Position numbers and translations under genes: made by a program | Part shown: positions 1-64,000 of the stretch, one piece after another | How positions within the stretch are numbered: position 1 is the stretch's first letter | Layout of the letters: the number at the start of each line of letters is the position of its first letter | NCBI RefSeq assembly: GCF_009696605.1 | Contig: NZ_VULR01000001.1 | Location: forward strand, 248,001 to 312,000 | Length of the DNA: 64,000 nt | Source of the DNA: Anaerosalibacter bizertensis | Lineage (GTDB): Bacteria; Bacillota; Clostridia; Tissierellales; Sporanaerobacteraceae | Reading direction: 5' to 3' | The notes under the pieces: generated by a model | Told to the model about the DNA's origin: nothing | Databases searched by the model: none | The model's input: the letters and a program-made list of their open reading frames with translations, nothing else

Positions 1-19
1 GCAACTATATCACTCCCTT

Positions 20-559
20 CTATTTACCAGTCTTACCAACCTTACGTCTAACCATTTCACCTTCATATCTTACACCTTTACCTTTATATGGTTCTGGTTC
101 TCTGTAAGATCTAATTACAGCAGCATAATTTCCTACTTTTTGTTTGTCTATTCCTTTAATAACTATCTTATTAGGTTGTGGTACTTCTACCACTATACCT
201 TCTGGATCTTCCATTTCTATAGGATGAGAAAATCCAAGATTTAACACAAGTTTCTTACCTTGTTTTTGTGCACGGTATCCAGTTCCTTGAATTTCTAAAG
301 TCTTAGAAAACTCTCCCACAACTCCATCTATCATGTTTGCTATAAGTGTCCTTGTTAATCCATGTAAGGATTTATGTTTTTTATTTTCAGTTGGACGACT
401 AATAGTTATTATATTATCTTCTATTTTTATGCCCATTTCAGGACTTAATTGTTGCTCAATTTTTCCCTTAGGCCCTTTTACTTCAACAAAATTTTTATCA
501 TCTATTTTAACTTCTACTCCATTTGGAATAGTTATTGGTTTTAATCCTATTCTTGACAT
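20..559 (-). CDS. rplF: 50S ribosomal protein L6
   Basis: L6 binds 23S rRNA near the sarcin-ricin loop and the stalk base of the large subunit. The 179-residue product has the usual bacterial length, begins MSRIGLKPI and ends in the conserved lysine/arginine-rich tail ([15 protein letters not shown]). It follows rpsH in spc-operon order with a 38-base gap and an AGGAGGTGCACTT ribosome binding site. A further GAAGGGAG motif at 10-18, downstream of its stop, probably serves the next gene (rplR is expected), whose start lies outside the window. Confidence 0.97.
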
Positions 560-597
560 AAGTGCACCTCCTGTCCCTTTAAATTACACATGATATA

Positions 598-993
598 TTA
601 CCAAACGTAACAAAGAACCTCTCCACCTATTTTTTCTACTCTAGCTTCTTTATCAGTCATAATGCCTTTTGAAGTGGAAAGTATAGCTATACCAAGTCCT
701 CCTAACACTCTAGGAATCTCATCGTTTTTAACATATACTTTCAAGCCAGGTTTAGATATTTTCTTTATTCCGCTAATAACTTTTTCATTATTATTACCAT
801 ATTTTAGTTGAACTCTTATAAAACCTTGTTTTCCATCATCAATTACATCAAAACTCTTAATGAAACCTTCATCTAGTAATATTTGAGCTATATCTTTTTT
901 AATATTTGATGCTGGAATATCTACAGATTCATGTCTTGCATTGTTACCATTTCTAATCCTTGTAAGCATATCCGCAATTGGGTCAGTCATCAT
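598..993 (-). CDS. rpsH: 30S ribosomal protein S8
   Basis: S8 binds helix 21 of 16S rRNA and is a primary assembly protein of the small subunit platform. The 131-residue product starts [15 protein letters not shown] and carries the C-terminal signature [13 protein letters not shown] followed by GGEVLCYVW. Two adjacent ATG codons are possible starts. The first has AGGAGG at about 9 bases and is used here. The gene lies between the type Z S14 gene and rplF, as in the spc operon. Confidence 0.97.
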
Positions 994-1024
994 AATTTGC
1001 TACCTCCTTTCAACACATTACTTA

Positions 1025-1210
1025 CTACCAGCTAGCTTTTCTAACACCAGGAATTTGTCCTTTATATGCTAATTCTCTAAAACAGATACGGCAAATACCA
1101 TATTTTCTTAAATAAGCATGAGGTCTACCGCAAATTTTACATCTATTATATTCTCTAGTACTAAACTTTTGTTTTCTTTTTTGTTTAGCCACTTTTGATT
1201 TCTTAGCCAA
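1025..1210 (-). CDS. rpsZ: 30S ribosomal protein S14, zinc-binding type Z
   Basis: S14 sits in the head of the small subunit. This is the short form (61 residues) with four zinc-ligand cysteines in two CxxC pairs, CKIC at about 24-27 and CRIC at about 39-42, as in Bacillus RpsN1/RpsZ. The non-zinc paralogue is longer and lacks these cysteines. The gene lies between rplE and rpsH in the standard spc-operon position. Cells with only this form depend on zinc for it; whether a second copy exists cannot be seen here. Confidence 0.96.
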
Positions 1211-1228
1211 AATATCTCCCTCCTTATT

Positions 1229-1771
1229 CTACTTTTTAAAAGGCATTCCCATAACTTCTAAAAATGTTTTTGCCTCTTCATCAGTTTTAGCAGTAGTAAC
1301 AATTATTATATCAAGCCCTCTTATGGCCTCCACGTTGTCATATTCAATTTCAGGGAAGATCAATTGTTCTTTTATACCAAGAGCATAGTTTCCTCTACCA
1401 TCAAATGATACAGGGCTCACCCCTCTAAAGTCTCTAACTCTTGGTAGTGATATATTCATTAATTTATCTAAAAAATCATAAGCTCTTTCTCCTCTTAATG
1501 TTACTTTTGTACCAACAGGCATTCCCTCACGTACTTTAAAGTTAGCTATAGATTTTTTAGCCTTTGTAACTATAGGCTTTTGTCCAGAAATCAAACCTAA
1601 TTCTTCTACTGCACTTTCCAATAGTTTAGGATTTTCTTTTGCCTCTCCAACTCCCATATTTATAACTATTTTTTCTAGTTTAGGTACTTCCATCACACTG
1701 CTATATTGAAATTTTTCCATTAAAGCCGGAACAACTTCATTAACATATTTTTCTTTTAATCTGGAAGTCAT
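1229..1771 (-). CDS. rplE: 50S ribosomal protein L5
   Basis: L5 binds 5S rRNA and forms part of the central protuberance and bridge B1b to the small subunit. The 180-residue product has the family length and the conserved stretch [17 protein letters not shown] near the N-terminus. It also has [17 protein letters not shown] and the [20 protein letters not shown] region. AGGAGGTAGCAGAT precedes the ATG. It lies between rplX and the S14 gene. Confidence 0.97.
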
Positions 1772-1800
1772 ATCTGCTACCTCCTTTCAATTGTCCATTA

Positions 1801-2112
1801 TTAGTCTAATTCTTCTCCACAAACTTTACAAATTCTAACTTTATCTCCGTTTTCTAAAAATTTATATCCAACTCTTACGCCTTTTTTATCTTTATCACAA
1901 TAATACATAACATTTGAAGCATCTATAGGACCTTCTTGATGGATTATACCACCTTCTTGCATTGGGCCTGTAGCTTTTTGATGTTTTGTAAGCATATTAA
2001 CGCCTTCAACTATAACTCTATTTTCTTTAGGAAAAGCTGTTAAGATTTTTCCTTTTTTTCCAATGTCTTTTCCAGATATAACTATTACTGTATCTCCTCT
2101 TTTAATTTTCAT
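1801..2112 (-). CDS. rplX: 50S ribosomal protein L24
   Basis: L24 is an early large-subunit assembly protein with a KOW fold near the tunnel exit. The product begins MKIKRGDTVIVISGKDIGKKGKI, the KOW motif, and has a C-terminal CxxC-type pair (CKVCGEEL). An in-frame GTG at 2119-2121 overlaps the AGGAGG site. The ATG at 2110-2112, 8 bases after AGGAGG, is therefore the likely start and gives 103 residues. Confidence 0.95.
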   Translation of the reverse strand: MKIKRGDTVIVISGKDIGKKGKILTAFPKENRVIVEGVNMLTKHQKATGPMQEGGIIHQEGPIDASNVMYYCDKDKKGVRVGYKFLENGDKVRICKVCGEELD

Positions 2113-2127
2113 AACATACACCTCCTC

Positions 2128-2496
2128 TTATAGTACTTCAGGTGCCAATGATATAATTCTCATATAGTTTCCGCTTCTTAATTCCCTTGTAACTGGTCCA
2201 AATATACGAGTTCCTGTTGGCTGTTTGTCATCTTTTATAATAACAGCTGCATTTTCATCAAATTTAATATAGCTTCCATCATTTCTTCTAACACCTTTTT
2301 TAGTTCTAACTATAACCGCTTTTACTATCTCACCCTTTTTAACAACACCACCAGGTGTTGCACTTTTAACAGAACAAACTACCGTATCTCCAATATTTGC
2401 ATATCTTCTATTGGAACCTCCAAGTACTTTAATAACTAAAAGTTCTCTTGCACCTGAGTTGTCAGCCACCTTAAGACGGCTTTCTGTTTGAATCAT
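2128..2496 (-). CDS. rplN: 50S ribosomal protein L14
   Basis: L14 binds 23S rRNA and contacts the small subunit in bridges B5 and B8. The 122-residue product from [16 protein letters not shown] matches the usual L14 length. It contains [18 protein letters not shown] and ends REL(R)[16 protein letters not shown] chose the ATG at 2494-2496 because AAAGGAGGTAATCTC lies directly upstream. An in-frame upstream start would place the ribosome binding site inside the gene. Confidence 0.97.
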
Positions 2497-2524
2497 GAGA
2501 TTACCTCCTTTCCACACCTAGGGA

Positions 2525-2779
2525 CTATTTTGCTTTTTCAATTATACTTACAAGTCTCCAGTTTTTATCTTTGCTCAATGGTCTAGTTTCCATAATCTTA
2601 ACCACGTCTCCAACCTTACATTCATTATTTTCATCATGTGCTTTAAATCTTGTAGTTTTTTTAATTTGCTTTTTATATAAAGGGTGTGTAACAAATGTTT
2701 CTACTGCTACTACTACAGTTTTATCCATTTTGTCGCTTACAACACGTCCTACTCTTTGTTTTCTATTTCCTCTTTCCAT
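2525..2779 (-). CDS. rpsQ: 30S ribosomal protein S17
   Basis: S17 is a primary 16S rRNA-binding protein of the OB fold. The product of 84 residues starts [21 protein letters not shown] and carries [22 protein letters not shown], the S17 signature. Its start is 6 bases from the rpmC stop, which suggests translational coupling in the S10 cluster. Confidence 0.97.
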
Positions 2780-2785
2780 TTGAAA

Positions 2786-2992
2786 CTAAACCTCCTTTCC
2801 TATCCCTAGTTCTCTTTCTCTTGATACTGTTTTAACACGAGCAATATCTTTTCTTATAGCTTTTATTCGCTTTGGATTATCAAGCTGGCCTGTAGCTAAT
2901 TGAAATCTCAAATTGAATAATTCGCTCTTTAATTCTAATAATCTATTATTTAATTCTTGATCTGTTAATTCGCGAATTTCATTAGCCTTCAT
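2786..2992 (-). CDS. rpmC: 50S ribosomal protein L29
   Basis: L29 lies beside L23 at the polypeptide exit tunnel. The 68-residue product from [18 protein letters not shown] is the normal size and contains [21 protein letters not shown] longer frame to 3034 exists, but its N-terminus has no family match. The ATG at 2990-2992 follows GGTGGTGAAGCTA. The gene overlaps the end of rplP by 11 bases, which fits coupled translation. Confidence 0.95.
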
Positions 2993-3425
2993 TAGCTTCA
3001 CCACCCTTTTCCTCTCCATCTTCACGAGTGACAAACTTCGTCTTTATAGGTAATTTATATGATGCCAGTCTCATAGCTTCTCTTGCTACTTCTTCTGAAA
3101 CTCCGCCCATTTCGAACAGAATTCTTCCTGGTTTTACAACTGCAACCCAATATTCTGGTGATCCTTTACCTGATCCCATACGAGTTTCAGCTGGTTTTTC
3201 AGTAACTGGTTTGTCTGGGAATATTTTTATCCAAACATTTCCGCCTCTTTTTACGTATCTAGTCATAGCTCTTCTCGCAGCTTCTATTTGATTTGAAGTA
3301 ATCCATGCTGGTTCAAGTGCTTGCAAGCCATATTCTCCATAAGTTATTTTATTGCCACGATTAGCTTTACCTTTCATTCTTCCTCTATGAACTCTACGAT
3401 ATTTAACCCTTTTAGGCATTAACAT
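2982..3425 (-). CDS. rplP: 50S ribosomal protein L16
   Basis: L16 binds near the A-site tRNA elbow and completes 50S maturation. The 147-residue product begins [19 protein letters not shown] and includes the [18 protein letters not shown] and [19 protein letters not shown] blocks. The C-terminal tail ([11 protein letters not shown]) is acidic and variable. Its coding sequence overlaps the rpmC start. Confidence 0.97.
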
Positions 3426-3458
3426 TTTACCTTCCTCCTTCCTACAAATGTAATCAAA

Positions 3459-4163
3459 CTATTTGTTTCTTTTGTTATTTCTTTTTTTTCTATTGTCAAC
3501 ATTGGATTCTTTTTCTTCTTTACCACTTTTTTTAGTAGGAAGAACTTCTCCTTTGTACAACCATACTTTAACCCCTATTTTTCCATAAGTTGTATCTGCT
3601 TCTGCAAATCCATAGTCAATATCTGCTCTTAGTGTTTGTAGAGGTATAGTTCCTTCATTGTAACCTTCAGTTCTCGCCATATCAGCTCCACCAAGTCTTC
3701 CTGATACTGATGTTTTAATACCCTTTGCTCCTGCTCTTCTTGATCTTTGAATGGCTTGTTTCATAGCCCTTCTAAAAGAAATTCTTCTTTCAAGTTGAGA
3801 AGCAATATTTTCAGCTACAAGTTGTGCATCTAATTCTGGTATTTTAACTTCTTCAACATTTACTATCACATTTTTTCCTGTTATTTTTTCTAATTCTTTT
3901 CTTAATCCTTCTACTCCTTTTCCACCTTTACCTATAACCATTCCTGGTTTAGCTGTATAAACGGAAATTTTAATTCTATTTGCAGCTCTTTCTATTTCAA
4001 TATTTGAAATACCAGCAATGTACATTTTGTTTTTTATATATTTTCGAATTTCGTAATCTTCAACTAATAAATCGCTAAAATCATTTTTATCTGCGTACCA
4101 TTTGGAATCCCAATCCTTAATGATACCAACTCTTTGGCCATGTGGATTTACTTTTTGACCCAT
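3459..4163 (-). CDS. rpsC: 30S ribosomal protein S3
   Basis: S3 forms part of the mRNA entry tunnel and its helicase. The 234-residue product begins [14 protein letters not shown] and has the KH type-2 signature [20 protein letters not shown] at about 72-91. The C-domain motif [20 protein letters not shown] follows. The last 25 residues are highly basic and asparagine-rich. That tail is variable in Firmicutes and slightly longer than in Bacillus. Confidence 0.97.
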
Positions 4164-4180
4164 TTACCATCCCTCCTTTT

Positions 4181-4516
4181 CTATTCTCTTTCCTTAACTA
4201 CGACACCTATGTGACTCGATCTCTTGAGTATAGGATAAGCTCTTCCTTGAGCTCTAGGTCTCCATCTTTTCATAGTTGGTCCATCATTGGCATAAGCTTC
4301 CGCTACATAAAGGGAATCTCTATCTAAACCAAAATTATTTTCCGCATTTGCAATAGCTGAATTTAAAACTTTTTGAAGCTCTCTTGCACCTTTTTTAGGT
4401 GTGAACTCTAATATTGCAAGAGCTTCATCTACATTTTTACCTCTTATTTCTCTAGCAATATAGTTAACCTTTAAAGGTGATATTCGTATATATTTTGCTA
4501 TAGCTCTAGCTTCCAC
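4181..4516 (-). CDS. rplV: 50S ribosomal protein L22
   Basis: L22 lines the exit tunnel through a long beta-hairpin and is where some macrolide resistance changes occur. The 111-residue product reads [18 protein letters not shown] and contains the hairpin segment [20 protein letters not shown]. There are no insertions in the hairpin. It lies between rpsS and rpsC in standard order. Confidence 0.97.
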
Positions 4517-4537
4517 CCTAAACTCCCTCCTTTAATC

Positions 4538-4822
4538 TTATTTTAACGTGGTTGATTGTTCAGTTTTTTCACCGTGTCCTCTAAATATTCTAGTTGGAAC
4601 AAACTCTCCTAGTTTGTGGCCAACCATATCTTCAGTTATATATATAGGTACATGTTTTCTACCATCATGAACCGCTATAGTATGACCTATCATTTGAGGA
4701 AAAATTGTTGAACGACGTGACCAAGTTTTTACTACTTTTTTTTCATTTTTATCATTTAACTCATCGATTTTCTTTAATAAATGATCATCACAAAATGGTC
4801 CTTTCTTTAAGGATCTACCCAT
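4538..4822 (-). CDS. rpsS: 30S ribosomal protein S19
   Basis: S19 sits in the small-subunit head next to S13 and makes bridge B1a. The 94-residue product begins [19 protein letters not shown] and contains the signature [29 protein letters not shown] (given in part). It also has [16 protein letters not shown] clear AGGAGGAAG ribosome binding site is present. Confidence 0.97.
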
Positions 4823-4854
4823 GAATCTTCCTCCTCTCTTATACTGGTTTTAAA

Positions 4855-5685
4855 CTATCTGCTCCTTCTTCTCACAATATATTCATTAGATTTCTTGTTT
4901 TTCTTTCTAGTCTTATAACCAAGAGTTGGTTTACCCCATGGTGTTACTGGACTAGGCATACCAATAGGTGTTCTACCTTCTCCACCTCCATGTGGGTGAT
5001 CATTTGGATTCATTGCACTACCTCTAACTGTCGGTCTAATTCCTAAATGTCTGCTCTTTCCTGCTTTTCCTATAGTTATATTTTCATGTTCAACATTTCC
5101 TACTTGACCAATAGTTGCTTTACAATCCAATCTAATAAGTCTAGTCTCTCCTGAAGGAAGCTTTACCATCCCATATGAACCTTCTTTTCCCATAAGTTGA
5201 GCTTCTGCTCCTGCAGTTCTAACAAGTTGTGCGCCTTTGCCAGGTTTTAACTCTATATTATGAATAGTAGTTCCTACAGGTATATATCTCAATTGCAATG
5301 CATTTCCAGTTTTAATGTCTGCATCTTGACCTGATTCTATTGTATCTCCTACCTTTAATCCATTAGGAGCAATAATATATCTTTTTTCTCCGTCAACATA
5401 ATATATAAGTGCTATATTTGCAGTTCTATTTGGATCATATTCAATAGCAGCAACTTTTCCTGGTATACCATCTTTATCTCTTTTAAAATCTATTATTCTA
5501 TATTTTCTTTTAGCACCGCCGCCTCTATGGCGAATTGTTATTTTTCCATGAGCATTTCTTCCAGCTTTCCTATTTGAACTAGTAACCAATGACTTTTCAG
5601 GTCTCTTCCTAGTTATATCTTCAAATCCCGAAACAGTCATATGTCTAATAGCTGGTGAAGTAGGTTTGTATTTTTTCATACTCAT
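4855..5685 (-). CDS. rplB: 50S ribosomal protein L2
   Basis: L2 is a core 23S-binding protein needed for subunit association and peptidyl transferase assembly. The 276-residue product has the family length, with [22 protein letters not shown] near the N-terminus (given in part) and the C-terminal [14 protein letters not shown] motif that contains the conserved histidine. ATG codons at residues 1 and 3 are both possible starts. Confidence 0.97.
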
Positions 5686-5713
5686 TATTATTCCCTCCTT
5701 CTACTATTATTTT

Positions 5714-6007
5714 CTATTCCATTCCTTCAAAGAATTCAATTCCTTTGCTATCTTCACTAAGTGTGATAATTGCTTTTTTCCAATTAGGTCTTCTACCTAC
5801 ATGAACACCCATTCTCTTTTCCTTACCCATAATGTTTATAGTATTTACTTTATCCACCTTAACGTCAAATATTTCCTCTATAGCTCTTTTAATTTGGCTC
5901 TTATTTGCTTTTTTATCTACTACAAATGTATATTTTCCATCTGCCATAGCGTCCATACTTTCCTCTGTTATTATAGGCTTAACGATTATATCGTGTGGAA
6001 TACGCAC
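5714..6007 (-). CDS. rplW: 50S ribosomal protein L23
   Basis: L23 lies at the tunnel exit and docks trigger factor and SRP. The 97-residue product begins (M)[17 protein letters not shown] and contains [19 protein letters not shown]. The start codon is GTG at 6005-6007, overlapping the rplD stop (TAG) by one base. AGGAGGTGTATGCATA lies upstream, so the two genes are translationally coupled. Confidence 0.96.
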
Positions 6008-6630
6008 TATGCATACACCTCCTCCACTTTTCTTACAGCAGCTTTTGTTATGATGAAGGAATCATATTTTAAAATATCATATACATTTAAAGTATTTGCT
6101 ATTGTAACTTCAACATTAGGAATATTCCTAATTGATTTCATTACATTTTCATTCGATTCATCCATAACAATTAAAGCTTTCTTGTTTGCTTTAATACTAT
6201 CTAATATTTTAACCATTTCTTTAGTCTTAGGTTCTTCTATATTTAACTCATCTAAAACTATAATCTCATCATTTAACACTTTTGAAGTAAGAGCACTTTT
6301 AATAGCAAGTTTTCTTACTTTCTTAGGTACTCTATAGCTATAATCTCTTGGCTTAGGTGCAAATGTAACGCCGCCACCTTTCCAATGAGGAGCTCTTATA
6401 CTACCTTGTCTAGCTCTACCAGTACCTTTTTGTCTCCAAGGTTTTCTTCCTCCACCTCTTACTTCTGTTCTAGTCTTAACCGATTGAGTTCCTTGTCTTC
6501 TATTTGCAAGATGATTTTTAACCATTTCATACATAGCAGTTTCATTTACTTCTACGTCAAATATATCATCCTTTAAATCTATATCTTCAACCTGTTCTCC
6601 CAATATATTATATACATTAACTTTTGGCAT
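6007..6630 (-). CDS. rplD: 50S ribosomal protein L4
   Basis: L4 has an extended loop that reaches the exit tunnel. In enterobacteria it also represses its own S10 operon. The 207-residue product contains the loop signature [20 protein letters not shown] at about 58-77, followed by [18 protein letters not shown]. It is in S10-operon order (rpsJ, rplC, rplD, rplW). Whether L4 controls the long rpsJ leader here is inference only. Confidence 0.97.
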
Positions 6631-6654
6631 AGGGTTTCCTCCTTTCTAACAAAA

Positions 6655-7287
6655 CTATTTGGATACTTTAACACTCTCTTTTATTGTAAGTAGTCCACCT
6701 TTAGGGCCTGGTACTGCTCCTTTTATCAATAATAAATTCTTTTCAACATCTACTTTAGCAATTTCTAAGTTTTGAACTGTTACCTTTTCATTTCCCATAT
6801 GACCAGCTAATTTTTTACCTTTAAACACTCTTCCTGGATAAGCTGCTGCTGCCATAGCTCCAGGTGCTCTATGATATTTTGATCCATGAGTTTCTGGTCC
6901 TCTTCCATGTCCATGTCTTTTTATAGGTCCTTGAGTTCCTTTGCCTTTTGAAATTCCACTAACATCAACTTTATCGCCTAATTCGAATATATCTGCTTTA
7001 ATTTCTTGACCTATCTCATATTCATCTAAACTTTCAACTTTGAATTCTTTTAAATACTTTTTATATTCAACTTGTGCTTTATCAAAGTGACCTTTTAAAG
7101 GCTTATTTACTCTGTTTTCTTTAACGTCTACATATCCTACTTGAATAGAATTATACCCATCTTTTTCTAAACTCTTTTTTTGAACAACCTTTACTGGTCC
7201 TGCCTCAACTACTGTAACTGGGGTAACCACACCATTTTCATCGAATATTTGGGTCATTCCTATTTTTCTTCCTAAAATTTTTTTCAT
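6655..7287 (-). CDS. rplC: 50S ribosomal protein L3
   Basis: L3 is an early assembly protein whose extension reaches the peptidyl transferase centre. The 210-residue product begins [19 protein letters not shown] and carries the signature [20 protein letters not shown], then [14 protein letters not shown]. It follows rpsJ after 56 bases, with AGGAGGTGCAAAAGG upstream. Confidence 0.97.
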
Positions 7288-7343
7288 CCTTTTGCACCTC
7301 CTAAATCTTACAGCGGATTACATTTTGTAATCATTCTAAGAAA

Positions 7344-7667
7344 TTATAACTTTATTTCAATATCTACTCCTGCTGGTAAATTAAGCTTCATTAAAGAATC
7401 AACAGTCTTTTGATTTGGATTTAATATATCAATTAGACGTTTGTGAGTTCTTTGCTCAAATTGTTCTCTTGAATCTTTATATTTATGAACTGCTCTAAGT
7501 ATTGTAACAACTTCTTTTTCAGTTGGCAATGGTACTGGACCTGAAACTGTAGCTCCTGTCCTCTTAGCAGTTTCTACAATCTTTTGAGCTGAAACATCTA
7601 AAAGCTCATGATCGTAAGCTTTCAATCTGATTCTTATTTTTTGTTTTCCATTTCCTTTGTTTGACAT
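7344..7667 (-). CDS. rpsJ: 30S ribosomal protein S10 (NusE)
   Basis: S10 belongs to the small-subunit head and, as NusE, couples NusG-bound RNA polymerase to the ribosome. The 107-residue product contains [20 protein letters not shown] and the [20 protein letters not shown] block. It is the first gene of the S10 cluster and is preceded by a long structured leader (7668-7870) with its own promoter. AAGGAGGGAATTAC precedes the ATG. Confidence 0.97.
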
Positions 7668-7871
7668 GTAATTCCCTCCTTCTATCGCATGCTTTTTTAC
7701 ATGCGACTAGAACTGCCTATACACTCAACCGGGTGTGTTGTATTATTTTTTTATAAGGTTGAGCTTAGCAATTCAAGTCGCCCAGTTTAGAAACCGGACA
7801 TTCTCAGCGAAAATTCCCTGAAAACAGCAACCTTTCACCTCATCGCAATGTCAAAAATTACACACTCATTT
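7668..7871 (-). promoter_or_regulatory. S10-operon leader RNA with alternative hairpins
   Basis: This untranslated stretch separates the promoter at 7872-7900 from rpsJ. It has a 7-bp stem just before the ribosome binding site (7685-7691 with 7700-7706). A second 7-bp stem pairs CTCAACC with GGTTGAG (7724-7730 with 7757-7763). A competing hairpin, ACAC with GTGT, uses part of the second stem. The layout suggests autogenous control of the S10 operon, as known in other bacteria. I could not match it with certainty to a named leader family. Confidence 0.5.
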
Positions 7872-7900
7872 ATTTTATAGCATATCAACAAAAAACTCAA
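7872..7900 (-). promoter_or_regulatory. Candidate S10-operon promoter
   Basis: On the minus strand, TTGAGT at 7895-7900 lies 15 bases from TATAAA, or 17 bases from the overlapping TAAAAT. It sits just upstream of the structured rpsJ leader and downstream of the tuf hairpin. A separate S10 transcript is therefore plausible. Confidence 0.5.
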
Positions 7901-7948
7901 GCCTTTTTTACATTTTTTCATGATTTTTAATTTTTTTTATTATATTAG

Positions 7949-7982
7949 TATTAAAGGAAGGGTAAAAGCCCTTCCTTTAATA
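7949..7982 (-). terminator. Perfect 14-bp hairpin after tuf copy 1
   Basis: Two 14-base arms (7949-7962 and 7969-7982) are perfectly complementary around a 6-base loop, 10 bases after the tuf stop. The minus-strand sequence after the stem is A-rich rather than U-rich. It is therefore not a textbook intrinsic terminator, and may be a weak terminator or an RNA-processing or stability hairpin for the str-operon mRNA. Confidence 0.5.
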
Positions 7983-7992
7983 CTTTTTAATC

Positions 7993-9186
7993 TTATTCAA
8001 TAACTTTAGAAACAACTCCTGCTCCTACAGTTCTTCCACCTTCACGAATCGAGAATTTTAATCCTTCTTCTATTGCTACTGGTGTAATAAGTTCTATAAC
8101 GAACTTTGCATTATCTCCAGGCATTACCATTTCTGTTCCTTCTTCTAATTCTATATTTCCTGTTACGTCTGTTGTTCTAAAATAGAATTGTGGTCTATAT
8201 CCATTGAAGAATGGTGTGTGTCTTCCACCTTCTTCTTTTGTTAATACATATACTTCAGCTTCGAATTTTGTATGTGGTGTAATACTTCCTGGCGCTGCTA
8301 ATACTTGGCCTCTTTCTATTTCTTCTCTTTGAACTCCTCTTAATAGTGCTCCTATATTATCTCCTGCTTGTGCTTCATCTAATATCTTTCTGAACATTTC
8401 TATTCCTGTTACTACTACTTTTCTTGAGGATTCACTTAACCCAACTAGTTCTACTTCGTCACCAGTTTTTAATTGTCCTCTTCCTACTCTTCCTGTTGCT
8501 ACTGTTCCTCTTCCTGTTATACTAAATACGTCTTCTACTGGCATTAGGAATGGTTTGTCTATATCTCTTTCTGGTTCAGGAATTTTCTTGTCTACTTCTG
8601 CCATTAATTCTATAATCTTGTCTCCCCATTCACTATCTGGTTCTTCTATTGCCTTTAATGCTGATCCTACTACTATTGAAGCATTGTCTCCATCAAAATC
8701 ATATTCGCTTAATAGTTCTCTTACTTCCATTTCTACTAATTCTATTAATTCTTCATCATCTACCATATCTGCTTTGTTTAAGAATACTACTATTTCTGGT
8801 ACTCCTACTTGTCTTGATAGTAGTATATGTTCTCTTGTTTGTGGCATTGGACCGTCTGCTGCTGATACTACTAATATTGCACCGTCCATTTGTGCTGCTC
8901 CTGTGATCATGTTCTTTACATAGTCAGCGTGACCTGGACAATCTACGTGTGCATAGTGACGGTTTTCTGTTTCATATTCTACGTGGGATGTGGAAATTGT
9001 TATTCCTCTTTCCCTTTCTTCTGGAGCTTTGTCTATATTGTCATAGCTCATTACTTCTCCTGATCCTGATCTTGAGTTTAATACTGTTGTTATTGCTGCT
9101 GTTAATGTTGTTTTACCATGGTCTACGTGACCTATTGTTCCAATATTAACATGTGGTTTTGTTCTCTCAAATTTTGCTTTTCCCAT
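7993..9186 (-). CDS. tuf: Elongation factor Tu, copy 1
   Basis: EF-Tu delivers aminoacyl-tRNA to the ribosomal A site as a GTP complex. The 397-residue product has G1 GHVDHGKT at 19-26, G3 DCPGH, G4 NKAD, and the two C-terminal beta-barrel domains, ending [14 protein letters not shown]. It closes the str operon (rpsL, rpsG, fusA, tuf). A second copy at 23858-25051 encodes an identical protein and differs at only four DNA positions that I could find, which points to gene conversion. Confidence 0.98.
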
Positions 9187-9216
9187 TTTTCTTCCTCCTT
9201 AATATCAGAAATAAAA

Positions 9217-11283
9217 TTATTTATCACCTAATACTTTTTCAGCTATACTACTTGGTACTGGTTCATAATGATCAAATTGCATTGTATAATTACCTCTACC
9301 TTGAGTATTTGATCTTAAGTCAGTTGCATAGCCAAACATTTCTGAAAGTGGAACATATCCATTTATTACTTGAAGTCCGTTCCTGCTTTCCATACCTTCA
9401 ATTCTACCACGTCTGGAATTTATATCTCCCATTACATCACCCATATATTCTTCTGGCACTGTTACTTCTACTTTCATAATAGGTTCTAAAAGTACAGGGT
9501 TAGCTTTTTGCATTGCTTCTTTAAAGCCCATAGAACCTGCTATCTTAAACGCCATTTCTGATGAGTCTACATCGTGGTAAGAACCATCATATAATGTTAC
9601 TTTCATATCTAATACTGGATATCCACCTACTACACCACTGTGCATTGCTTCTTGAATCCCTTCATCAACAGCTGGAATGTATTCTTTAGGAATAACTCCT
9701 CCAACTATTTTATTAACAAATTCATATCCTTTTCCTTCATTTGGTTCAACTCTAAGTTTTACATGGCCATATTGTCCACGTCCCCCAGATTGTTTTACAT
9801 ATTTTCCTTCAGCTTCCGCTGTAGTAGTAATACCTTCTTTGTAAGCTACTTGAGGGTCTCCAACATTTGCTTCTACTTTAAATTCTCTAAGAAGTCTATC
9901 TACAATAATCTCTAAGTGAAGCTCTCCCATTCCTGCAATTATAGTTTGACCTGTTTCTTCATTTGTATGGGTTTTGAATGTTGGGTCTTCTTCAGCAAGT
10001 TTTGTTAAAGCTACGCTCATTTTTTCTTGACTAGCCTTGGTTTTTGGTTCAATAGCTACATCTATTACTGGTTCTGGGAACTCCATAGATTCAAGTATTA
10101 TTGGATGGTCTTCATCACATAGTGTATCACCTGTAGCAGTAGCCTTTAGCCCTACTGCTGCTGCAATATCTCCTGCGTGAACTTCATCAACTTCTTCTCT
10201 TTTATTAGCATGCATTAAGAGAATTCTTCCTACTCTCTCTTTTTTACCTGTTGTTGCGTTATATACATAGCTTCCTGATTTTAAAGTTCCTGAATAAACT
10301 CTAAAGAAAGCTAATTTTCCTACATAAGGATCTGCCATTATCTTAAATGCTAATGCTGAAAATGGCTCATCATCTGAAGCTTTTCTTTCTCCTTCTTCAT
10401 CTGTACCAACTTCTATACCTTTGATTGGTGGTATATCTAATGGTGAAGGCATATAATCAACTATTGCATCAATTAATGGTTGAACACCTCTGTTTTTATA
10501 TGATGAACCACATAAAACAGGAGTTATTTCAACTTTTATTGTAGCTTTTCTTATAGCTCTTTTAATTTCTTCAGGTGTAAGTTCTTCACCTTCAAGATAT
10601 TTAACCATAAGTTCATCATCATGTTCTGCTATTTTTTCTATCATGTTTTCTCTATATTCATTTGCTAAATCTTTCAAATCTTCTGGTATATCTTCTATTT
10701 CAAATTGTGATCCTAATTCATCTTTATAAACTCTAGCATTCATTTCTATAAGGTCTACAACTCCTATGAAGTTATCTTCTTTTCCTATAGGGATTTGTAG
10801 TGGAACTGGTGATCCATGTAATCTATCCTCTATCATGTCAACTGCTCTAAAAAAGTCTGCTCCTAAAATGTCCATCTTATTAATAAAAGCCATACGTGGT
10901 ACATGATATTTATCTGCTTGACGCCATACTGTTTCAGATTGTGGTTCTACTCCGCCTTTAGCACAGAAAAGCGCTACTGCACCATCGAGAACACGAAGAG
11001 ATCTTTCTACTTCAACAGTGAAATCCACGTGTCCTGGTGTGTCTATAACGTTAATCCTATGACCTTGCCAATGACATGTAGTCGCAGCAGACGTTATAGT
11101 AATTCCTCTTTCCTGTTCCTGTTCCATCCAATCCATTTGAGCTGAACCTTCATGAGTTTCTCCTAATTTATGAATTTTCCCGGTATAGAAAAGTATTCTT
11201 TCTGTGGTAGTAGTTTTACCAGCATCTATATGAGCCATTATACCTATGTTACGAATTTTGTCTAATGAAAATTCTCTAGGCAC
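9217..11283 (-). CDS. fusA: Elongation factor G
   Basis: EF-G is the translocase GTPase. It also splits ribosomes together with RRF. The product begins [21 protein letters not shown] (in part) and has the P-loop AHIDAGKTT at about 17-25, [12 protein letters not shown] and the C-terminal domain IV/V blocks. I chose the GTG at 11281-11283, which follows AAAGGAGGAGTACT. The longer frame from 11313 adds ten residues that do not align to the family. This gives 688 residues. A second, divergent EF-G-like gene lies at 52142-54196. Confidence 0.96.
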
Positions 11284-11331
11284 AGTACTCCTCCTTTCTG
11301 TATATATCTCCAAATTTTTAAAATTATTTTC

Positions 11332-11802
11332 TTACCATCTGTAATGTGCAAAAGCTTTATTTGCTTCAGCCATTTTATGAGTTTCTTCTTTCTTTCTAAC
11401 ACTAGCACCAGTATTGTTTGCGGCATCTAGTATTTCTTTTGCTAATCTTTCAGTCATAGTTTTTTCGCCTCTAGCTCTTGAATATCTAACTAGCCAACGA
11501 AGACCTAGTGTTTCTCTTCTTTCTGGTCTAACTTCAATTGGTACTTGATAAGTTGCTCCTCCAATTCTTCTACCTTTTACCTCTAATACTGGCATAATAT
11601 TATTCATTGCTTTATAAAAAACTTCTAATGGTTCTTCACCTGTTTGTTCTTTTATATAGTCAAATGCTCCATAAACAATATTTTGAGAAATACCTTTTTT
11701 ACCATCTAACATTACTTGATTTATTAGTTTAGTAACTACCTCATCATTATATAATGGATCTGGCATAACATATCTTTTTGATATATGTCCTTTTCTTGGC
11801 AC
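11332..11802 (-). CDS. rpsG: 30S ribosomal protein S7
   Basis: S7 is a primary binding protein of the 16S 3' domain and touches the E-site tRNA. From the GTG at 11800-11802 the product is 156 residues, (M)[19 protein letters not shown], the same length as Bacillus S7. TTAAGGAGGGAAGCGAA precedes this GTG. An in-frame ATG at 11821-11823 lies upstream of the ribosome binding site and is not the start. A structured intercistronic region separates it from rpsL. Confidence 0.96.
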
Positions 11803-11846
11803 TTCGCTTCCCTCCTTAACCATAAAATAGTAGATTCATAGGTACT

Positions 11847-11924
11847 CGACAAGATTTCTTGCCGTCGTGCCCAAAATGCATCTATCTATAAATTAATGGA
11901 ATAAATCCAATGCATTTCCAGCAC
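11847..11924 (-). promoter_or_regulatory. Structured rpsL-rpsG intercistronic RNA
   Basis: Two hairpins fill most of the gap between rpsL and rpsG. The large one pairs 11867-11881 with 11910-11924 as 4 bp plus 8 bp (GTGC/GCAC and AAATGCAT/ATGCATTT) around a symmetric 3x3 internal loop. The second pairs CGACAAG (11847-11853) with CTTGCCG (11858-11864), allowing one G-U. In E. coli the S7 repressor site is in this same intercistron. Autogenous control by S7 here is inferred from position and structure only. Confidence 0.5.
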
Positions 11925-11927
11925 AAA

Positions 11928-12344
11928 TTATTTCTTCTTAGGTTTCTTAGCACCATATTTAGATCTTGATTGCATTCTATCTTCTACACCTGCAGCATCA
12001 AGTGCTCCTCTTACAATATGATATCTAACACCTGGTAAGTCTTTAATTCTTCCACCTCTTACTAAAACAACACTATGTTCTTGTAAGTTGTGTCCAATTC
12101 CTGGAATATAAGCTGTAACTTCCATTCCATTTGTTAACCTAACCCTAGCAACCTTTCTTAAAGCTGAGTTTGGTTTTTTAGGAGTAACAGTTTTAACTGA
12201 TGTACAAACTCCTCTTTTTTGTGGTGAATTAACTGTAGTAGTTCTCTTTTTAAGAGAGTTAAAGTTCACACCTAATGCTGGTGATTTTGATTTATCAGCA
12301 ACATCTTTTCTGCCTTTTCTTATTAATTGGTTAATTGTTGGCAT
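11928..12344 (-). CDS. rpsL: 30S ribosomal protein S12
   Basis: S12 is part of the decoding centre. The 138-residue product begins [15 protein letters not shown] and has the two lysine regions linked to streptomycin response in other bacteria, [11 protein letters not shown] and the later [12 protein letters not shown]. Both appear wild type. It is the first classical gene of the str operon, downstream of rplGB. Confidence 0.97.
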
Positions 12345-12371
12345 TTAGGCACCTCCTTTTGCGCTGTATAT

Positions 12372-12614
12372 TTATTTTAACAGTGCAGCACTTGCTGCAC
12401 TGACTTCAATGCCACATGCATTACCTAGTTCCTTCATTGTATCAACATAGATTATATCTACAGATTTTTCTTCACATAGCTGTTCTACATCTTTTATAAC
12501 TTTATTTTCTGCATCTTTTGCTATAAAAACTGTATTTACACTTTCATTTAATATAGCTCTTTTGACTTGTTTCGTACCTACAATTTTACTCTCAGTATTT
12601 AATTTTGATAACAT
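12372..12614 (-). CDS. rplGB: L7Ae-family ribosomal protein (YbxF-like)
   Basis: This is a small K-turn RNA-binding protein of the L7Ae/L30e family that associates with ribosomes in Bacillus, where it also lies between rpoC and rpsL. The 80-residue product contains IVGTKQVKRAILNESVNTVF and ends MKELGNACGIEVSAASAALL, close to the Bacillus YbxF pattern KKLGKACGIEVGAAAVAI. The ATG at 12612-12614 follows GAAGGAGGAAGCTTT. The longer frame to 12671 runs through the upstream hairpin and is not used. Confidence 0.93.
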   Translation of the reverse strand: MLSKLNTESKIVGTKQVKRAILNESVNTVFIAKDAENKVIKDVEQLCEEKSVDIIYVDTMKELGNACGIEVSAASAALLK

Positions 12615-12640
12615 AAAGCTTCCTCCTTCATTCAAACATC

Positions 12641-12679
12641 TTAAAATTATGTGGGAGAAAATCTCCCACATAATTTTAA
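12641..12679 (-). terminator. Perfect 18-bp hairpin between rpoC and rplGB
   Basis: Arms 12641-12658 and 12662-12679 are perfectly complementary over 18 bases with a 3-base loop. The outer part of the stem is A/T-rich and supplies a short T run at the 3' end on the minus strand. It may end or attenuate the rpoBC transcript before rplGB. Its strength is unknown. Confidence 0.6.
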
Positions 12680-12724
12680 ATTTTTAAGAGTCCACTTATA
12701 TTTACACACTCCTACATTTTAGCA

Positions 12725-15700
12725 TTAGTTTTTTTCACTGTCAACAACATTTTCAATTAGTTTTTCATCAATCTCTTCAATATTAGGTGAAACCTCTACA
12801 TCTCTATACCTTCTCATGCCAGTACCTGCTGGTATAAGTTTACCTATTATTACATTTTCTTTAAGGCCTAATAAATTATCTTCTTTGCCTTTTATAGCTG
12901 CTTCTGTAAGAACTCTAGTAGTTTCTTGGAATGAAGCGGCAGATAAGAAAGAATCAGTTGCAAGAGAAGCTTTTGTTATTCCAAGAAGAGCCCTTCTTCC
13001 AACAGCTGGCTTTCCGCCTTCACTCTCTATCTGTGCATTTGTATATTCAAAATCATTTATGTTCACTAAACTTCCTGGTAATAAATCTGTATCTCCAGAA
13101 TCTTCTATTTTTACCTTGCTCAACATTTGTCTAACTATTATTTCAATATGTTTGTCATCTATATCTACACCTTGAAGTCTATATACTCTTTGAACTTCTT
13201 TTACTAAATAATTTTGTACTCCATGAACACCTTTGATTTTTAATATATCATGAGGATTTACAGATCCTTCCGTTATTTCATCTCCTGCTTCTACAAAGTC
13301 TCCATTTCTAACTTTAAGTCTTGAACCATAAGTTATGCCATAACTCTTTGATTCTCCATTTTTTGCAGTCACTACTACTTCTTTTTTCTTCTTGGTTTCA
13401 TTTATTGAAATTTCTCCAGATATTTCACTTATTACAGCTAAACCTTTAGGTTTTCTTGCTTCAAATAACTCCTCAACTCTAGGTAAACCCTGAGTAATAT
13501 CTGCTCCAGCAACTCCACCTGTATGGAAAGTACGCATTGTAAGCTGAGTTCCTGGCTCTCCAATAGATTGAGCAGCTATAGTACCTACAGCTTCACCTAC
13601 ATTAACTTTTTGTCCATTAGCTAAATTTCTACCATAGCATTTTGCACATACGCCATAGTGGGCTTTACATCCAAGTACCGATCTTACTTTTACCTCTTTA
13701 ATTCCTGCTTCTTTTATTTGATCTGCCATATCTTCTGTTATCAATTCATCTTTCTTCGCTAATACTTCTTCCGTTTCAGGATCTATTACATCTTCAAATG
13801 GATATCTTCCAATGATTCTATCTCTTAGTTCTTCTATTATTTCTTTTCCATCTTTAAAATCTTTAGCAACTATATATTGATCTGTACCACAATCTTCTTC
13901 TCTTACAATAACATCTTGACTGACATCTACAAGTCTTCTTGTTAAGTATCCTGAATCCGCAGTTCTAAGTGCTGTATCAGCAAGACCTTTTCTTGAACCA
14001 TGAGTGGAAATAAAGAATTCCAATACACTTAATCCTTCACGGAAGTTAGCTTTTATAGGGATTTCTACAGTTTTACCAGAAGCATTAGCCATAAGACCAC
14101 GCATACCTGCAAGCTGTCTTATTTGGTTTTTACTACCTCTAGCCCCTGAATGAGCCATTATATATATATTATTTAATCTATCCAACCCACCCATTAACTC
14201 TTCAGTTAATTTTTCTGTAGTTTCATTCCATATTTCGATTACTCTTTCATATCTTTCTTCATCAGAAATAAGTCCTCTTCTATAGGATTTTTCAAATTTA
14301 TCTACTTCTGTTTCAGCTTTTGATATAAGTTCTTCTTTTTTATCAGGTACTATTACATCTCCCATACTAACAGTTACTGCCCCTATAGTTGAGTAATGAT
14401 ATCCTACTTCCTTTATATGGTCAAGAACTGTTGCAGTTACTGTATTTCCATGTTTTCTGTAACATCTTTCAATTATTTTACCTAACATACCTTTATCTAC
14501 AAGAGTATCTATTTCAAGAGAATATTTATCTTTACTTCTATCTACAAACCCTAGATCTTGTGGGATGTGTTCATTGAATATAAATCTTCCCACCGTACTT
14601 TCTACAAGTTTTCCATTGTCATTTTCATCTAATCTTCTTCTTATTCTTACTTTAGCATGTATTTCAACTTCATCATTATAATATGCTAGAAGCATTTCTT
14701 CATAATCTTTAAATATTTTACCTTCACCTTTTTCCCCATCGCCTTCCACAGTTAGATAATAACTTCCTAATACCATATCTTGCGTAGGTGTAGTTATTGG
14801 TTTACCATCTTTTAGCGCTAATATATTATTAACCGATAGCATTAAAAGCCTTGCTTCAGCTTGAGCTTCAGTTGAAAGGGGTACGTGTACCGCCATTTGG
14901 TCACCGTCAAAGTCTGCATTGTAAGCTGTACAAACTAATGGATGAAGTTTTATAGCTTTACCTTCTACTAATACAGGCTCAAAAGCTTGAATACCAAGTC
15001 TATGAAGAGTTGGAGCACGGTTTAAAAGCACAGGATGATCTTTAATAACAGTATCCAATACATCCCATACAACCGGTTTTACTCTCTCTACCATTCGCTT
15101 AGCACTTTTAATATTATGGGCATGACCTTCTGCTACAAGTTCTTTCATTACAAAAGGTTTAAATAATTCTAATGCCATTTTTTTAGGCAACCCACATTGA
15201 TAAAAACTAAGCTCTGGACCTACAACTATTACTGATCTACCAGAATAGTCAACTCTCTTTCCAAGTAGATTTTGTCTAAATCTACCTTGCTTACCTTTAA
15301 GCATATCAGATAACGATTTAAGAGGTCTATTTCCTGGTCCAGTTACTGGTCTACCTCTTCTACCGTTGTCAATTAGTGCATCTACTGCCTCTTGAAGCAT
15401 CCTCTTTTCATTTCTAACTATAATATCAGGAGCTCCTAAGTCTAAAAGTCTCTTAAGCCTGTTATTTCTATTTATTACCCTTCTGTATAGATCATTTAAA
15501 TCTGAAGTTGCAAATCTTCCTCCATCTAACTGCACCATAGGTCTTAAATCTGGTGGTATAACTGGAATTACATCAAGGATCATCCACTCTGGCTTATTCC
15601 CTGATTTTCTAAAAGCTTCTACAACTTCTAATCTTCTAATAATCCTTATTCTTTTTTGTCCAGTTGCATCTCTAAGTTGCATTCTTAAATCTTTTGCTTC

Positions 15701-16258
15701 TTTATCTAAATCTATTCTTTCAAGAAGTTGTTTTATAGCTTCTGCTCCCATTAAAGCTAAGAATTTGTTTCCATATTTATCTTGTGCTTCCCTATATTCT
15801 GCTTCTGTTAACAGCTGTTTCTGAGATAATGGTGTGTCACCTGGATCTACGACTATATAAGAAGCAAAGTAAAGAACTCTCTCTAATGATCTTGGTGACA
15901 TATCAAGCATAAGGCCCATTCTACTTGGTATTCCTTTAAAATACCATATGTGAGACACTGGGGCAGCTAATTCAATATGCCCCATTCTTTCTCTTCTAAC
16001 CTTAGCTTTAGTAACTTCTACACCACATCTATCACATACTACGCCTTTATATCTTACTCTCTTATATTTACCACAGTGACATTCCCAGTCCTTTGTTGGT
16101 CCAAATATTTTTTCGCAAAATAATCCTTCTTTTTCAGGCTTCAAAGTCCTATAATTTATAGTTTCAGGTTTTTTTACTTCTCCTTTTGACCATTGTCTTA
16201 TTTTTTCTGGAGAAGCTAAGCCGATTTTTATTGAATCAAAATTGTTAAGTTCAAACAA
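12725..16258 (-). CDS. rpoC: DNA-directed RNA polymerase subunit beta'
   Basis: This is the large clamp subunit of RNA polymerase. The zinc-binding cysteines are CHC and CDRC near the N-terminus. The catalytic [12 protein letters not shown] motif lies at about residue 450, and the trigger-loop and bridge-helix region includes [21 protein letters not shown] (in part). I chose a TTG at 16256-16258 ([19 protein letters not shown]) because GGGAG lies 9-10 bases upstream. The in-frame ATG at 16277-16279 has no ribosome binding site. The result is 1177 residues. It follows rpoB by 75 bases. Confidence 0.95.
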
Positions 16259-16333
16259 GGAGCTTTCTCTCCCTTCCATAGTAAAGTTTTAGATATTATT
16301 TAAAAAATATCTTTACCTTAAAATACTACAATT

Positions 16334-19300
16334 TTATTTGCTTTTTTCCATTTCTTCTTCTGTTTCTTCTTCCCCAATCATTTCTAAATCTGTAATACCA
16401 TCGTCTACTGATTCTTTTATTTCAATTTCTGCATCTTCTTCCGTAAGAACTTTTACATCAAGAGCTAAACTTTGTAATTCTTTAATTAATACTTTAAATG
16501 ATTCTGGTACTCCTGGCTCTGGTATGTTTTCTCCTTTAACTATTGCTTCATAAGTTTTTACACGTCCAACTACATCATCTGATTTTACTGTTAATATTTC
16601 CTGTAGAGTATGGGACGCACCATAGGCCTCTAGAGCCCAAACTTCCATCTCTCCAAACCTTTGGCCACCAAACTGAGCCTTTCCACCTAATGGTTGTTGA
16701 GTTACTAGTGAATAAGGTCCAGTACTTCTTGCGTGAATCTTATCATCTACAAGGTGATGAAGTTTTAACATATACATGTAACCTACTGTAACAGGATTGT
16801 TGAAATATTCTCCTGTACGTCCATCTCTTAACATTATTTTACCGTTTCCAGGATATCCTGCTTTAGTAAGTGCGTCGATTATATCTTGTTCATTGGCTCC
16901 ATCAAATACTGGTGTAGCTACTTTCCAGCCAAGTTTTTTAGCTGCCAATCCTAAATGAACTTCTAAAACTTGACCTAGATTCATACGTGAAGGAACTCCT
17001 AACGGGTTTAATACTATTTCTACTGGAGTACCGTCAGGTAAATAAGGCATATCCTCTTCTGGAAGGATTCTAGAAATAACACCTTTGTTTCCATGACGTC
17101 CACACATCTTATCTCCTACGTTTATTTTTCTCTTAGTAGCTACATAAACTCTTACCATTTGATTTACACCTGGAGGAAGTTCATCTCCATTTTCTCTTGT
17201 AAATATCTTAACATCTACAACTATTCCAGTCTCTCCATGAGGAACCCTTAAAGATGTGTCCCTTACTTCTCTAGCTTTTTCTCCAAAAATAGCTCTTAAA
17301 AGTCTTTCCTCTGCTGTAAGTTCTGTTTCACCTTTTGGAGTTACTTTTCCAACTAAAATATCCCCTGATTTAACTTCTGCTCCAATCCTTACTATACCTC
17401 TTTCATCTAAATCTTTTAACATATCTTCTCCAACATTTGGAATGTCTCTAGTTATTTCTTCAGGTCCTAGTTTTGTATCTCTTGCTTCTGATTCATACTC
17501 TTCTATATGAACAGATGTTAGCGTATCTTCTTTTACTAATTTTTCACTTATAAGTATAGCATCTTCATAATTATATCCTTCCCAAGTCATAAATGCTATT
17601 AGAAGATTTTTTCCAAGAGCTATTTCTCCAGTATCTGTACTTGGTCCATCAGCAATAACAGCTGCTTTTTCCACTTTTTCACCTTGTTCAACAATAGGTC
17701 TTTGATTTATACAGGTTCCTTGGTTAGAGCGTTTAAATTTAAGTAGTCTATATCTATCTATTTGTCCATCTTTATCTCTTTTAATGAGTATCTCATTTGA
17801 AGATACTTTCTCCACAACGCCGCTATTTTTAGCTAATACTACAACACCTGAATCTCTTGCTGCTTTGTATTCTATTCCTGTTCCTATAACCGGAGATTCA
17901 GTTTTTAAAAGCGGAACTGCTTGACGCTGCATGTTAGCACCCATTAGTGCTCTATTAGCATCATCGTTTTCTAAGAAAGGAATCATAGCAGTACCTACAG
18001 AAACTATTTGCTTTGGTGAAACGTCCATATAATCTACATCTTTACTAGGGAATATATCTATAACCCCTTCTTTACCTCGTGCTATAACCCTCTTATTTAA
18101 AAATCTACCTTCTTCGTCTAAAACTTCATTAGATTGGGCTATAATAAATCCATCCTCTAGATCTGCTGTTAAATACTCTATTTCTTCAGTTACAACTCCT
18201 CTTTCCTTGTCTACCTTTCTGTAAGGTACTTCAATAAATCCATATTCATTAATCCTTGCATAGGTTGTTAATGATGTTATCAAGCCTATATTTGGCCCTT
18301 CAGGGGTCTCTATAGGACACATTCTTCCATAATGAGAATGATGAACGTCCCTAACTTCAAAACCTGCTCTATCCCTACTTAACCCGCCAGGTCCTAGGGC
18401 AGACATTCTTCTTTTATGGGTTAGTTCTGCTAGTGGATTTGTTTGATCCATAAATTGTGATAATTGGCTGCTACCAAAAAACTCTTTAATAGAAGCCACT
18501 ACAGGTCTAATATTTATAAGGGCTTGTGGAGTTGCTACATCTATATCTTGAATAGTCATTCTTTCCCTTACTACTCTTTCCATTCTGGATAAACCAATTC
18601 TAAATTGATTTTGAAGAAGTTCACCAACAGAACGAAGTCTTCTATTACCTAGATGATCTATATCATCTGTATTTCCTACTCCAAAAAATAAATTAAACTC
18701 ATAACTAATACTTGCAATAATATCATCTTTAATAATATGTTTTGGTGAGATTTCTTTTATTCTATCTTTTATAGCTTCTTTTAACTCATCTGGATCTTCA
18801 TAAGTATCTACTAGCTCTTTCATAACAGGATAATAAACTTTTTCTTTAAGTCCCAACTCTTTAAGAGAAAAAGGAAGATCAAATGCTTCTGCTTCTACAA
18901 AGTTATTTCCTACTACTCGTACAACTTTATCTTCTCCAACTAGTAAATCCACTCTTTTAATTCCCTTGTTTTCAATTTCTATAGCTTTATCTAAACTTAT
19001 TTTTTCTCCTTCTTCTGCAAGAATTTCTCCTGTTTCTGGATCAACTATATTTTCTGCGCTAATCATTCCTACAATTCTATTTCTTAAAGCTAATTTTTTA
19101 TTGAATTTATACCTACCTACTTTTGCTAAATCATACCTTTTAGGATCAAAAAACAAACTATTTATAAGAGATTTTGCACTCTCAACAGTAGGTGGTTCTC
19201 CAGGTCTTAATCTTTTATATATCTCTATAAGGGCTTCATCCTCAGTTTTTGTGTTATCCTTCTCTAAGGTTTTTAAAACTTCCTCCGTTTCTCCTAAAAG

Positions 19301-19924
19301 CTCTATTATCTCCACGTTACTACTATATCCTAATGCTCTTAGTAATGTAGTTATTGTAAGCTTCCTTGTTCTATCAACTCTAACATAAACTATATCATTA
19401 GAGTCGGTTTCATATTCAAGCCATGCACCTCTATTTGGAATAACTGTTGCTGAATAAAGTTTTTTACCAACCTTATCAATTTCAAAATTATAATATACGC
19501 TAGGGGATCTAACAAGCTGACTTACTACTACTCTCTCAGCACCATTGATTATAAATGTTCCTTTTTCTGTCATTAAAGGGAAATCACCCATAAATACCTC
19601 TTGTTCTTTTACCTCTCCAGTCTCTTTATTAATAAGTCTAACTTTTACTTTTAAAGGTGCAGAATAATTGGCGTCCCTTTCTCTTGCCTCATCTTCATCA
19701 TATTTAGGATCATCTCCTATATAGTAATCTACAAATTCTAAAATTAAATTACCTGTATAATCTTGTATAGGTGAGATGTCCTGAAATACTTCTTTTAATC
19801 CTTCATTTAAAAACCATTCATAAGAACTTTTTTGTACTTCAATTAAATCTGGTAAATCTAGTACTTCATCAATTCTTGAATAACTCATCCTAACACTTTT
19901 CCCGTATGTTACAGGATGCACCAT
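16334..19924 (-). CDS. rpoB: DNA-directed RNA polymerase subunit beta
   Basis: This catalytic beta subunit carries the rifampicin pocket. It shows [20 protein letters not shown] and [20 protein letters not shown] with no obvious resistance substitution. C-terminal [18 protein letters not shown] and [20 protein letters not shown] are also present. The ATG at 19922-19924 follows AAGGGGTGAAAATTAT, giving 1196 residues; a longer frame to 19960 exists without support. The last 30 residues are acidic. It has its own promoters and an upstream attenuator. Confidence 0.97.
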
Positions 19925-19956
19925 ATAATTTTCACCCCTTATTAAAACTAAAATAG

Positions 19957-19978
19957 CCAAAAGTATATGTACTTTTGG
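19957..19978 (-). repeat. 9-bp hairpin in the rpoB leader
   Basis: CCAAAAGTA and TACTTTTGG pair around a 4-base loop about 30 bases upstream of the rpoB start. There is no T run, so it is more likely a leader structure than a terminator. Function unknown. Confidence 0.45.
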
Positions 19979-20010
19979 TAGTTATTGGCATTTTTTCCGG
20001 AAGTGTATCT

Positions 20011-20019
20011 ATTATAGCA
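20011..20019 (-). promoter_or_regulatory. rpoB: Candidate extended -10 promoter for rpoB
   Basis: The minus strand reads TGCTATAAT, an extended -10 element (TGnTATAAT), with no good -35 at 17 bases. It lies about 90 bases upstream of the rpoB start and downstream of the stronger promoter at 20081-20109. Confidence 0.5.
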
Positions 20020-20080
20020 TTGCCATTTTTAAAAATTATTATTCACATCATTCATAATTTCGATTATTATGCATCTTGTT

Positions 20081-20109
20081 ATGCTAACACACAACTTTAA
20101 ATATGTCAA
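20081..20109 (-). promoter_or_regulatory. rpoB: rpoB promoter, TTGACA-17-TAGCAT
   Basis: A perfect -35 hexamer (TTGACA, 20104-20109) is followed after exactly 17 bases by TAGCAT (20081-20086) on the minus strand. It is located between the rplL terminator and rpoB. It allows rpoBC transcription independent of the rplJL leader control. Confidence 0.7.
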
Positions 20110-20147
20110 GAAATTTTTCGATTTATGTAATTTTAAAATAAATTTAA

Positions 20148-20177
20148 AAAAAGGCCCTCTTAGATGAAAGCCTTTTT
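20148..20177 (-). terminator. rplL-rpoB attenuator/terminator
   Basis: On the minus strand AAAAAGGC pairs with GCCTTTTT around a 14-base loop, followed by further Ts. This intrinsic terminator lies just after the rplL stop. By analogy with other bacteria it lets only part of the rplJL transcription continue into rpoBC. Confidence 0.8.
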
Positions 20178-20184
20178 AAATTCA

Positions 20185-20568
20185 TTACTTTAATTCTACA
20201 ACTGCTCCAACTTCTTCTAGTTTAGTTTTGATTTCTTCAGCTTCTTCTTTAGCTGCTCCTTCTTTAACAGCTTTAGGTGCTGAGTCAACTAACCCTTTAG
20301 CTTCTTTTAATCCTAATCCAGTTATATCTCTTACAACTTTAATAACTTTGATTTTTTCAGCTCCAACTTCTTTTAAAACTACATCAAATTCGCTTTTTTC
20401 TTCTGCTGCTGGTGCTGCTCCGCCTGCTGCTGGTGCTGCTGCAACTGCAACTGGTGCTTGAGCACTAACTCCAAATTCTTCTTCTAATTCCTTAACTAAT
20501 TCTGATAATTCTAAAACAGTAAGGTTTTTTACTTCTTCAATTAAATTTTGAACTTTTTCGCTTGCCAT
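20185..20568 (-). CDS. rplL: 50S ribosomal protein L7/L12
   Basis: This multicopy stalk protein recruits translational GTPases. The 127-residue product has an N-terminal dimerisation helix ([20 protein letters not shown]), an alanine-rich hinge at about 36-55, and a C-terminal domain with the conserved [20 protein letters not shown] (residues mostly K, V, G). It follows rplJ directly and precedes an attenuator. Confidence 0.98.
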
Positions 20569-20601
20569 TTCAAAAATCCCTCCATATAGTTTTTATTTTT
20601 A

Positions 20602-21138
20602 TTAAGCTTCTTGTGCTTCTTGATTTTCTTTAATTGCATTTAATGCATATACAAGATTTCTAAGGTTACCTTGTAATACATTGACAAATCCTGAAATTGG
20701 ACCATTAAGTCCTCCAAGAGTTTGTGCAATAAGTACTTCTCTTGATGGTAAGTTAGCTAACTCTTTAATTTCATTAATATCAATAATATTACCATCAACT
20801 ATACCTGCTTTTATTTCTAAATTATCATGTTCCTTTGAAAATTCATGAATAATCTTAGCCGCTTGTACTGGATCATTATATCCAAAAGCTACTGCATTTG
20901 GTCCTGCTAAAAATTCATTAAAATCTTCAAATCCTGATTCTTTAAAAGCAAATCTCATTAAAGTGTTTTTATACACTTTATAATCTACTCCAGCTTCTCT
21001 ACATTTACTTCTTAGCTTATTTAGTTCATCTACCTTCAATCCTCTATAGTCTACTAATACTACTGATTGAGCTTTATCAACTTTTTCTTTAATTTCTTCT
21101 ACTATTCCTTTTTTTCCTTGAAGTACTTGTTCTCTCAC
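20602..21138 (-). CDS. rplJ: 50S ribosomal protein L10
   Basis: L10 anchors the L7/L12 dimers to the ribosome and in many bacteria represses its own leader. The start is taken as the GTG at 21136-21138, which follows AAGGAGGTGAAGCTT; the frame extends to an ATG at 21162 that precedes this site. The product of 178 residues has SVVLVDYRGLKVDELNKLR, YKVYKNTLMRFA and LAGPNAVAFGYNDPVQAAKI. The final helix binds L12. Confidence 0.96.
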   Translation of the reverse strand: MREQVLQGKKGIVEEIKEKVDKAQSVVLVDYRGLKVDELNKLRSKCREAGVDYKVYKNTLMRFAFKESGFEDFNEFLAGPNAVAFGYNDPVQAAKIIHEFSKEHDNLEIKAGIVDGNIIDINEIKELANLPSREVLIAQTLGGLNGPISGFVNVLQGNLRNLVYALNAIKENQEAQEA

Positions 21139-21165
21139 AAGCTTCACCTCCTTAAGATGCACATA

Positions 21166-21281
21166 TAAAAAGTCTCTCCGTAGACACAGAGAGACATTGA
21201 TTTCATAATTTATGATTTATAAATCAAAATTCTCACCTCGGTAGGAATATTTAAACCCTATAGGTTCCTACGGTCTACGGC
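21166..21281 (-). promoter_or_regulatory. Ribosomal protein L10 leader with terminator
   Basis: The leader upstream of rplJ carries the conserved L10-binding features (CCGTAGG...CCTACCGAGGTGAGA) of the known L10_leader RNA family. Near its end a terminator hairpin pairs GTCTCTC (21172-21178) with GAGAGAC (21189-21195) and is followed by five Ts. Its loop region (21178-21185) is complementary over 8 bases to 21273-21280, which would form an alternative antiterminator pairing. Confidence 0.85.
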
Positions 21282-21317
21282 AACTATATTTAATTAACAA
21301 TATATATTATATCACTA

Positions 21318-22037
21318 TTATTCTTCGTCGTCAACAAGTGCATCTAAAATTCTTTGGGAACTAATCTTTATTCCTGGTCCCATAGTGCTAGATAATACAA
21401 CGCTCTTTAAATATTTTCCCTTTGCTGCTGCTGGTTTAGCTTTAATGATAGCATCCATAATAGTTGCAAAATTTTGTCTTAACTTTTTAGTTCCAAAAGA
21501 AACTTTTCCTATTGGTACGTGAACTATACTATTTTTGTCAACCCTATATTCAACCTTACCTGCTTTGATTTCTTCAACAGCTTTTCCTACTTCAAATGTA
21601 ACTGTACCAGATTTTGGATTTGGCATTAATCCTTTAGGTCCTAAAATCCTACCTAATTTCCCTACAACACCCATCATATCAGGAGTTGAAACAACAACAT
21701 CAAAATCAAGCCAATTTTCATTTTGAATCTTTGCTACATATTCTTCTCCACCAACATAGTCTGCTCCTGCTGCTTCTGCTTCTTTAGCCTTTTCTCCTTT
21801 TGCAAACACTAGAACTTTTCTTGTTTTGCCAGTTCCATGTGGTAAAACTACTGCTCCTCTAACTTGTTGATCTGCATGCTTAGGATCTACTCCTAATCTT
21901 ACTGAAAGTTCTACAGTTTCATCAAAATTTGCTTTTGCAGTTTTTTGAACAAGCTCAATTGCTTCTATTGGTTCATAAAGTTTATGTCTATCTACAAGTT
22001 TTATACTGTCTTGATATTTCTTACCTCTCTTTGCCAT
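21318..22037 (-). CDS. rplA: 50S ribosomal protein L1
   Basis: L1 forms the mobile stalk that handles E-site tRNA, and represses its own operon by binding mRNA that mimics its rRNA site. The 239-residue product begins [20 protein letters not shown] and carries the signature [20 protein letters not shown] at about residue 128. The upstream gap holds an L1-binding motif (22053-22078). Confidence 0.98.
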
Positions 22038-22052
22038 AAAACATACCTCCTT

Positions 22053-22078
22053 GTGGTTTTATCGGAAAATCCTCCCAC
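22053..22078 (-). promoter_or_regulatory. L1-binding mRNA motif before rplA
   Basis: The minus strand reads GTGGGAGGATTTTCCGATAA then AACCAC. The outer GTGG/CCAC stem, a GA internal loop and an inner GGA/TCC hairpin mimic the L1 site of 23S rRNA, as in known L1 leaders. The same motif occurs before rplK. Confidence 0.75.
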
Positions 22079-22102
22079 TTAACTTTTATTTATGCATAGA
22101 AT

Positions 22103-22528
22103 TTATTCTTCAACTACAATTCCCATGCTCCTTGCAGTTCCTGCTACCATTCTCATAGCAGCTTCAATACTACCCGCATTTAAGTCAGGCATTTTTATTT
22201 CTGCAATTTCTTTAACTTTGTCTTTTGATATTTTAGCAACCTTAGTCTTATTTGGTTCTCCAGAACCTAGTTCAACTCCAACAGCCTTCTTTAACAAAAT
22301 TGATACAGGTGGAGTCTTTGTAATAAATGTAAATGATCTATCTTGATAAACTGTAAGAACAACCGGAATTATCATACCAGCTTGAGCTGCAGTTTTCGCA
22401 TTAAACTCTTTTGTAAATTGCATAATATTTACACCATGAGGTCCTAATGCTGTACCTACTGGTGGTGCCGGTGTCGCCTTTCCTGCTGGAATTTGTAATT
22501 TAACTACGGCTATAACTTTCTTTGCCAT
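22103..22528 (-). CDS. rplK: 50S ribosomal protein L11
   Basis: L11 forms the GTPase-associated centre at the stalk base and is needed for the stringent response through RelA. The 141-residue product begins [20 protein letters not shown], with the proline-rich [20 protein letters not shown] that binds thiostrepton-class drugs in the family. It ends [12 protein letters not shown]. Confidence 0.98.
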
Positions 22529-22552
22529 CTAATTCCACCTCCTCATTACTCT

Positions 22553-22579
22553 GTGGTTTTGCGGGATAATCCCTCCCAC
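22553..22579 (-). promoter_or_regulatory. L1-binding mRNA motif before rplK
   Basis: The minus strand reads GTGGGAGGGATTATCCCGCA then AAACCAC. It has the same architecture as the rplA-proximal motif: GTGG/CCAC outer stem, GA bulge and a GGGA/TCCC inner hairpin. Located just before the rplK ribosome binding site, it fits autogenous repression of the rplKA genes by L1. Confidence 0.75.
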
Positions 22580-22624
22580 TAAAACAGATCTATTTTAAAA
22601 AGCTATTAGCTTTTATAAGCTTAG

Positions 22625-23200
22625 TTAAAGTTTTTCTATTTGCTCAAAATCTAGTTCAACCAAAGTTTCTCTGCCAAACATAGAAACAAAAACTTTTACT
22701 TTCTTCTTTTCTAAATTTATATTGTCAACAGTTCCCATGAAATTTTCAAAAGGTCCTGATATAACCTTAACAGAATCCCCTTCTTCTAAATCAATATTTG
22801 GTGAAATTGTCTCTTGTACACCTAGAGCCTTAACTTCACTATCTGACAATGGAACAGGTTTAGACCCTGGTCCAACAAATCCAGTAACTCCTCTTGTGTT
22901 TCTAACTAAGTACCAAGACTCATCATTGATTATCATTTTTAAAATAACATATCCTGGGAACATCTTTCTTTCTTTAACTTTCTTCTTCCCAGACTTTGTT
23001 TCAATGTACTCTTCTGTGGGAACTATTACTTCAAATATGTCATCTTTCATACCTCTATTCTCAACCATTTTTTCAATATTAGCTTTAACTTTATTTTCAT
23101 GGCCAGAATAGGTATGAACTACATACCATTTAGCTTTTTTAGCTCTCTCTAATCTACTTTCATCCTTCTCATTTCTATCCATCATAAGTATGGGGACCAA
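22625..23200 (-). CDS. nusG: Transcription termination/antitermination factor NusG
   Basis: NusG binds RNA polymerase and couples it to the ribosome through S10. The core reads KWYVVHTYSGHENKVKANIE, then a central FPGYVILKMIINDESWYLVRNT block, and a KOW domain (VKVISGPFENFMGTVDNINL). The N-terminus is about 20 residues longer than Bacillus NusG and very charged. The start is uncertain. A TTG at 23198-23200 is well placed after GGAGGGAAGGA. The ATG pair at 23180-23185 lies about 26 bases from that site, with a GGACCAA/TTGGTCC hairpin in between. Confidence 0.95.
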   Translation of the reverse strand: MVPILMMDRNEKDESRLERAKKAKWYVVHTYSGHENKVKANIEKMVENRGMKDDIFEVIVPTEEYIETKSGKKKVKERKMFPGYVILKMIINDESWYLVRNTRGVTGFVGPGSKPVPLSDSEVKALGVQETISPNIDLEEGDSVKVISGPFENFMGTVDNINLEKKKVKVFVSMFGRETLVELDFEQIEKL

Positions 23201-23223
23201 TTTTGGTCCTTCCCTCCTTCATA

Positions 23224-23430
23224 TCACTTTATTATAAAAGATAACAATCGATGGATTCCTAAGTCTAAAACCCAAACTACCAATCCAAATATTACGCACA
23301 TAAATATTACTACACCTATATAATTAACAGTCTCTTTTTTGGTAGGCCATATGACTTTTTTAGTTTCAGCTTTTACCCCTCTGAAATAGTTGCCCATTTT
23401 ACCTTTTTTAGTACTAGTTTGAGCAGACAT
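23224..23430 (-). CDS. secE: Preprotein translocase subunit SecE
   Basis: SecE clamps the SecY channel. The 68-residue product has the short single-helix form typical of Gram-positives: a basic amphipathic segment with KAETKKVIWPTKKETVNYI, then one membrane helix (about 40-62). It lies between rpmG and nusG, the universal order. Confidence 0.95.
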   Translation of the reverse strand: MSAQTSTKKGKMGNYFRGVKAETKKVIWPTKKETVNYIGVVIFMCVIFGLVVWVLDLGIHRLLSFIIK

Positions 23431-23462
23431 TCAATTCACATCCTTACCTTTTTTCTCATACA

Positions 23463-23612
23463 TTACCTAGTTTCTTTATGTAATGTATGCTCCTTACAGA
23501 ACTTACAGTACTTTTTAAGCTCTATTCTTTCGCTATTATGATTCTTATTCTTAGAAGTAGTATAATTTCTTTGTTTGCATTTAGTACAAGCCATTGTTAC
23601 TCTATCTCTCAA
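23463..23612 (-). CDS. rpmG: 50S ribosomal protein L33
   Basis: This 49-residue ribosomal protein reads (M)[16 protein letters not shown] and later [19 protein letters not shown]. The four zinc-ligand cysteines are in two CxxC pairs, so it is the zinc-binding form. The start is TTG at 23610-23612, six bases after AGGAGGTG. It is the first gene of the rpmG-secE-nusG-rplKAJL cluster, as in Bacillus, with a promoter at 23700-23728. Confidence 0.95.
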
Positions 23613-23699
23613 CTGGAACACCTCCTAAATAAAAGTGTATATATAAACATAAGGTAGATTCCGGGTACAAAAACCCACTATCAACTCATTACTTAATAT

Positions 23700-23728
23700 A
23701 AACTATCACAAATTAAATACTATGTCAA
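23700..23728 (-). promoter_or_regulatory. Promoter for rpmG-secE-nusG
   Basis: TTGACA (23723-23728) lies 17 bases from TAGTTT (23700-23705), which is preceded by TGA, making an extended -10. The stretch between this promoter and rpmG contains a short GGGT/ACCC hairpin and no gene. Confidence 0.6.
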
Positions 23729-23820
23729 TAAAAATTTAACAAGATAAAAGCCTATAATATATATAAGTTTATGTGCTTTTTCTATTATTTATCCACTTCT
23801 ATCCTTAGATTTTATCTTTA

Positions 23821-23853
23821 AAAAAGACTAGGCCAAAAAGACCCAGTCTTTTT
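23821..23853 (-). terminator. Terminator after tuf copy 2
   Basis: AAAAAGACTAGG (23821-23832) pairs with CCCAGTCTTTTT (23842-23853) with one mismatch. On the minus strand the hairpin ends in CTTTTTT. It is placed immediately after the tuf stop and works in either orientation in principle. Confidence 0.8.
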
Positions 23854-23857
23854 AATC

Positions 23858-25051
23858 TTATTCAATAACTTTAGAAACAACTCCTGCTCCTACAGTTCTT
23901 CCACCTTCACGGATTGAGAATTTTAATCCTTCTTCTATTGCTACTGGTGTAATAAGTTCTATAACGAACTTTGCATTATCTCCAGGCATTACCATTTCTG
24001 TTCCTTCTTCTAATTCTATATTTCCTGTTACGTCTGTTGTTCTAAAATAGAATTGTGGTCTATATCCATTGAAGAATGGTGTGTGTCTTCCACCTTCTTC
24101 TTTTGTTAATACATATACTTCAGCTTCGAATTTTGTATGTGGTGTAATACTTCCTGGCGCTGCTAATACTTGGCCTCTTTCTATTTCTTCTCTTTGAACT
24201 CCTCTTAATAGTGCTCCTATATTATCTCCTGCTTGTGCTTCATCTAATATCTTTCTGAACATTTCTATTCCTGTTACTACTACTTTTCTTGAGGATTCAC
24301 TTAACCCAACTAGTTCTACTTCGTCACCAGTTTTTAATTGTCCTCTTCCTACTCTTCCTGTTGCTACTGTTCCTCTTCCTGTTATACTAAATACGTCTTC
24401 TACTGGCATTAGGAATGGTTTGTCTATATCTCTTTCTGGTTCAGGAATTTTCTTGTCTACTTCTGCCATTAATTCTATAATCTTGTCTCCCCATTCACTA
24501 TCTGGTTCTTCTATTGCCTTTAATGCTGATCCTACTACTATTGAAGCATTGTCTCCATCAAAATCATATTCGCTTAATAGTTCTCTTACTTCCATTTCTA
24601 CTAATTCTATTAATTCTTCATCATCTACCATATCTGCTTTGTTTAAGAATACTACTATTTCTGGTACTCCTACTTGTCTTGATAGTAGTATATGTTCTCT
24701 TGTTTGTGGCATTGGACCGTCTGCTGCTGATACTACTAATATTGCACCGTCCATTTGTGCTGCTCCTGTGATCATGTTCTTTACATAGTCAGCGTGACCT
24801 GGACAATCTACGTGTGCATAGTGACGGTTTTCTGTTTCATATTCTACGTGGGATGTAGAAATTGTTATTCCTCTTTCCCTTTCTTCTGGAGCTTTGTCTA
24901 TATTGTCATAGCTCATTACTTCTCCTGATCCTGATCTTGAGTTTAATACTGTTGTTATTGCCGCTGTTAATGTTGTTTTACCATGGTCTACGTGACCTAT
25001 TGTTCCAATATTAACATGTGGTTTTGTTCTCTCAAATTTTGCTTTTCCCAT
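23858..25051 (-). CDS. tuf: Elongation factor Tu, copy 2
   Basis: This second EF-Tu gene encodes a protein of 397 residues identical to the copy at 7993-9186. I found four silent differences between the two coding sequences: positions 23912, 23915 and one each near 24858 and 24962. The shared identity stops within about ten bases of each end of the coding region, and the flanks differ. It is preceded by tRNA-Thr in one probable transcription unit, an arrangement also known for tufB in other bacteria. Confidence 0.98.
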
Positions 25052-25143
25052 TTTTCTTCCTCCTCAATTTTGATTTGATAAGAAAACTTAGCCTGGTGTT
25101 TCCTAGCCGCTAATAATAAATAGTACTACAAAAAAATATATTT

Positions 25144-25219
25144 TGGAGCCCATGACCGGATTTGAACCGGTGACCTCTTGCTTACCATGCAAGTGCTCTA
25201 CCTTCTGAGCTACATGGGC
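25144..25219 (-). tRNA. tRNA-Thr (anticodon GGT)
   Basis: The 76-base gene folds as a full cloverleaf. The acceptor stem is GCCCATG/CATGGGC, the D-arm GCTC/GAGC, the anticodon stem CTTGC/GCAAG with loop ATGGTAA (anticodon GGT), and the T-arm ACCGG/CCGGT with loop TTCAAAT. CCA is encoded at the end. It decodes ACC and ACU. It lies 92 bases upstream of tuf copy 2 with no terminator between them. Confidence 0.96.
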
Positions 25220-25239
25220 ATTTATAACCACTGTAAATA

Positions 25240-25268
25240 ATTTTACTATCTAGTCATACTAATGTCAA
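25240..25268 (-). promoter_or_regulatory. Promoter for tRNA-Thr and tuf copy 2
   Basis: TTGACA (25263-25268) and TAAAAT (25240-25245) are separated by exactly 17 bases on the minus strand, about 20 bases upstream of the tRNA 5' end. It is a near-consensus housekeeping promoter. Confidence 0.8.
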
Positions 25269-25280
25269 TAGTAAAAAATA

Positions 25281-25928
25281 TTAATCCTCTCTCAATTCTA
25301 AATACCTTTCTAATTTCCTCTTCACTCTTTGCAATGCATTATCAATACTTTTAACATGTCTATTTAATTCTTCTCCAATTTCTTGATAAGATTTTCCTTC
25401 TAGATATGCCATAAGCACTTCCCATTCAAGATCGCTTAATATTTCACCAATTTTACTTTCCATATTATTTAATTCTTCTCGACTTATAATAAGTTCTTCT
25501 GGATCTGTAATCTTAACTCCTGATAATACGTCTAAAAGAGTCCTATCTGATTCTTCATCATAAATAGGTTTATTTAAAGATACATAAGAGTTTAAAGGAA
25601 TATGTTTCTGTCTTGTAGCTGTTTTTATAGCAGTTATTATTTGTCTAGTTATACAAAGCTCTGCAAAAGCTTTAAAAGATGTAAGCTTGTCCTTGTTATA
25701 GTCTCGAATAGCCTTATACAGCCCTATCATTCCTTCTTGAATAATATCCTCCCTATCCGCTCCTATTAAAAAATAAGATCTAGCTTTTGCCCTTACAAAG
25801 TTTTTATACTTAGTTATAAGATACTCTAATGCTTGAAAATCACCTTTCTTAGCTTCCTCAACAATATCCTCATCTTCTAAACTATCACAATCTATAATGT
25901 CTAATTTATTGTACAGACCTATGCCCAC
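25281..25928 (-). CDS. sigH: RNA polymerase sigma factor SigH
   Basis: SigH (Spo0H) directs RNA polymerase to early sporulation and competence genes. The product of 215 residues contains LEYLITKYKNFVRAKARSYF, the region 2 block IGADREDIIQEGMIGLYKAI, TSFKAFAELCITRQIITAIK, and a region 4 helix-turn-helix near YQEIGEELNRHVKSIDNALQ. These are almost identical to the Bacillus protein. The GTG at 25926-25928 follows GGAGGGGATACTTG and is preferred to the ATG at 25964. Order rae1-sigH-rpmG is as in Bacillus. Confidence 0.96.
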   Translation of the reverse strand: MGIGLYNKLDIIDCDSLEDEDIVEEAKKGDFQALEYLITKYKNFVRAKARSYFLIGADREDIIQEGMIGLYKAIRDYNKDKLTSFKAFAELCITRQIITAIKTATRQKHIPLNSYVSLNKPIYDEESDRTLLDVLSGVKITDPEELIISREELNNMESKIGEILSDLEWEVLMAYLEGKSYQEIGEELNRHVKSIDNALQRVKRKLERYLELRED

Positions 25929-25986
25929 CAAGTATCCCCTCCAGAAAGTGTTGAAACATTTCATTTTACTTACTTCAACTAATTAA

Positions 25987-26015
25987 ATTATAATTAATTA
26001 ATATTTAATAGTCAA
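25987..26015 (-). promoter_or_regulatory. sigH: sigH promoter, TTGACT-17-TATAAT
   Basis: TTGACT (26010-26015) lies 17 bases from a perfect TATAAT (25987-25992) on the minus strand, directly after the rae1 stop. sigH can thus be expressed apart from the upstream cysE-rae1 operon. Confidence 0.75.
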
Positions 26016-26017
26016 GA

Positions 26018-26551
26018 TTATTCCTGTTCCTTTCTCCAATTTTCTAACTTTTTAATAATTTTTTCATCTAATCTACCAATTATTAAATCATTTATTTGGT
26101 TTTTTCTCTTATTTTTTTTATTGATGAGCTTTTTTTGATTTTCTATTTCTACTTCCAATTCTCTTGCAGAGATTCTTGTTCCTCCTCTTCCTAAAACAAC
26201 CTGTTGTTCCATCCAGTCAGATGTAGCTACTCTAACCTTTTTTACTCTTCCTATATCATCTAAAGTTTTTTCAATGTACTGATCTGCTGTTTCATCTTCT
26301 TTTGTATATACTACCTCAATATCTTTTATTATTTCTTTTCTTCCACTACTACCCTTTACCATATGTGCATCAAATACTACTATTACTTTTATTTTAGTAT
26401 AGTATTGATATTCAACCATAATATCTATTAATTCATTTCTGGCCACCTCTAAATCTATTTCGCTTAATGAGCGTAATTTTTCCCAAGAATTTATAATATT
26501 GTACCCATCTACAAATAAATACTCTTTGGATTTCGAACCATTATTTGACAT
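26018..26551 (-). CDS. rae1: Ribosome-dependent mRNA endonuclease Rae1 (YacP, NYN domain)
   Basis: Rae1 of Bacillus is a PIN-like NYN nuclease that cuts mRNA in the ribosomal A site. The 177-residue product shows the NYN core: YLFVDGYNIINSWEKL with catalytic Asp at about 15, VIVVFDAHMVKGSSGRKE, YTKEDETADQYIEK and VRVATSDWMEQQ. The final third is basic. It overlaps rlmB by 11 bases, so the two are translationally coupled. Confidence 0.92.
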   Translation of the reverse strand: MSNNGSKSKEYLFVDGYNIINSWEKLRSLSEIDLEVARNELIDIMVEYQYYTKIKVIVVFDAHMVKGSSGRKEIIKDIEVVYTKEDETADQYIEKTLDDIGRVKKVRVATSDWMEQQVVLGRGGTRISARELEVEIENQKKLINKKNKRKNQINDLIIGRLDEKIIKKLENWRKEQE

Positions 26552-27290
26552 ATCTCTCTCTTACCACTTCATATATTAATATAGAGGCAGCATTGGATGC
26601 ATTTAATGAAGATATTTTTCCTAGCATAGGTATTTTTATTAAAAAATCACAATTTTCCTTTACTAATCTAGAAATTCCTTTCCCTTCATTTCCAATTACT
26701 AAAACTTTTGGACCACTAAAATTTCTTTGAAAATAATACTCTTTCCCGTCCATATCTGCACCGTACACCCACAATCCTTTTTCCTTAAGTTCTTTCAATG
26801 TATCTGTTATATTTGTTACCTTGGATATTAACATATGCTCTACAGCTCCAGCTGAGGACTTAACTACCGCTTGTGTTATTGTAGCGGATCTTCTTTTAGG
26901 AATTATGATACCATGTACTCCTCCACACTCTGCCGTTCTTATAATAGAACCTAAATTGTGTGGGTCTTCTATTTCATCAAGAACTATTATAAATGGATCT
27001 TCTTCTAAGCTTTTAGCTTTATTTAAAATATCATCTATAGAAGCATAAGTATAAGGAGTGACCAATGCTGCCACTCCTTGATGAGTGTTCCCTTTAGAAA
27101 TTGTATCTAAATGCTTCTTATCTACATGCTGTATTGGAATTTTTTTATCTTTAGCCATTCCAACAATCTTATTAACTGAACCTTTCAATTGGCCTTTAGA
27201 TATTAATATTTTTTCAACTTGCCTGTTGTTTTTTAAAGCTTCTAGCACTGGGTTTCTGCCTACTATATAGTCATTATAGTCATTTTCCAT
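26541..27290 (-). CDS. rlmB: 23S rRNA (guanosine-2'-O-)-methyltransferase RlmB (TrmH family)
   Basis: This is a SPOUT methyltransferase that methylates a guanosine of 23S rRNA. It has an N-terminal substrate-binding domain (IVGRNPVLEALKNNRQVEKI) and the knotted SAM domain with LDEIEDPHNLGSIIRTAECG, VIGNEGKGISRLVKENCD and IPMLGKISSLNASNAASI. The ATG at 27288-27290 follows AAGGAGTGATAAAA, giving 249 residues. It is probably part of the cysE-cysS-mrnC-thyX-rlmB-rae1 operon. Confidence 0.94.
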   Translation of the reverse strand: MENDYNDYIVGRNPVLEALKNNRQVEKILISKGQLKGSVNKIVGMAKDKKIPIQHVDKKHLDTISKGNTHQGVAALVTPYTYASIDDILNKAKSLEEDPFIIVLDEIEDPHNLGSIIRTAECGGVHGIIIPKRRSATITQAVVKSSAGAVEHMLISKVTNITDTLKELKEKGLWVYGADMDGKEYYFQRNFSGPKVLVIGNEGKGISRLVKENCDFLIKIPMLGKISSLNASNAASILIYEVVRERYVK

Positions 27291-27376
27291 TTTTATCACT
27301 CCTTATCTATACTGCCTACCAATTTGATGGCAACCAATATAGCAACATAAACATAATTTTACTCTATTTAGCATAA

Positions 27377-28147
27377 TTATAACCTTTTAAATCTTTCTCT
27401 TACATTTTCTATTTCTCCACAAGTCATCTTGCCTTCTGGACATGGACCTGTTAAACAGCCTGGACCAATATTTTTAAAAAGAATTGGATAAACTCTTTTA
27501 ACTTCCTTTAACATTTCTGTAGCTAAGTTCCTTATTTCCCATTGAGCCCTATTACAACATCTTAATCTAAAGAAATTAAAAAGACTTCTAGTATTCATAG
27601 TAAATACAATTTTAGTTTCACATGCATTTGGAAAAATATATCTTGCATCTTCAATAGACATTTTCTCCGCCATAGACATTGCTTTCTTCTCATTATATCC
27701 TTTTTTTAGAAATTTTTCAAAATGTTCTTCATACAATATATCAGTAATCTCATTATAATACTTTTGATCTTCTTCCATAGCCTTTATATACATTTCTTTA
27801 GCTTTCGGAATGTTTTCAATAGATGGGGGAATTATATAGTCAAATTGTTCAAGTTTCACATAACGTTGAGATTGTTGAGAAAAGCTTGCTATTCTATGTC
27901 TTACTAGTTGATGAGTTAATACTCTTGAAACTCCCTCTACACCAAAAGTAAAGGTTACATGTTCAATTGGCGATTCATGGCCTAAATCCATAAGCATATT
28001 TAGAAATTTATCCACTTTTTCTTCATCTAAATTTTCTTCTATTTTATCAATACCTATAGGAGAATAACAGAGTTTAGCAGCGGAAGCTACTAATTTTTCT
28101 CCTTCTGGCGTATATCTTAAAAGTTCAACTTTAAGTTTACTATTCAA
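27377..28147 (-). CDS. thyX: FAD-dependent thymidylate synthase ThyX
   Basis: ThyX makes dTMP from dUMP using methylene-THF and NADPH with a flavin. The ThyX motif [14 protein letters not shown] lies at about 83-96. The substrate-binding [15 protein letters not shown] follows near the C-terminus. The likely start is TTG at 28145-28147, 8 bases after AAGGAAGG, giving 256 residues. A longer frame from a GTG at 28180 has no ribosome binding site. Its place between mrnC and rlmB, also occupied in some Clostridia, makes it part of a tRNA/rRNA-handling operon. Confidence 0.93.
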
Positions 28148-28194
28148 AATATCATCCTTCCTTAAGCTATATTTTTTCACTTTAACTTGTTTTA

Positions 28195-28605
28195 TTAAGA
28201 AATTATCTCATTAAATAATTGGAACATTCTTTTTTCTTGATTTGTTAAATATAAAAAACCTACTAAAGCTTCAAATCCTGTAGCATATTTATAATCAGTT
28301 ATACTTGCATTTTTAGGAGATGAATGGTTTTTTGAATTTCTTCCTCTTTTTACAATGTTTTTTTCTTCCTCTGTAAGCATATTCTCTAAAGAATGTATTA
28401 TATCTGATTGAGCCTCTGCTTTTACATATTGAACTGCTTCTTTATGTAATTCGTGAACCGGTAAATTCTTTTGTAGTAAATATGTTCTTATAAAAAGCTC
28501 ATATACTGCATCTCCTATGTAAGCTAATTGTAAGGGAGAAAGCATGGAAGCTTCCCTTACAGTTAGCTTTATATTATTAAAACATTCATATAAGTTTTTA
28601 TCCAT
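28195..28605 (-). CDS. mrnC: Mini-ribonuclease 3
   Basis: MrnC is an RNase III catalytic domain without a double-stranded RNA-binding domain. It matures the 23S rRNA ends in Bacillus. The 136-residue product has [20 protein letters not shown], where the Asp and Glu are catalytic, and [20 protein letters not shown]. It starts three bases after the cysS stop, as in Bacillus. Confidence 0.95.
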
Positions 28606-28608
28606 ATT

Positions 28609-30009
28609 CTATACCCTCTTCCACTTCACTCCATCTTTTGTATCTTCAATTATTATACCTTTTTCTTTTAATTCATCCCTTATACTGTCTGCCAATTTAA
28701 AATCTTTATTTTTTCTAGCTTCAGATCTTTTTTCTATTAATTCAACTATTTCTTCTTCCAATATCTCTTCTTCTTTAGATAATATTCCTAAAACTTTTGA
28801 AAGCTCCATTAATGTATCATAGATATGTTCAATTAATTTTCTAGATGACTTTTCATCTAATTTTGTGTTTGAAGTCTTAACTATTTCAAAAAGAGAAGCA
28901 ATTCCATCAGCTGTATTTAAGTCATCTTCCATACTCTTCTTAAAATTAGCCTTAAATCCATCAATTTCAGCAAATATTTTCTCCTCTTCTCCTGTCAACT
29001 CTTTTTCTTCTGACTTTTCAATCAAATATTCTAAATTCTTCTTTCCATTATACAATCTTTCTAATCCATGTTTAGCCTGATTTAAAAGTTCTTTACTGAA
29101 GTTTATAGGACTTCTATAATGGGCTGACAATAAGAAAAATCTTAATATTTCTAAATCAAACTCTTCTCCTATTTCTCTTACTGTGAAAAAGTTGAATTCA
29201 GATTTTGACATCTTCTTATTTTCTACATTTATCATTGCATTGTGAAGCCAATAATTTGCAAAAGTCTTTCCAGAAAGTGTTTCACTTTGGGCTATTTCAT
29301 TTTCATGATGTGGAAATTGTAAATCCTCCCCACCAGCATGTATATCAATAGTTTCTCCTAAAAATTCTTTTGCCATTACTGAACATTCTATATGCCAACC
29401 AGGCCTTCCTTTTCCCCATGGACTTTCCCAAGATGGCTCCCCTTTCTTTTCTTTCTTCCATAATGCAAAATCCATAGGATTTTTCTTTTCTTTACTAACT
29501 TCAATTCTAGCTCCACTTACAAGTTCTTCAATGTTTTTTTTAGAAAGCTTTCCATAGTCTTTAGCTGCTGATACATTAAAATAAACATTTCCATCTACAT
29601 TATAGGCACTACCACTATCTATTAGCCCCTGAATAAAATCTATTATTTCTTCTATATGTTCTGTAGCTCTTGGATGAATAGTTCCAGCTTCATCTAAAAG
29701 AAGTCCATCTGCATCTATATGATATTCATCAATAAATCTATCAGCTATTTTTTTAACTGTTGTATTCTCTTCTTCAGCCTTCTTTATCATCTTATCATCA
29801 ATATCTGTGAAATTAACTAAATACTTTACTTCATATCCAATATACTTAAAATATCTTCTCAATGTATCAAATACTACTAATGGCCTAGCATTTCCTACAT
29901 GCATATAATTATATACTGTAGGTCCACATACATACATAGTTACTTTCCCATCTTCAATAGGTTTAAATTCTTCTTTTTTTCTTGTTAATGTATTATATAA
30001 TTTCATCAT
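28609..30009 (-). CDS. cysS: Cysteine--tRNA ligase
   Basis: CysRS charges tRNA-Cys. The 466-residue class I enzyme has the zinc-binding cysteine in [20 protein letters not shown], where HVGN is the HIGH motif. WHIECS supplies further zinc ligands, with HENEIAQSE and the KMSKSEFNF motif following. The start overlaps cysE by 17 bases. Both genes lie under the Cys T-box. Confidence 0.97.
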
Positions 30010-30670
30010 TTACATCTCCTTTCCTTTCATATATATATCTTTCTAATTCTGATATTCTTTTTCTTAAGCATTCTAGCTCTTGAAAAACAGGATCTGGCAA
30101 TTTTATTTGATCTAAATCTATTTCATTATTTGTTTTAACGCATTTAAGCCTTTTGTTATTCTTCACTACTATCCTTCCAGGTACTCCTACTACTGTACAG
30201 TTAGGCGGAACTTCTTTCAATACTACGGAGCCTGCACCTATTTTTGAATTATCCCCTACAGTAAAAGGTCCCAATATTTTAGCTCCTGAACTTATAACTA
30301 CATTATTTCCAATAGTAGGATGCCTCTTTCCTTTCTCTTTTCCTGTACCACCTAATGTAGCACCCTGATATATAGTTACATTATCTCCTATCTCCGTAGT
30401 TTCGCCTACTACTACACCCATTCCATGGTCTATAAATATACCCTTTCCAATTTTGGCACCAGGATGTATTTCAATTCCTGTGAAAAACCTGCCAATATTA
30501 GATATGATTCTAGCCAATAAATACAATTTTATATTGTAGAAAAAATGGGCAATTCTATAAAAGAAAAGAGCATGTAATCCAGGATAACAAAGAATAGCTT
30601 CAGCCCAACTTCTAACAGCAGGATCTCTTTGTCTTATAGCTTTTATATCTTCCTTTATAGTTTCCCACAT
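29993..30670 (-). CDS. cysE: Serine O-acetyltransferase
   Basis: CysE makes O-acetylserine, the precursor of cysteine. The 225-residue protein has an N-terminal alpha-helical region and a left-handed beta-helix of hexapeptide repeats ([40 protein letters not shown]). The catalytic histidine lies in DHGMGVV, and the loop [15 protein letters not shown] follows. It is the first gene after the Cys T-box leader, with AAAGGAGGATTATT before the ATG. T-box control links its expression to uncharged tRNA-Cys. Confidence 0.96.
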
Positions 30671-30692
30671 AATAATCCTCCTTTTTTATAAT

Positions 30693-30930
30693 AAAAAAAA
30701 CCGCCTCAAAAACAGAGGCGATTGTTATCGCGGTTCCACTCTGATTGAAAAGAAATAAACTTTCCTTCCAACTCTAAAACGATAACGGTGTAAACCGGTT
30801 AACCCTACTTGTTTTTCAGGCAACAGTTCAAAGGTGCACTTCGATCTAATAGGAACCTAGGATTTCTCTCAGCTAGGTAAAAATCCTTCTCTGTAAGTAT
30901 ATTAGATCTACTTTCCCTTTTCACAACATT
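30693..30930 (-). promoter_or_regulatory. T-box leader, Cys specifier, controlling cysE-cysS
   Basis: The minus strand holds the T-box core AGAGTGGAACCGCGATAAC (30724-30742), followed by a terminator of CCGCCTC/GAGGCG arms and eight Ts (30693-30720). Stem I carries the AGTA motif and, on its 3' side, GAAG-TGC-ACC. TGC (30836-30838) is a cysteine codon and fits the downstream cysE and cysS. Confidence 0.93.
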
Positions 30931-30946
30931 TAAATTATTATATTTT

Positions 30947-30975
30947 ATAATACACTATTCTTGTTTATTATTCAA
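30947..30975 (-). promoter_or_regulatory. Promoter of the Cys T-box operon
   Basis: TTGAAT (30970-30975) and TATTAT (30947-30952) are separated by 17 bases on the minus strand, immediately upstream of the T-box RNA and just after the gltX stop. Confidence 0.65.
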
Positions 30976-30978
30976 GTT

Positions 30979-32463
30979 CTATTTTAAATAATTTTCTTCT
31001 ATATAGTCTATGCGTTTAAGTATATTTTGTTTACCTAATACATAAATAACATCTGCTAATTCTGGTCCATGTAAATTTCCTGTAAGAGCAGATCTAACAG
31101 GCATAAATAAGTTTTTGCCTTTTATTCCTGTTTTCTTCTGTATTTTCTTCATTAATCTCTTGCTAAATTCTTCATCTAGCTCTTCTACACTATCTAATTC
31201 CTCTCTTAAAGCAGCAAATAATGTAGGAACTTGTTCCCCCTTTAATACTTCTAATACTTCTTCATTTTCAAGTTCTACTTCTTTTCCAAAGAAAATATCA
31301 ACTTTATCCGGAACTTCTTTTATTGTAGATAAGCTTTCTTGTACTGTAGATACCATAGTATTTATCCAATCGTACCTATTTTCAACATCTTCTTCTGTTA
31401 TATAACCTGACTCTATTAAATAAGGTATAGCTAAATCAGTAATTCTTTCAGTACTTGATTTTCTAATATAGTGACCATTTACCCAATTAAGTTTATTTTT
31501 ATCAAATATTCCTCCAGTTTTTGATACTCTTTCAAAAGAAAATTGTTCAATTAAATCTTCCATAGATAATATTTCTTCATTACTTTCTGGACTCCATCCT
31601 ACCAATGCAAGGTAGTTTATTAGTCCTTCTGGAAGATATCCGCTTTCTCTAAAATCTTCTACAGAAACATCACCTTGTCGTTTGCTTAGTTTTTTTCTGT
31701 CCTTGTTTAAGACTGTAGGAAGATGGACATATTCAGGTACCTCCCAGCCAAAAGCTTCATATAAAAACACATGCTTAGGGGCTGAAGCTAACCATTCTTC
31801 TCCTCTAACTATATGAGTTATATTCATTAAATGATCATCAACTACAACTGCCAAATGATATGTTGGATATCCATCAGACTTTAAAAGCACTTGATCATCT
31901 ATATCATCTGTATTGATAGTTATATTCCCTCTTACTAGATCATAAAATTTAATATCTTTATTTAGAGGAAGTTTAAGTCTAACTACATATTCTTCTCCAT
32001 TTGCAATTCTTTTCTTTGCCTCTTCAATAGGAATATTTCTACAAAATCCATCATATTTAGGTATAAGTCCCTTTATTTTTTGCTCTTCCCTTACTTCATC
32101 AAGCCTTTCTTTGGAACAAAAACAATAATAAGCATATCCATTTTCAATTAATTCATCTACATATTTCTTATATATATCCAATCTCTCTGATTGAATATAA
32201 GGGCCGTACTCTCCCTTTTGAGTGATTTTTCCATCTTCCATAACTACTCCTTCATCAATGTCAATACCAGCCCACTCTAAGGAATTAATCAAATTTTCAA
32301 TAGCTCCTTCTACATATCTAGTCCTATCTGTGTCTTCTATTCTCAATATGAATTTGCCTTTATTGTTTCTTGCAAATAAATAATTATATAATGCAGTCCT
32401 AAGTCCACCAATATGTAAATATCCTGTTGGACTTGGTGCAAACCTTACTCTAACATTTTCCAA
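30979..32463 (-). CDS. gltX: Glutamate--tRNA ligase
   Basis: GluRS charges tRNA-Glu, and in bacteria lacking GlnRS also tRNA-Gln. The 494-residue class I enzyme starts with TTG after AGGAGGTGGCAGTAG and reads [20 protein letters not shown], with HIGG at 17-20. The KMSKS variant [11 protein letters not shown] lies at about residue 255. The C-terminal anticodon-binding domain is complete. It has its own promoter. Confidence 0.97.
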
Positions 32464-32495
32464 CTACTGCCACCTCCTAAATAGACTACCAATAT

Positions 32496-32524
32496 ATTAT
32501 ATACCACCTATTTATGAGTATCAA
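32496..32524 (-). promoter_or_regulatory. gltX: gltX promoter, TTGATA-17-TATAAT
   Basis: TTGATA (32519-32524) is 17 bases from a perfect TATAAT (32496-32501) on the minus strand, 33 bases upstream of the gltX start codon. Confidence 0.75.
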
Positions 32525-32542
32525 CAAATAATAGATTATATA

Positions 32543-33412
32543 CTATCCAAATAACTTACTAAAAAATTCTCCTATATAGTCAACTATTCTTTGAAGGAAT
32601 GACTTTACCTCCTCATTTTGATTTACTATCTTATCTATTTTACCTGATATATCTTTTAATTGGGTTTTTATATCGTCAAGATTTAGATCTAGTTTGGAAA
32701 TTTTTCTCATCAAATCAACAATTTCATTTATTTGTTCTTCTGTAAGTTGTATTTGTAATTCATCTGCTGCTGATTCTACAGCTTCTTTTATATCTTTTTT
32801 ACTCTTCTTATTATTTGCAACTACATCAACTTTTACATTTTCAATAAGCTCACTAGCTTCGTCTTTACCTATTTCATTGCCAAGCATTGCAGTTTTTACT
32901 ATCTCTTCACTTGCTACTTCTTTTTCTTTTTTAGATATATCTTCACCAGTAATATCTTCAAAAGCTTTTATAATACCTGTTAAAGCTGCAGTACCTGATA
33001 CATTTATAGGACTAGCTACCACTACCTTTGCATCCTTTATTCCTGCCGTAATCAACGCATTTTCATACATGTCCTTAGTTACCCAAGATATATTGTGAGT
33101 ATCTACAGAAATACCTGACCCTTCATCTAATTTTTCTACATAAGCACAAGACAATGATCTAGTTCCCAATAATTTATCGTCTATATACTTACCTAAATAT
33201 TCTCTTTCCTCTGCATTAGTAACTTCTACAATGTCCACGTCATTGCTTACGCCAAAATAATTTAACATTGAACTTCTTTGCTCATTGGTTAAATTTTTTC
33301 CCAAACTCACAACCACATTTCTTCCCATTTCTGCATCTGCTATTGCTAAGCTTGACATGTTTGATACAAGTAATAACATTATTAAAATAATAGAAATTGT
33401 TTTCTTAAGCAT
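32543..33412 (-). CDS. Secreted DUF1002 (YpuA-like) protein
   Basis: The 289-residue protein has a typical signal peptide (residues 1-25: KK then a hydrophobic core ending in SLAIADA). After it comes a DUF1002-type domain with GRNVVVSLGKNLTNEQR, RSLSCAYVEKLDEGSGI and VVVASPINVSGTAALTGIIK. The last 80 residues are predicted coiled coil (LRKISKLDLNLDDIKTQLK region in part). The family, which includes Bacillus YpuA, has no settled function. The protein is probably exported or surface-associated. It lies next to the agr locus but has no AgrA-type box of its own. Confidence 0.8.
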   Translation of the reverse strand: MLKKTISIILIMLLLVSNMSSLAIADAEMGRNVVVSLGKNLTNEQRSSMLNYFGVSNDVDIVEVTNAEEREYLGKYIDDKLLGTRSLSCAYVEKLDEGSGISVDTHNISWVTKDMYENALITAGIKDAKVVVASPINVSGTAALTGIIKAFEDITGEDISKKEKEVASEEIVKTAMLGNEIGKDEASELIENVKVDVVANNKKSKKDIKEAVESAADELQIQLTEEQINEIVDLMRKISKLDLNLDDIKTQLKDISGKIDKIVNQNEEVKSFLQRIVDYIGEFFSKLFG

Positions 33413-33502
33413 AATTATCCCTCCAAGTTTATTAATAATACATTATAATCTATCAGCTTATAAAATAGAATAACTTATTATCAGATTTTTTACAAGAAAA
33501 AA

Positions 33503-33528
33503 ATTGCTCTAGTTATAACTAGAGCAAT
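33503..33528 (-). terminator. Palindromic terminator overlapping the 60-residue gene
   Basis: ATTGCTCTAGTT and its reverse complement form a 26-base perfect palindrome followed on the minus strand by seven Ts. The stop codon of the upstream 60-residue gene (33519-33521) lies inside the stem. Confidence 0.85.
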
Positions 33529-33701
33529 AACCTTTCCATGCTTTTTTCGTTTTTTTCTAACTTTTCTAAAAATTCTTTTTTCTCTTTTAGATGTTCTGAA
33601 TATTCCTTATTAGTTATCTTCCCTTCCTCTTTTAAAAAATCTAATAATTTTATTGTTTCTATACAGAAAACTTTCAATTCATTTTGTATGAAATTTTCCA
33701 A
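33519..33701 (-). CDS. Small charged protein of unknown function (60 aa)
   Basis: I do not recognise this gene. The product begins MENFIQNELKVFCIETIKLL and has no signal peptide or membrane helix. It is rich in Lys, Glu and Leu, and its C-terminal half is likely a single helix or coiled coil. The start is TTG at 33699-33701 after GGGGGGAGAAAA. Evidence that it is real: a good ribosome binding site, a terminator at its end, and an upstream promoter region with three 21-bp-spaced AgrA-type boxes (33779-33832). It is therefore a candidate direct target of the quorum-sensing regulator. Confidence 0.7.
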   Translation of the reverse strand: MENFIQNELKVFCIETIKLLDFLKEEGKITNKEYSEHLKEKKEFLEKLEKNEKSMERLLL

Positions 33702-33755
33702 TTTTCTCCCCCCAATATCTTTACTTTCTCCTCATACCCTTTTCTTTCTATATAT

Positions 33756-33832
33756 ATTATCTATATCCTTCCGTTTTTTCTAACTGGTCCTTTTTTATGT
33801 CTAAGTGGTCCCTTTTGGCGTCTAACTGTCCA
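33756..33832 (-). promoter_or_regulatory. LytTR/AgrA-type box array A and promoter
   Basis: Three direct repeats close to GGACAGTTAGA (minus strand) start at 33779, 33800 and 33821, exactly 21 bp apart. The copy nearest the gene is followed after 8 bases by GAAGGAT (33765-33771). Eighteen bases after AGTTAG comes a -10-like GATAAT (33756-33761). The layout matches array B. It would drive the 60-residue gene starting at 33701. Confidence 0.75.
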
Positions 33833-33837
33833 TAAAA

Positions 33838-33868
33838 AAGGATATACTTTTAGATTAAGTATATCCTT
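33838..33868 (-). terminator. Terminator of the agr operon
   Basis: AAGGATATACTT (33838-33849) pairs with AAGTATATCCTT (33857-33868) around a 7-base loop. On the minus strand it ends in CCTTTTTTA. It lies ten bases after the agrA-like stop and just before array A. Confidence 0.88.
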
Positions 33869-33877
33869 CAAAAAATA

Positions 33878-34609
33878 TTATAACGTCAAATTTTCAATTT
33901 TTTCCCTAAATTCTTTAAATCCACTTCTACTCATTAAAGCTACTTTATCACTATTTAGAAACTCAATTTGATATACTCTTTCCCCAATTTCTGTTATTTT
34001 TTTTATTTTCTCCTCATTTACAATATAGGATTTGTGCACCCTTAAAAATTTATTTCCGAGTTTTTTCCCTAGTTCTTGTAAACTATCTTGTACACTATAA
34101 GTATTTTTGCCATCATGTATAACTGTATCTCTATCCAATCTTTCAGCATAAAGTATATCCTTTACAGATATAAAGAACATTTCTCCTCCACTTTTAACTA
34201 CAATCCTATTTATCCCTCTATTTTCATTAGAAGAATTTTTAGATACATAATTTGTTAAGGTAACTATTGTTTCAATAAGTCTTTTCACATTTATAGGTTT
34301 TAAAATATAGTCATAAGGATGAACGTCAAAAGCAGAAACTGCATATTTAGAATGGCCAGTAATAAACACTATTTTAGTTTCTGGACTTATCTTGTGTATA
34401 ATCCTTGCTATTTCAAGACCATTAAAATCTTCACCTTCTAGCTCCACATCTAGCATAGCTATTTCCGGTAGATATTCTCTTGCTAAACTTATTGCCTCTT
34501 TTCCACTTGATGTATCAAAAATTTGCGGCGAAGAAGAATTTTCTAGTACTATTTTTTTTATAAATCTTCTGGTATAGTCTTCATCTTCTAAAATGAGGAT
34601 TTTCACCAA
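33878..34609 (-). CDS. agrA: AgrA-like LytTR response regulator
   Basis: The 243-residue protein has a receiver domain (ILILEDED, phosphoacceptor Asp at about 54 in MLDVELEG, VFITGHSKYAV, YILKPI). A C-terminal LytTR DNA-binding domain carries the typical NKFLRVHKSYIVNEEKI. The start is TTG at 34607-34609, about 10 bases after AGGAG within the agrD end. It is the last gene of the kinase-agrB-agrD-agrA cluster and the presumed reader of the GGACAGTTAGA boxes in arrays A-C. LytTR proteins of the Agr/VirR type bind such 9-bp half sites with 12-bp spacers. Confidence 0.92.
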   Translation of the reverse strand: MVKILILEDEDYTRRFIKKIVLENSSSPQIFDTSSGKEAISLAREYLPEIAMLDVELEGEDFNGLEIARIIHKISPETKIVFITGHSKYAVSAFDVHPYDYILKPINVKRLIETIVTLTNYVSKNSSNENRGINRIVVKSGGEMFFISVKDILYAERLDRDTVIHDGKNTYSVQDSLQELGKKLGNKFLRVHKSYIVNEEKIKKITEIGERVYQIEFLNSDKVALMSRSGFKEFREKIENLTL

Positions 34610-34622
34610 CTATTATCAGCTC

Positions 34623-34742
34623 CTACTTTTTTAAAGATTCTGGTATTTCCGGTTCATAGTATATTAATACACTACATGTACTAGCTCCTGTACTAGCAAC
34701 TAGTCCTAAAAATGATGCAATTGCTGTAAGAAGGCCTTTCAT
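34623..34742 (-). CDS. agrD: AgrD-like autoinducer peptide precursor (39 aa)
   Basis: This short gene begins directly after the agrB stop with AGGAGGTGAAGTAG upstream. The product begins MKGLLTAIASFLGLVASTGA, an amphipathic leader, and continues STCSVLIYYEPEIPESLKK. The single cysteine and the acidic, proline-containing tail YEPEIPESL are hallmarks of clostridial AgrD. By analogy the mature signal is a thiolactone ring formed by the Cys and a residue four positions (Ile) or five positions (Tyr) after it, with a short ST or longer N-terminal tail. The exact ring cannot be decided from sequence. Confidence 0.93.
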   Translation of the reverse strand: MKGLLTAIASFLGLVASTGASTCSVLIYYEPEIPESLKK

Positions 34743-35375
34743 CTACTTCACCTCCTCATATTTGACTTTAGTTTTGTCTAAAATATTGTCTATACTGGTT
34801 ATAAACCAGTATCCTAAAGGTGTTATAAATATAAAGCTTGTAAGTGCACCTAGTATAATAGGTAAAATATACTTAAAACTATTTAAACTAATTAAAATTT
34901 GAACTATTATAATCCAAAGGATTAAAACTATTGTAGTTTTAATCTTTTGTTTTTTTCTGTCTTCTTTATCCTTTATTGGCTTTATTTCCGTATCTCCAGG
35001 GACCCATTTTATAATAGTTAAAATCCCTAAAAATAAAGTTACAAAGAACAATAAACTGTAATTAGACATATTGCCCTTCATATTAGATATGCTTCCTAGA
35101 ATCAAAAACTTAATAACCCCAAAAGTTAAACATCTTAAATAAGTACTAAAATGCACCCCGCCTCCAAAACAACGAAAAACTGCAAAGGTAATCAAAGTTA
35201 AGATAGTTGGTTTAAATATTCCAAAACTAGCTGATAATCCAGCTATAAGTCCAAATTTAATAGTTCCATTTAATAATAACTCTAATCCATAAGCCCATAT
35301 TTCTACATCTTCACTACTCCCATCTAAACTTTTTGATAACAAAATAGATAACCTTTTTGAAAGTTTTTTAATCAT
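34743..35375 (-). CDS. agrB: AgrB-like peptide-processing membrane protease
   Basis: AgrB cuts AgrD at the C-terminal tail and forms the thiolactone. The 210-residue protein has several membrane helices and the catalytic pair His75 and Cys82 in GGGVHFSTYLRCLTFG, with the family spacing of seven residues. It overlaps the kinase gene by 8 bases and is followed without a gap by agrD, so the three are translationally coupled. Confidence 0.94.
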   Translation of the reverse strand: MIKKLSKRLSILLSKSLDGSSEDVEIWAYGLELLLNGTIKFGLIAGLSASFGIFKPTILTLITFAVFRCFGGGVHFSTYLRCLTFGVIKFLILGSISNMKGNMSNYSLLFFVTLFLGILTIIKWVPGDTEIKPIKDKEDRKKQKIKTTIVLILWIIIVQILISLNSFKYILPIILGALTSFIFITPLGYWFITSIDNILDKTKVKYEEVK

Positions 35376-36708
35376 TCCTATTACCTTCCCCTTTTGGAAG
35401 TATTATTTTAAACAAAGTTTTATCTGTAGAATAAACTTCTATACTACCCTTGTACTTATCTAAAAGATTTTTTATTAAAAATAATCCATATCCTCTTCCT
35501 ACAGATTCTTTTGTAGTATAACCAGGTTCAAATAGCTTGTCCATTTGATCTTTAGATATTTTAGCTCCATTATTTGATACTTCCATTATGTAAGTTCCTT
35601 CAGAACAATCTATATCCAATTTTACCAATCTATGGTGTTTCTCTTTCCTTACAGCTTCAAAAGCATTATCTAAAAGGTTCCCTAATATACTACATAAATC
35701 CCAAGAATCAATTTTCAATTCACCTAAACTACAATTAATAGAAAACTTAAAATCTATATTGCTTATCTCTGCCACTTTCCTCTTCCCATTTATTAGAGCA
35801 GTTAAAGCCATATTCTCTACATATATTATGTCATCAGTATAACTATATCCCTCACTAAGGCCATCAATATATTCCTTTGCAGATGCTATTTCATCTAAGT
35901 AGACCATAGCCTGAATAGTTTGAATATGACGTTTGTGCTCATGGCTTTGAACCCTTAAAGCTTTAAATAAATCTTCAATTTGTTCTAAATGGGTTTTTAA
36001 AAGACTCATTTCAACTTTGTCTTTTATATCATCTCCAAGTCCTTTTATAGAAAATAACACCAAAATAGTAAATACACTAATGATTATATTTATTATTGTA
36101 TATTCAATTCCGCCTAAAACATATGTTTGTTGTGAAAGATAAAATGTCTGATTCATAACTGTTATAAATATGCCTTGAATTAAAACCGTAAATAAAACCA
36201 ATAGAGATTTATCTTTAAACAAATATTTTGCATCATTTTCATATATCTTTAAATCAAATAGAAAAACCTTTCTTTTCTTTATAAATATATATAGTAAAAA
36301 CATTAATAATCCACTAGGAATAAATAAAACAATATTAAGCCAAGGACTTGTTATTAATCCTTCTGGAGCACTTTGAAACAAACTTAATAAAACAGGAGTT
36401 AGTATGCTTTGCAATAAGCCATCTATTAACAAACTAGTTACAATACATATAAACGAGTAAGCTATATTCATTTTTAATATTATCCTTATAAGAATCAAAG
36501 AAAAAAATATAAAAATTACTGTATGAAACCCATATACACTAGCAAATTTTCTCACAATATATACAATTATAGAAATCAATAAAGATACTAATAAAGTTTT
36601 TTTGAAATTTACATCTATATTAAATAATTTAAATCCTAAAATTATTAAAAGAAACATTTCAGGTATAGACTGAAATAAAACAACATACCAAGGTATTGAG
36701 TACAACAT
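35368..36708 (-). CDS. agrC: AgrC-like sensor histidine kinase
   Basis: The product (446 residues from the ATG at 36706-36708) has about six to seven N-terminal membrane helices up to residue 225, the usual AIP-receptor layout. A cytoplasmic kinase of the SPOB/GHKL type follows. The dimerisation helix holds LRVQSHEHKRHIQTIQ, where the first His is the likely phosphorylated residue. The N box is ILGNLLDNAFEA and the G box SVGRGYGLFLIKNLL. AGGTGA lies 6 bases before the chosen ATG; a second ATG six bases upstream abuts it. The kinase is first in the operon, unlike the staphylococcal BDCA order. Confidence 0.92.
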   Translation of the reverse strand: MLYSIPWYVVLFQSIPEMFLLIILGFKLFNIDVNFKKTLLVSLLISIIVYIVRKFASVYGFHTVIFIFFSLILIRIILKMNIAYSFICIVTSLLIDGLLQSILTPVLLSLFQSAPEGLITSPWLNIVLFIPSGLLMFLLYIFIKKRKVFLFDLKIYENDAKYLFKDKSLLVLFTVLIQGIFITVMNQTFYLSQQTYVLGGIEYTIINIIISVFTILVLFSIKGLGDDIKDKVEMSLLKTHLEQIEDLFKALRVQSHEHKRHIQTIQAMVYLDEIASAKEYIDGLSEGYSYTDDIIYVENMALTALINGKRKVAEISNIDFKFSINCSLGELKIDSWDLCSILGNLLDNAFEAVRKEKHHRLVKLDIDCSEGTYIMEVSNNGAKISKDQMDKLFEPGYTTKESVGRGYGLFLIKNLLDKYKGSIEVYSTDKTLFKIILPKGEGNRND

Positions 36709-36903
36709 AGACATTCACCTATTTTTTATATTTGCTACACTATTACACTTTCTATACTTTAAGTGAATATCCTTTATTTTTTCCTGATTTTCGTATTACA
36801 ATTTATATCAATATTCGTCTTTTGCTGAAATATATTATATAAACTATAATAATTTTTTATCACTATACCATATTTAAACTGTATTTAATATATTTCTTCA
36901 ATA

Positions 36904-37001
36904 TAAATATAAATCCTTCTAAAAAAACTAACTGTCCAGTTTTAGTGTCTAACTGACCCTTTTTCATGTCTAAACAGTCCATTTTCATGTTTAAACTGCC
37001 A
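36904..37001 (-). promoter_or_regulatory. LytTR/AgrA-type box array B and agr promoter
   Basis: Four direct repeats related to GGACAGTTAGA on the minus strand lie in exact 21-bp register (36927, 36948, 36969, 36990). The nearest copy is followed after 8 bases by GAAGGAT and, 18 bases after AGTTAG, by TATTTA (36904-36909), the same arrangement as array A. It would drive the kinase-agrB-agrD-agrA operon with a leader of about 190 bases. This is the expected positive feedback site. The leader (36709-36900) is AT-rich, with an extra TGGTATAGT -10-like site near 36860 and no gene. Confidence 0.75.
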
Positions 37002-37085
37002 TTAGATTTTATACTAAGTAAATATTATATTAATAATATTTATATCTAAAGAATTAAGCCTATCTTTATATTTAAATATAATAGA

Positions 37086-37177
37086 AATAGAGTAGTAGGG
37101 AGTTAACTCCCTACTACTCTATTAAAATAACAACTGGTATTGTTAGTTTTAAATATATAACTAATATACAATATTTA
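37086..37177 (-). ncRNA. Candidate small RNA ending in a 38-bp palindrome
   Basis: Between array C and array B there is no convincing gene. There is a 6-bp hairpin (37128-37145, TAACAA/TTGTTA) followed by a perfect 38-base palindrome (37086-37123, centre GTTAAC) and a U-rich stretch, which looks like an intrinsic terminator. Since three AgrA-type boxes precede it (37201-37254), the interval could be a regulated small RNA, comparable in position to an RNAIII-type output. Alternatively the palindrome is only the proS terminator. The 5' end is unknown. Confidence 0.4.
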
Positions 37178-37200
37178 AATAACATTTTCTATATAAAACG

Positions 37201-37254
37201 TCTAACTGTCCACTTTCATGTATCAACTATCCATTTTGAAAGTCTAATTTACCA
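37201..37254 (-). promoter_or_regulatory. LytTR/AgrA-type box array C
   Basis: Three direct repeats start at 37201, 37222 and 37243, again exactly 21 bp apart. On the minus strand they read GGACAGTTAGA, GGATAGTTGAT and GGTAAATTAGA. The array ends at the proS stop codon. Only the copy nearest the following sequence is a perfect match, as in array A. The GAAGGAT element seen in A and B is missing here, and the -10 is unclear (GTTATT at 18 bases, TATAGA closer). Confidence 0.65.
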
Positions 37255-38988
37255 TTAAATACTTTCTATTTCCAATTCCTCTTTCTTAAATTCTTCTTTA
37301 ATTTTTTCTTTTACTTCATCAATATTTATTTCAATCTTTTCATCATTATTTCTTAAAGAATATTCTACTATATTTTCTCCAGCTTTTTTTCCAACAGTTA
37401 TTTGAATTGGTATACCTATTAAATCCCTATCATTAAATTTCACTCCAGCTCTTTCTTTTCTATCATCTAAAAGCACCTCTATACCCATATCTTTTAATTC
37501 ATTATATAGTTTCTCTCCTAATTCAATTTGCTCTTCTTTTTTAGTGTTTATTACTGTTATTATAGCATGGTATGGTGCTACTACTAATGGCCAAACTATT
37601 CCTTTATCATCATGATATTGTTCTACTATAGCAGACATACTCCTTGATACCCCTATTCCATAAGAACCCATCACAAAATATTTTTCTTTTCCATCTTCAT
37701 CTAAATAAGTTGCTTCTAAACTTTCACTATATTTTGTTCCCAACTGGAATATATTTCCTACTTCTATCCCTCTTTCCATTTTTAATGGTTTACCACATTT
37801 TGGACAGATATCTCCCGCTTCAACTAATAATAAATCTTCAATTACTTCTCCTGTAAAGTCCCTTCCATAGTTTACATTTTTAATATGATGATCAGTTTCA
37901 TTAGCTCCTACAATAAGGTTTTTCATTTTTGTTATTCTTTCATCAACTAAAAGCTTCACTTCCTTTTTAAGATTTATAGGTCCAGTAAATCCTGGTTCTG
38001 CACCTGTTACTTCCCTTATAGTCTCTTCATCTGCAATTTCTAATTCATGCTCCCCTATATTTAGATAGTTACAAAGTTTTATTTCATTTAACTCTCTATT
38101 TCCAGGTACTAATGCAATAATTACTTCATCATTAACTTTATATATTACAGCCTTAGCAAATCTATCTTCTTCTATATTAAAGAAATCAGCTAAATCTTCT
38201 ATAGTTCTCACATCTGGAGTATGAACTTTTTCACATTCAAGTTCTTCTAAATCTATATTATCCATGTTATAAATTACTTTTGCTTTCTCATCAGTTGCTG
38301 CATAATCACAATCATCACAATATGCTACCAAGCTTTCACCTATATTAGATACAGCCATAAATTCATGAGATTTTCTACCTCCCATATTTCCTGAATCTCC
38401 TTCAACTACTCTAAATTTAATTTTAAGTCTTTCAAATACATTTTCATAAGCATCCCACATGATTCTATAGGATTCTTTTAGACCTTCTAAATCTTTGTCA
38501 TAACTATAAGCATCTTTCATAATAAACTCTCTACTTCTAATAAGTCCAAATCTTGGTCTTTTCTCATCTCTATACTTAGTTTGAATTTGGTAAAGATTTA
38601 ATGGAAGTTGTTTATAAGACCTAACTTCATCTTTTATAAGGTTTGTAAAATATTCTTCATGAGTTGGTCCTAAACAAAATTCTCTTTCATTTCTATCATG
38701 TAATTTAAACATTTCTGGTCCAAAGTTATCCCATCTATTACTTGCTTGCCAAATTTCTTTTGGTTGTATAGCAGACATTAGAAGTTCTTGAGAGCCTGCT
38801 TTATCCATCTCTTCTCTAACTATTTGCTCTATTTTCCTTATAACCCTATGACCTAAAGGTAAATAAGAATATACTCCTGATACTAATTTTCTCATCATGC
38901 CAGCCCTAACCAATAATTGATGACTTGGAATCTCTGCCTCTGCTGGAACTTCCCTTAAAGTAGGTAAATATAATTTTGACATTTTCAT
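37255..38988 (-). CDS. proS: Proline--tRNA ligase
   Basis: ProRS is a class II synthetase. The 577-residue bacterial-type protein has motif 1 and 2 blocks ([40 protein letters not shown]). An editing INS domain spans about 225-380, motif 3 is [20 protein letters not shown], and a C-terminal anticodon-binding domain follows. A Pro T-box precedes it. In Bacillus proS lies elsewhere; here it stands between ispDF/ABC genes and gltX. Confidence 0.97.
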
Positions 38989-39042
38989 ATTTTTTTCCTC
39001 CTTAATTTTTCATATAACAATAGTCTAATCAATCTAAAATGT

Positions 39043-39275
39043 AAAAAACCTTCATCTCAGGATAGAGACGAAGGTTTGTTTCGCGATACCACTCTAATAG
39101 ACTTATAAAAATCATAAGTCCACTCGAAAGTTATAACGGTGCCACCGTATAGACCTAATTTATTTCAGTCTAGAAGCTCAGGAACGGGTTCAACATTAAG
39201 TGGGCCAAAAGTCTTTCACCACAAGGACTTCCTCTCTAAGACCATTAATATTTACTATTTTCCCTCAACGCATAT
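39043..39275 (-). promoter_or_regulatory. T-box leader, Pro specifier, controlling proS
   Basis: The T-box core AGAGTGGTATCGCGA lies at 39081-39095. The terminator arms 39047-39058 and 39065-39076 are followed by six Ts. On the 3' side of stem I the RNA reads GAACCCGTTCC (39181-39191). The specifier is CCC or CCG depending on frame, and both are proline codons, fitting proS. Confidence 0.92.
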
Positions 39276-39289
39276 ATATATTTACTAAA

Positions 39290-39318
39290 ATGATACTAGA
39301 AAAAAACTACTATGTCAA
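39290..39318 (-). promoter_or_regulatory. proS: proS promoter, TTGACA-17-TATCAT
   Basis: TTGACA (39313-39318) and TATCAT (39290-39295) are exactly 17 bases apart on the minus strand, directly upstream of the T-box RNA and after the ABC permease stop. Confidence 0.8.
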
Positions 39319-39321
39319 CTT

Positions 39322-40494
39322 TTAATTTCTAAATATAACTGTTTCTTTCTCAAACATTTTCACAGTTACAATCAAGAATAAAGCTATGTATACTAAATTC
39401 CATCCAGTAGTTATTAATATATGTTTGAAATCATATACAGATACTATAACTTCTTTAATAATTCCTATAGTGTTTATTATAGGAATATGAAAATAATATT
39501 CTGGTACAGCCCTTCCATCTACAAACATAGTCAAATAAGCAGGTACCATAAGCAGAATACTTACAGGACTTAAATAAGTCTGAGCTTCTTTAAAGTTTCT
39601 AGCATAGAAGCTAATAGCAAGTTCAATACTTGAAAAAGCCAAAGCCATTTCCAAACAAACTAAAGTTATTATAACAATAGATTTTATAGAAAGTGTAGCA
39701 CTTTCTCCTAGGAATTCTGGATTTATTTTTGTTGCAATTAAAAAACCTATTAAAGAAGCTATAGTCGCAATTATGCCTGCTAATACTACCGTAAAATATT
39801 TTCCCATAAGTATAGACATTCTATTAGCTTTCGTAGTCAAAAGAGGCTCCAATGTTTGTCTTTCTTTCTCTCCCGCTCCTAAGTCTGTAGCTGCTGGTAT
39901 ACCTCCTACAGCGGACCATACAGTAAGCATAAAAGGAAGTAACATAGAAAAAAGTAACAATCCTGTTCCTCCTTCCTTAGATACAGAAGAAGATTTAATA
40001 TCTACAGGTTCTAATATTTGCGGATTAATTCCTTCATTTTCTAACCTTCTAACTACAATATGATTGGTATAGCTTAAAATAATCTGTTCTATTCTAGACT
40101 TAGCCATCTCAGATTTTTGACTAGTATCATCGTAAATTAAACTAATTTCAGGTTTTTCGCCATTTTTTATCTTTTCGTCAAAATCTTCTCCAATTTTTAC
40201 TACAACCTTTACATCTAATTTATCTAAGGATTTTCTATAATCTTTGGTTTTTATGATATTTACATTATTATTGCTTTTGAGAAACATTTCCAACTCATTA
40301 TTTTCTTCACTTAAGAGAGCAATTTGTACAGGTTCTTTACTTTCTTTCACCATATCTGAACTGCCAAGTCCAATTACAAAAGCTATTAGCGGAAAGATTA
40401 TTATTGGAATTATTATACTTGAAAAAATAGTCTTTTTATCTCTAAATGTATCCATCATTTCTTTTTTAAAAACTATCTTTGTAAATTTATTCAT
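39322..40494 (-). CDS. ABC-2 type permease, NatB-like
   Basis: The 390-residue membrane protein has one N-terminal helix and a large extracytoplasmic segment (about 40-165). A cluster of five to six helices and an EKERQTLEPLLTTKANR loop typical of NatB/ABC-2 exporters follow. The ATG at 40492-40494 follows AGGTGAGAAAA; an in-frame GTG lies 9 bases upstream. It overlaps the ATPase gene by 8 bases. NatAB exports sodium in Bacillus; the substrate here is not known. Confidence 0.87.
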   Translation of the reverse strand: MNKFTKIVFKKEMMDTFRDKKTIFSSIIIPIIIFPLIAFVIGLGSSDMVKESKEPVQIALLSEENNELEMFLKSNNNVNIIKTKDYRKSLDKLDVKVVVKIGEDFDEKIKNGEKPEISLIYDDTSQKSEMAKSRIEQIILSYTNHIVVRRLENEGINPQILEPVDIKSSSVSKEGGTGLLLFSMLLPFMLTVWSAVGGIPAATDLGAGEKERQTLEPLLTTKANRMSILMGKYFTVVLAGIIATIASLIGFLIATKINPEFLGESATLSIKSIVIITLVCLEMALAFSSIELAISFYARNFKEAQTYLSPVSILLMVPAYLTMFVDGRAVPEYYFHIPIINTIGIIKEVIVSVYDFKHILITTGWNLVYIALFLIVTVKMFEKETVIFRN

Positions 40495-41215
40495 TTTTCT
40501 CACCTACTAAGGATATAAAAATTTCTTCTAAATTCTCCTCTTTAAACTTTTCTTTTAAGCCTTCTAATGTTGAGACCTCTATCATTTTACCTTTATGAAT
40601 TATTCCTACTTCGTCACATAACTTTTCTACTTCATTCATAGAATGGCTTGAAAATATAATAGTCTTTCCTTCACTTTTTAATTCTTTTATAAATTTATGG
40701 ACTATTCTAACTGCTGTTACATCAAGACCTGAAGTTGGTTCATCAAAAAACATTATTGATGGATTATGAACTATACTTCTAGCTAATGCCACTTTTTGTT
40801 TCATACCTTTTGAAAATTTGCCCACCCTTCTTTCTACATAGTCCTTCATTTCAAGACTATGGGATAATTTTTCAATTTGAATATTTATATCTTCTTTTGT
40901 CATTCCATTTAGAAGACCAAAATATTCAATATTTTCTCTGGCTGAAAGTCTATCATAAAGTCCTGTCTCTCCTCCGAATAAAATACCAATTTCTCCTCTC
41001 ACATCTGCCGGTTCTTGAATTAAATCATATCCTCCTATATTTGCTGTACCTGTGGTAGGTTTAAGCATTGTAGCAAGCATTCTCAGTGTAGTAGTTTTCC
41101 CTGCACCATTTTCCCCTAAAAGTCCAAAAACTTTACCTTCTTCAACTTTAAAAGATATATTATCTACTGCCACTACATCTTTAAAATGTTTAGATAAACT
41201 ATTAACTTCTATCAT
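40487..41215 (-). CDS. ABC transporter ATP-binding protein, NatA-like
   Basis: The 242-residue ATPase has Walker A GENGAGKTT at about 34-42, the Q-loop-like GILFGGETGLYDRL, signature FSKGMKQKV, Walker B IMFFDEPTSGLD and switch His in SSHSM. It pairs with the following permease as an exporter of the NatAB class. Both lie downstream of ispF. Confidence 0.93.
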   Translation of the reverse strand: MIEVNSLSKHFKDVVAVDNISFKVEEGKVFGLLGENGAGKTTTLRMLATMLKPTTGTANIGGYDLIQEPADVRGEIGILFGGETGLYDRLSARENIEYFGLLNGMTKEDINIQIEKLSHSLEMKDYVERRVGKFSKGMKQKVALARSIVHNPSIMFFDEPTSGLDVTAVRIVHKFIKELKSEGKTIIFSSHSMNEVEKLCDEVGIIHKGKMIEVSTLEGLKEKFKEENLEEIFISLVGEKNE

Positions 41216-41238
41216 TTCTTACCCCCTTTATTAAACTT

Positions 41239-41715
41239 TTATAACTCTCTTAATAACGTGCATACACTATGAGCTGACATACCTTTTTTATTGCCTTCAA
41301 AACCTAATTCTTCTGTAGTTGTAGCTTTTATATTTATATTGTCTATTGAGACATTAAGTACCCTAGCTATATTTTCTTTCATAGTATCTATATATGGCGC
41401 CATTTTAGGACTTTGAGCGACTATTATACTATCTATATTTCCTATTTTATAACCATTAGCACTCATAATATTACAAACTTCTTCAAGAAGAACCATACTA
41501 GATATATCTTTATATTTTTCATCAGTATCTGGGAAATGCTTACCAATATCCCCTAGCCCTAATGCTCCTAATATACTGTCCATAATAGCATGTATCAAAA
41601 CATCTGCATCTGAATGGCCTAATAATCCCTTATCATGAGGAATTTCTACTCCTCCTATTATTAGTTTTCTCTTTTCTACCAACTTATGAACATCATAACC
41701 AATTCCTACTTTCAT
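41239..41715 (-). CDS. ispF: 2-C-methyl-D-erythritol 2,4-cyclodiphosphate synthase
   Basis: IspF makes the cyclic diphosphate of the MEP isoprenoid pathway. The 158-residue product has zinc ligands Asp8 and His10 in GIGYDVHKL and His42 in [26 protein letters not shown] and [20 protein letters not shown] follow. It stands 11 bases after ispD, as in most Firmicutes. Confidence 0.97.
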
Positions 41716-41726
41716 AGCAACCCTTC

Positions 41727-42467
41727 CTATCTACTTTGAAATATAAATTCTTTTCTATTAAAAATAACTTCTTTATCTTTAAGTAAAGATTCTGCAACTA
41801 TTAAATCTTCAGGTGTTGTTATCTTTATATTCTCATAACTACCTAAAATCATCTTTACATCAATTCCTAGTCTTTCAACAAGCATGCTATCATCTGTACC
41901 TATAAATCCATCATATATTGCAGATCTATAAGCTTTCATTATAATATCATATCTAAAAGATTGAGGTGTTTGAGCTGCCCATATTTGATTTCTATCAGGG
42001 GTATTTAAAACACTTTTATCTTTTTGTATGATTTTTATAGTATCTTTTACAGGCACTCCAACTACACAAGCGCCATAATTAGCTGTTCCTTCAACACTTT
42101 CTTCAATATTTTTAAGTTTTATAAAAGGTCTAGCTCCATCATGAATTAAAACTATATTACAATTTTCATTTAAAGCTAATAACCCATTATATACAGAATC
42201 CTGTCTTTCTCTTCCACCTTTAACTACTTTACTTACTTTTTTAAAATTAAACCTTCTAATGATCTTTCTTTTACAATAATCTACTTCATCTTCTTTTGCT
42301 ACCACTATAATTTCATCTACATATCTACATTTTTCAAATTTTTCTAAAGTATGAGTAAGGATAGGCTTATTATCAATAGATATAAATTGTTTATTTACAC
42401 TGCTTCTCATCCTATTGCTCATACCTGCAGCAGCTATTATAACTGAAACATAGTTATTTTTATACAT
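41727..42467 (-). CDS. ispD: 2-C-methyl-D-erythritol 4-phosphate cytidylyltransferase
   Basis: IspD activates MEP with CTP. The 246-residue product has the nucleotide-binding [40 protein letters not shown] and [14 protein letters not shown]-type blocks ([17 protein letters not shown]) and TDDSMLVE. The ATG at 42465-42467 lies 6 bases after GAGGTG; an in-frame GTG just upstream overlaps that site. The enzyme works in sequence with IspF. Confidence 0.95.
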
Positions 42468-42485
42468 TTTTTTCACCTCTAAGTC

Positions 42486-42494
42486 ATTATAGCA
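42486..42494 (-). promoter_or_regulatory. Candidate extended -10 promoter for ispD-ispF
   Basis: The minus strand reads TGCTATAAT without a recognisable -35. The implied leader is very short (about 12 bases) and contains only the ribosome binding site. Confidence 0.5.
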
Positions 42495-42596
42495 TATTAG
42501 AAAATAACAGGAAATACCTTTATTATAAAGTTAAATCAATACATAAAGATAATATATGTAATATATTAAAATTTAAAGTATTTTAAACATAAAAAA

Positions 42597-42614
42597 GGGT
42601 CTATTTCTAGACCC
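42597..42614 (-). terminator. Terminator after the PIN-TRAM gene
   Basis: GGGTCTA and TAGACCC pair around a 4-base loop, followed on the minus strand by six Ts. The stop codon of the preceding gene touches the stem. Confidence 0.85.
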
Positions 42615-43711
42615 TATACTGCTCTATCTACTGCTGACTTTGGCTTTGCAAATATCATCCTTCCAGCAGAAGTTTGTAATACACTTGTTACTAAAACTAT
42701 TATAGTTTCTCCGATATGTTTTTTTCCACCCTCTACAACTATCATAGTTCCATCATCAAGATATGCAAGACCTTGACCTGACTCTTTTCCATCTTTTATC
42801 ACTTGAACTCTCATTTCTTCTCCTGGAAGAACTACAGGCTTTATTGCATTTGCTAATTCATTTATATTTAATACATCTATTTTTTGAACTTCTGCAACTT
42901 TATTTAAATTATAATCATTAGTAATAATTTTTCCTTTTGTATCCTGAGTAAGTTTTAAAAGTTTTGAATCCACTTCTTTAATATCATCATATTTTTTATC
43001 AGTAATAATTACTTCTACATCCAACTCTTTCTGTATTTTATTTAATATATCTAATCCTCTTCTACCTCTATTTCTCTTTAAGGAATCAGAAGAATCTGCA
43101 ATGTGTTGAAGTTCTTCAAGGACAAATTCAGGTATGATTAGTGGTCCTTCAATAAAACCAGTTTTGCAAATATCTGCTACTCTACCGTCTATAATGACAC
43201 TGGTATCTAATATCTTAGGGCAAGCCTTGCAAGCAGCTTTTAGTTTTTCTTTTTCTGTGTTTCTCTTGAAAAGACTAAAAGTGTTAGTAAAATCCTCTAT
43301 CTTTCTTGTTGGAATTTTAATTCCTAAATAACCAAATATCAAGTATAGTAAAATAGATACTATAACTCCTAAATAAGGTACATTTAAGTTATAAAAAGGC
43401 TGGCTCAACAGATAAGCAATAATTAACCCCACTATTAATCCAATAGACCCTAAAGCAATGTCAGAAGCAGGCATATCTTGTAACTCCACTTCTACAAAGC
43501 GAATAAATTTCCTTCCTCCTTTAATGAATGAGGGAGAAAGAAAGAAAAATATAATTCCAGAAATTAAAATCATTGATATAAATATAACTAATCCTAATAT
43601 TCCCATATTAGTTAAATTTAAAATACCAATACTTTTTAAACCAGCCATAACGCCATATCCTATTAAGGTTCCTATCAATGCTATTACATATCTGGCAATT
43701 TTATCTGCCAT
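42614..43711 (-). CDS. PIN/TRAM domain membrane protein (YacL-like)
   Basis: The 365-residue protein has four N-terminal membrane helices (about 1-125). A PIN nuclease domain follows, with ILDTSVIIDGRVADICKTGF, LQHIADSSDSLKRNRGRRGL and KIITNDYNLNKVAEVQKIDV. A C-terminal TRAM RNA-binding domain ends it (GQGLAYLDDGTMIVVEGGKK). The same gene stands between carD/disA and ispD in many Firmicutes. The in vivo RNA target is not known. Confidence 0.9.
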   Translation of the reverse strand: MADKIARYVIALIGTLIGYGVMAGLKSIGILNLTNMGILGLVIFISMILISGIIFFFLSPSFIKGGRKFIRFVEVELQDMPASDIALGSIGLIVGLIIAYLLSQPFYNLNVPYLGVIVSILLYLIFGYLGIKIPTRKIEDFTNTFSLFKRNTEKEKLKAACKACPKILDTSVIIDGRVADICKTGFIEGPLIIPEFVLEELQHIADSSDSLKRNRGRRGLDILNKIQKELDVEVIITDKKYDDIKEVDSKLLKLTQDTKGKIITNDYNLNKVAEVQKIDVLNINELANAIKPVVLPGEEMRVQVIKDGKESGQGLAYLDDGTMIVVEGGKKHIGETIIVLVTSVLQTSAGRMIFAKPKSAVDRAV

Positions 43712-43789
43712 GAATTCACCTCCCTACTATCATTATATTTTCCATAATTTCAATTTATATAACATATTTTTTGATTTTTTATTTATTTT

Positions 43790-44278
43790 TTATGCAGAAG
43801 GACAATCTATAGCCTCATCAATAAGTTTTTCAGTTTCTTCTTGTTCGATTTCTTTTGCTAATACTATTTCACTTACAAGCATTTGTTTAGCACTGTTTAA
43901 CATCTTTCTCTCTCCAGTTGATAAACCTTTTTCTCTATCCCTAATCATAAGGTTTCTAACAACTGAAGCAATTTCAAAAATATTCCCACTTTTAATCTTA
44001 TCCATGTTTATCCTATATCTTCTATTCCAATTTTGAGGCATTTTTGTTTGATTACCACTTAAAACTGCAAATACTCTATCAATATCATCATTTTCTACGA
44101 TTTCTCTTATTCCTATATCTTCTACATTGTCTACTGGAACCATAACTTTCATATCACCAATAGGCATCTTCATAATATAATATTTCCTCTTTTTGCCCAA
44201 TACTTCCTTTTCTTCTATGGCAACAATAATGCCTGCACCATGCATAGGGTAAACAATTTTATCTCCTATATCAAACAT
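43790..44278 (-). CDS. carD: CarD family transcriptional regulator
   Basis: CarD-type proteins bind RNA polymerase beta through an N-terminal Tudor-like domain and stabilise open complexes. The 162-residue product starts MFDIGDKIVYPMHGAGIIVA, the RNA polymerase-interacting domain shared with TRCF/Mfd. A helical C-terminal domain contains NWNRRYRINMDKIKSG and RDREKGLSTGERKML. Two tandem promoters precede it. Confidence 0.93.
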   Translation of the reverse strand: MFDIGDKIVYPMHGAGIIVAIEEKEVLGKKRKYYIMKMPIGDMKVMVPVDNVEDIGIREIVENDDIDRVFAVLSGNQTKMPQNWNRRYRINMDKIKSGNIFEIASVVRNLMIRDREKGLSTGERKMLNSAKQMLVSEIVLAKEIEQEETEKLIDEAIDCPSA

Positions 44279-44315
44279 AGTGACAACCTCCTAATTTAAA
44301 CATAGTATATTACTA

Positions 44316-44344
44316 GTATACAATAAAACTCAATGGTTGTCAAA
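44316..44344 (-). promoter_or_regulatory. carD: carD promoter P1, TTGACA-17-TATACT
   Basis: TTGACA (44339-44344) and TATACT (44316-44321) are 17 bases apart on the minus strand, about 38 bases from the carD start. Confidence 0.75.
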
Positions 44345-44351
44345 TAAGATA

Positions 44352-44381
44352 TTGTACCATATTATTTATATTTTTGTCAAC
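44352..44381 (-). promoter_or_regulatory. carD: carD promoter P2, TTGACA-18-TACAAT
   Basis: A second TTGACA (44376-44381) is 18 bases from TACAAT (44352-44357), just upstream of P1. The two promoters do not overlap. Confidence 0.6.
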
Positions 44382-44437
44382 TGCTTATTTTTTATATAAT
44401 TTATTGATATTTTAAATTAACAAAAAACAAGAATTAT

Positions 44438-44467
44438 TTGACAACAACTTGTCCTCATAAGTATAAT
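44438..44467 (+). promoter_or_regulatory. Promoter of the divergent small gene, TTGACA-18-TATAAT
   Basis: Both hexamers are perfect (TTGACA 44438-44443, TATAAT 44462-44467) with an 18-base spacer. The -35 region ATTTGACAAC is the exact inverse of GTTGTCAAAT at 44337-44346, the carD P1 -35. The start codon lies 40 bases downstream, after GGGGTGGAGATTAT. Confidence 0.82.
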
Positions 44468-44507
44468 TGAAATATAAAACAAATTATTTGACTGGGGTGG
44501 AGATTAT

Positions 44508-44924
44508 ATGAGCAGAAATAGTGAAAGTATAGATGAAAATATGATATGCAGCGAATTTCAAGAAAAGGTTTCCGAAGTACTTATAAGACACAAAAGTATT
44601 TTAGATATAGTTACTAAATTAGATGAATACAACGCAAGAATTAATAGAGCAGTTATGAAATCTGTTACCTCTTGTGGGTGCATTTCAATTGAAGCTTCAA
44701 AACAAAAATATAATAAAGAAACCTTAGAAGAATTAAGGGAATCATTAGAAAATCATGTAAATGGGGAACTTTGTGAGGTTTGCAGTGAAAAAATTGAAGC
44801 AGAAATGGGAGCATATGCCTTTTATTTAGCTTCATTATGTAATACTTTGGGCATAAGTTTAACAGATGTTATAATTAAAGAGCTTAATAATTTAAAAACA
44901 TTGGGAGTATATAGTTTGAAATAA
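44508..44924 (+). CDS. Small helical protein with conserved-looking cysteine pairs (DUF1573-annotated type)
   Basis: The 138-residue product is soluble and mostly helical. It has a CGC at 56-58, a CEVC at 89-92, and a C-terminal block KIEAEMGAYAFYLASLCNTL then GISLTDVIIKEL that recalls MazG-like helices but lacks the full acidic metal site. I recall similar clostridial proteins labelled DUF1573; no function is established. It has a perfect promoter, a good ribosome binding site and a terminator, so it is a real, independently expressed gene. Confidence 0.75.
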   Translation: MSRNSESIDENMICSEFQEKVSEVLIRHKSILDIVTKLDEYNARINRAVMKSVTSCGCISIEASKQKYNKETLEELRESLENHVNGELCEVCSEKIEAEMGAYAFYLASLCNTLGISLTDVIIKELNNLKTLGVYSLK

Positions 44925-44926
44925 CT

Positions 44927-44960
44927 AAAAGCTAAATTGGTAAATACCAATTTAGCTTTT
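44927..44960. terminator. Bidirectional terminator between the plus-strand gene and disA
   Basis: A perfect 16-bp stem (44927-44942 with 44945-44960) with a 2-base loop has A runs on one side and T runs on the other. It can stop transcription from both converging genes. Confidence 0.9.
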
Positions 44961-44971
44961 TTATTATTATT

Positions 44972-46039
44972 CTATATTAAATGTCTATCTAAAAAAGACT
45001 GTTCTTGAAATCTTCTAAGTCCTTCTTTTATAGTTCTAGCTCTTACTTCTCCAATTCCTTCTACAAGATCTAGTTCAGAAATAGAAGCCTTAAGTATCTT
45101 TTGAAAAGAACCGAACATGTTTATGACATTTTCTAAAACACTTGAAGGAAGTCTAGGTATTTTATTTAATATCCTATATCCTTTTGGATAAATATTAGTA
45201 TCTAGAGAACCTGCTCCAGTATCATAACCTAATATTTTGCTAATATTATATAGATCTAATAACTCTTCTGAGGAAAGAATTCTTATAGAATTTCTTATGT
45301 CTTCATAATTCTTATCTTCTATATCTATATTTGAATAATCTTTTATAATATTTACACCATCATCTTCTACTCCACTCATAAGTTCCTCAAGTTGCATGCT
45401 TATAAGTCTTCCCTCATTTCCTAATTCTAATATATATTTTTCTATTTCATCAGATATTCTCATAACCATTTCTATTCTCTGTAAAACCTTTGCTACATCA
45501 TATACAGTTACTAAATCCTCAAACTCTAAAGCAGTTAAATTTCCCATAGCTTGATTTAATACACTTTTATATTTTTCTAATGTTTGTATTGCCTGATTAG
45601 CTTTATCCAATATTTCACTAGAATTTCTTAAAACATATTTACTATTCCCTTTATATAATGTAATTATATTTCTTCTTTGGGATATAGCAATGACCAATAC
45701 CCCTGTCTGTTTAGCAACCCTTTCTGCTGTCCTATGACGAATTCCTGTTTCTTTAGAGCTTATAGATTGGTCTGGTATAAGCTGAGCATTAGCATATAGT
45801 ATCCTTTTGCAATCACTACTGATTATTATAGCTCCATCCATTTTAGCTAATTCATAAAGATATGCTGGAGAAAATTCACTATTTATATTAAAGCCTCCAT
45901 CTACTATTTTAAGTACTTCATCACCATTTCCTAGTACTATCAAAGCTCCGGTTCTTGCTCTTACTACACTTTCAAGACCTATACGTAAACTAGTACCTGG
46001 AGCAACTATTCTTAGGGATTCATATATATCTTTTTTCAT
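44972..46039 (-). CDS. disA: DNA integrity scanning diadenylate cyclase DisA
   Basis: DisA makes c-di-AMP and scans DNA for branched structures. The 355-residue protein has the N-terminal DAC domain with DGA (68-70) and the ATP-binding RHR (101-103) in [12 protein letters not shown]. It has a central helical spine and a C-terminal helix-hairpin-helix domain ([17 protein letters not shown]). It follows radA by 17 bases; RadA inhibits or partners DisA in Bacillus. Confidence 0.96.
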
Positions 46040-46056
46040 ATGCCTTCCTCCATATT

Positions 46057-47415
46057 CTAACCTTCTAAAACAATATCCAATGTTTCTAACACATTATTGA
46101 CTCCTATTATATTTATTCCATCTATTTTATTTAAATCCTTCATATTTGCTTTAGGAATTATAGCTATATTAAACCCTAACTTCTCTGCTTCCCTAATCCT
46201 TTTTTCAATAAAACTTACCCTTCTAACTTCACCAGTAAGACCTACTTCTCCCATAACTGTTAATTTGGAGTTTATAGGTAAATCCCTATAACTTGAAGCT
46301 ATAGATGATATAATTCCTAAATCTATAGCAGGTTCTTTTGTTTTTAGACCTCCTACAATGTTAGCATATACGTCATAATTTTCCATATTATATCCTATCT
46401 TTTTTTCAAGAACTGCTATCATTAAAGTAACTCTGTTATAGTCTATACCCATAGCCGCTCTTCTAGGCATACCAAACATAGTAGGACTTACCAATGATTG
46501 CAGTTCTACAAGCATGGGTCTAGTTCCTTCTAAACTTGGAACGACTATTGTACCAGATGTATTCTTTGGTCTTTCTGAAATAAGAACTTCTGACGGATTT
46601 TCAACTTCCACCAGGCCTACATCTCTCATTTCAAACATACCTATTTCATTTGTAGACCCAAATCTATTTTTTATAGCTCTCAAAATCCTATAACTATGAT
46701 AGGCTTCCCCTTCAAAATATAGGACTGTATCAACCATATGTTCAAGTACCCTTGGTCCTGCAATGGAGCCATCTTTTGTAACATGACCTACAATAAAGGT
46801 TGCAATATTTTTCCTTTTAGCTATATTCATCAAAATATGAGTACCTTCCCTTACTTGACTAACACTACCTGGAGCTGAAGTGATATCAGGATTGTATACT
46901 GTCTGAATAGAATCTATTATTAAAATATCTGGGGAAATTTTTTCTATGGTACCTTTTATTATGTCCAAATTAGTTTCAGATAAAATATATAATTTATTAG
47001 ATTTAAGATCTAACCTTTCTGCTCTTATCTTAATTTGCTTTACTGATTCTTCTCCAGAAATATATAATACCTTTAACTTCCTAAGTGAAAGGTTATTTGC
47101 TATCTGTATAAGCAATGTAGATTTACCTATTCCAGGATCCCCTCCTACAAGAATTAATGAACCTTTAACTACTCCACCTCCCAACACCCTATCCATTTCT
47201 TCTATACTAGTTTTTATTCTATCTTCTTGATCTATTTTAACATCTATAAGATTTTCAACACTTATATCCCTTAAATCCTTCTTTATTCCCTTTCTTTTTT
47301 CATATATTTCCTCTGCAAAGCTATTCCATTCATTGCAAGAAGGACATTTTCCAAGCCATTTATAAGTTTCATATCCACAGTTTTGACAAATAAATTTTGT
47401 TTTAGTCTTAGCCAC
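46057..47415 (-). CDS. radA: DNA repair protein RadA
   Basis: RadA is a RecA-like branch-migration helicase. The 452-residue protein has an N-terminal zinc finger (C10, C13, C24, C27), Walker [11 protein letters not shown] at 91-100, the RadA-specific [15 protein letters not shown], and a C-terminal Lon-like domain. The start is GTG after GAGGTGATACT. It stands between clpC and disA as in Bacillus. Confidence 0.96.
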
Positions 47416-47460
47416 AGTATCACCTCTAAATTATATCCTACTATATTTTTTTCATAAATA

Positions 47461-47490
47461 AAAGAGTCTGTATTATAATACAGACTCTTT
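47461..47490 (-). terminator. Terminator of the ctsR-clpC operon
   Basis: A 30-base perfect palindrome, AAAGAGTCTGTATTA and its reverse complement, ends in TTTTATTT on the minus strand. The clpC stop codon (47473-47475) lies inside the stem. A weak radA promoter (TATAAT 47430-47435, poor -35) may follow. Confidence 0.85.
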
Positions 47491-49905
47491 TGTAAATACT
47501 AGTTTTTCATCAGCATAATCAATATATATATCATCTTCTTTAGATACATTTCCTTTCAAAATTTCCTCCGCTAATTGATCTTCTATCATCTTTGTTATAG
47601 TTCTTTCTAAAGGTCTCGCTCCATATACAGGATCGAAGCCTTTTTTGCTAATATGTTTCTTAGTATTTTCACTAATTTTAATATTAATATTCATTTTTCC
47701 AAGTCTATTCTCTAAATCCTCTACCATTACGTCTACAATTTCTCTTATATTTTCCTCGCTTAATGGATGGAACATTATTATTTCATCTATCCTATTTAAA
47801 AATTCTGGTCTAAAAGTTCTTCTAAGCTCATCTTTTATATTCTCTTTTATTCTTTCATATTCTGCTTTTTCCTCTTCCATAGGTGCAGAAAATCCTAATA
47901 CATTCTGCTTTTTAATTGTAGTAGCACCTACATTTGAAGTCATAATTATAACTGTATTTTTAAAATCTACAGTTCTACCTTTTGAATCTGTAAGTCTACC
48001 ATCATCTAATATTTGTAACAAAGCATTAAATACATCTGGATGAGCTTTTTCTATCTCATCAAACAATATCACTGAATAAGGTTTTCTTCTAACAGCTTCT
48101 GTAAGCTGTCCTCCTTCATCATATCCTACATATCCCGGAGGAGAACCTATCAGTCTTGAAACAGAATGTTTCTCCATATACTCAGACATATCTATTCTAA
48201 TCATAGAATCTTCATCACCAAATAATGCTTCTGATAATGCTTTTGCAAGATAAGTTTTTCCTACTCCAGTAGGTCCAACAAATATAAATGTTCCTACAGG
48301 CTTATCTGGATCCTTAAGTCCTACTCTTGCTCTTCTTACAGCACTAGATACTGCTTTTACTGCTTCATCTTGCCCTATAACTTTCTTATGAAGTATATCT
48401 TCTAATTTTAATAGTCTCTGACTTTCTTCAACAGTCATTTTACTTACAGGCACTCCTGTCCAATTGGATACAACTTTGGCTATTTCCTCATATTTTACTT
48501 CCATATCAACTGTTTTCTTTTCTTGTTCCCATTCTACTTTCCTATCATTCAATTGTTTTTTAAGTTGCTTTTCTTTATCCCTTATTTCAGCTGCCTTCTC
48601 ATAGTTTTGAGTGTTTATTGCTTCTTCCTTCTCTTGACTTAATTCTTCCAATCTTTCTTCTATAGTTTTTAAACCATCAGGTGCAGTAATAGATTGCAAT
48701 CTAACCATAGATGCTGCCTCATCAATTAAATCTATAGCCTTATCAGGTAAAAATCTGTCTGTAATATATCTACTTGATAGCTCTGCTGCCGCTTTAATAG
48801 CTTCATCTGTTATTTTTACTCTATGATGAGCTTCATATCTATCTCTGAGACCTTTTAATATTTTGATAGTATCTTCTATAGTAGGCTCATCAACTGTAAT
48901 AGGTTGGAATCTTCTTTCTAAAGCTGAATCCTTTTCAATATATTTCCTATATTCATCTATAGTAGTTGCTCCTATAACTTGAATCTCTCCCCTCGCAAGG
49001 ACTGGCTTTAATATATTTGAAGCATCTATTGCTCCTTCTGCTGCTCCAGCACCTACTATAGTATGAAGTTCATCAATAAATAAAATTATATTTCCTGCTT
49101 CTTTTAATTCTTGCATTACAGCTTTCAATCTTTCTTCAAACTCACCTCTATATTTAGCACCAGCCAACATACCAGATAAATCTAACGTAACAACCCTTTT
49201 ATCCTTAATTATTTCAGGGATTTGCCCTTCCACAATCTTTTGAGCTAAACCTTCTGCCACAGCTGTCTTACCTACGCCTGGCTCCCCGATTAAAACTGGG
49301 TTGTTTTTAGTTCTTCTACTTAGCACTTGTACTACTCTCTCTATTTCTTTGCCTCTTCCAATAACAGGGTCTATTTCTCCTTCTTTAGCTAACTCTGTTA
49401 AATCCCTACTGTATTTATCTAAATTTGGTGTGTTTGTCCCTTCACCTGCTTTTCCTGTCTTAGAATTACTTTCAGTAAGCATTTCTACTATATCTTTCTT
49501 AAGCTTTTCTATATCTACTCCTAGGCTTTTTAGGACTGCTACCGCAACCCCTTCTCCTTCTCCTACTAGTCCTAAAAGTATATGTTCAGTCCCAATATAG
49601 TTGTGTCCTAAATTTCTAGCCTCTAAAAAACTCAATTCAAATATTCTTTTAGTTCTTGGCGTAAAACCTAGTATATCTGTTTCATATTTTCCATACCCAA
49701 CTGCATTTGCCACTTTATTCCTTGCCGTTTCTAACTCCACACCTTGATTATTTAATGCCCTATAAGCTATTCCTTCTCCTTCACTAATAAGGCCTAATAG
49801 TATATGCTCTGTACCTACATAATTATGTTTTAATTTTTGAGCCTCTTCTTGGGCTAGTAGTATGGCCTTTTGAGCTCTTTCCGTAAATCTACCAAACATA
49901 GCCAT
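47473..49905 (-). CDS. clpC: ATP-dependent protease ATPase subunit ClpC
   Basis: ClpC unfolds proteins for ClpP, including phospho-arginine-tagged substrates made by McsB. The 810-residue AAA+ protein has two Clp-N repeats (about 1-150), a first ATPase domain with GEPGVGKTA, a UVR-containing middle region ([20 protein letters not shown]) and a second ATPase domain with GPTGVGKTY. It is the last gene of the CtsR operon. Confidence 0.97.
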
Positions 49906-49915
49906 ATTATCCCTC

Positions 49916-50938
49916 CTAATTTTTGATCTTTTCTCTTATTAATTCTGCCCTTTTTATATCCCTTTTTTCTACATCCAAATCTTCCTTAAAATATTCTTGT
50001 AAACTGGCTGGTTGTGTCAACATCATTAAGTTAATTATGTCTTTAGATTCTATATTTTTGATTATACCCATATCAATACCCATTTTTACGTCAGAAAATA
50101 ATTTCATTGCCTCTTCAGATGATATAATTCTAGAATATTTCAAAATTCCAAGGGATCTTAATACTTTATCTTCTAGTTCTATTCTTCTAGTTGCTAATAA
50201 ATTTTCTCTTATTTCTCTTTCTTTATTTATAATCTGTTTGACAACATTTTTAAGTTTTTGTATTATTTCTTCCTCAGTTTCACCTAAAGTAATTTGATTA
50301 GATATTTGGAATATATTGCCTAAGGCTTTTGTGCCTTCTCCATAAAGGCCTCTAACAGTTATACCAATTTGACTTACTGCTTGAAAAATATTATTCGCAT
50401 ATCCAGTAAGTACCAATGAAGGCAAATGAAGCATTACAGATGCCCTAAGTCCAGTTCCTGTATTAGTAGGACAGGATGTAAGATATCCAAATTTTTCATC
50501 AAAAGCATAGTCTAAATACTCTTCCAATTCATCATCTATACTATTGCATAATTTCCATCCTTCTTCTAAACTCAATCCTGGCAAAAGAATTTGTAATCTA
50601 AGGTGGTCTTCTTCATTTATCATTATTGTTACCTTTTCATCATCTCTTAAAAGAAAACTGCTCATATCTGGTTTTTGTATTAAATTAGGGCTGATTAAGT
50701 GTTTTTCTATAAATACATTTTTATCTAAAGACGATAATCTTCCTATTTCAAAAAATTTATAGTTATCATTTTTATTTGAATTTTTCACAGCTTCCAATAT
50801 ATCCTTTGTTACTTTTTCTGATTCTTCCTTTCTAGCAGCTTGAGGAAATCTTACATCTTCTATATTTCTAGCAATCCTAACTCTACTACTTATAACCACG
50901 TCATCTTCTAACCCTTTCTCATTTAGCCATTTAACCAT
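49916..50938 (-). CDS. mcsB: Protein-arginine kinase McsB
   Basis: McsB phosphorylates arginines, marking proteins for ClpCP and inactivating CtsR in stress. The 340-residue protein has the phosphagen-kinase-like [20 protein letters not shown] near the N-terminus and the catalytic-loop region [20 protein letters not shown]. The ATG at 50936-50938 lies close after AGAGGTGG; an in-frame GTG overlaps that site. It follows its activator gene mcsA. Confidence 0.96.
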
Positions 50939-50949
50939 TATAACCACCT

Positions 50950-51456
50950 CTATTTATTTTCAATCTCGCTTTGAAGCTCTTTTATCTTATCTCTAACTTC
51001 TGCTGCTCTTTCAAATTCTTCATTTTTTATCAAAATATCTAATTCACTTTTCAATCTATTTATTTCTCTTTTTACTCCTATTATTCCCCCAGCTCTCTTT
51101 GGAATTTTTCCAATATGGCTATCATGGCCATGAACTTCTTTAAATAATGGAACTAATTTAGACTTAAAAGATTGATAACAATGTGGACATCCAAACTTTC
51201 CTATTTGTTTAAAGGTAGAATAGTTCATACCACATACATCACACTTCAATTCTTTATTGTTTGTTTTTATAGGTCCTTCTTGAATATTATCAATAAGCCC
51301 TGTTAAAAACTTATGAAATGAAAAAGACGTATCAAAATCAAACTCTTTATATTTTTTTGCACAATCTTCACAAAGATGAAGTTCTGTTATATCTCCATTT
51401 ACAATTTTAGTAAAATGCATAGTTGCAGAATTTTTTCCACATTCTTGACAAATCAA
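50950..51456 (-). CDS. mcsA: McsB activator McsA
   Basis: The 168-residue protein has two zinc-binding CxxC pairs near the N-terminus (CQEC, CEDC), two more in the middle (CDVC, CPHC), and a C-terminal UVR motif (NEEFERAAEVRDKIKELQ). McsA activates McsB and links it to ClpC. The start is TTG after GGAGGGATAGC. Confidence 0.95.
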   Translation of the reverse strand: MICQECGKNSATMHFTKIVNGDITELHLCEDCAKKYKEFDFDTSFSFHKFLTGLIDNIQEGPIKTNNKELKCDVCGMNYSTFKQIGKFGCPHCYQSFKSKLVPLFKEVHGHDSHIGKIPKRAGGIIGVKREINRLKSELDILIKNEEFERAAEVRDKIKELQSEIENK

Positions 51457-51466
51457 GCTATCCCTC

Positions 51467-51928
51467 CTATCCTTTCAACAACACCAACATCATATTTGTT
51501 AAAATATCAGCTCGTAAATTATTTCTATATTTTTTAACATTTTGTAAAGCTCTATCCCCTATTGCCGCTTTCATTAAAGTTTCTTCCATCTTAGTTATAA
51601 AACCTTCTTTTTCCAATCCTTCAATCATACTATATGCTTTATTTTTAGTTATTGATTTTCCAATAGCATTTATAATTAAATCATTAATATTCTCATGCCT
51701 ATCCATTTCTACCTTCACTATCTTTATATACCCACCGCCGCCTCTTCTACTCTCTACATAATATCCTTTATAAGGAGTAAATCGAGTTGTGAGTACATAA
51801 TTAATTTGAGAAGGTGCGCATTCAAACTGTTGTGCTAACTGATTCCTCTGTATTTCAATAATCCCATCTTCTGCTTCTTCTATAAGTTCTTTTAAAAATT
51901 CTTCTATAATATTACTTAATCCAGGCAC
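51467..51928 (-). CDS. ctsR: Class III stress gene repressor CtsR
   Basis: CtsR represses clp genes through direct heptad repeats. The 153-residue protein begins (GTG start) PGLSNIIEEFLKELIEEAED and has the helix-turn-helix QLAQQFECAPSQINYVLTTR and the glycine-rich wing ESRRGGGGYIKIV with the arginine that binds DNA and is a target of McsB. It heads the ctsR-mcsA-mcsB-clpC operon. Confidence 0.96.
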   Translation of the reverse strand: MPGLSNIIEEFLKELIEEAEDGIIEIQRNQLAQQFECAPSQINYVLTTRFTPYKGYYVESRRGGGGYIKIVKVEMDRHENINDLIINAIGKSITKNKAYSMIEGLEKEGFITKMEETLMKAAIGDRALQNVKKYRNNLRADILTNMMLVLLKG

Positions 51929-51948
51929 AATATCACCTCACATTTGAC

Positions 51949-51965
51949 TTTGACTTTCTTTGCCC
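51949..51965 (-). promoter_or_regulatory. CtsR operator
   Basis: The minus strand reads GGGCAAAGAAAGTCAAA. It matches the CtsR consensus RGTCAAANANRGTCAAA at all fixed positions but one (G for T in the first heptad). It lies 20 bases before the ctsR start, fitting autoregulation. The rest of the gap (51966-52102) is AT-rich, and I cannot pick a clear promoter in it. Confidence 0.75.
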
Positions 51966-52102
51966 TTTAGTTTAATTTTCAACTATTTCTTTATATTTTT
52001 CAACATTTAGTTTTAGTCCTATGAATGATAATTATTCAAATATATCTATATTCCTTTTGTTTCTTTAAAAAATCTCAATATTACTACAATATATAATCTA
52101 TG

Positions 52103-52134
52103 AAAAAATAAGGGGAATATTCCCCTTATTTTTT
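52103..52134 (-). terminator. Terminator after the EF-G-like gene
   Basis: A 32-base perfect palindrome (AAAAAATAAGGGGAAT and its reverse complement) is followed by T runs in either direction. It lies seven bases after the EF-G-like stop. Confidence 0.88.
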
Positions 52135-52141
52135 ATTGTTC

Positions 52142-54196
52142 TTATTCTTTTTGGCTATTAGCCTCTTCTATTATCTTCTCACTAATTTCAGATGGAACCT
52201 CTTCATATCTCTCAAATTCCATTGTAAAACTTCCCCTTGCCTGGGTCATACTTCTCAAGTCAATTGCATATTTAAACATTTCTGATTGTGGGGCTTCCGC
52301 TATAATTAATTGCATTCCATCTTCTTGAGGATCCATACCTAATATTCTACCTCTACGCTTATTCATATCTCCCATAACATCACCCATATATTCATCTGGA
52401 ACCAAAACCTCTACTTTCATAATAGGCTCTAAAAGTACTGGCTTAGCTTCCTTTATTCCTTTTTTAAATGCAAGAGAAGCAGCTATTTTAAATGCCATTT
52501 CATTAGAATCTACTGGATGATAGGAACCATCAAATAATACTGCCTTCACATTTACTACTGGATATCCTGCTAATGGTCCTTTATTCAAACATTCAGTAAG
52601 ACCTTTTTCAACAGCTGGTATATACTGTTTTGGTACAGCACCACCAAATATTTCTTCTTCAAATACAAACTCTTCTTCAGAAGGTTCAAATCTTATGTGA
52701 ACATCTCCATATTGACCTGCACCACCAGATTGCTTTTTATGCTTCCCTTGAACACTTGCAGTTCCTTTTATAGTTTCTCTATAAGCAACTTTTGGATCTA
52801 TTAAATCTACTTCTACACCAAAATTATTTTTTAATTTATCTACTATAACTGTAAGCTGCATATTGCCTTGACCACCAATTAGCAATTGCTTTGTTTCATT
52901 ATTTCTTTCAGTTACAAAAGTTGGATCTTCTTCTGTTAATCTTTGTAATGATGAGCCAATTTTTTCTTCGTCTCCTTTTGCTTTTGGTTCAACTGCTAAA
53001 AATAGACATGGATCTGGATAATCAATTTCTTTATATTGTATAATATCTGTTTTATCGCAAAGGGTGTCTCCAGTTTCAGTTATTTGTAATTTAGAAGTAG
53101 CACCAATATCTCCAGCTACTATTTCTGAAGCTTCTATCTGATTTTTACCTCTAAGTACAAATAAACCTCCTAATTTCTCAACATCATCTTTATTTGAATT
53201 ATATATTTCATGATCCTTAGTTATTTTTCCTGATAAAACCTTAAACACAGAAAGTTTACCAACAAATGGGTCTACAATAGTTTTAAACACAATAGCTGAA
53301 AAAGGTTCATCTATACTAACTCTTCTTTCCACTTCTTTTTCATTACTATATCCTTTTACTATTTTTATTTCATCTGGTGCTGGAACATATTTTTTAATAG
53401 CCTCTAATAATATATCTATTCCTATAGTTTTTTCAGCTGATCCTACAATTAGTGGAACAAGATCTCCATTTTCAAAAGAAAGTTTTAAACCTTTTCTTAT
53501 TTCTTCATCCGTAAATGCTTCGCCATCAAAATATTTTTCCATAAGATCTTCATCAGTCTCTGCAACTTTTTCTGATAGTATTTCTCTAATAGTCTCTATT
53601 TCAGCTTTATGCTCTTCTGGAATATCTATTTCTTTACCATCATAATCTTTAGCTACTTGATCAATTATATCAACTATTCCCTTAAAATCTTCTGCTTGAC
53701 CAATAGGTAATGTAAGAGGTACTAGTTTGTCTCCAAAAGCTTCTTTTAACTCATCGAAGACTTTATCAAAATTAACGTTTTCCTTATCCATTTTATTTAA
53801 AAATACCATCTTTGGAATTCCTTTTTTATCTGTATATTTCCAAGCTTTTTCTGTTCCTACTTCAACCCCTGATGAAGCATCTACTAATATAACTGCAGCT
53901 TCACTAGCTTCTAGTGCACCATACATTTCTCCAGCAAAGTCGAAATATCCAGGTGTATCTAGAAAATTGTATTTTATATTTTCCCACTCTGTAGGAATTA
54001 CAGATGCACCTATAGACACTTTTCTAGAAATCTCTTCCTTATCAAAATCTGAAAAAGTATTTCCATCTTCAACTTTTCCTTGTCTTTTAGTTACTCCTGT
54101 TGCAAACAGTACAGCTTCTGTTAATGTTGTTTTCCCACTACCTGAGTGCCCTATCAAAGCTACGTTCCTTATTTGGTTCGTTTGGTATACTTTCAT
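52142..54196 (-). CDS. EF-G-like GTPase (second EF-G paralogue)
   Basis: The 684-residue protein has all EF-G domains: P-loop GHSGSGKTT (16-24), LDTPGYFDFAGEM, NKMD, and a C-terminal half with GAGQYGDVHIRFEPSE and [20 protein letters not shown]. It is clearly distinct from the str-operon FusA. The G domain lacks the RGITI switch of FusA (here EISRKVSIGASV). Such paralogues are common in Clostridia and not well characterised. A role in ribosome recycling or a special translation state is possible but not shown. It stands alone with its own promoter and terminator. Confidence 0.9.
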   Translation of the reverse strand: MKVYQTNQIRNVALIGHSGSGKTTLTEAVLFATGVTKRQGKVEDGNTFSDFDKEEISRKVSIGASVIPTEWENIKYNFLDTPGYFDFAGEMYGALEASEAAVILVDASSGVEVGTEKAWKYTDKKGIPKMVFLNKMDKENVNFDKVFDELKEAFGDKLVPLTLPIGQAEDFKGIVDIIDQVAKDYDGKEIDIPEEHKAEIETIREILSEKVAETDEDLMEKYFDGEAFTDEEIRKGLKLSFENGDLVPLIVGSAEKTIGIDILLEAIKKYVPAPDEIKIVKGYSNEKEVERRVSIDEPFSAIVFKTIVDPFVGKLSVFKVLSGKITKDHEIYNSNKDDVEKLGGLFVLRGKNQIEASEIVAGDIGATSKLQITETGDTLCDKTDIIQYKEIDYPDPCLFLAVEPKAKGDEEKIGSSLQRLTEEDPTFVTERNNETKQLLIGGQGNMQLTVIVDKLKNNFGVEVDLIDPKVAYRETIKGTASVQGKHKKQSGGAGQYGDVHIRFEPSEEEFVFEEEIFGGAVPKQYIPAVEKGLTECLNKGPLAGYPVVNVKAVLFDGSYHPVDSNEMAFKIAASLAFKKGIKEAKPVLLEPIMKVEVLVPDEYMGDVMGDMNKRRGRILGMDPQEDGMQLIIAEAPQSEMFKYAIDLRSMTQARGSFTMEFERYEEVPSEISEKIIEEANSQKE

Positions 54197-54601
54197 TATA
54201 TCGTTCCCCCTTAGCGAGCATATTTATTATTTTTTTAAACAATTTTAAATATTCTATTAAAATATTCTACAAAGATTTTAAAAATCCTTCTTAAACCTAA
54301 TATATGGTTTAAAATATTAGGCAAACCTTTTCATAAGTAAAAAAATAATTAATTGCTACCAATTTAAATTATATCATGAATATAGAAATTATCCTAGTAT
54401 TTCCTCTTTTTGACCTTAATATATAGTATTGATATACTAAAATTGTTATTAATACTTTAAAAATTTATCATCTTATAAGCCTGTAAAAGATTAAAAAACA
54501 GATGCTAAAGCTTGACCTTTATTGCTTTTTTTGTTAAAACTATACAAAGACTTTGCTACTAAATATATTTTATTTAGCTCATATTTTAAGGAGAGGTATC
54601 T
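54197..54601. promoter_or_regulatory. Divergent intergenic region, EF-G-like / guaD
   Basis: This 405-base AT-rich stretch holds no gene. Competing hairpins lie in the EF-G-like leader: CCTAATAT (54296-54303) pairs with ATATTAGG (54314-54321), while TTAAACC/GGTTTAA uses overlapping bases. For guaD, TTGACC at about 54513 has only weak -10 candidates. I found no purine riboswitch core. Confidence 0.5.
54368..54376 (-). promoter_or_regulatory. Extended -10 promoter of the EF-G-like gene
   Basis: The minus strand reads TGATATAAT, with no good -35. The start codon is about 170 bases downstream, leaving a long leader with the hairpins noted for the intergenic region. Confidence 0.5.
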
Positions 54602-55885
54602 ATGGATAATAATTCTAAGATTTTTAAAAGCAATATTATTTTTACATCAACTAAAGAAGCCTTTGATATATACAAAAACTCTTATATTGCCGTTGAAAAT
54701 GGTAAAGTAACAGGAATCTATGAAAAAATAGATAAAGATTTAGAAAAAATACCTATATTTGATTATACAGATAAATTGATTATTCCTGGCTTTGTAGATC
54801 TCCATTTTCATGCTCCACAACTTCCAAATAGAGGTTTAGGACTGGATAAAGAACTTCTGCCTTGGTTAGAAGAATACACTTTCCCTGAGGAAGGAAAATA
54901 TAATGATATAGAATATGCAGAGAAAGTTTATAAAAAACTAATCCATGAATTATGGAAAGTAGGCACTACAAGGGTAAGTCTATTTAGCAGTATTCATAAA
55001 GAAAGTACAGAGCTTTTATTTGACTTATTTATTAAATCTGGATTAGGTGCATATATTGGAAAAGTAAATATGAATAGAAATACTCCAAATTATATATTAG
55101 AAGACACTAAAACTTCTATAAGAGAAACAGAAGAAATAATATTAAAATATAAAGACAAATCAGATATTGTAAAACCTATTATTACACCAAGATTTGTGCC
55201 TACTTGTACTTCTGAATTACTTAAAGGTTTAGGAAATTTAGCTATAAAATACAATATTCCTGTTCAATCCCATCTTTCTGAAAATATTAATGAAATAAAA
55301 TGGGTAAAAGAGCTAGAACCTGAGTTTAAAGATTATGCTAGTGTATATAATAAGTTTAGTCTATTTGGCCAAACTAAAACTATAATGGCTCATTGCATAT
55401 ATAGTACAGATGAAGAAATTGAACTCATGGCCAAAAATAAAGTATATGCTGCCCATTGTCCAAACTCTAACTATAATCTATCTAGTGGAATAATGCCAGT
55501 AAGAAAGTTTTTAAATGCAGATGTTCCTTTAGGACTTGGTACAGATATATCTGCAGGCCATGAAACGAGTATACAAAAGGTTATGGTATCAGCAATTCAA
55601 GCTTCTAAAATTAAATGGTTAGAAACAAATAAAAAATATAAGCCTATTAGTACATCAGAAGCTTTCTATCTTGGAACTAAAGGTGGAGGAAGTTTCTTTG
55701 GAAAAGTAGGTAGCTTTGAAAATGGATATGATTTTGATGCATTAGTTATAGACGACTCTAATCTTGGAGATATAAACAACCTTACACTAGAAGAAAGAAT
55801 ACAAAGATTTATATATATTGGAGATGATAGAAATATTATAGAAAGATATGTTCAAGGAAGAAAAATTGAAGAGCCAAAGTTTTAA
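54602..55885 (+). CDS. guaD: Guanine deaminase
   Basis: GuaD converts guanine to xanthine for purine salvage or breakdown. The 427-residue amidohydrolase has the zinc ligands His68 and His70 in VDLHFHAPQ. PRFVPTCTSELLKGLG, QSHLSEN, MAHCIY and the active-site HCPNSN and GLGTDISAGH follow. It is one of only two plus-strand genes in the window and is a single-gene unit with AAGGAGAGGTATCT before the ATG. Confidence 0.93.
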   Translation: MDNNSKIFKSNIIFTSTKEAFDIYKNSYIAVENGKVTGIYEKIDKDLEKIPIFDYTDKLIIPGFVDLHFHAPQLPNRGLGLDKELLPWLEEYTFPEEGKYNDIEYAEKVYKKLIHELWKVGTTRVSLFSSIHKESTELLFDLFIKSGLGAYIGKVNMNRNTPNYILEDTKTSIRETEEIILKYKDKSDIVKPIITPRFVPTCTSELLKGLGNLAIKYNIPVQSHLSENINEIKWVKELEPEFKDYASVYNKFSLFGQTKTIMAHCIYSTDEEIELMAKNKVYAAHCPNSNYNLSSGIMPVRKFLNADVPLGLGTDISAGHETSIQKVMVSAIQASKIKWLETNKKYKPISTSEAFYLGTKGGGSFFGKVGSFENGYDFDALVIDDSNLGDINNLTLEERIQRFIYIGDDRNIIERYVQGRKIEEPKF

Positions 55886-55927
55886 AGAATATCCCTAGTA
55901 TAGGCGCCTATACTAGGAATATTCTTT
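55884..55927. terminator. Terminator between guaD and the M3-type peptidase gene
   Basis: A long stem of about 20 bp pairs AAAGAATAT and CCTAGTATAGG with their complements around CG, with one bulged C. It starts at the guaD stop codon and has T runs both ways, so it serves the two convergent genes. Confidence 0.87.
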
Positions 55928-55933
55928 AATATA

Positions 55934-57442
55934 CTATTCTAAATACCAATTTAATGAAAATTTTTCTCCACTTATTTTTTCAAATAATTCTTCATATTTA
56001 TATAATCCTGAAGGATTTATTACTTCATTTATTAAAAATTCTCCAAACTCCCTAGGTTTTTCTGTTATGGAGGAAGTACCATGTTTTTTGTTGAATACTT
56101 TCTTCAGCATTTCACAAGTTACATCTCCCATGAAGTAATTATGCATATATATCGGATGAGTAGTATGATGAATTCTATATCCAAAAGGAGGTTCTTCATT
56201 ATAAATTTTGTCATTAAATAATTCCCTAAATACTTTGAAATAAACTTCATATATATCATCTAAATTTTCTATATTATTCCTATATAGCTCTTGATCAAAG
56301 AATATATCCCCTACAAATCTTAAATAATTTAGTTTATCAAATTCTTTCATCTCAACAAATTCATCTTTTACTTCACTACCAAAAAAATTTTTATAAAATA
56401 TCTCTTCATAGATAAATCCACCAAATAAATTTGCTATTCCTTCAGATATTATTCCGCTAACACCTGCATTAAGAATTCTTTCCTCTGGTTTTAATAAGAA
56501 TGAATGTATTCCATGTCCTGTTTCATGAAGTAATACTTCATATTCATGATATTTATTCTTTACATTAGCAAGGATTCTTGAATCTTTTCCCGTTTCAATT
56601 GGAAAATTATATCCCCATTCAGATTTATTCTTCCTAGAAAATATATCATAAGTAATATTGTATTTATCTATATCAATTCCAAAATTCAAGAAAAATCTCA
56701 TTAAAATATTATAATAATTAGACATATCTACTGTAGTATTTAATGAAGGGGCTATTTTTGAACCTATATAATCTTGGTCCCAAGGCATAAGCTCATTTTC
56801 ATGAATAAACTTTTCTGCATATTCCATTCTTTTATTATTCAATATATCTATATATTTACTTAATTCATCTTTCCAACTATTAAATATACCTGGACTCAAT
56901 TCATCTATTTTTAATTTATGCTCTACAAAATCATTATCACCATAAGCTTTAGCATATTCTTTTCTCAAATTAATCAATTCAATAAAACCAGCGTCTACTA
57001 ATGGTTTATTAATTTGATTTCTTGCAAAATAAGCTTTTTTTCTTAAATTTCTGTCTTCTTCATTTGAAAGTATTTGTGTGATTTCTACAGATGTAATTTC
57101 CTTTCCTTCAATATTAAATCTAAAAGTATTCAACACCTGAGAAAGCTCATTAGTTTTTTTCTGAATTTCCAAGTTCAACTCATTTAATTCTTTGCTCAAA
57201 TGATAGGGTTTGAAAGCATTATAAAGTATTTCAACTTTTCTTTTGTCTATTTCATTTAAATCCATATCTAAATATTTACATACTATATAAAAATTTTTCT
57301 TGTCTGACATAAAACTATTAAGTTTTTCATAAACCTCATCAATGCCAAAATCATATCCTACAGTATATTGAACCCAACTACGTCTCATTAAATCAACTTG
57401 AATTTCTTCTAATCCTTTTGCTAAACTTTCAAGTTTATCCAT
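55934..57442 (-). CDS. M3-family-like zinc metallopeptidase
   Basis: The 502-residue protein has the zinc motif HETGH (306-310, LLHETGHGIHSFLL) and a downstream Glu in GIISEGIANLFGGF, the pattern of gluzincins of the M3/oligoendopeptidase type. The N-terminal part is helical. No signal peptide is visible, so it is probably cytoplasmic and acts on oligopeptides. It is shorter than PepF (about 600). Assignment to M3 versus a nearby family needs a profile search. Confidence 0.8.
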   Translation of the reverse strand: MDKLESLAKGLEEIQVDLMRRSWVQYTVGYDFGIDEVYEKLNSFMSDKKNFYIVCKYLDMDLNEIDKRKVEILYNAFKPYHLSKELNELNLEIQKKTNELSQVLNTFRFNIEGKEITSVEITQILSNEEDRNLRKKAYFARNQINKPLVDAGFIELINLRKEYAKAYGDNDFVEHKLKIDELSPGIFNSWKDELSKYIDILNNKRMEYAEKFIHENELMPWDQDYIGSKIAPSLNTTVDMSNYYNILMRFFLNFGIDIDKYNITYDIFSRKNKSEWGYNFPIETGKDSRILANVKNKYHEYEVLLHETGHGIHSFLLKPEERILNAGVSGIISEGIANLFGGFIYEEIFYKNFFGSEVKDEFVEMKEFDKLNYLRFVGDIFFDQELYRNNIENLDDIYEVYFKVFRELFNDKIYNEEPPFGYRIHHTTHPIYMHNYFMGDVTCEMLKKVFNKKHGTSSITEKPREFGEFLINEVINPSGLYKYEELFEKISGEKFSLNWYLE

Positions 57443-57475
57443 ATGTATCCCCCCAAATCAATTTATCTAGACCAT

Positions 57476-57484
57476 ATTATACCA
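57476..57484 (-). promoter_or_regulatory. Extended -10 promoter of the peptidase gene
   Basis: The minus strand reads TGGTATAAT without a clear -35, about 35 bases from the start codon, which follows GGGGGGATACAT. Confidence 0.55.
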
Positions 57485-57544
57485 TATACTATAAAAATAT
57501 TAGATAAATCCTAATACATATTTCTACATAGTTTTCTGAAATAA

Positions 57545-57586
57545 AAAAAAGTAGGATAGATAACTAGTTATCTATCCTACTTTTTT
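57545..57586 (-). terminator. ileS terminator, 42-base perfect palindrome
   Basis: The palindrome is centred on AACTAGTT. Its arms are 21 bases each without a mismatch, and it ends in TTTTTT in both directions. It lies 22 bases after the ileS stop. Confidence 0.9.
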
Positions 57587-57607
57587 AAAACCTTTATTTT
57601 AAAAATA

Positions 57608-60600
57608 TTATTTTACTTTTTCTAATTTTATTCCTGTTTCATGACCATTTAAATCTTGTTTTTCAAATGAATCTTCTTTAACTTTTTCAATAGATAATGC
57701 TAGAGTTTCTTTCATTATATAGTCTTTATATTCTTCAACTGCCTTTTCTATTTCATTATCTCCATTATAATATATATTTATATTATCTAACATTTCATAT
57801 CCATTGTTCTTCCTCATTTGTTGAACTTTAGAAATGAATTCTCTTGCATATCCTTCATTTAAAAGTTCTTTAGTTAAGGTAGTATCTAATATTACAAATA
57901 GATTTTTGCCAGTAGATACGTTAAATCCTTCTTTAGCTGAAATATTGATTAGCACATAATCTTTTTCTATTTCTATTTGTTCTCCATCTAAATCTAATAA
58001 TAACTTTCCTTCTTCCTCTAATTTCTCTATAGCTTCACGGCTATCTATTGTATTTAACGCTTTAGCAAAAGATTTAATCTTAGGTCCTAATACTGGGCCT
58101 GCGACTTTATAATTAGGTTTTAAGGAATAATTCATAAATTGAGATAAATCACTTTCAAATACTACATTCTTTACATTAAGCTCTTCTTTTATAAGAGGTA
58201 CTAAATTGTCAATTGTTTTTTCATGCTTACCATCTATCAGTACTTCATTTAATGGTTGACGAACTTTTATCCTTTCATTTTCTCTAGCTGCTCTTCCTAA
58301 AGTAACTAATTCCCTTACTAAATCCATTTTCTCTTCCAGTTTAAGATCAATTAGTTCTTCATTAGCTTCTGGATAATGATCTAAATGTACAGACTCTTTT
58401 CCAGTTAATTTCCTATACATTTCTTCTGAAGTAAAAGGTACAAATGGAGCTATAGCCTTACTAAGACCTACAAGTATTTCATAAGTAGTGCTATAAACTG
58501 CTTTTTTATCTTCATCTAGTTCTGTAGCCCAAAATCTTCTTCTTGAACGTCTAATATACCAATTAGACAAATCTTCATTTACAAATTCCTGTATATTTCT
58601 TACTGCTCTAGTTAAATCATATTCATTCATGTTAGTTTCTAAATTTTTCAACAAACTATTATATTTAGAAAGTATCCATCTATCTAATTCTGGTCTATTT
58701 GTATATTCAATATCAAATTCTCTTGGATCTATTTCATCTGTATTTGCATATAATGTGAAGAAATTATATACATTTCTTATAGTTCTAAAGAACTTACTTT
58801 CTACTTCTTTTAAACCTTCTTCATCAAATCTAGTTGGAGTCCATGGTGGGGATACATAAAGTAAATACCATCTCAGTGTATCTGCCCCATATTTGTCAAA
58901 TAATTTAAATGGATCTACTGTATTTCCCTTAGATTTAGACATTTTACTTCCTTCCTTGTCTAAAATAAGATCGTTGACTAAGACTCGTTTATATGGCGAC
59001 TTTCCAGTTACAAATGTAGAAATAGCAAGTAATGAATAGAACCATCCTCTAGTTTGATCTATTCCTTCACATATAAAATCTGCTGGGAATAGTTTATCAA
59101 AGTTTTCTTTGTTCTCAAAAGGATAATGATGTTGTGCAAAAGGCATAGCACCACTATCAAACCAAACATCTACTACATCTTTTTCTCTAGTCATAGTTCC
59201 ATTACATTTTTCACATTTTATATGAACATTATCTACATATGGTCTGTGTAATTCAATATTTTCATCAATATCTTCTATAGCCTTTTCAGACAATTCTTGC
59301 CTTGAACCTATACTTGTTGTGTGACCACACTCATCACATCTCCAAATATTAAGAGGAGTACCCCAATATCTACTTCTAGAAATTGCCCAGTCATTTAAAT
59401 TTTCTAACCAATTTCCAAATCTTTTTTCTCCTACAAAATCTGGATACCATTCTACACCATTATTATTTTTAATTAGTTCATCTTTAAGTTTAGTAATTTC
59501 AATATACCAACTAGGTTTTGCATAGTATAGAAGTGGTGTATGACATCTCCAACAATGAGGATAGTTATGAGCAACTTTTTGCTTTTTAAATAACTTTCCG
59601 TTTTCTTTTAACCATCTTATTATATCCGGATCTGCATCCATTACAAATTTATCCTTCCAAGGTGTTTCTAAAAACTTTCCTTCCTCACTTACTGGATTTA
59701 ATACTGGAAGATCATATTTTAATCCTGTATTATAGTCATCTTCACCAAAAGCAGGAGCAGAATGAACTATTCCTGTACCATCTTCAGTAGTTACATAATC
59801 TGCAACAGTTATAAAGAAAGCTTTTTTATCTGCTTTTATAAAAGGTATAAGTTGCTCGTATTCCATATACTCCAAATCTTTACCTTTCATTTCTTCAATA
59901 ACTTCATATTCACCTTCACCTAAGACACTATCTGCTAATGTCTTACTTACGTAGTATATTTCATCTTCATATTTTACTTTTATATATATTTCTTCTGGAT
60001 TTACTGTTAGTACCACATTACTTGGCAATGTCCATGGTGTAGTTGTCCAGGCTAAAAAATATTCATCTTTATCTTTTCTTTTAAACTTAACTATTACTGT
60101 ATCTGTTTTTATTTCTTCATAGCCTTGAGCCACTTCATGGGAAGCAAGGCCTGTTCCACATCTTGAACAATAAGGAAGTATCTTATGGCCTTCATAGATA
60201 AATCCTTCTTTGAAAAATTTATCTAATATCCACCATACAGATTCAATATAATTATTATCTAATGTAATATATGGATTATCTAAGTCAATTTCATAAGCCA
60301 TTCTTCTTGTCATTTCACGCCATAAACTTTCATACTTAAATACAGACTCTTTACATTGACTATTAAATTTTTCAATACCATATTCTTCAATATCATGCTT
60401 ATTCTTTAATTTAAGCTGTTTTTCAACCTCTATCTCTACTGGTAATCCATGGGTATCCCATCCAGCTTTTCTCTTAACTTGATAACCTTCCATAGTTTTA
60501 TATCTACAAACAGCATCTTTCAATGTTCTCGCCATAACATGGTGAATTCCTGGTTTTCCATTAGCAGTTGGAGGACCTTCATAGAATATAAACTGATTGT

Positions 60601-60712
60601 TATCATCTCTTGTTTCAATACTTTTTTTCAATAGATTGATCTCATCCCAATAATCTGATAGTTCTTGCTCTCTTTTAGCTATTGGAGATTTAGAAAGTTC
60701 CTTAAAAGCCAT
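57608..60712 (-). CDS. ileS: Isoleucine--tRNA ligase, long form
   Basis: IleRS charges tRNA-Ile. The 1034-residue class I enzyme has the HIGH region GPPTANGKPGIHHVMARTLK, a large editing domain (WTTTPWTLPSNVVLTVNPEE), WFDSGAMPFAQHHYPF, and KMSKSKGNTVDPF. It is about 110 residues longer than the Bacillus enzyme. The GKPGIHHV signature resembles the eukaryote-like IleS2 class, which in other species is less sensitive to mupirocin. It is preceded by an Ile T-box. Confidence 0.96.
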   Translation of the reverse strand: MAFKELSKSPIAKREQELSDYWDEINLLKKSIETRDDNNQFIFYEGPPTANGKPGIHHVMARTLKDAVCRYKTMEGYQVKRKAGWDTHGLPVEIEVEKQLKLKNKHDIEEYGIEKFNSQCKESVFKYESLWREMTRRMAYEIDLDNPYITLDNNYIESVWWILDKFFKEGFIYEGHKILPYCSRCGTGLASHEVAQGYEEIKTDTVIVKFKRKDKDEYFLAWTTTPWTLPSNVVLTVNPEEIYIKVKYEDEIYYVSKTLADSVLGEGEYEVIEEMKGKDLEYMEYEQLIPFIKADKKAFFITVADYVTTEDGTGIVHSAPAFGEDDYNTGLKYDLPVLNPVSEEGKFLETPWKDKFVMDADPDIIRWLKENGKLFKKQKVAHNYPHCWRCHTPLLYYAKPSWYIEITKLKDELIKNNNGVEWYPDFVGEKRFGNWLENLNDWAISRSRYWGTPLNIWRCDECGHTTSIGSRQELSEKAIEDIDENIELHRPYVDNVHIKCEKCNGTMTREKDVVDVWFDSGAMPFAQHHYPFENKENFDKLFPADFICEGIDQTRGWFYSLLAISTFVTGKSPYKRVLVNDLILDKEGSKMSKSKGNTVDPFKLFDKYGADTLRWYLLYVSPPWTPTRFDEEGLKEVESKFFRTIRNVYNFFTLYANTDEIDPREFDIEYTNRPELDRWILSKYNSLLKNLETNMNEYDLTRAVRNIQEFVNEDLSNWYIRRSRRRFWATELDEDKKAVYSTTYEILVGLSKAIAPFVPFTSEEMYRKLTGKESVHLDHYPEANEELIDLKLEEKMDLVRELVTLGRAARENERIKVRQPLNEVLIDGKHEKTIDNLVPLIKEELNVKNVVFESDLSQFMNYSLKPNYKVAGPVLGPKIKSFAKALNTIDSREAIEKLEEEGKLLLDLDGEQIEIEKDYVLINISAKEGFNVSTGKNLFVILDTTLTKELLNEGYAREFISKVQQMRKNNGYEMLDNINIYYNGDNEIEKAVEEYKDYIMKETLALSIEKVKEDSFEKQDLNGHETGIKLEKVK

Positions 60713-60767
60713 ATTTCTTCATCCTTTCTATATTTTTATAAAAAATTTTGTATGTCAATAGTTAAAT

Positions 60768-61005
60768 AAAAAATCCCTAAGTTTTAAAAACTTAGGGACG
60801 AAATTTTCGCGGTACCACCCAATTTATAAGTTATAAATATATAACTTATCACTCAAAAATTTAACGCATAGTACGTAGCATCTTACTAGTATTTCAGATG
60901 CTAAGCTCAGAGGTGATCTTCACAAAAGACTTAGCCATAATCTCTCACCTAAAATGATTATTTCTCTTTAGACTAGTTTCTTTTATTACTCTCCTCATCT
61001 TCGCT
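60768..61005 (-). promoter_or_regulatory. T-box leader, Ile specifier, controlling ileS
   Basis: The T-box core GGGTGGTACCGCGAAAA lies at 60804-60820. The terminator is a perfect 12-bp stem (60774-60785 with 60787-60798) plus six Ts. Stem I reads GAAG-ATC-ACC; ATC (60915-60917) is an isoleucine codon and fits ileS. Confidence 0.94.
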
Positions 61006-61032
61006 TTTAAATATTTAGTTCCATTTTGAATA

Positions 61033-61062
61033 ATAATACATCATAATACTTCTATTTGTCAA
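61033..61062 (-). promoter_or_regulatory. ileS: ileS promoter, TTGACA-18-TATTAT
   Basis: TTGACA (61057-61062) and TATTAT (61033-61038) are separated by 18 bases on the minus strand, upstream of the T-box and after the lplA stop. Confidence 0.75.
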
Positions 61063-61071
61063 GTTAATTGA

Positions 61072-62061
61072 TTAATCAATAATGCAACTTAATAACTGTT
61101 CTACTGAAATACCTGAAAAATAATAACTTATATCTGTATCGTTTAAAACATGTCTTATATTCTTTTCATTATATTTTATACCTATAAACTTATTTTCTAT
61201 ATCTTCTAATTCACCATGACCAAAAAAGTCACCATAAAATTTAAGCTCTTTAATAATTCCTCTGTCTACATCTATAAAAGTTTCCACTTTTCCACTTTCA
61301 AATCTATTAGATTTCTTTATATTAAACTCTGGAGATTTTCCATAGTTCCATTCCCAAGTTCCATATCGTTTTTCTACAAGTTCATTAACTTTTTGCAAAT
61401 CCTTTTCAGATAGTTTATATGGAAGTATTTCCTTTTCTCCTCCAAACATACGCTTCAATAAAAGATTTTCAAAATCTTCAACAGTAATATCTTCTTTTAA
61501 ATAATCCTTAATATTTGTTACTCTGCTTCTCACAGATTTTACGCCCTTTGATAGAATTTTATCCTTTGATACTTTTAAAGCTTTGCCTAAAATATCTAAT
61601 TCTGTATCAAACAATATAGCACCATGATGTAGAACCTTACCTTTTTTCATATACTGGGCATTCCCACAAAACTTCTGTTCACCTATAACTATATCGTTTC
61701 TTCCTGTAAATTCTGCTTTAATTCCTAATTCAGCTAATACATCTATCACTGGCTGAGAAAAAGTCTTAAAATCGAAACCGTTATTTTCTTCAGATTTAGA
61801 TATAATAGTATAATTTAAGTTCCCTAGATCATGATATACAGCTCCACCACCAGAAAGCCTTCTAACTACATGTATATTGTTTTCTTTAACATATTTAGTG
61901 TTTATTTCTTCAATAGTATTCTGATGTCTTCCCACTATTATAGCAGGCTCATTTTGCCACAACATAAAGATCTTATCAAATTCATCTAAGTACTCAAAAA
62001 CGTATTCCTCCAGTGCCAAATTAAATTGTGGTTTAGTAGAATCACTTTTAACATAAATCAT
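61072..62061 (-). CDS. lplA: Lipoate--protein ligase
   Basis: LplA activates lipoate with ATP and attaches it to E2/GcvH proteins. The product (329 residues) has the biotin/lipoate ligase core: FMLWQNEPAIIVGRHQN-type block (MLWQNEPAIIVGRHQNTIEE), VVRRLSGGGAVYHDLGNLNY, and KFCGNAQYMKKGKVLHHGAI. A C-terminal LplA accessory domain is present. The ATG at 62059-62061 lies 6 bases after GGGGG; another in-frame ATG overlaps the site. Confidence 0.94.
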   Translation of the reverse strand: MIYVKSDSTKPQFNLALEEYVFEYLDEFDKIFMLWQNEPAIIVGRHQNTIEEINTKYVKENNIHVVRRLSGGGAVYHDLGNLNYTIISKSEENNGFDFKTFSQPVIDVLAELGIKAEFTGRNDIVIGEQKFCGNAQYMKKGKVLHHGAILFDTELDILGKALKVSKDKILSKGVKSVRSRVTNIKDYLKEDITVEDFENLLLKRMFGGEKEILPYKLSEKDLQKVNELVEKRYGTWEWNYGKSPEFNIKKSNRFESGKVETFIDVDRGIIKELKFYGDFFGHGELEDIENKFIGIKYNEKNIRHVLNDTDISYYFSGISVEQLLSCIID

Positions 62062-62093
62062 TGTCATCCCCCACTTTTTTCCGTATCAACAAA

Positions 62094-62122
62094 ATTATAA
62101 TCTAATTTATAGAAAAAAGCAA
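62094..62122 (-). promoter_or_regulatory. lplA: lplA promoter, TTGCTT-17-TATAAT
   Basis: TTGCTT (62117-62122) and TATAAT (62094-62099) are 17 bases apart. The -35 lies in the T tract of the upstream terminator. Confidence 0.5.
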
Positions 62123-62152
62123 AATGAAATCAATTTAAAATTGACTTCATTT
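62122..62152 (-). terminator. Terminator of the PTS/COG4091 operon
   Basis: A 15-bp stem with one mismatch (62122-62136 with 62138-62152) is followed on the minus strand by TGCTTTTTTC. It lies about 34 bases after the stop of the oxidoreductase gene. Confidence 0.75.
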
Positions 62153-62185
62153 ATAATGTTTAAGTTTATGTATAATCAATATTTT

Positions 62186-63481
62186 TTATCCTATTATATC
62201 TTCTTGTAACTTTCTAAGTTTATATATTAAAGTTGTAGTATCTAGTTTCACCATATCATAGGTTATAAGCTCACCTTTTTTTATATCCTTTTTGACTACA
62301 GTATTCTTGTTTATTAATCCAATAGGAACTAGATTTTCTTTTTTAGCTGTTTCATAAGTATCTATGCTGCCATATACAGTGAAACCACCTATTCCATCTA
62401 ATTTTTCTCCCGATTTTAAATCCTTTTTAGCTATAGCAATAGTCTCTGCTATAGGTTTTCCATCCATAGGAATAATAGTAGGTTCATTATATATTGCAGC
62501 TCTAGCAACTGTAAGTGGGGTCTCTAAGCTAGTTAAATGATATGGACGATATAATACATAGTTTGGTCCCGGTCCCATACTTAAATATTCCATTTCGTGT
62601 TGAACTTGTGGTAATTTACTTGTAATTATTACAAATACTCCTGGAGCAACTCCATTTACGTAATCTACAATTTTATACTTATTCAATATGCCGCCTTCAC
62701 TTTTTAAACTAAAAATTTTAGGTAACTCATCTACTGATGCTGATGGAGCATGACCTCCTCTTATATCTGGAATAAAACCAGTAGCATTTGCCATACAGGA
62801 CATTTCAACCATGGTCTTTGTTCCATCTACAAAGGATGCCAACATTCTAGGCTTAACTCCTGATTTCAAAGCTTTTTCTCTTACACTATCTGGAGTAGCT
62901 TCTAAATCAACAGGATTGTTCTTTCCTTTTCCAACAGCAAGAACATCAAAACCTGCTGCATCGGCAAAATCATATATTTCTTTTACTGCTCCAGGTTCAT
63001 CTCCTGCAGTACCTGTATATACTACTCCTGCATTTTGAGCCATCTTATTTAGTATTGGTCCAACTACCACATCTGCTTCTACGTTTAACATAACAATATG
63101 TTTCTTATTAAATATTGAATCCATAGCTAATTTTGCACCAACATCTGGTACCCCTGTAGCATCTACTACTACATCAATAAGATTTGCTTTAGTAACAAAC
63201 TCTGAATCTTCAGCTGCAACATATTTACCACTTTCCATTGCTATATTAACATCTTCTAATTTTCTAGCAGTAACAATATCTTCCCTTTTTATCCCAGCCA
63301 ATGTATAAGCTTCTACAGCTGATTCCATATCATTGTCCACTACTAGTGCTGGAATCATACCTTTCATAAGTGACATTTGGCTTACCATTCCTTTTCCCAT
63401 TTGACCGGCTCCAACTAATCCAACTTTTATTTTCTTTCCTTCTTCATCTAACTGGGATAATTTTTTATTAAGTCCTAACAT
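62186..63481 (-). CDS. COG4091-type NAD(P)-binding oxidoreductase with SAF domain
   Basis: The 431-residue protein has a Rossmann fold (VGLVGAGQMGKGM, GxGxxG at about 24-29). Its homoserine-dehydrogenase-like catalytic region contains DVVVDATGVPDVGAKLAMDS and YTGTAGDEPGAVKEIYDFAD. A C-terminal SAF-like domain has NTVVKKDIKKGELITYDMVK. The family is annotated as predicted homoserine dehydrogenase, but one member, Brucella DRL, is a DXP reductoisomerase. Its place directly after a glucitol-type PTS gene points to oxidation of a polyol phosphate. The exact substrate is not known. Confidence 0.8.
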   Translation of the reverse strand: MLGLNKKLSQLDEEGKKIKVGLVGAGQMGKGMVSQMSLMKGMIPALVVDNDMESAVEAYTLAGIKREDIVTARKLEDVNIAMESGKYVAAEDSEFVTKANLIDVVVDATGVPDVGAKLAMDSIFNKKHIVMLNVEADVVVGPILNKMAQNAGVVYTGTAGDEPGAVKEIYDFADAAGFDVLAVGKGKNNPVDLEATPDSVREKALKSGVKPRMLASFVDGTKTMVEMSCMANATGFIPDIRGGHAPSASVDELPKIFSLKSEGGILNKYKIVDYVNGVAPGVFVIITSKLPQVQHEMEYLSMGPGPNYVLYRPYHLTSLETPLTVARAAIYNEPTIIPMDGKPIAETIAIAKKDLKSGEKLDGIGGFTVYGSIDTYETAKKENLVPIGLINKNTVVKKDIKKGELITYDMVKLDTTTLIYKLRKLQEDIIG

Positions 63482-63527
63482 CTAAATTCCTCCTGTTTAG
63501 TATATAGTAATCTATTACTTATTAGAT

Positions 63528-63881
63528 TCAATATATGGAGATTTCATATCCTATTTGTAATTCTTTTAAATCATCACCTTTTAAATTTATAACCCCTGGC
63601 AAATCCGCAATATTAGAATCTTTAAATTTAAATGTACAATGTCCTAACTCTTTCAAAGTCTTATTAGCTCCATCTCCAACAGCTACTACTTCATATTTTA
63701 AATTTCCAATCAATACAGTATCTCCTACTTTTACATCTTCTTTTAATATATTTGAATTGTGAATTGCAGAGATTTCAGCTAATTCATCTGGGGCATCTTC
63801 ATTAAAGATTATAATCATTCTTTCTTTAATAAACTCTTCTACCATATCTCCTAACTTAACTATTTTACCTGAAAATTTCAT
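63528..63881 (-). CDS. srlB: PTS glucitol/sorbitol transporter subunit IIA
   Basis: The IIA-Gut domain passes phosphate from HPr to the IIB component. The 117-residue product has a candidate phospho-His at 41 (AIHNSN) and a second conserved His at 81 in LGHCTFKF. It ends in LKELQIGYEISIY. AGGAGGAAAGCT precedes the ATG. It lies between the IIB/IIC gene and the COG4091 gene. The true substrate may be another polyol. Confidence 0.9.
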   Translation of the reverse strand: MKFSGKIVKLGDMVEEFIKERMIIIFNEDAPDELAEISAIHNSNILKEDVKVGDTVLIGNLKYEVVAVGDGANKTLKELGHCTFKFKDSNIADLPGVINLKGDDLKELQIGYEISIY

Positions 63882-63914
63882 AGCTTTCCTCCTAATTATT
63901 CAAGAAAAAACATT

Positions 63915-64000
63915 TTATTTATACAATCCAAAGCTAAAAAAGTAAGCTATTATTACTGCTATGGGTCCTGTAATGAGTCTTGAAAACAGTATTGCAGGAA
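63915..64000 (-). CDS. srlE: PTS glucitol/sorbitol transporter subunit IIB, C-terminus (partial)
   Basis: Only the last 27 codons are in the window. They end PAILFSRLITGPIAVIIAYF followed by FSFGLYK and a TAA. This is a hydrophobic tail of the kind found at the C-terminus of SrlE, next to srlB. The identity rests on this tail and the neighbour gene, so it is tentative. Confidence 0.65.
   Translation of the reverse strand, partial: PAILFSRLITGPIAVIIAYFFSFGLYK

Follow-up and report, generated by a model that had tools for sequence, protein, structure and literature searches.

The agr quorum-sensing locus of this Anaerosalibacter genome is accompanied by short repeated boxes that form three arrays, which raises the questions of what protein recognizes these boxes and what kind of promoter they serve. 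The window considered below is the whole analyzed stretch of 64,000 nucleotides. The elements of the locus are all on the minus strand, in the order proS, array C, a hairpin, array B, agrC, agrB, agrD, agrA, array A, an open reading frame (ORF) of 60 amino acids (aa), a gene for a secreted DUF1002 protein, and gltX. The agr genes and the arrays are the following:

33878..34609, minus strand, agrA, response regulator with a receiver and a LytTR domain, motif FLRVHKS
34624..34742, minus strand, agrD, 39-aa cyclic-peptide precursor (TIGR04223, 47.8 bits at a cut-off of 19)
34743..35375, minus strand, agrB (PF04647, E-value 3e-35)
35368..36714, minus strand, agrC, GHKL histidine kinase (HATPase_c_5)
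33779..33832, minus strand, array A, three predicted AgrA (LytTR) boxes in 21-bp phase, between agrA and the 60-aa ORF
36927..37001, minus strand, array B, four predicted AgrA boxes in 21-bp phase, upstream of agrC
37201..37254, minus strand, array C, three boxes (two of them degenerate) in 21-bp phase, directly after the proS stop codon

With agrB, agrD, agrC and agrA together, the agr locus is complete. In agr systems, AgrB makes a secreted autoinducing peptide (AIP) from AgrD, the AIP activates AgrC, and AgrC phosphorylates AgrA. A Ser residue of AgrD is invariant in seven orthologs, while the adjacent Cys is confined to this genus, and thus the AIP ring is likely a lactone. In AgrA, the LytTR DNA-contact motif FhRhHRS (PMC4227749) has the form FLRVHKS, and F-h-R-V-H-x-S is conserved in five AgrA orthologs. 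Among named relatives, Anaerosalibacter massiliensis ND1 from the same genus is the nearest (AgrA 86% identical).

A preliminary description of this DNA reported ten boxes in three arrays, in one orientation and with exact 21-bp phase. All ten were found where it had placed them (starts at 33779, 33800 and 33821 in array A, 36927, 36948, 36969 and 36990 in array B, 37201, 37222 and 37243 in array C), on the strand of the agr genes and 21 bp apart. Two boxes, 33821 and 37201, are exact copies of GGACAGTTAGA, and the remaining ones have 1-5 mismatches. The boxes 36969, 36990 and 37222 are weak, which counts against the interpretation developed below; 36969 and 36990, the weakest of all, each have their own 1-bp wobble. 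The repeat unit is about TGGACAGTTAGACATGAAAAA, hence the spacer tends to carry an A-tract too. The copy nearest to the promoter was described as the best match in arrays B and C; this is true of C, but in B two boxes, 36927 and 36948, are tied with one mismatch each. In array A, for which no such claim was made, the promoter-nearest box is not the best one.

The single-box motif is not enriched (19 matches with at most two mismatches, 19.4 being expected), and it is the phasing, not the count of single boxes, that is the significant signal. The S. aureus consensus ACAGTTARG, searched as runs with 3-4 mismatches, failed to distinguish the arrays from background, so a weight matrix was applied in the leave-one-out mode, i.e. 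trained without the array being tested. The best sums over three consecutive boxes were 46.6 for array A, 39.2 for B and 28.6 for C, the weakest of the three, while the maxima in 100 dinucleotide-preserving shuffles of the 64-kb window were 21.0, 23.0 and 24.4 in the respective tests. None of the other spacings between 12 and 35 bp gave a sum as high as those of the arrays anywhere in the window. The lack of enrichment of single boxes would be expected if the arrays were chance repeats in low-complexity AT-rich DNA, but this explanation has a negligible probability, being refuted by the leave-one-out phase test, by the conservation of the arrays and by their recurrence outside the training sample (see below).

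A two-box pattern scan of the genome yielded mainly noise. The profile scan of the whole genome identified arrays A, B and C and one more, unlinked array at position 138662 of contig C42, with a clear gap between the weakest accepted piece (E-value 4e-6) and the next match (0.07); the training set of the profile included all four arrays, the C42 array having first been found by pattern search. Randomly placed phased arrays far from agr genes, which the preliminary description had named as evidence against AgrA sites, were sought in this genome-wide scan and not found, the one unlinked array preceding a plausible target. Moreover, two further arrays in a related genus, G003:C5:264708 and G005:C158:418-480, are independent finds from outside the training set.

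The arrays next to the agr genes are conserved to different extents. Array A occupies an equivalent position in G001 and G002, which belong to the same genus, and in G003 and G005 of the related genus (2-3 boxes in the first three). Array B is at the same place in G001, G002 and G003, with 3-4 boxes, and in G005, where array A is kept, one recognizable box is left before agrC. Array C is present only in this genome and in G001, its nearest relative. In G004, which belongs to the same family and lacks this AgrA, the profile scan detected no array above noise. This distribution bears on the identity of the regulator, as the genome encodes a second LytTR regulator (G000:C12:198894, 32% identical to AgrA), and the arrays might be bound by another such protein of the cell, not by AgrA. 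We consider this very improbable, since the arrays travel with agrA, occurring at the same place beside it in six or more genomes and being absent from G004.

The identification of the boxes as AgrA/LytTR half-sites is thus well supported: the arrays flank agrC-agrB-agrD-agrA, whose AgrA has a LytTR domain, they are conserved with the locus, and the 21-bp phase agrees with the known geometry of LytTR operators, that is, direct repeats of about 9 bp with a spacer of about 12 bp upstream of the -35 element. The arrays are very probably docking sites of AgrA. One close parallel is provided by S. aureus agr P2/P3 (AgrA, two 9-bp repeats, 12-bp spacer), where, as here, repeats in the 21-bp register upstream of the promoter are combined with a locus-encoded AgrA, autoregulation (predicted here) and a suspected companion small RNA. 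Unlike the S. aureus system, the locus studied here has the gene order C-B-D-A, several predicted targets with separate arrays, three to four boxes per array, promoters of the sigma-H type, and an AgrA far from the staphylococcal equivalog model (NF046049, 50.7 bits, below the cut-off of 400).

The operators of C. difficile RgaR (agrB1D1 and the small RNA SpoZ) have the same 21-bp geometry and likewise belong to a clostridial VirR/AgrA-like regulator, with targets including agr genes and a small RNA, as predicted here; the key G residues of RgaR sites at -51 and -72, 21 bp apart, are close to the promoter-nearest site here (about -53 to -45, taking the AGGA element described below as -35). They differ in that repeat pairs are described for RgaR, Agr1 is reported not to be autoregulatory, and sigma-H is not mentioned (PMC10602386). 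Two-site LytTR operators are the standard, and most of the arrays here have three or four boxes in phase in place of the canonical pair of Agr half-sites. The earlier suggestion that more than two sites are unusual is correct only in part, as the LytTR domains of RcoM1 and CoxC bind three direct repeats that follow each other every two helical turns; these are, however, proteobacterial CO-sensing one-component regulators acting at sigma-70 promoters, CoxC being a repressor (PMC11347149).

The promoters behind arrays A and B, overlooked in the preliminary description, are of the sigma-H type. In particular, arrays A and B, the unlinked C42 array and the array of G003/G005 are all followed, at one fixed distance downstream of the last box, by RNAGGAWWW-N11-RNNGAAWW. 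This is the consensus of sigma-H promoters, as given for C. difficile (PMC11139204). At the fixed offset, the sigma-H site starts at +15 relative to the C of the final CAGTTA. The relevant features in the window are:

33744..33771, minus strand, sigma-H-type promoter of array A, GAAGGATAT-N11-ATAGAAAG, 13/14 consensus positions, +15 offset
36892..36919, minus strand, predicted sigma-H promoter of agrCBDA (array B), GAAGGATTT-N11-GAAGAAAT, 14/14
25281..25964, minus strand, sigH, sigma factor predicted to read the array A and array B promoters (TIGR02859, 380.7 bits at a cut-off of 294.8), 8 kb away in the window

At the fixed offset, the site of array A matches 13 of 14 positions, and those of array B, the unlinked array and the G003 array match all 14. 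In 5000 shuffled sequences per array, a score of 13 has a frequency of 0.003 at this offset for array A, and 14/14 was never seen for the other three. The +15 offset was first noticed post hoc, and the real test is its recurrence in separate promoters and other families. The orthologs of array A score 14 (G002), 13 (G003 and G005) and only 11 (G001) of 14 at the same offset, and array B of G002 scores 12/14. As a calibration, spo0A and spoVG carry 14/14 sites of the N11 form in four genomes of the family. It counts against the assignment that the consensus is AT-rich, with five 14/14 sites within the window. Array C has no sigma-H site (7/14 at the standard offset).

Sigma-A -10 elements placed by hand for arrays A and B were inconsistent between the arrays, and the sigma-H reading resolved this conflict. 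Still, the arrays could be ordinary AgrA operators on sigma-A promoters, like P2/P3 of S. aureus, with the AGGA..GAA match being an accident of AT-rich DNA. The candidate promoter of array C, TAGAAA-N17-TATATT, fits sigma-A, and the AgrA promoters of S. aureus have -35 and -10 elements with poor spacing (PMC4227749). This possibility seems unlikely to us, as four separate promoters share the sigma-H match at one offset, which is found again in other families, and no consistent TATAAT-type -10 element is present at a usable distance from arrays A, B and the unlinked one.

The recurrence was observed as follows. The model combining boxes and promoter, applied to 391 genomes of the class, gave two matches in one distant genome, G328. 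The loci around further AgrA orthologs from other families, selected solely on protein similarity, were then scored at 182,394 positions with a matrix trained on this genome only, and the top three-box sites, ahead of any background, were arrays in G328, G303, G378 (two copies) and G421. All of them have a sigma-H site matching 13-14 of 14 positions at the same +15 offset in the promoter-nearest register, with AgrA orthologs only 44-53% identical (53% in G328). In G378, G303 and G421 the array begins just downstream of agrA, which is the place of array A, and in G328 agrA is likewise directly followed by a partial array. The arrays of G378 and G303 consist of four regular 21-bp units, with the core of the box drifted to GGGCTATTCAG. 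G278 has three boxes ahead of agrC; as judged by eye, its sigma-H site is displaced downstream by 11 bp, roughly one turn of the helix. No clear array was seen in G013, G029 and G012 (AgrA 47-49% identical). The AgrA proteins of array-bearing loci occur in more than one branch of the AgrA tree, a tree with mixed branch support and some long rows. The strict pattern of boxes and sigma-H site, searched in 249 genomes of the order, matched only this family and two chance sites, the reversed control giving one match.

Several agrC promoters in other families (G378, G303 and G133) have a sigma-H site without boxes, and hence control by sigma-H and by AgrA is separable; this suggests that sigma-H control of agr is widespread and AgrA autoregulation variable.

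The genes behind the arrays are candidate targets. Array B precedes agrCBDA itself, and the predicted target of array A is:

33519..33701, minus strand, gene of a 60-aa small protein with no Pfam family, followed by a terminator (33528-33503)

Orthologs of this protein are present in five other genomes, including G133. The C42 array precedes a gene for a 128-aa protein, whose start resembles a signal peptide and which has no match in Pfam, NCBIfam or plasmid searches, and then genes for two FtsX-type permeases. A paralog of this protein is encoded at the end of contig C28, and another array is predicted upstream of it. The G003 array precedes small ORFs and a peptide-exporter-like ABC transporter. 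Several arrays in other families likewise adjoin genes whose products are probably secreted, their starts resembling signal peptides; one of these products is C39 peptidase-like by eye; C39-like and M23 peptidase genes are also present in the G328 region.

It is likely, in our judgement, that the arrays are operators of the locus's own AgrA, and that at arrays A and B and the unlinked array AgrA activates the sigma-H polymerase, forming a gate that depends on cell density and growth transition. By agr logic, the AIP made from AgrD via AgrB would act through AgrC to yield AgrA~P, which would bind 2-4 direct repeats. As 21 bp corresponds to two helical turns, all protomers would be on one face of the DNA, able to contact each other and RNA polymerase. 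The promoter-nearest AgrA, 15 bp from the sigma-H element, seems well placed to touch the polymerase, and would activate the sigma-H (Spo0H) holoenzyme at arrays A and B, the unlinked array and that of the related genus; the additional upstream sites may steepen the response through cooperativity. If these promoters require sigma-H in vivo, density alone would not suffice, and the coincidence of high density and transition phase would gate the agr operon (positive feedback), the small protein and the operons of secreted peptides and exporters.

Activation of sigma-H polymerase by a response regulator bound to repeated boxes is known for B. subtilis Spo0A~P, e.g. at spoIIA, though Spo0A is neither a LytTR protein nor a quorum regulator of the autoinducing-peptide type. 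Three-site LytTR operators and a response regulator working with sigma-H are therefore each already known; the pairing of an Agr/LytTR regulator with a sigma-H promoter was not found in the open literature searched. A broader proposal, to which we lean with some reserve, is that an old clostridial branch of agr uses AgrA as a dedicated activator of sigma-H polymerase via operators of 2-4 sites in 21-bp phase, held at a fixed distance from the sigma-H -35 element. Quorum sensing and the sigma factor of sporulation entry would thus meet at single promoters, and the same AgrA would also serve the sigma-A promoter of a small RNA. For clostridia, in which the way Agr is tied to sporulation is still debated and doubt has been cast on Agr autoregulation (PMC10602386), this offers a concrete and testable wiring of peptide quorum sensing to the transition-phase sigma factor. 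The fixed geometry (boxes at 21 bp, the last 15 bp before the sigma-H site) is moreover a search rule that has found arrays in other families, and agr regulons could thus be predicted across clostridia.

Array C instead lies before a sigma-A-like promoter, from which a short transcript with a terminator is predicted:

37163..37191, minus strand, candidate sigma-A promoter of array C, TAGAAA-N17-TATATT
37080..37157, minus strand, predicted small RNA of about 75 nt from an inferred start site, ending in a terminator hairpin of 16-17 bp (37123-37086)

That array C drives a small regulatory RNA appears to us somewhat the better supposition, and regulatory RNAs are under the control of the agr and VirSR systems in each of S. 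aureus, C. perfringens and C. difficile (PMC10602386). A peptide, LKLTIPVVILI, was also considered as the product of the transcript but seems less likely: its frame is open in both genomes that have the array, but in this genome no start codon follows the inferred transcript start. Alternatively, array C may be an agr operator copy in decay, and the hairpin just the terminator of proS, with no functional small RNA, which concerns array C alone and is compatible with AgrA acting on sigma-H promoters elsewhere. We give this alternative a substantial chance, if somewhat below even: the array is limited to a pair of close genomes, only one of its three boxes is not degenerate, the proS terminator stands at this position in G002 and G003 as well, with no array, and the predicted transcript matches no Rfam family above threshold. 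Against decay, both genomes retain a perfect GGACAGTTAGA as the promoter-nearest box, the 23 nt preceding the hairpin are identical in G001, and the pairing of the hairpin survives through three double (compensatory) changes.

The agrC promoters at L050:5594, L144:6549 and L145:5737 (loci from other families, turned so that agr lies on the plus strand) carry sigma-H sites matching 13-14 of 14 positions and have no AgrA boxes, so that control of agr by sigma-H may be broader than autoregulation by AgrA. The window contains additional sigma-H-type sites at 30889, 46141 and 54290, all on the minus strand and each matching 14 of 14 positions.

Of the three agrC loci from other families, the last is a duplicate:

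L145, agrA at 6880-7587: second agr copy of genome G378

This agrA has an in-frame stop, and downstream of it a complete array with a sigma-H promoter is still present. In G278 (L146), three GCTATT boxes in 21-bp phase are found upstream of agrC, near 4730-4820, and the sigma-H site is shifted by 11 bp, approximately one helical turn, compared to its placement in other arrays. The third array of G328, located immediately after agrA (L133:18602-18660), is partial and passes into unlike sequence (GGGGACGGTTCTTGTTG...), being perhaps broken by an insertion.

Two genes of the window's agr region were compared with their counterparts:

34624-34742, minus strand: agrD, compared with orthologs in L043-L046, L048 and L049
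32543-33412, minus strand: gene of a DUF1002 secreted protein, between the 60-aa ORF and gltX

Among the AgrD orthologs, Cys is confined to the window's genus; an adjacent Ser is unchanged in seven orthologs (pattern S-x-x-x-x-[YH]EP), which suggests a five-residue Ser-lactone autoinducer instead of the usual thiolactone. The DUF1002 gene is retained in all examined syntenic agr loci; the transcript from array A should end at the terminator preceding it.

The secreted 128-aa protein encoded after the unlinked C42 array has a paralog in the same genome:

G000:C28:56-451 (L116): paralog gene, truncated at the contig end

The paralog matches the C42 protein at 52%, with an identical signal-peptide start, and the 5' leaders of both genes are almost the same. 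One more array is predicted just past the assembly break beside it.
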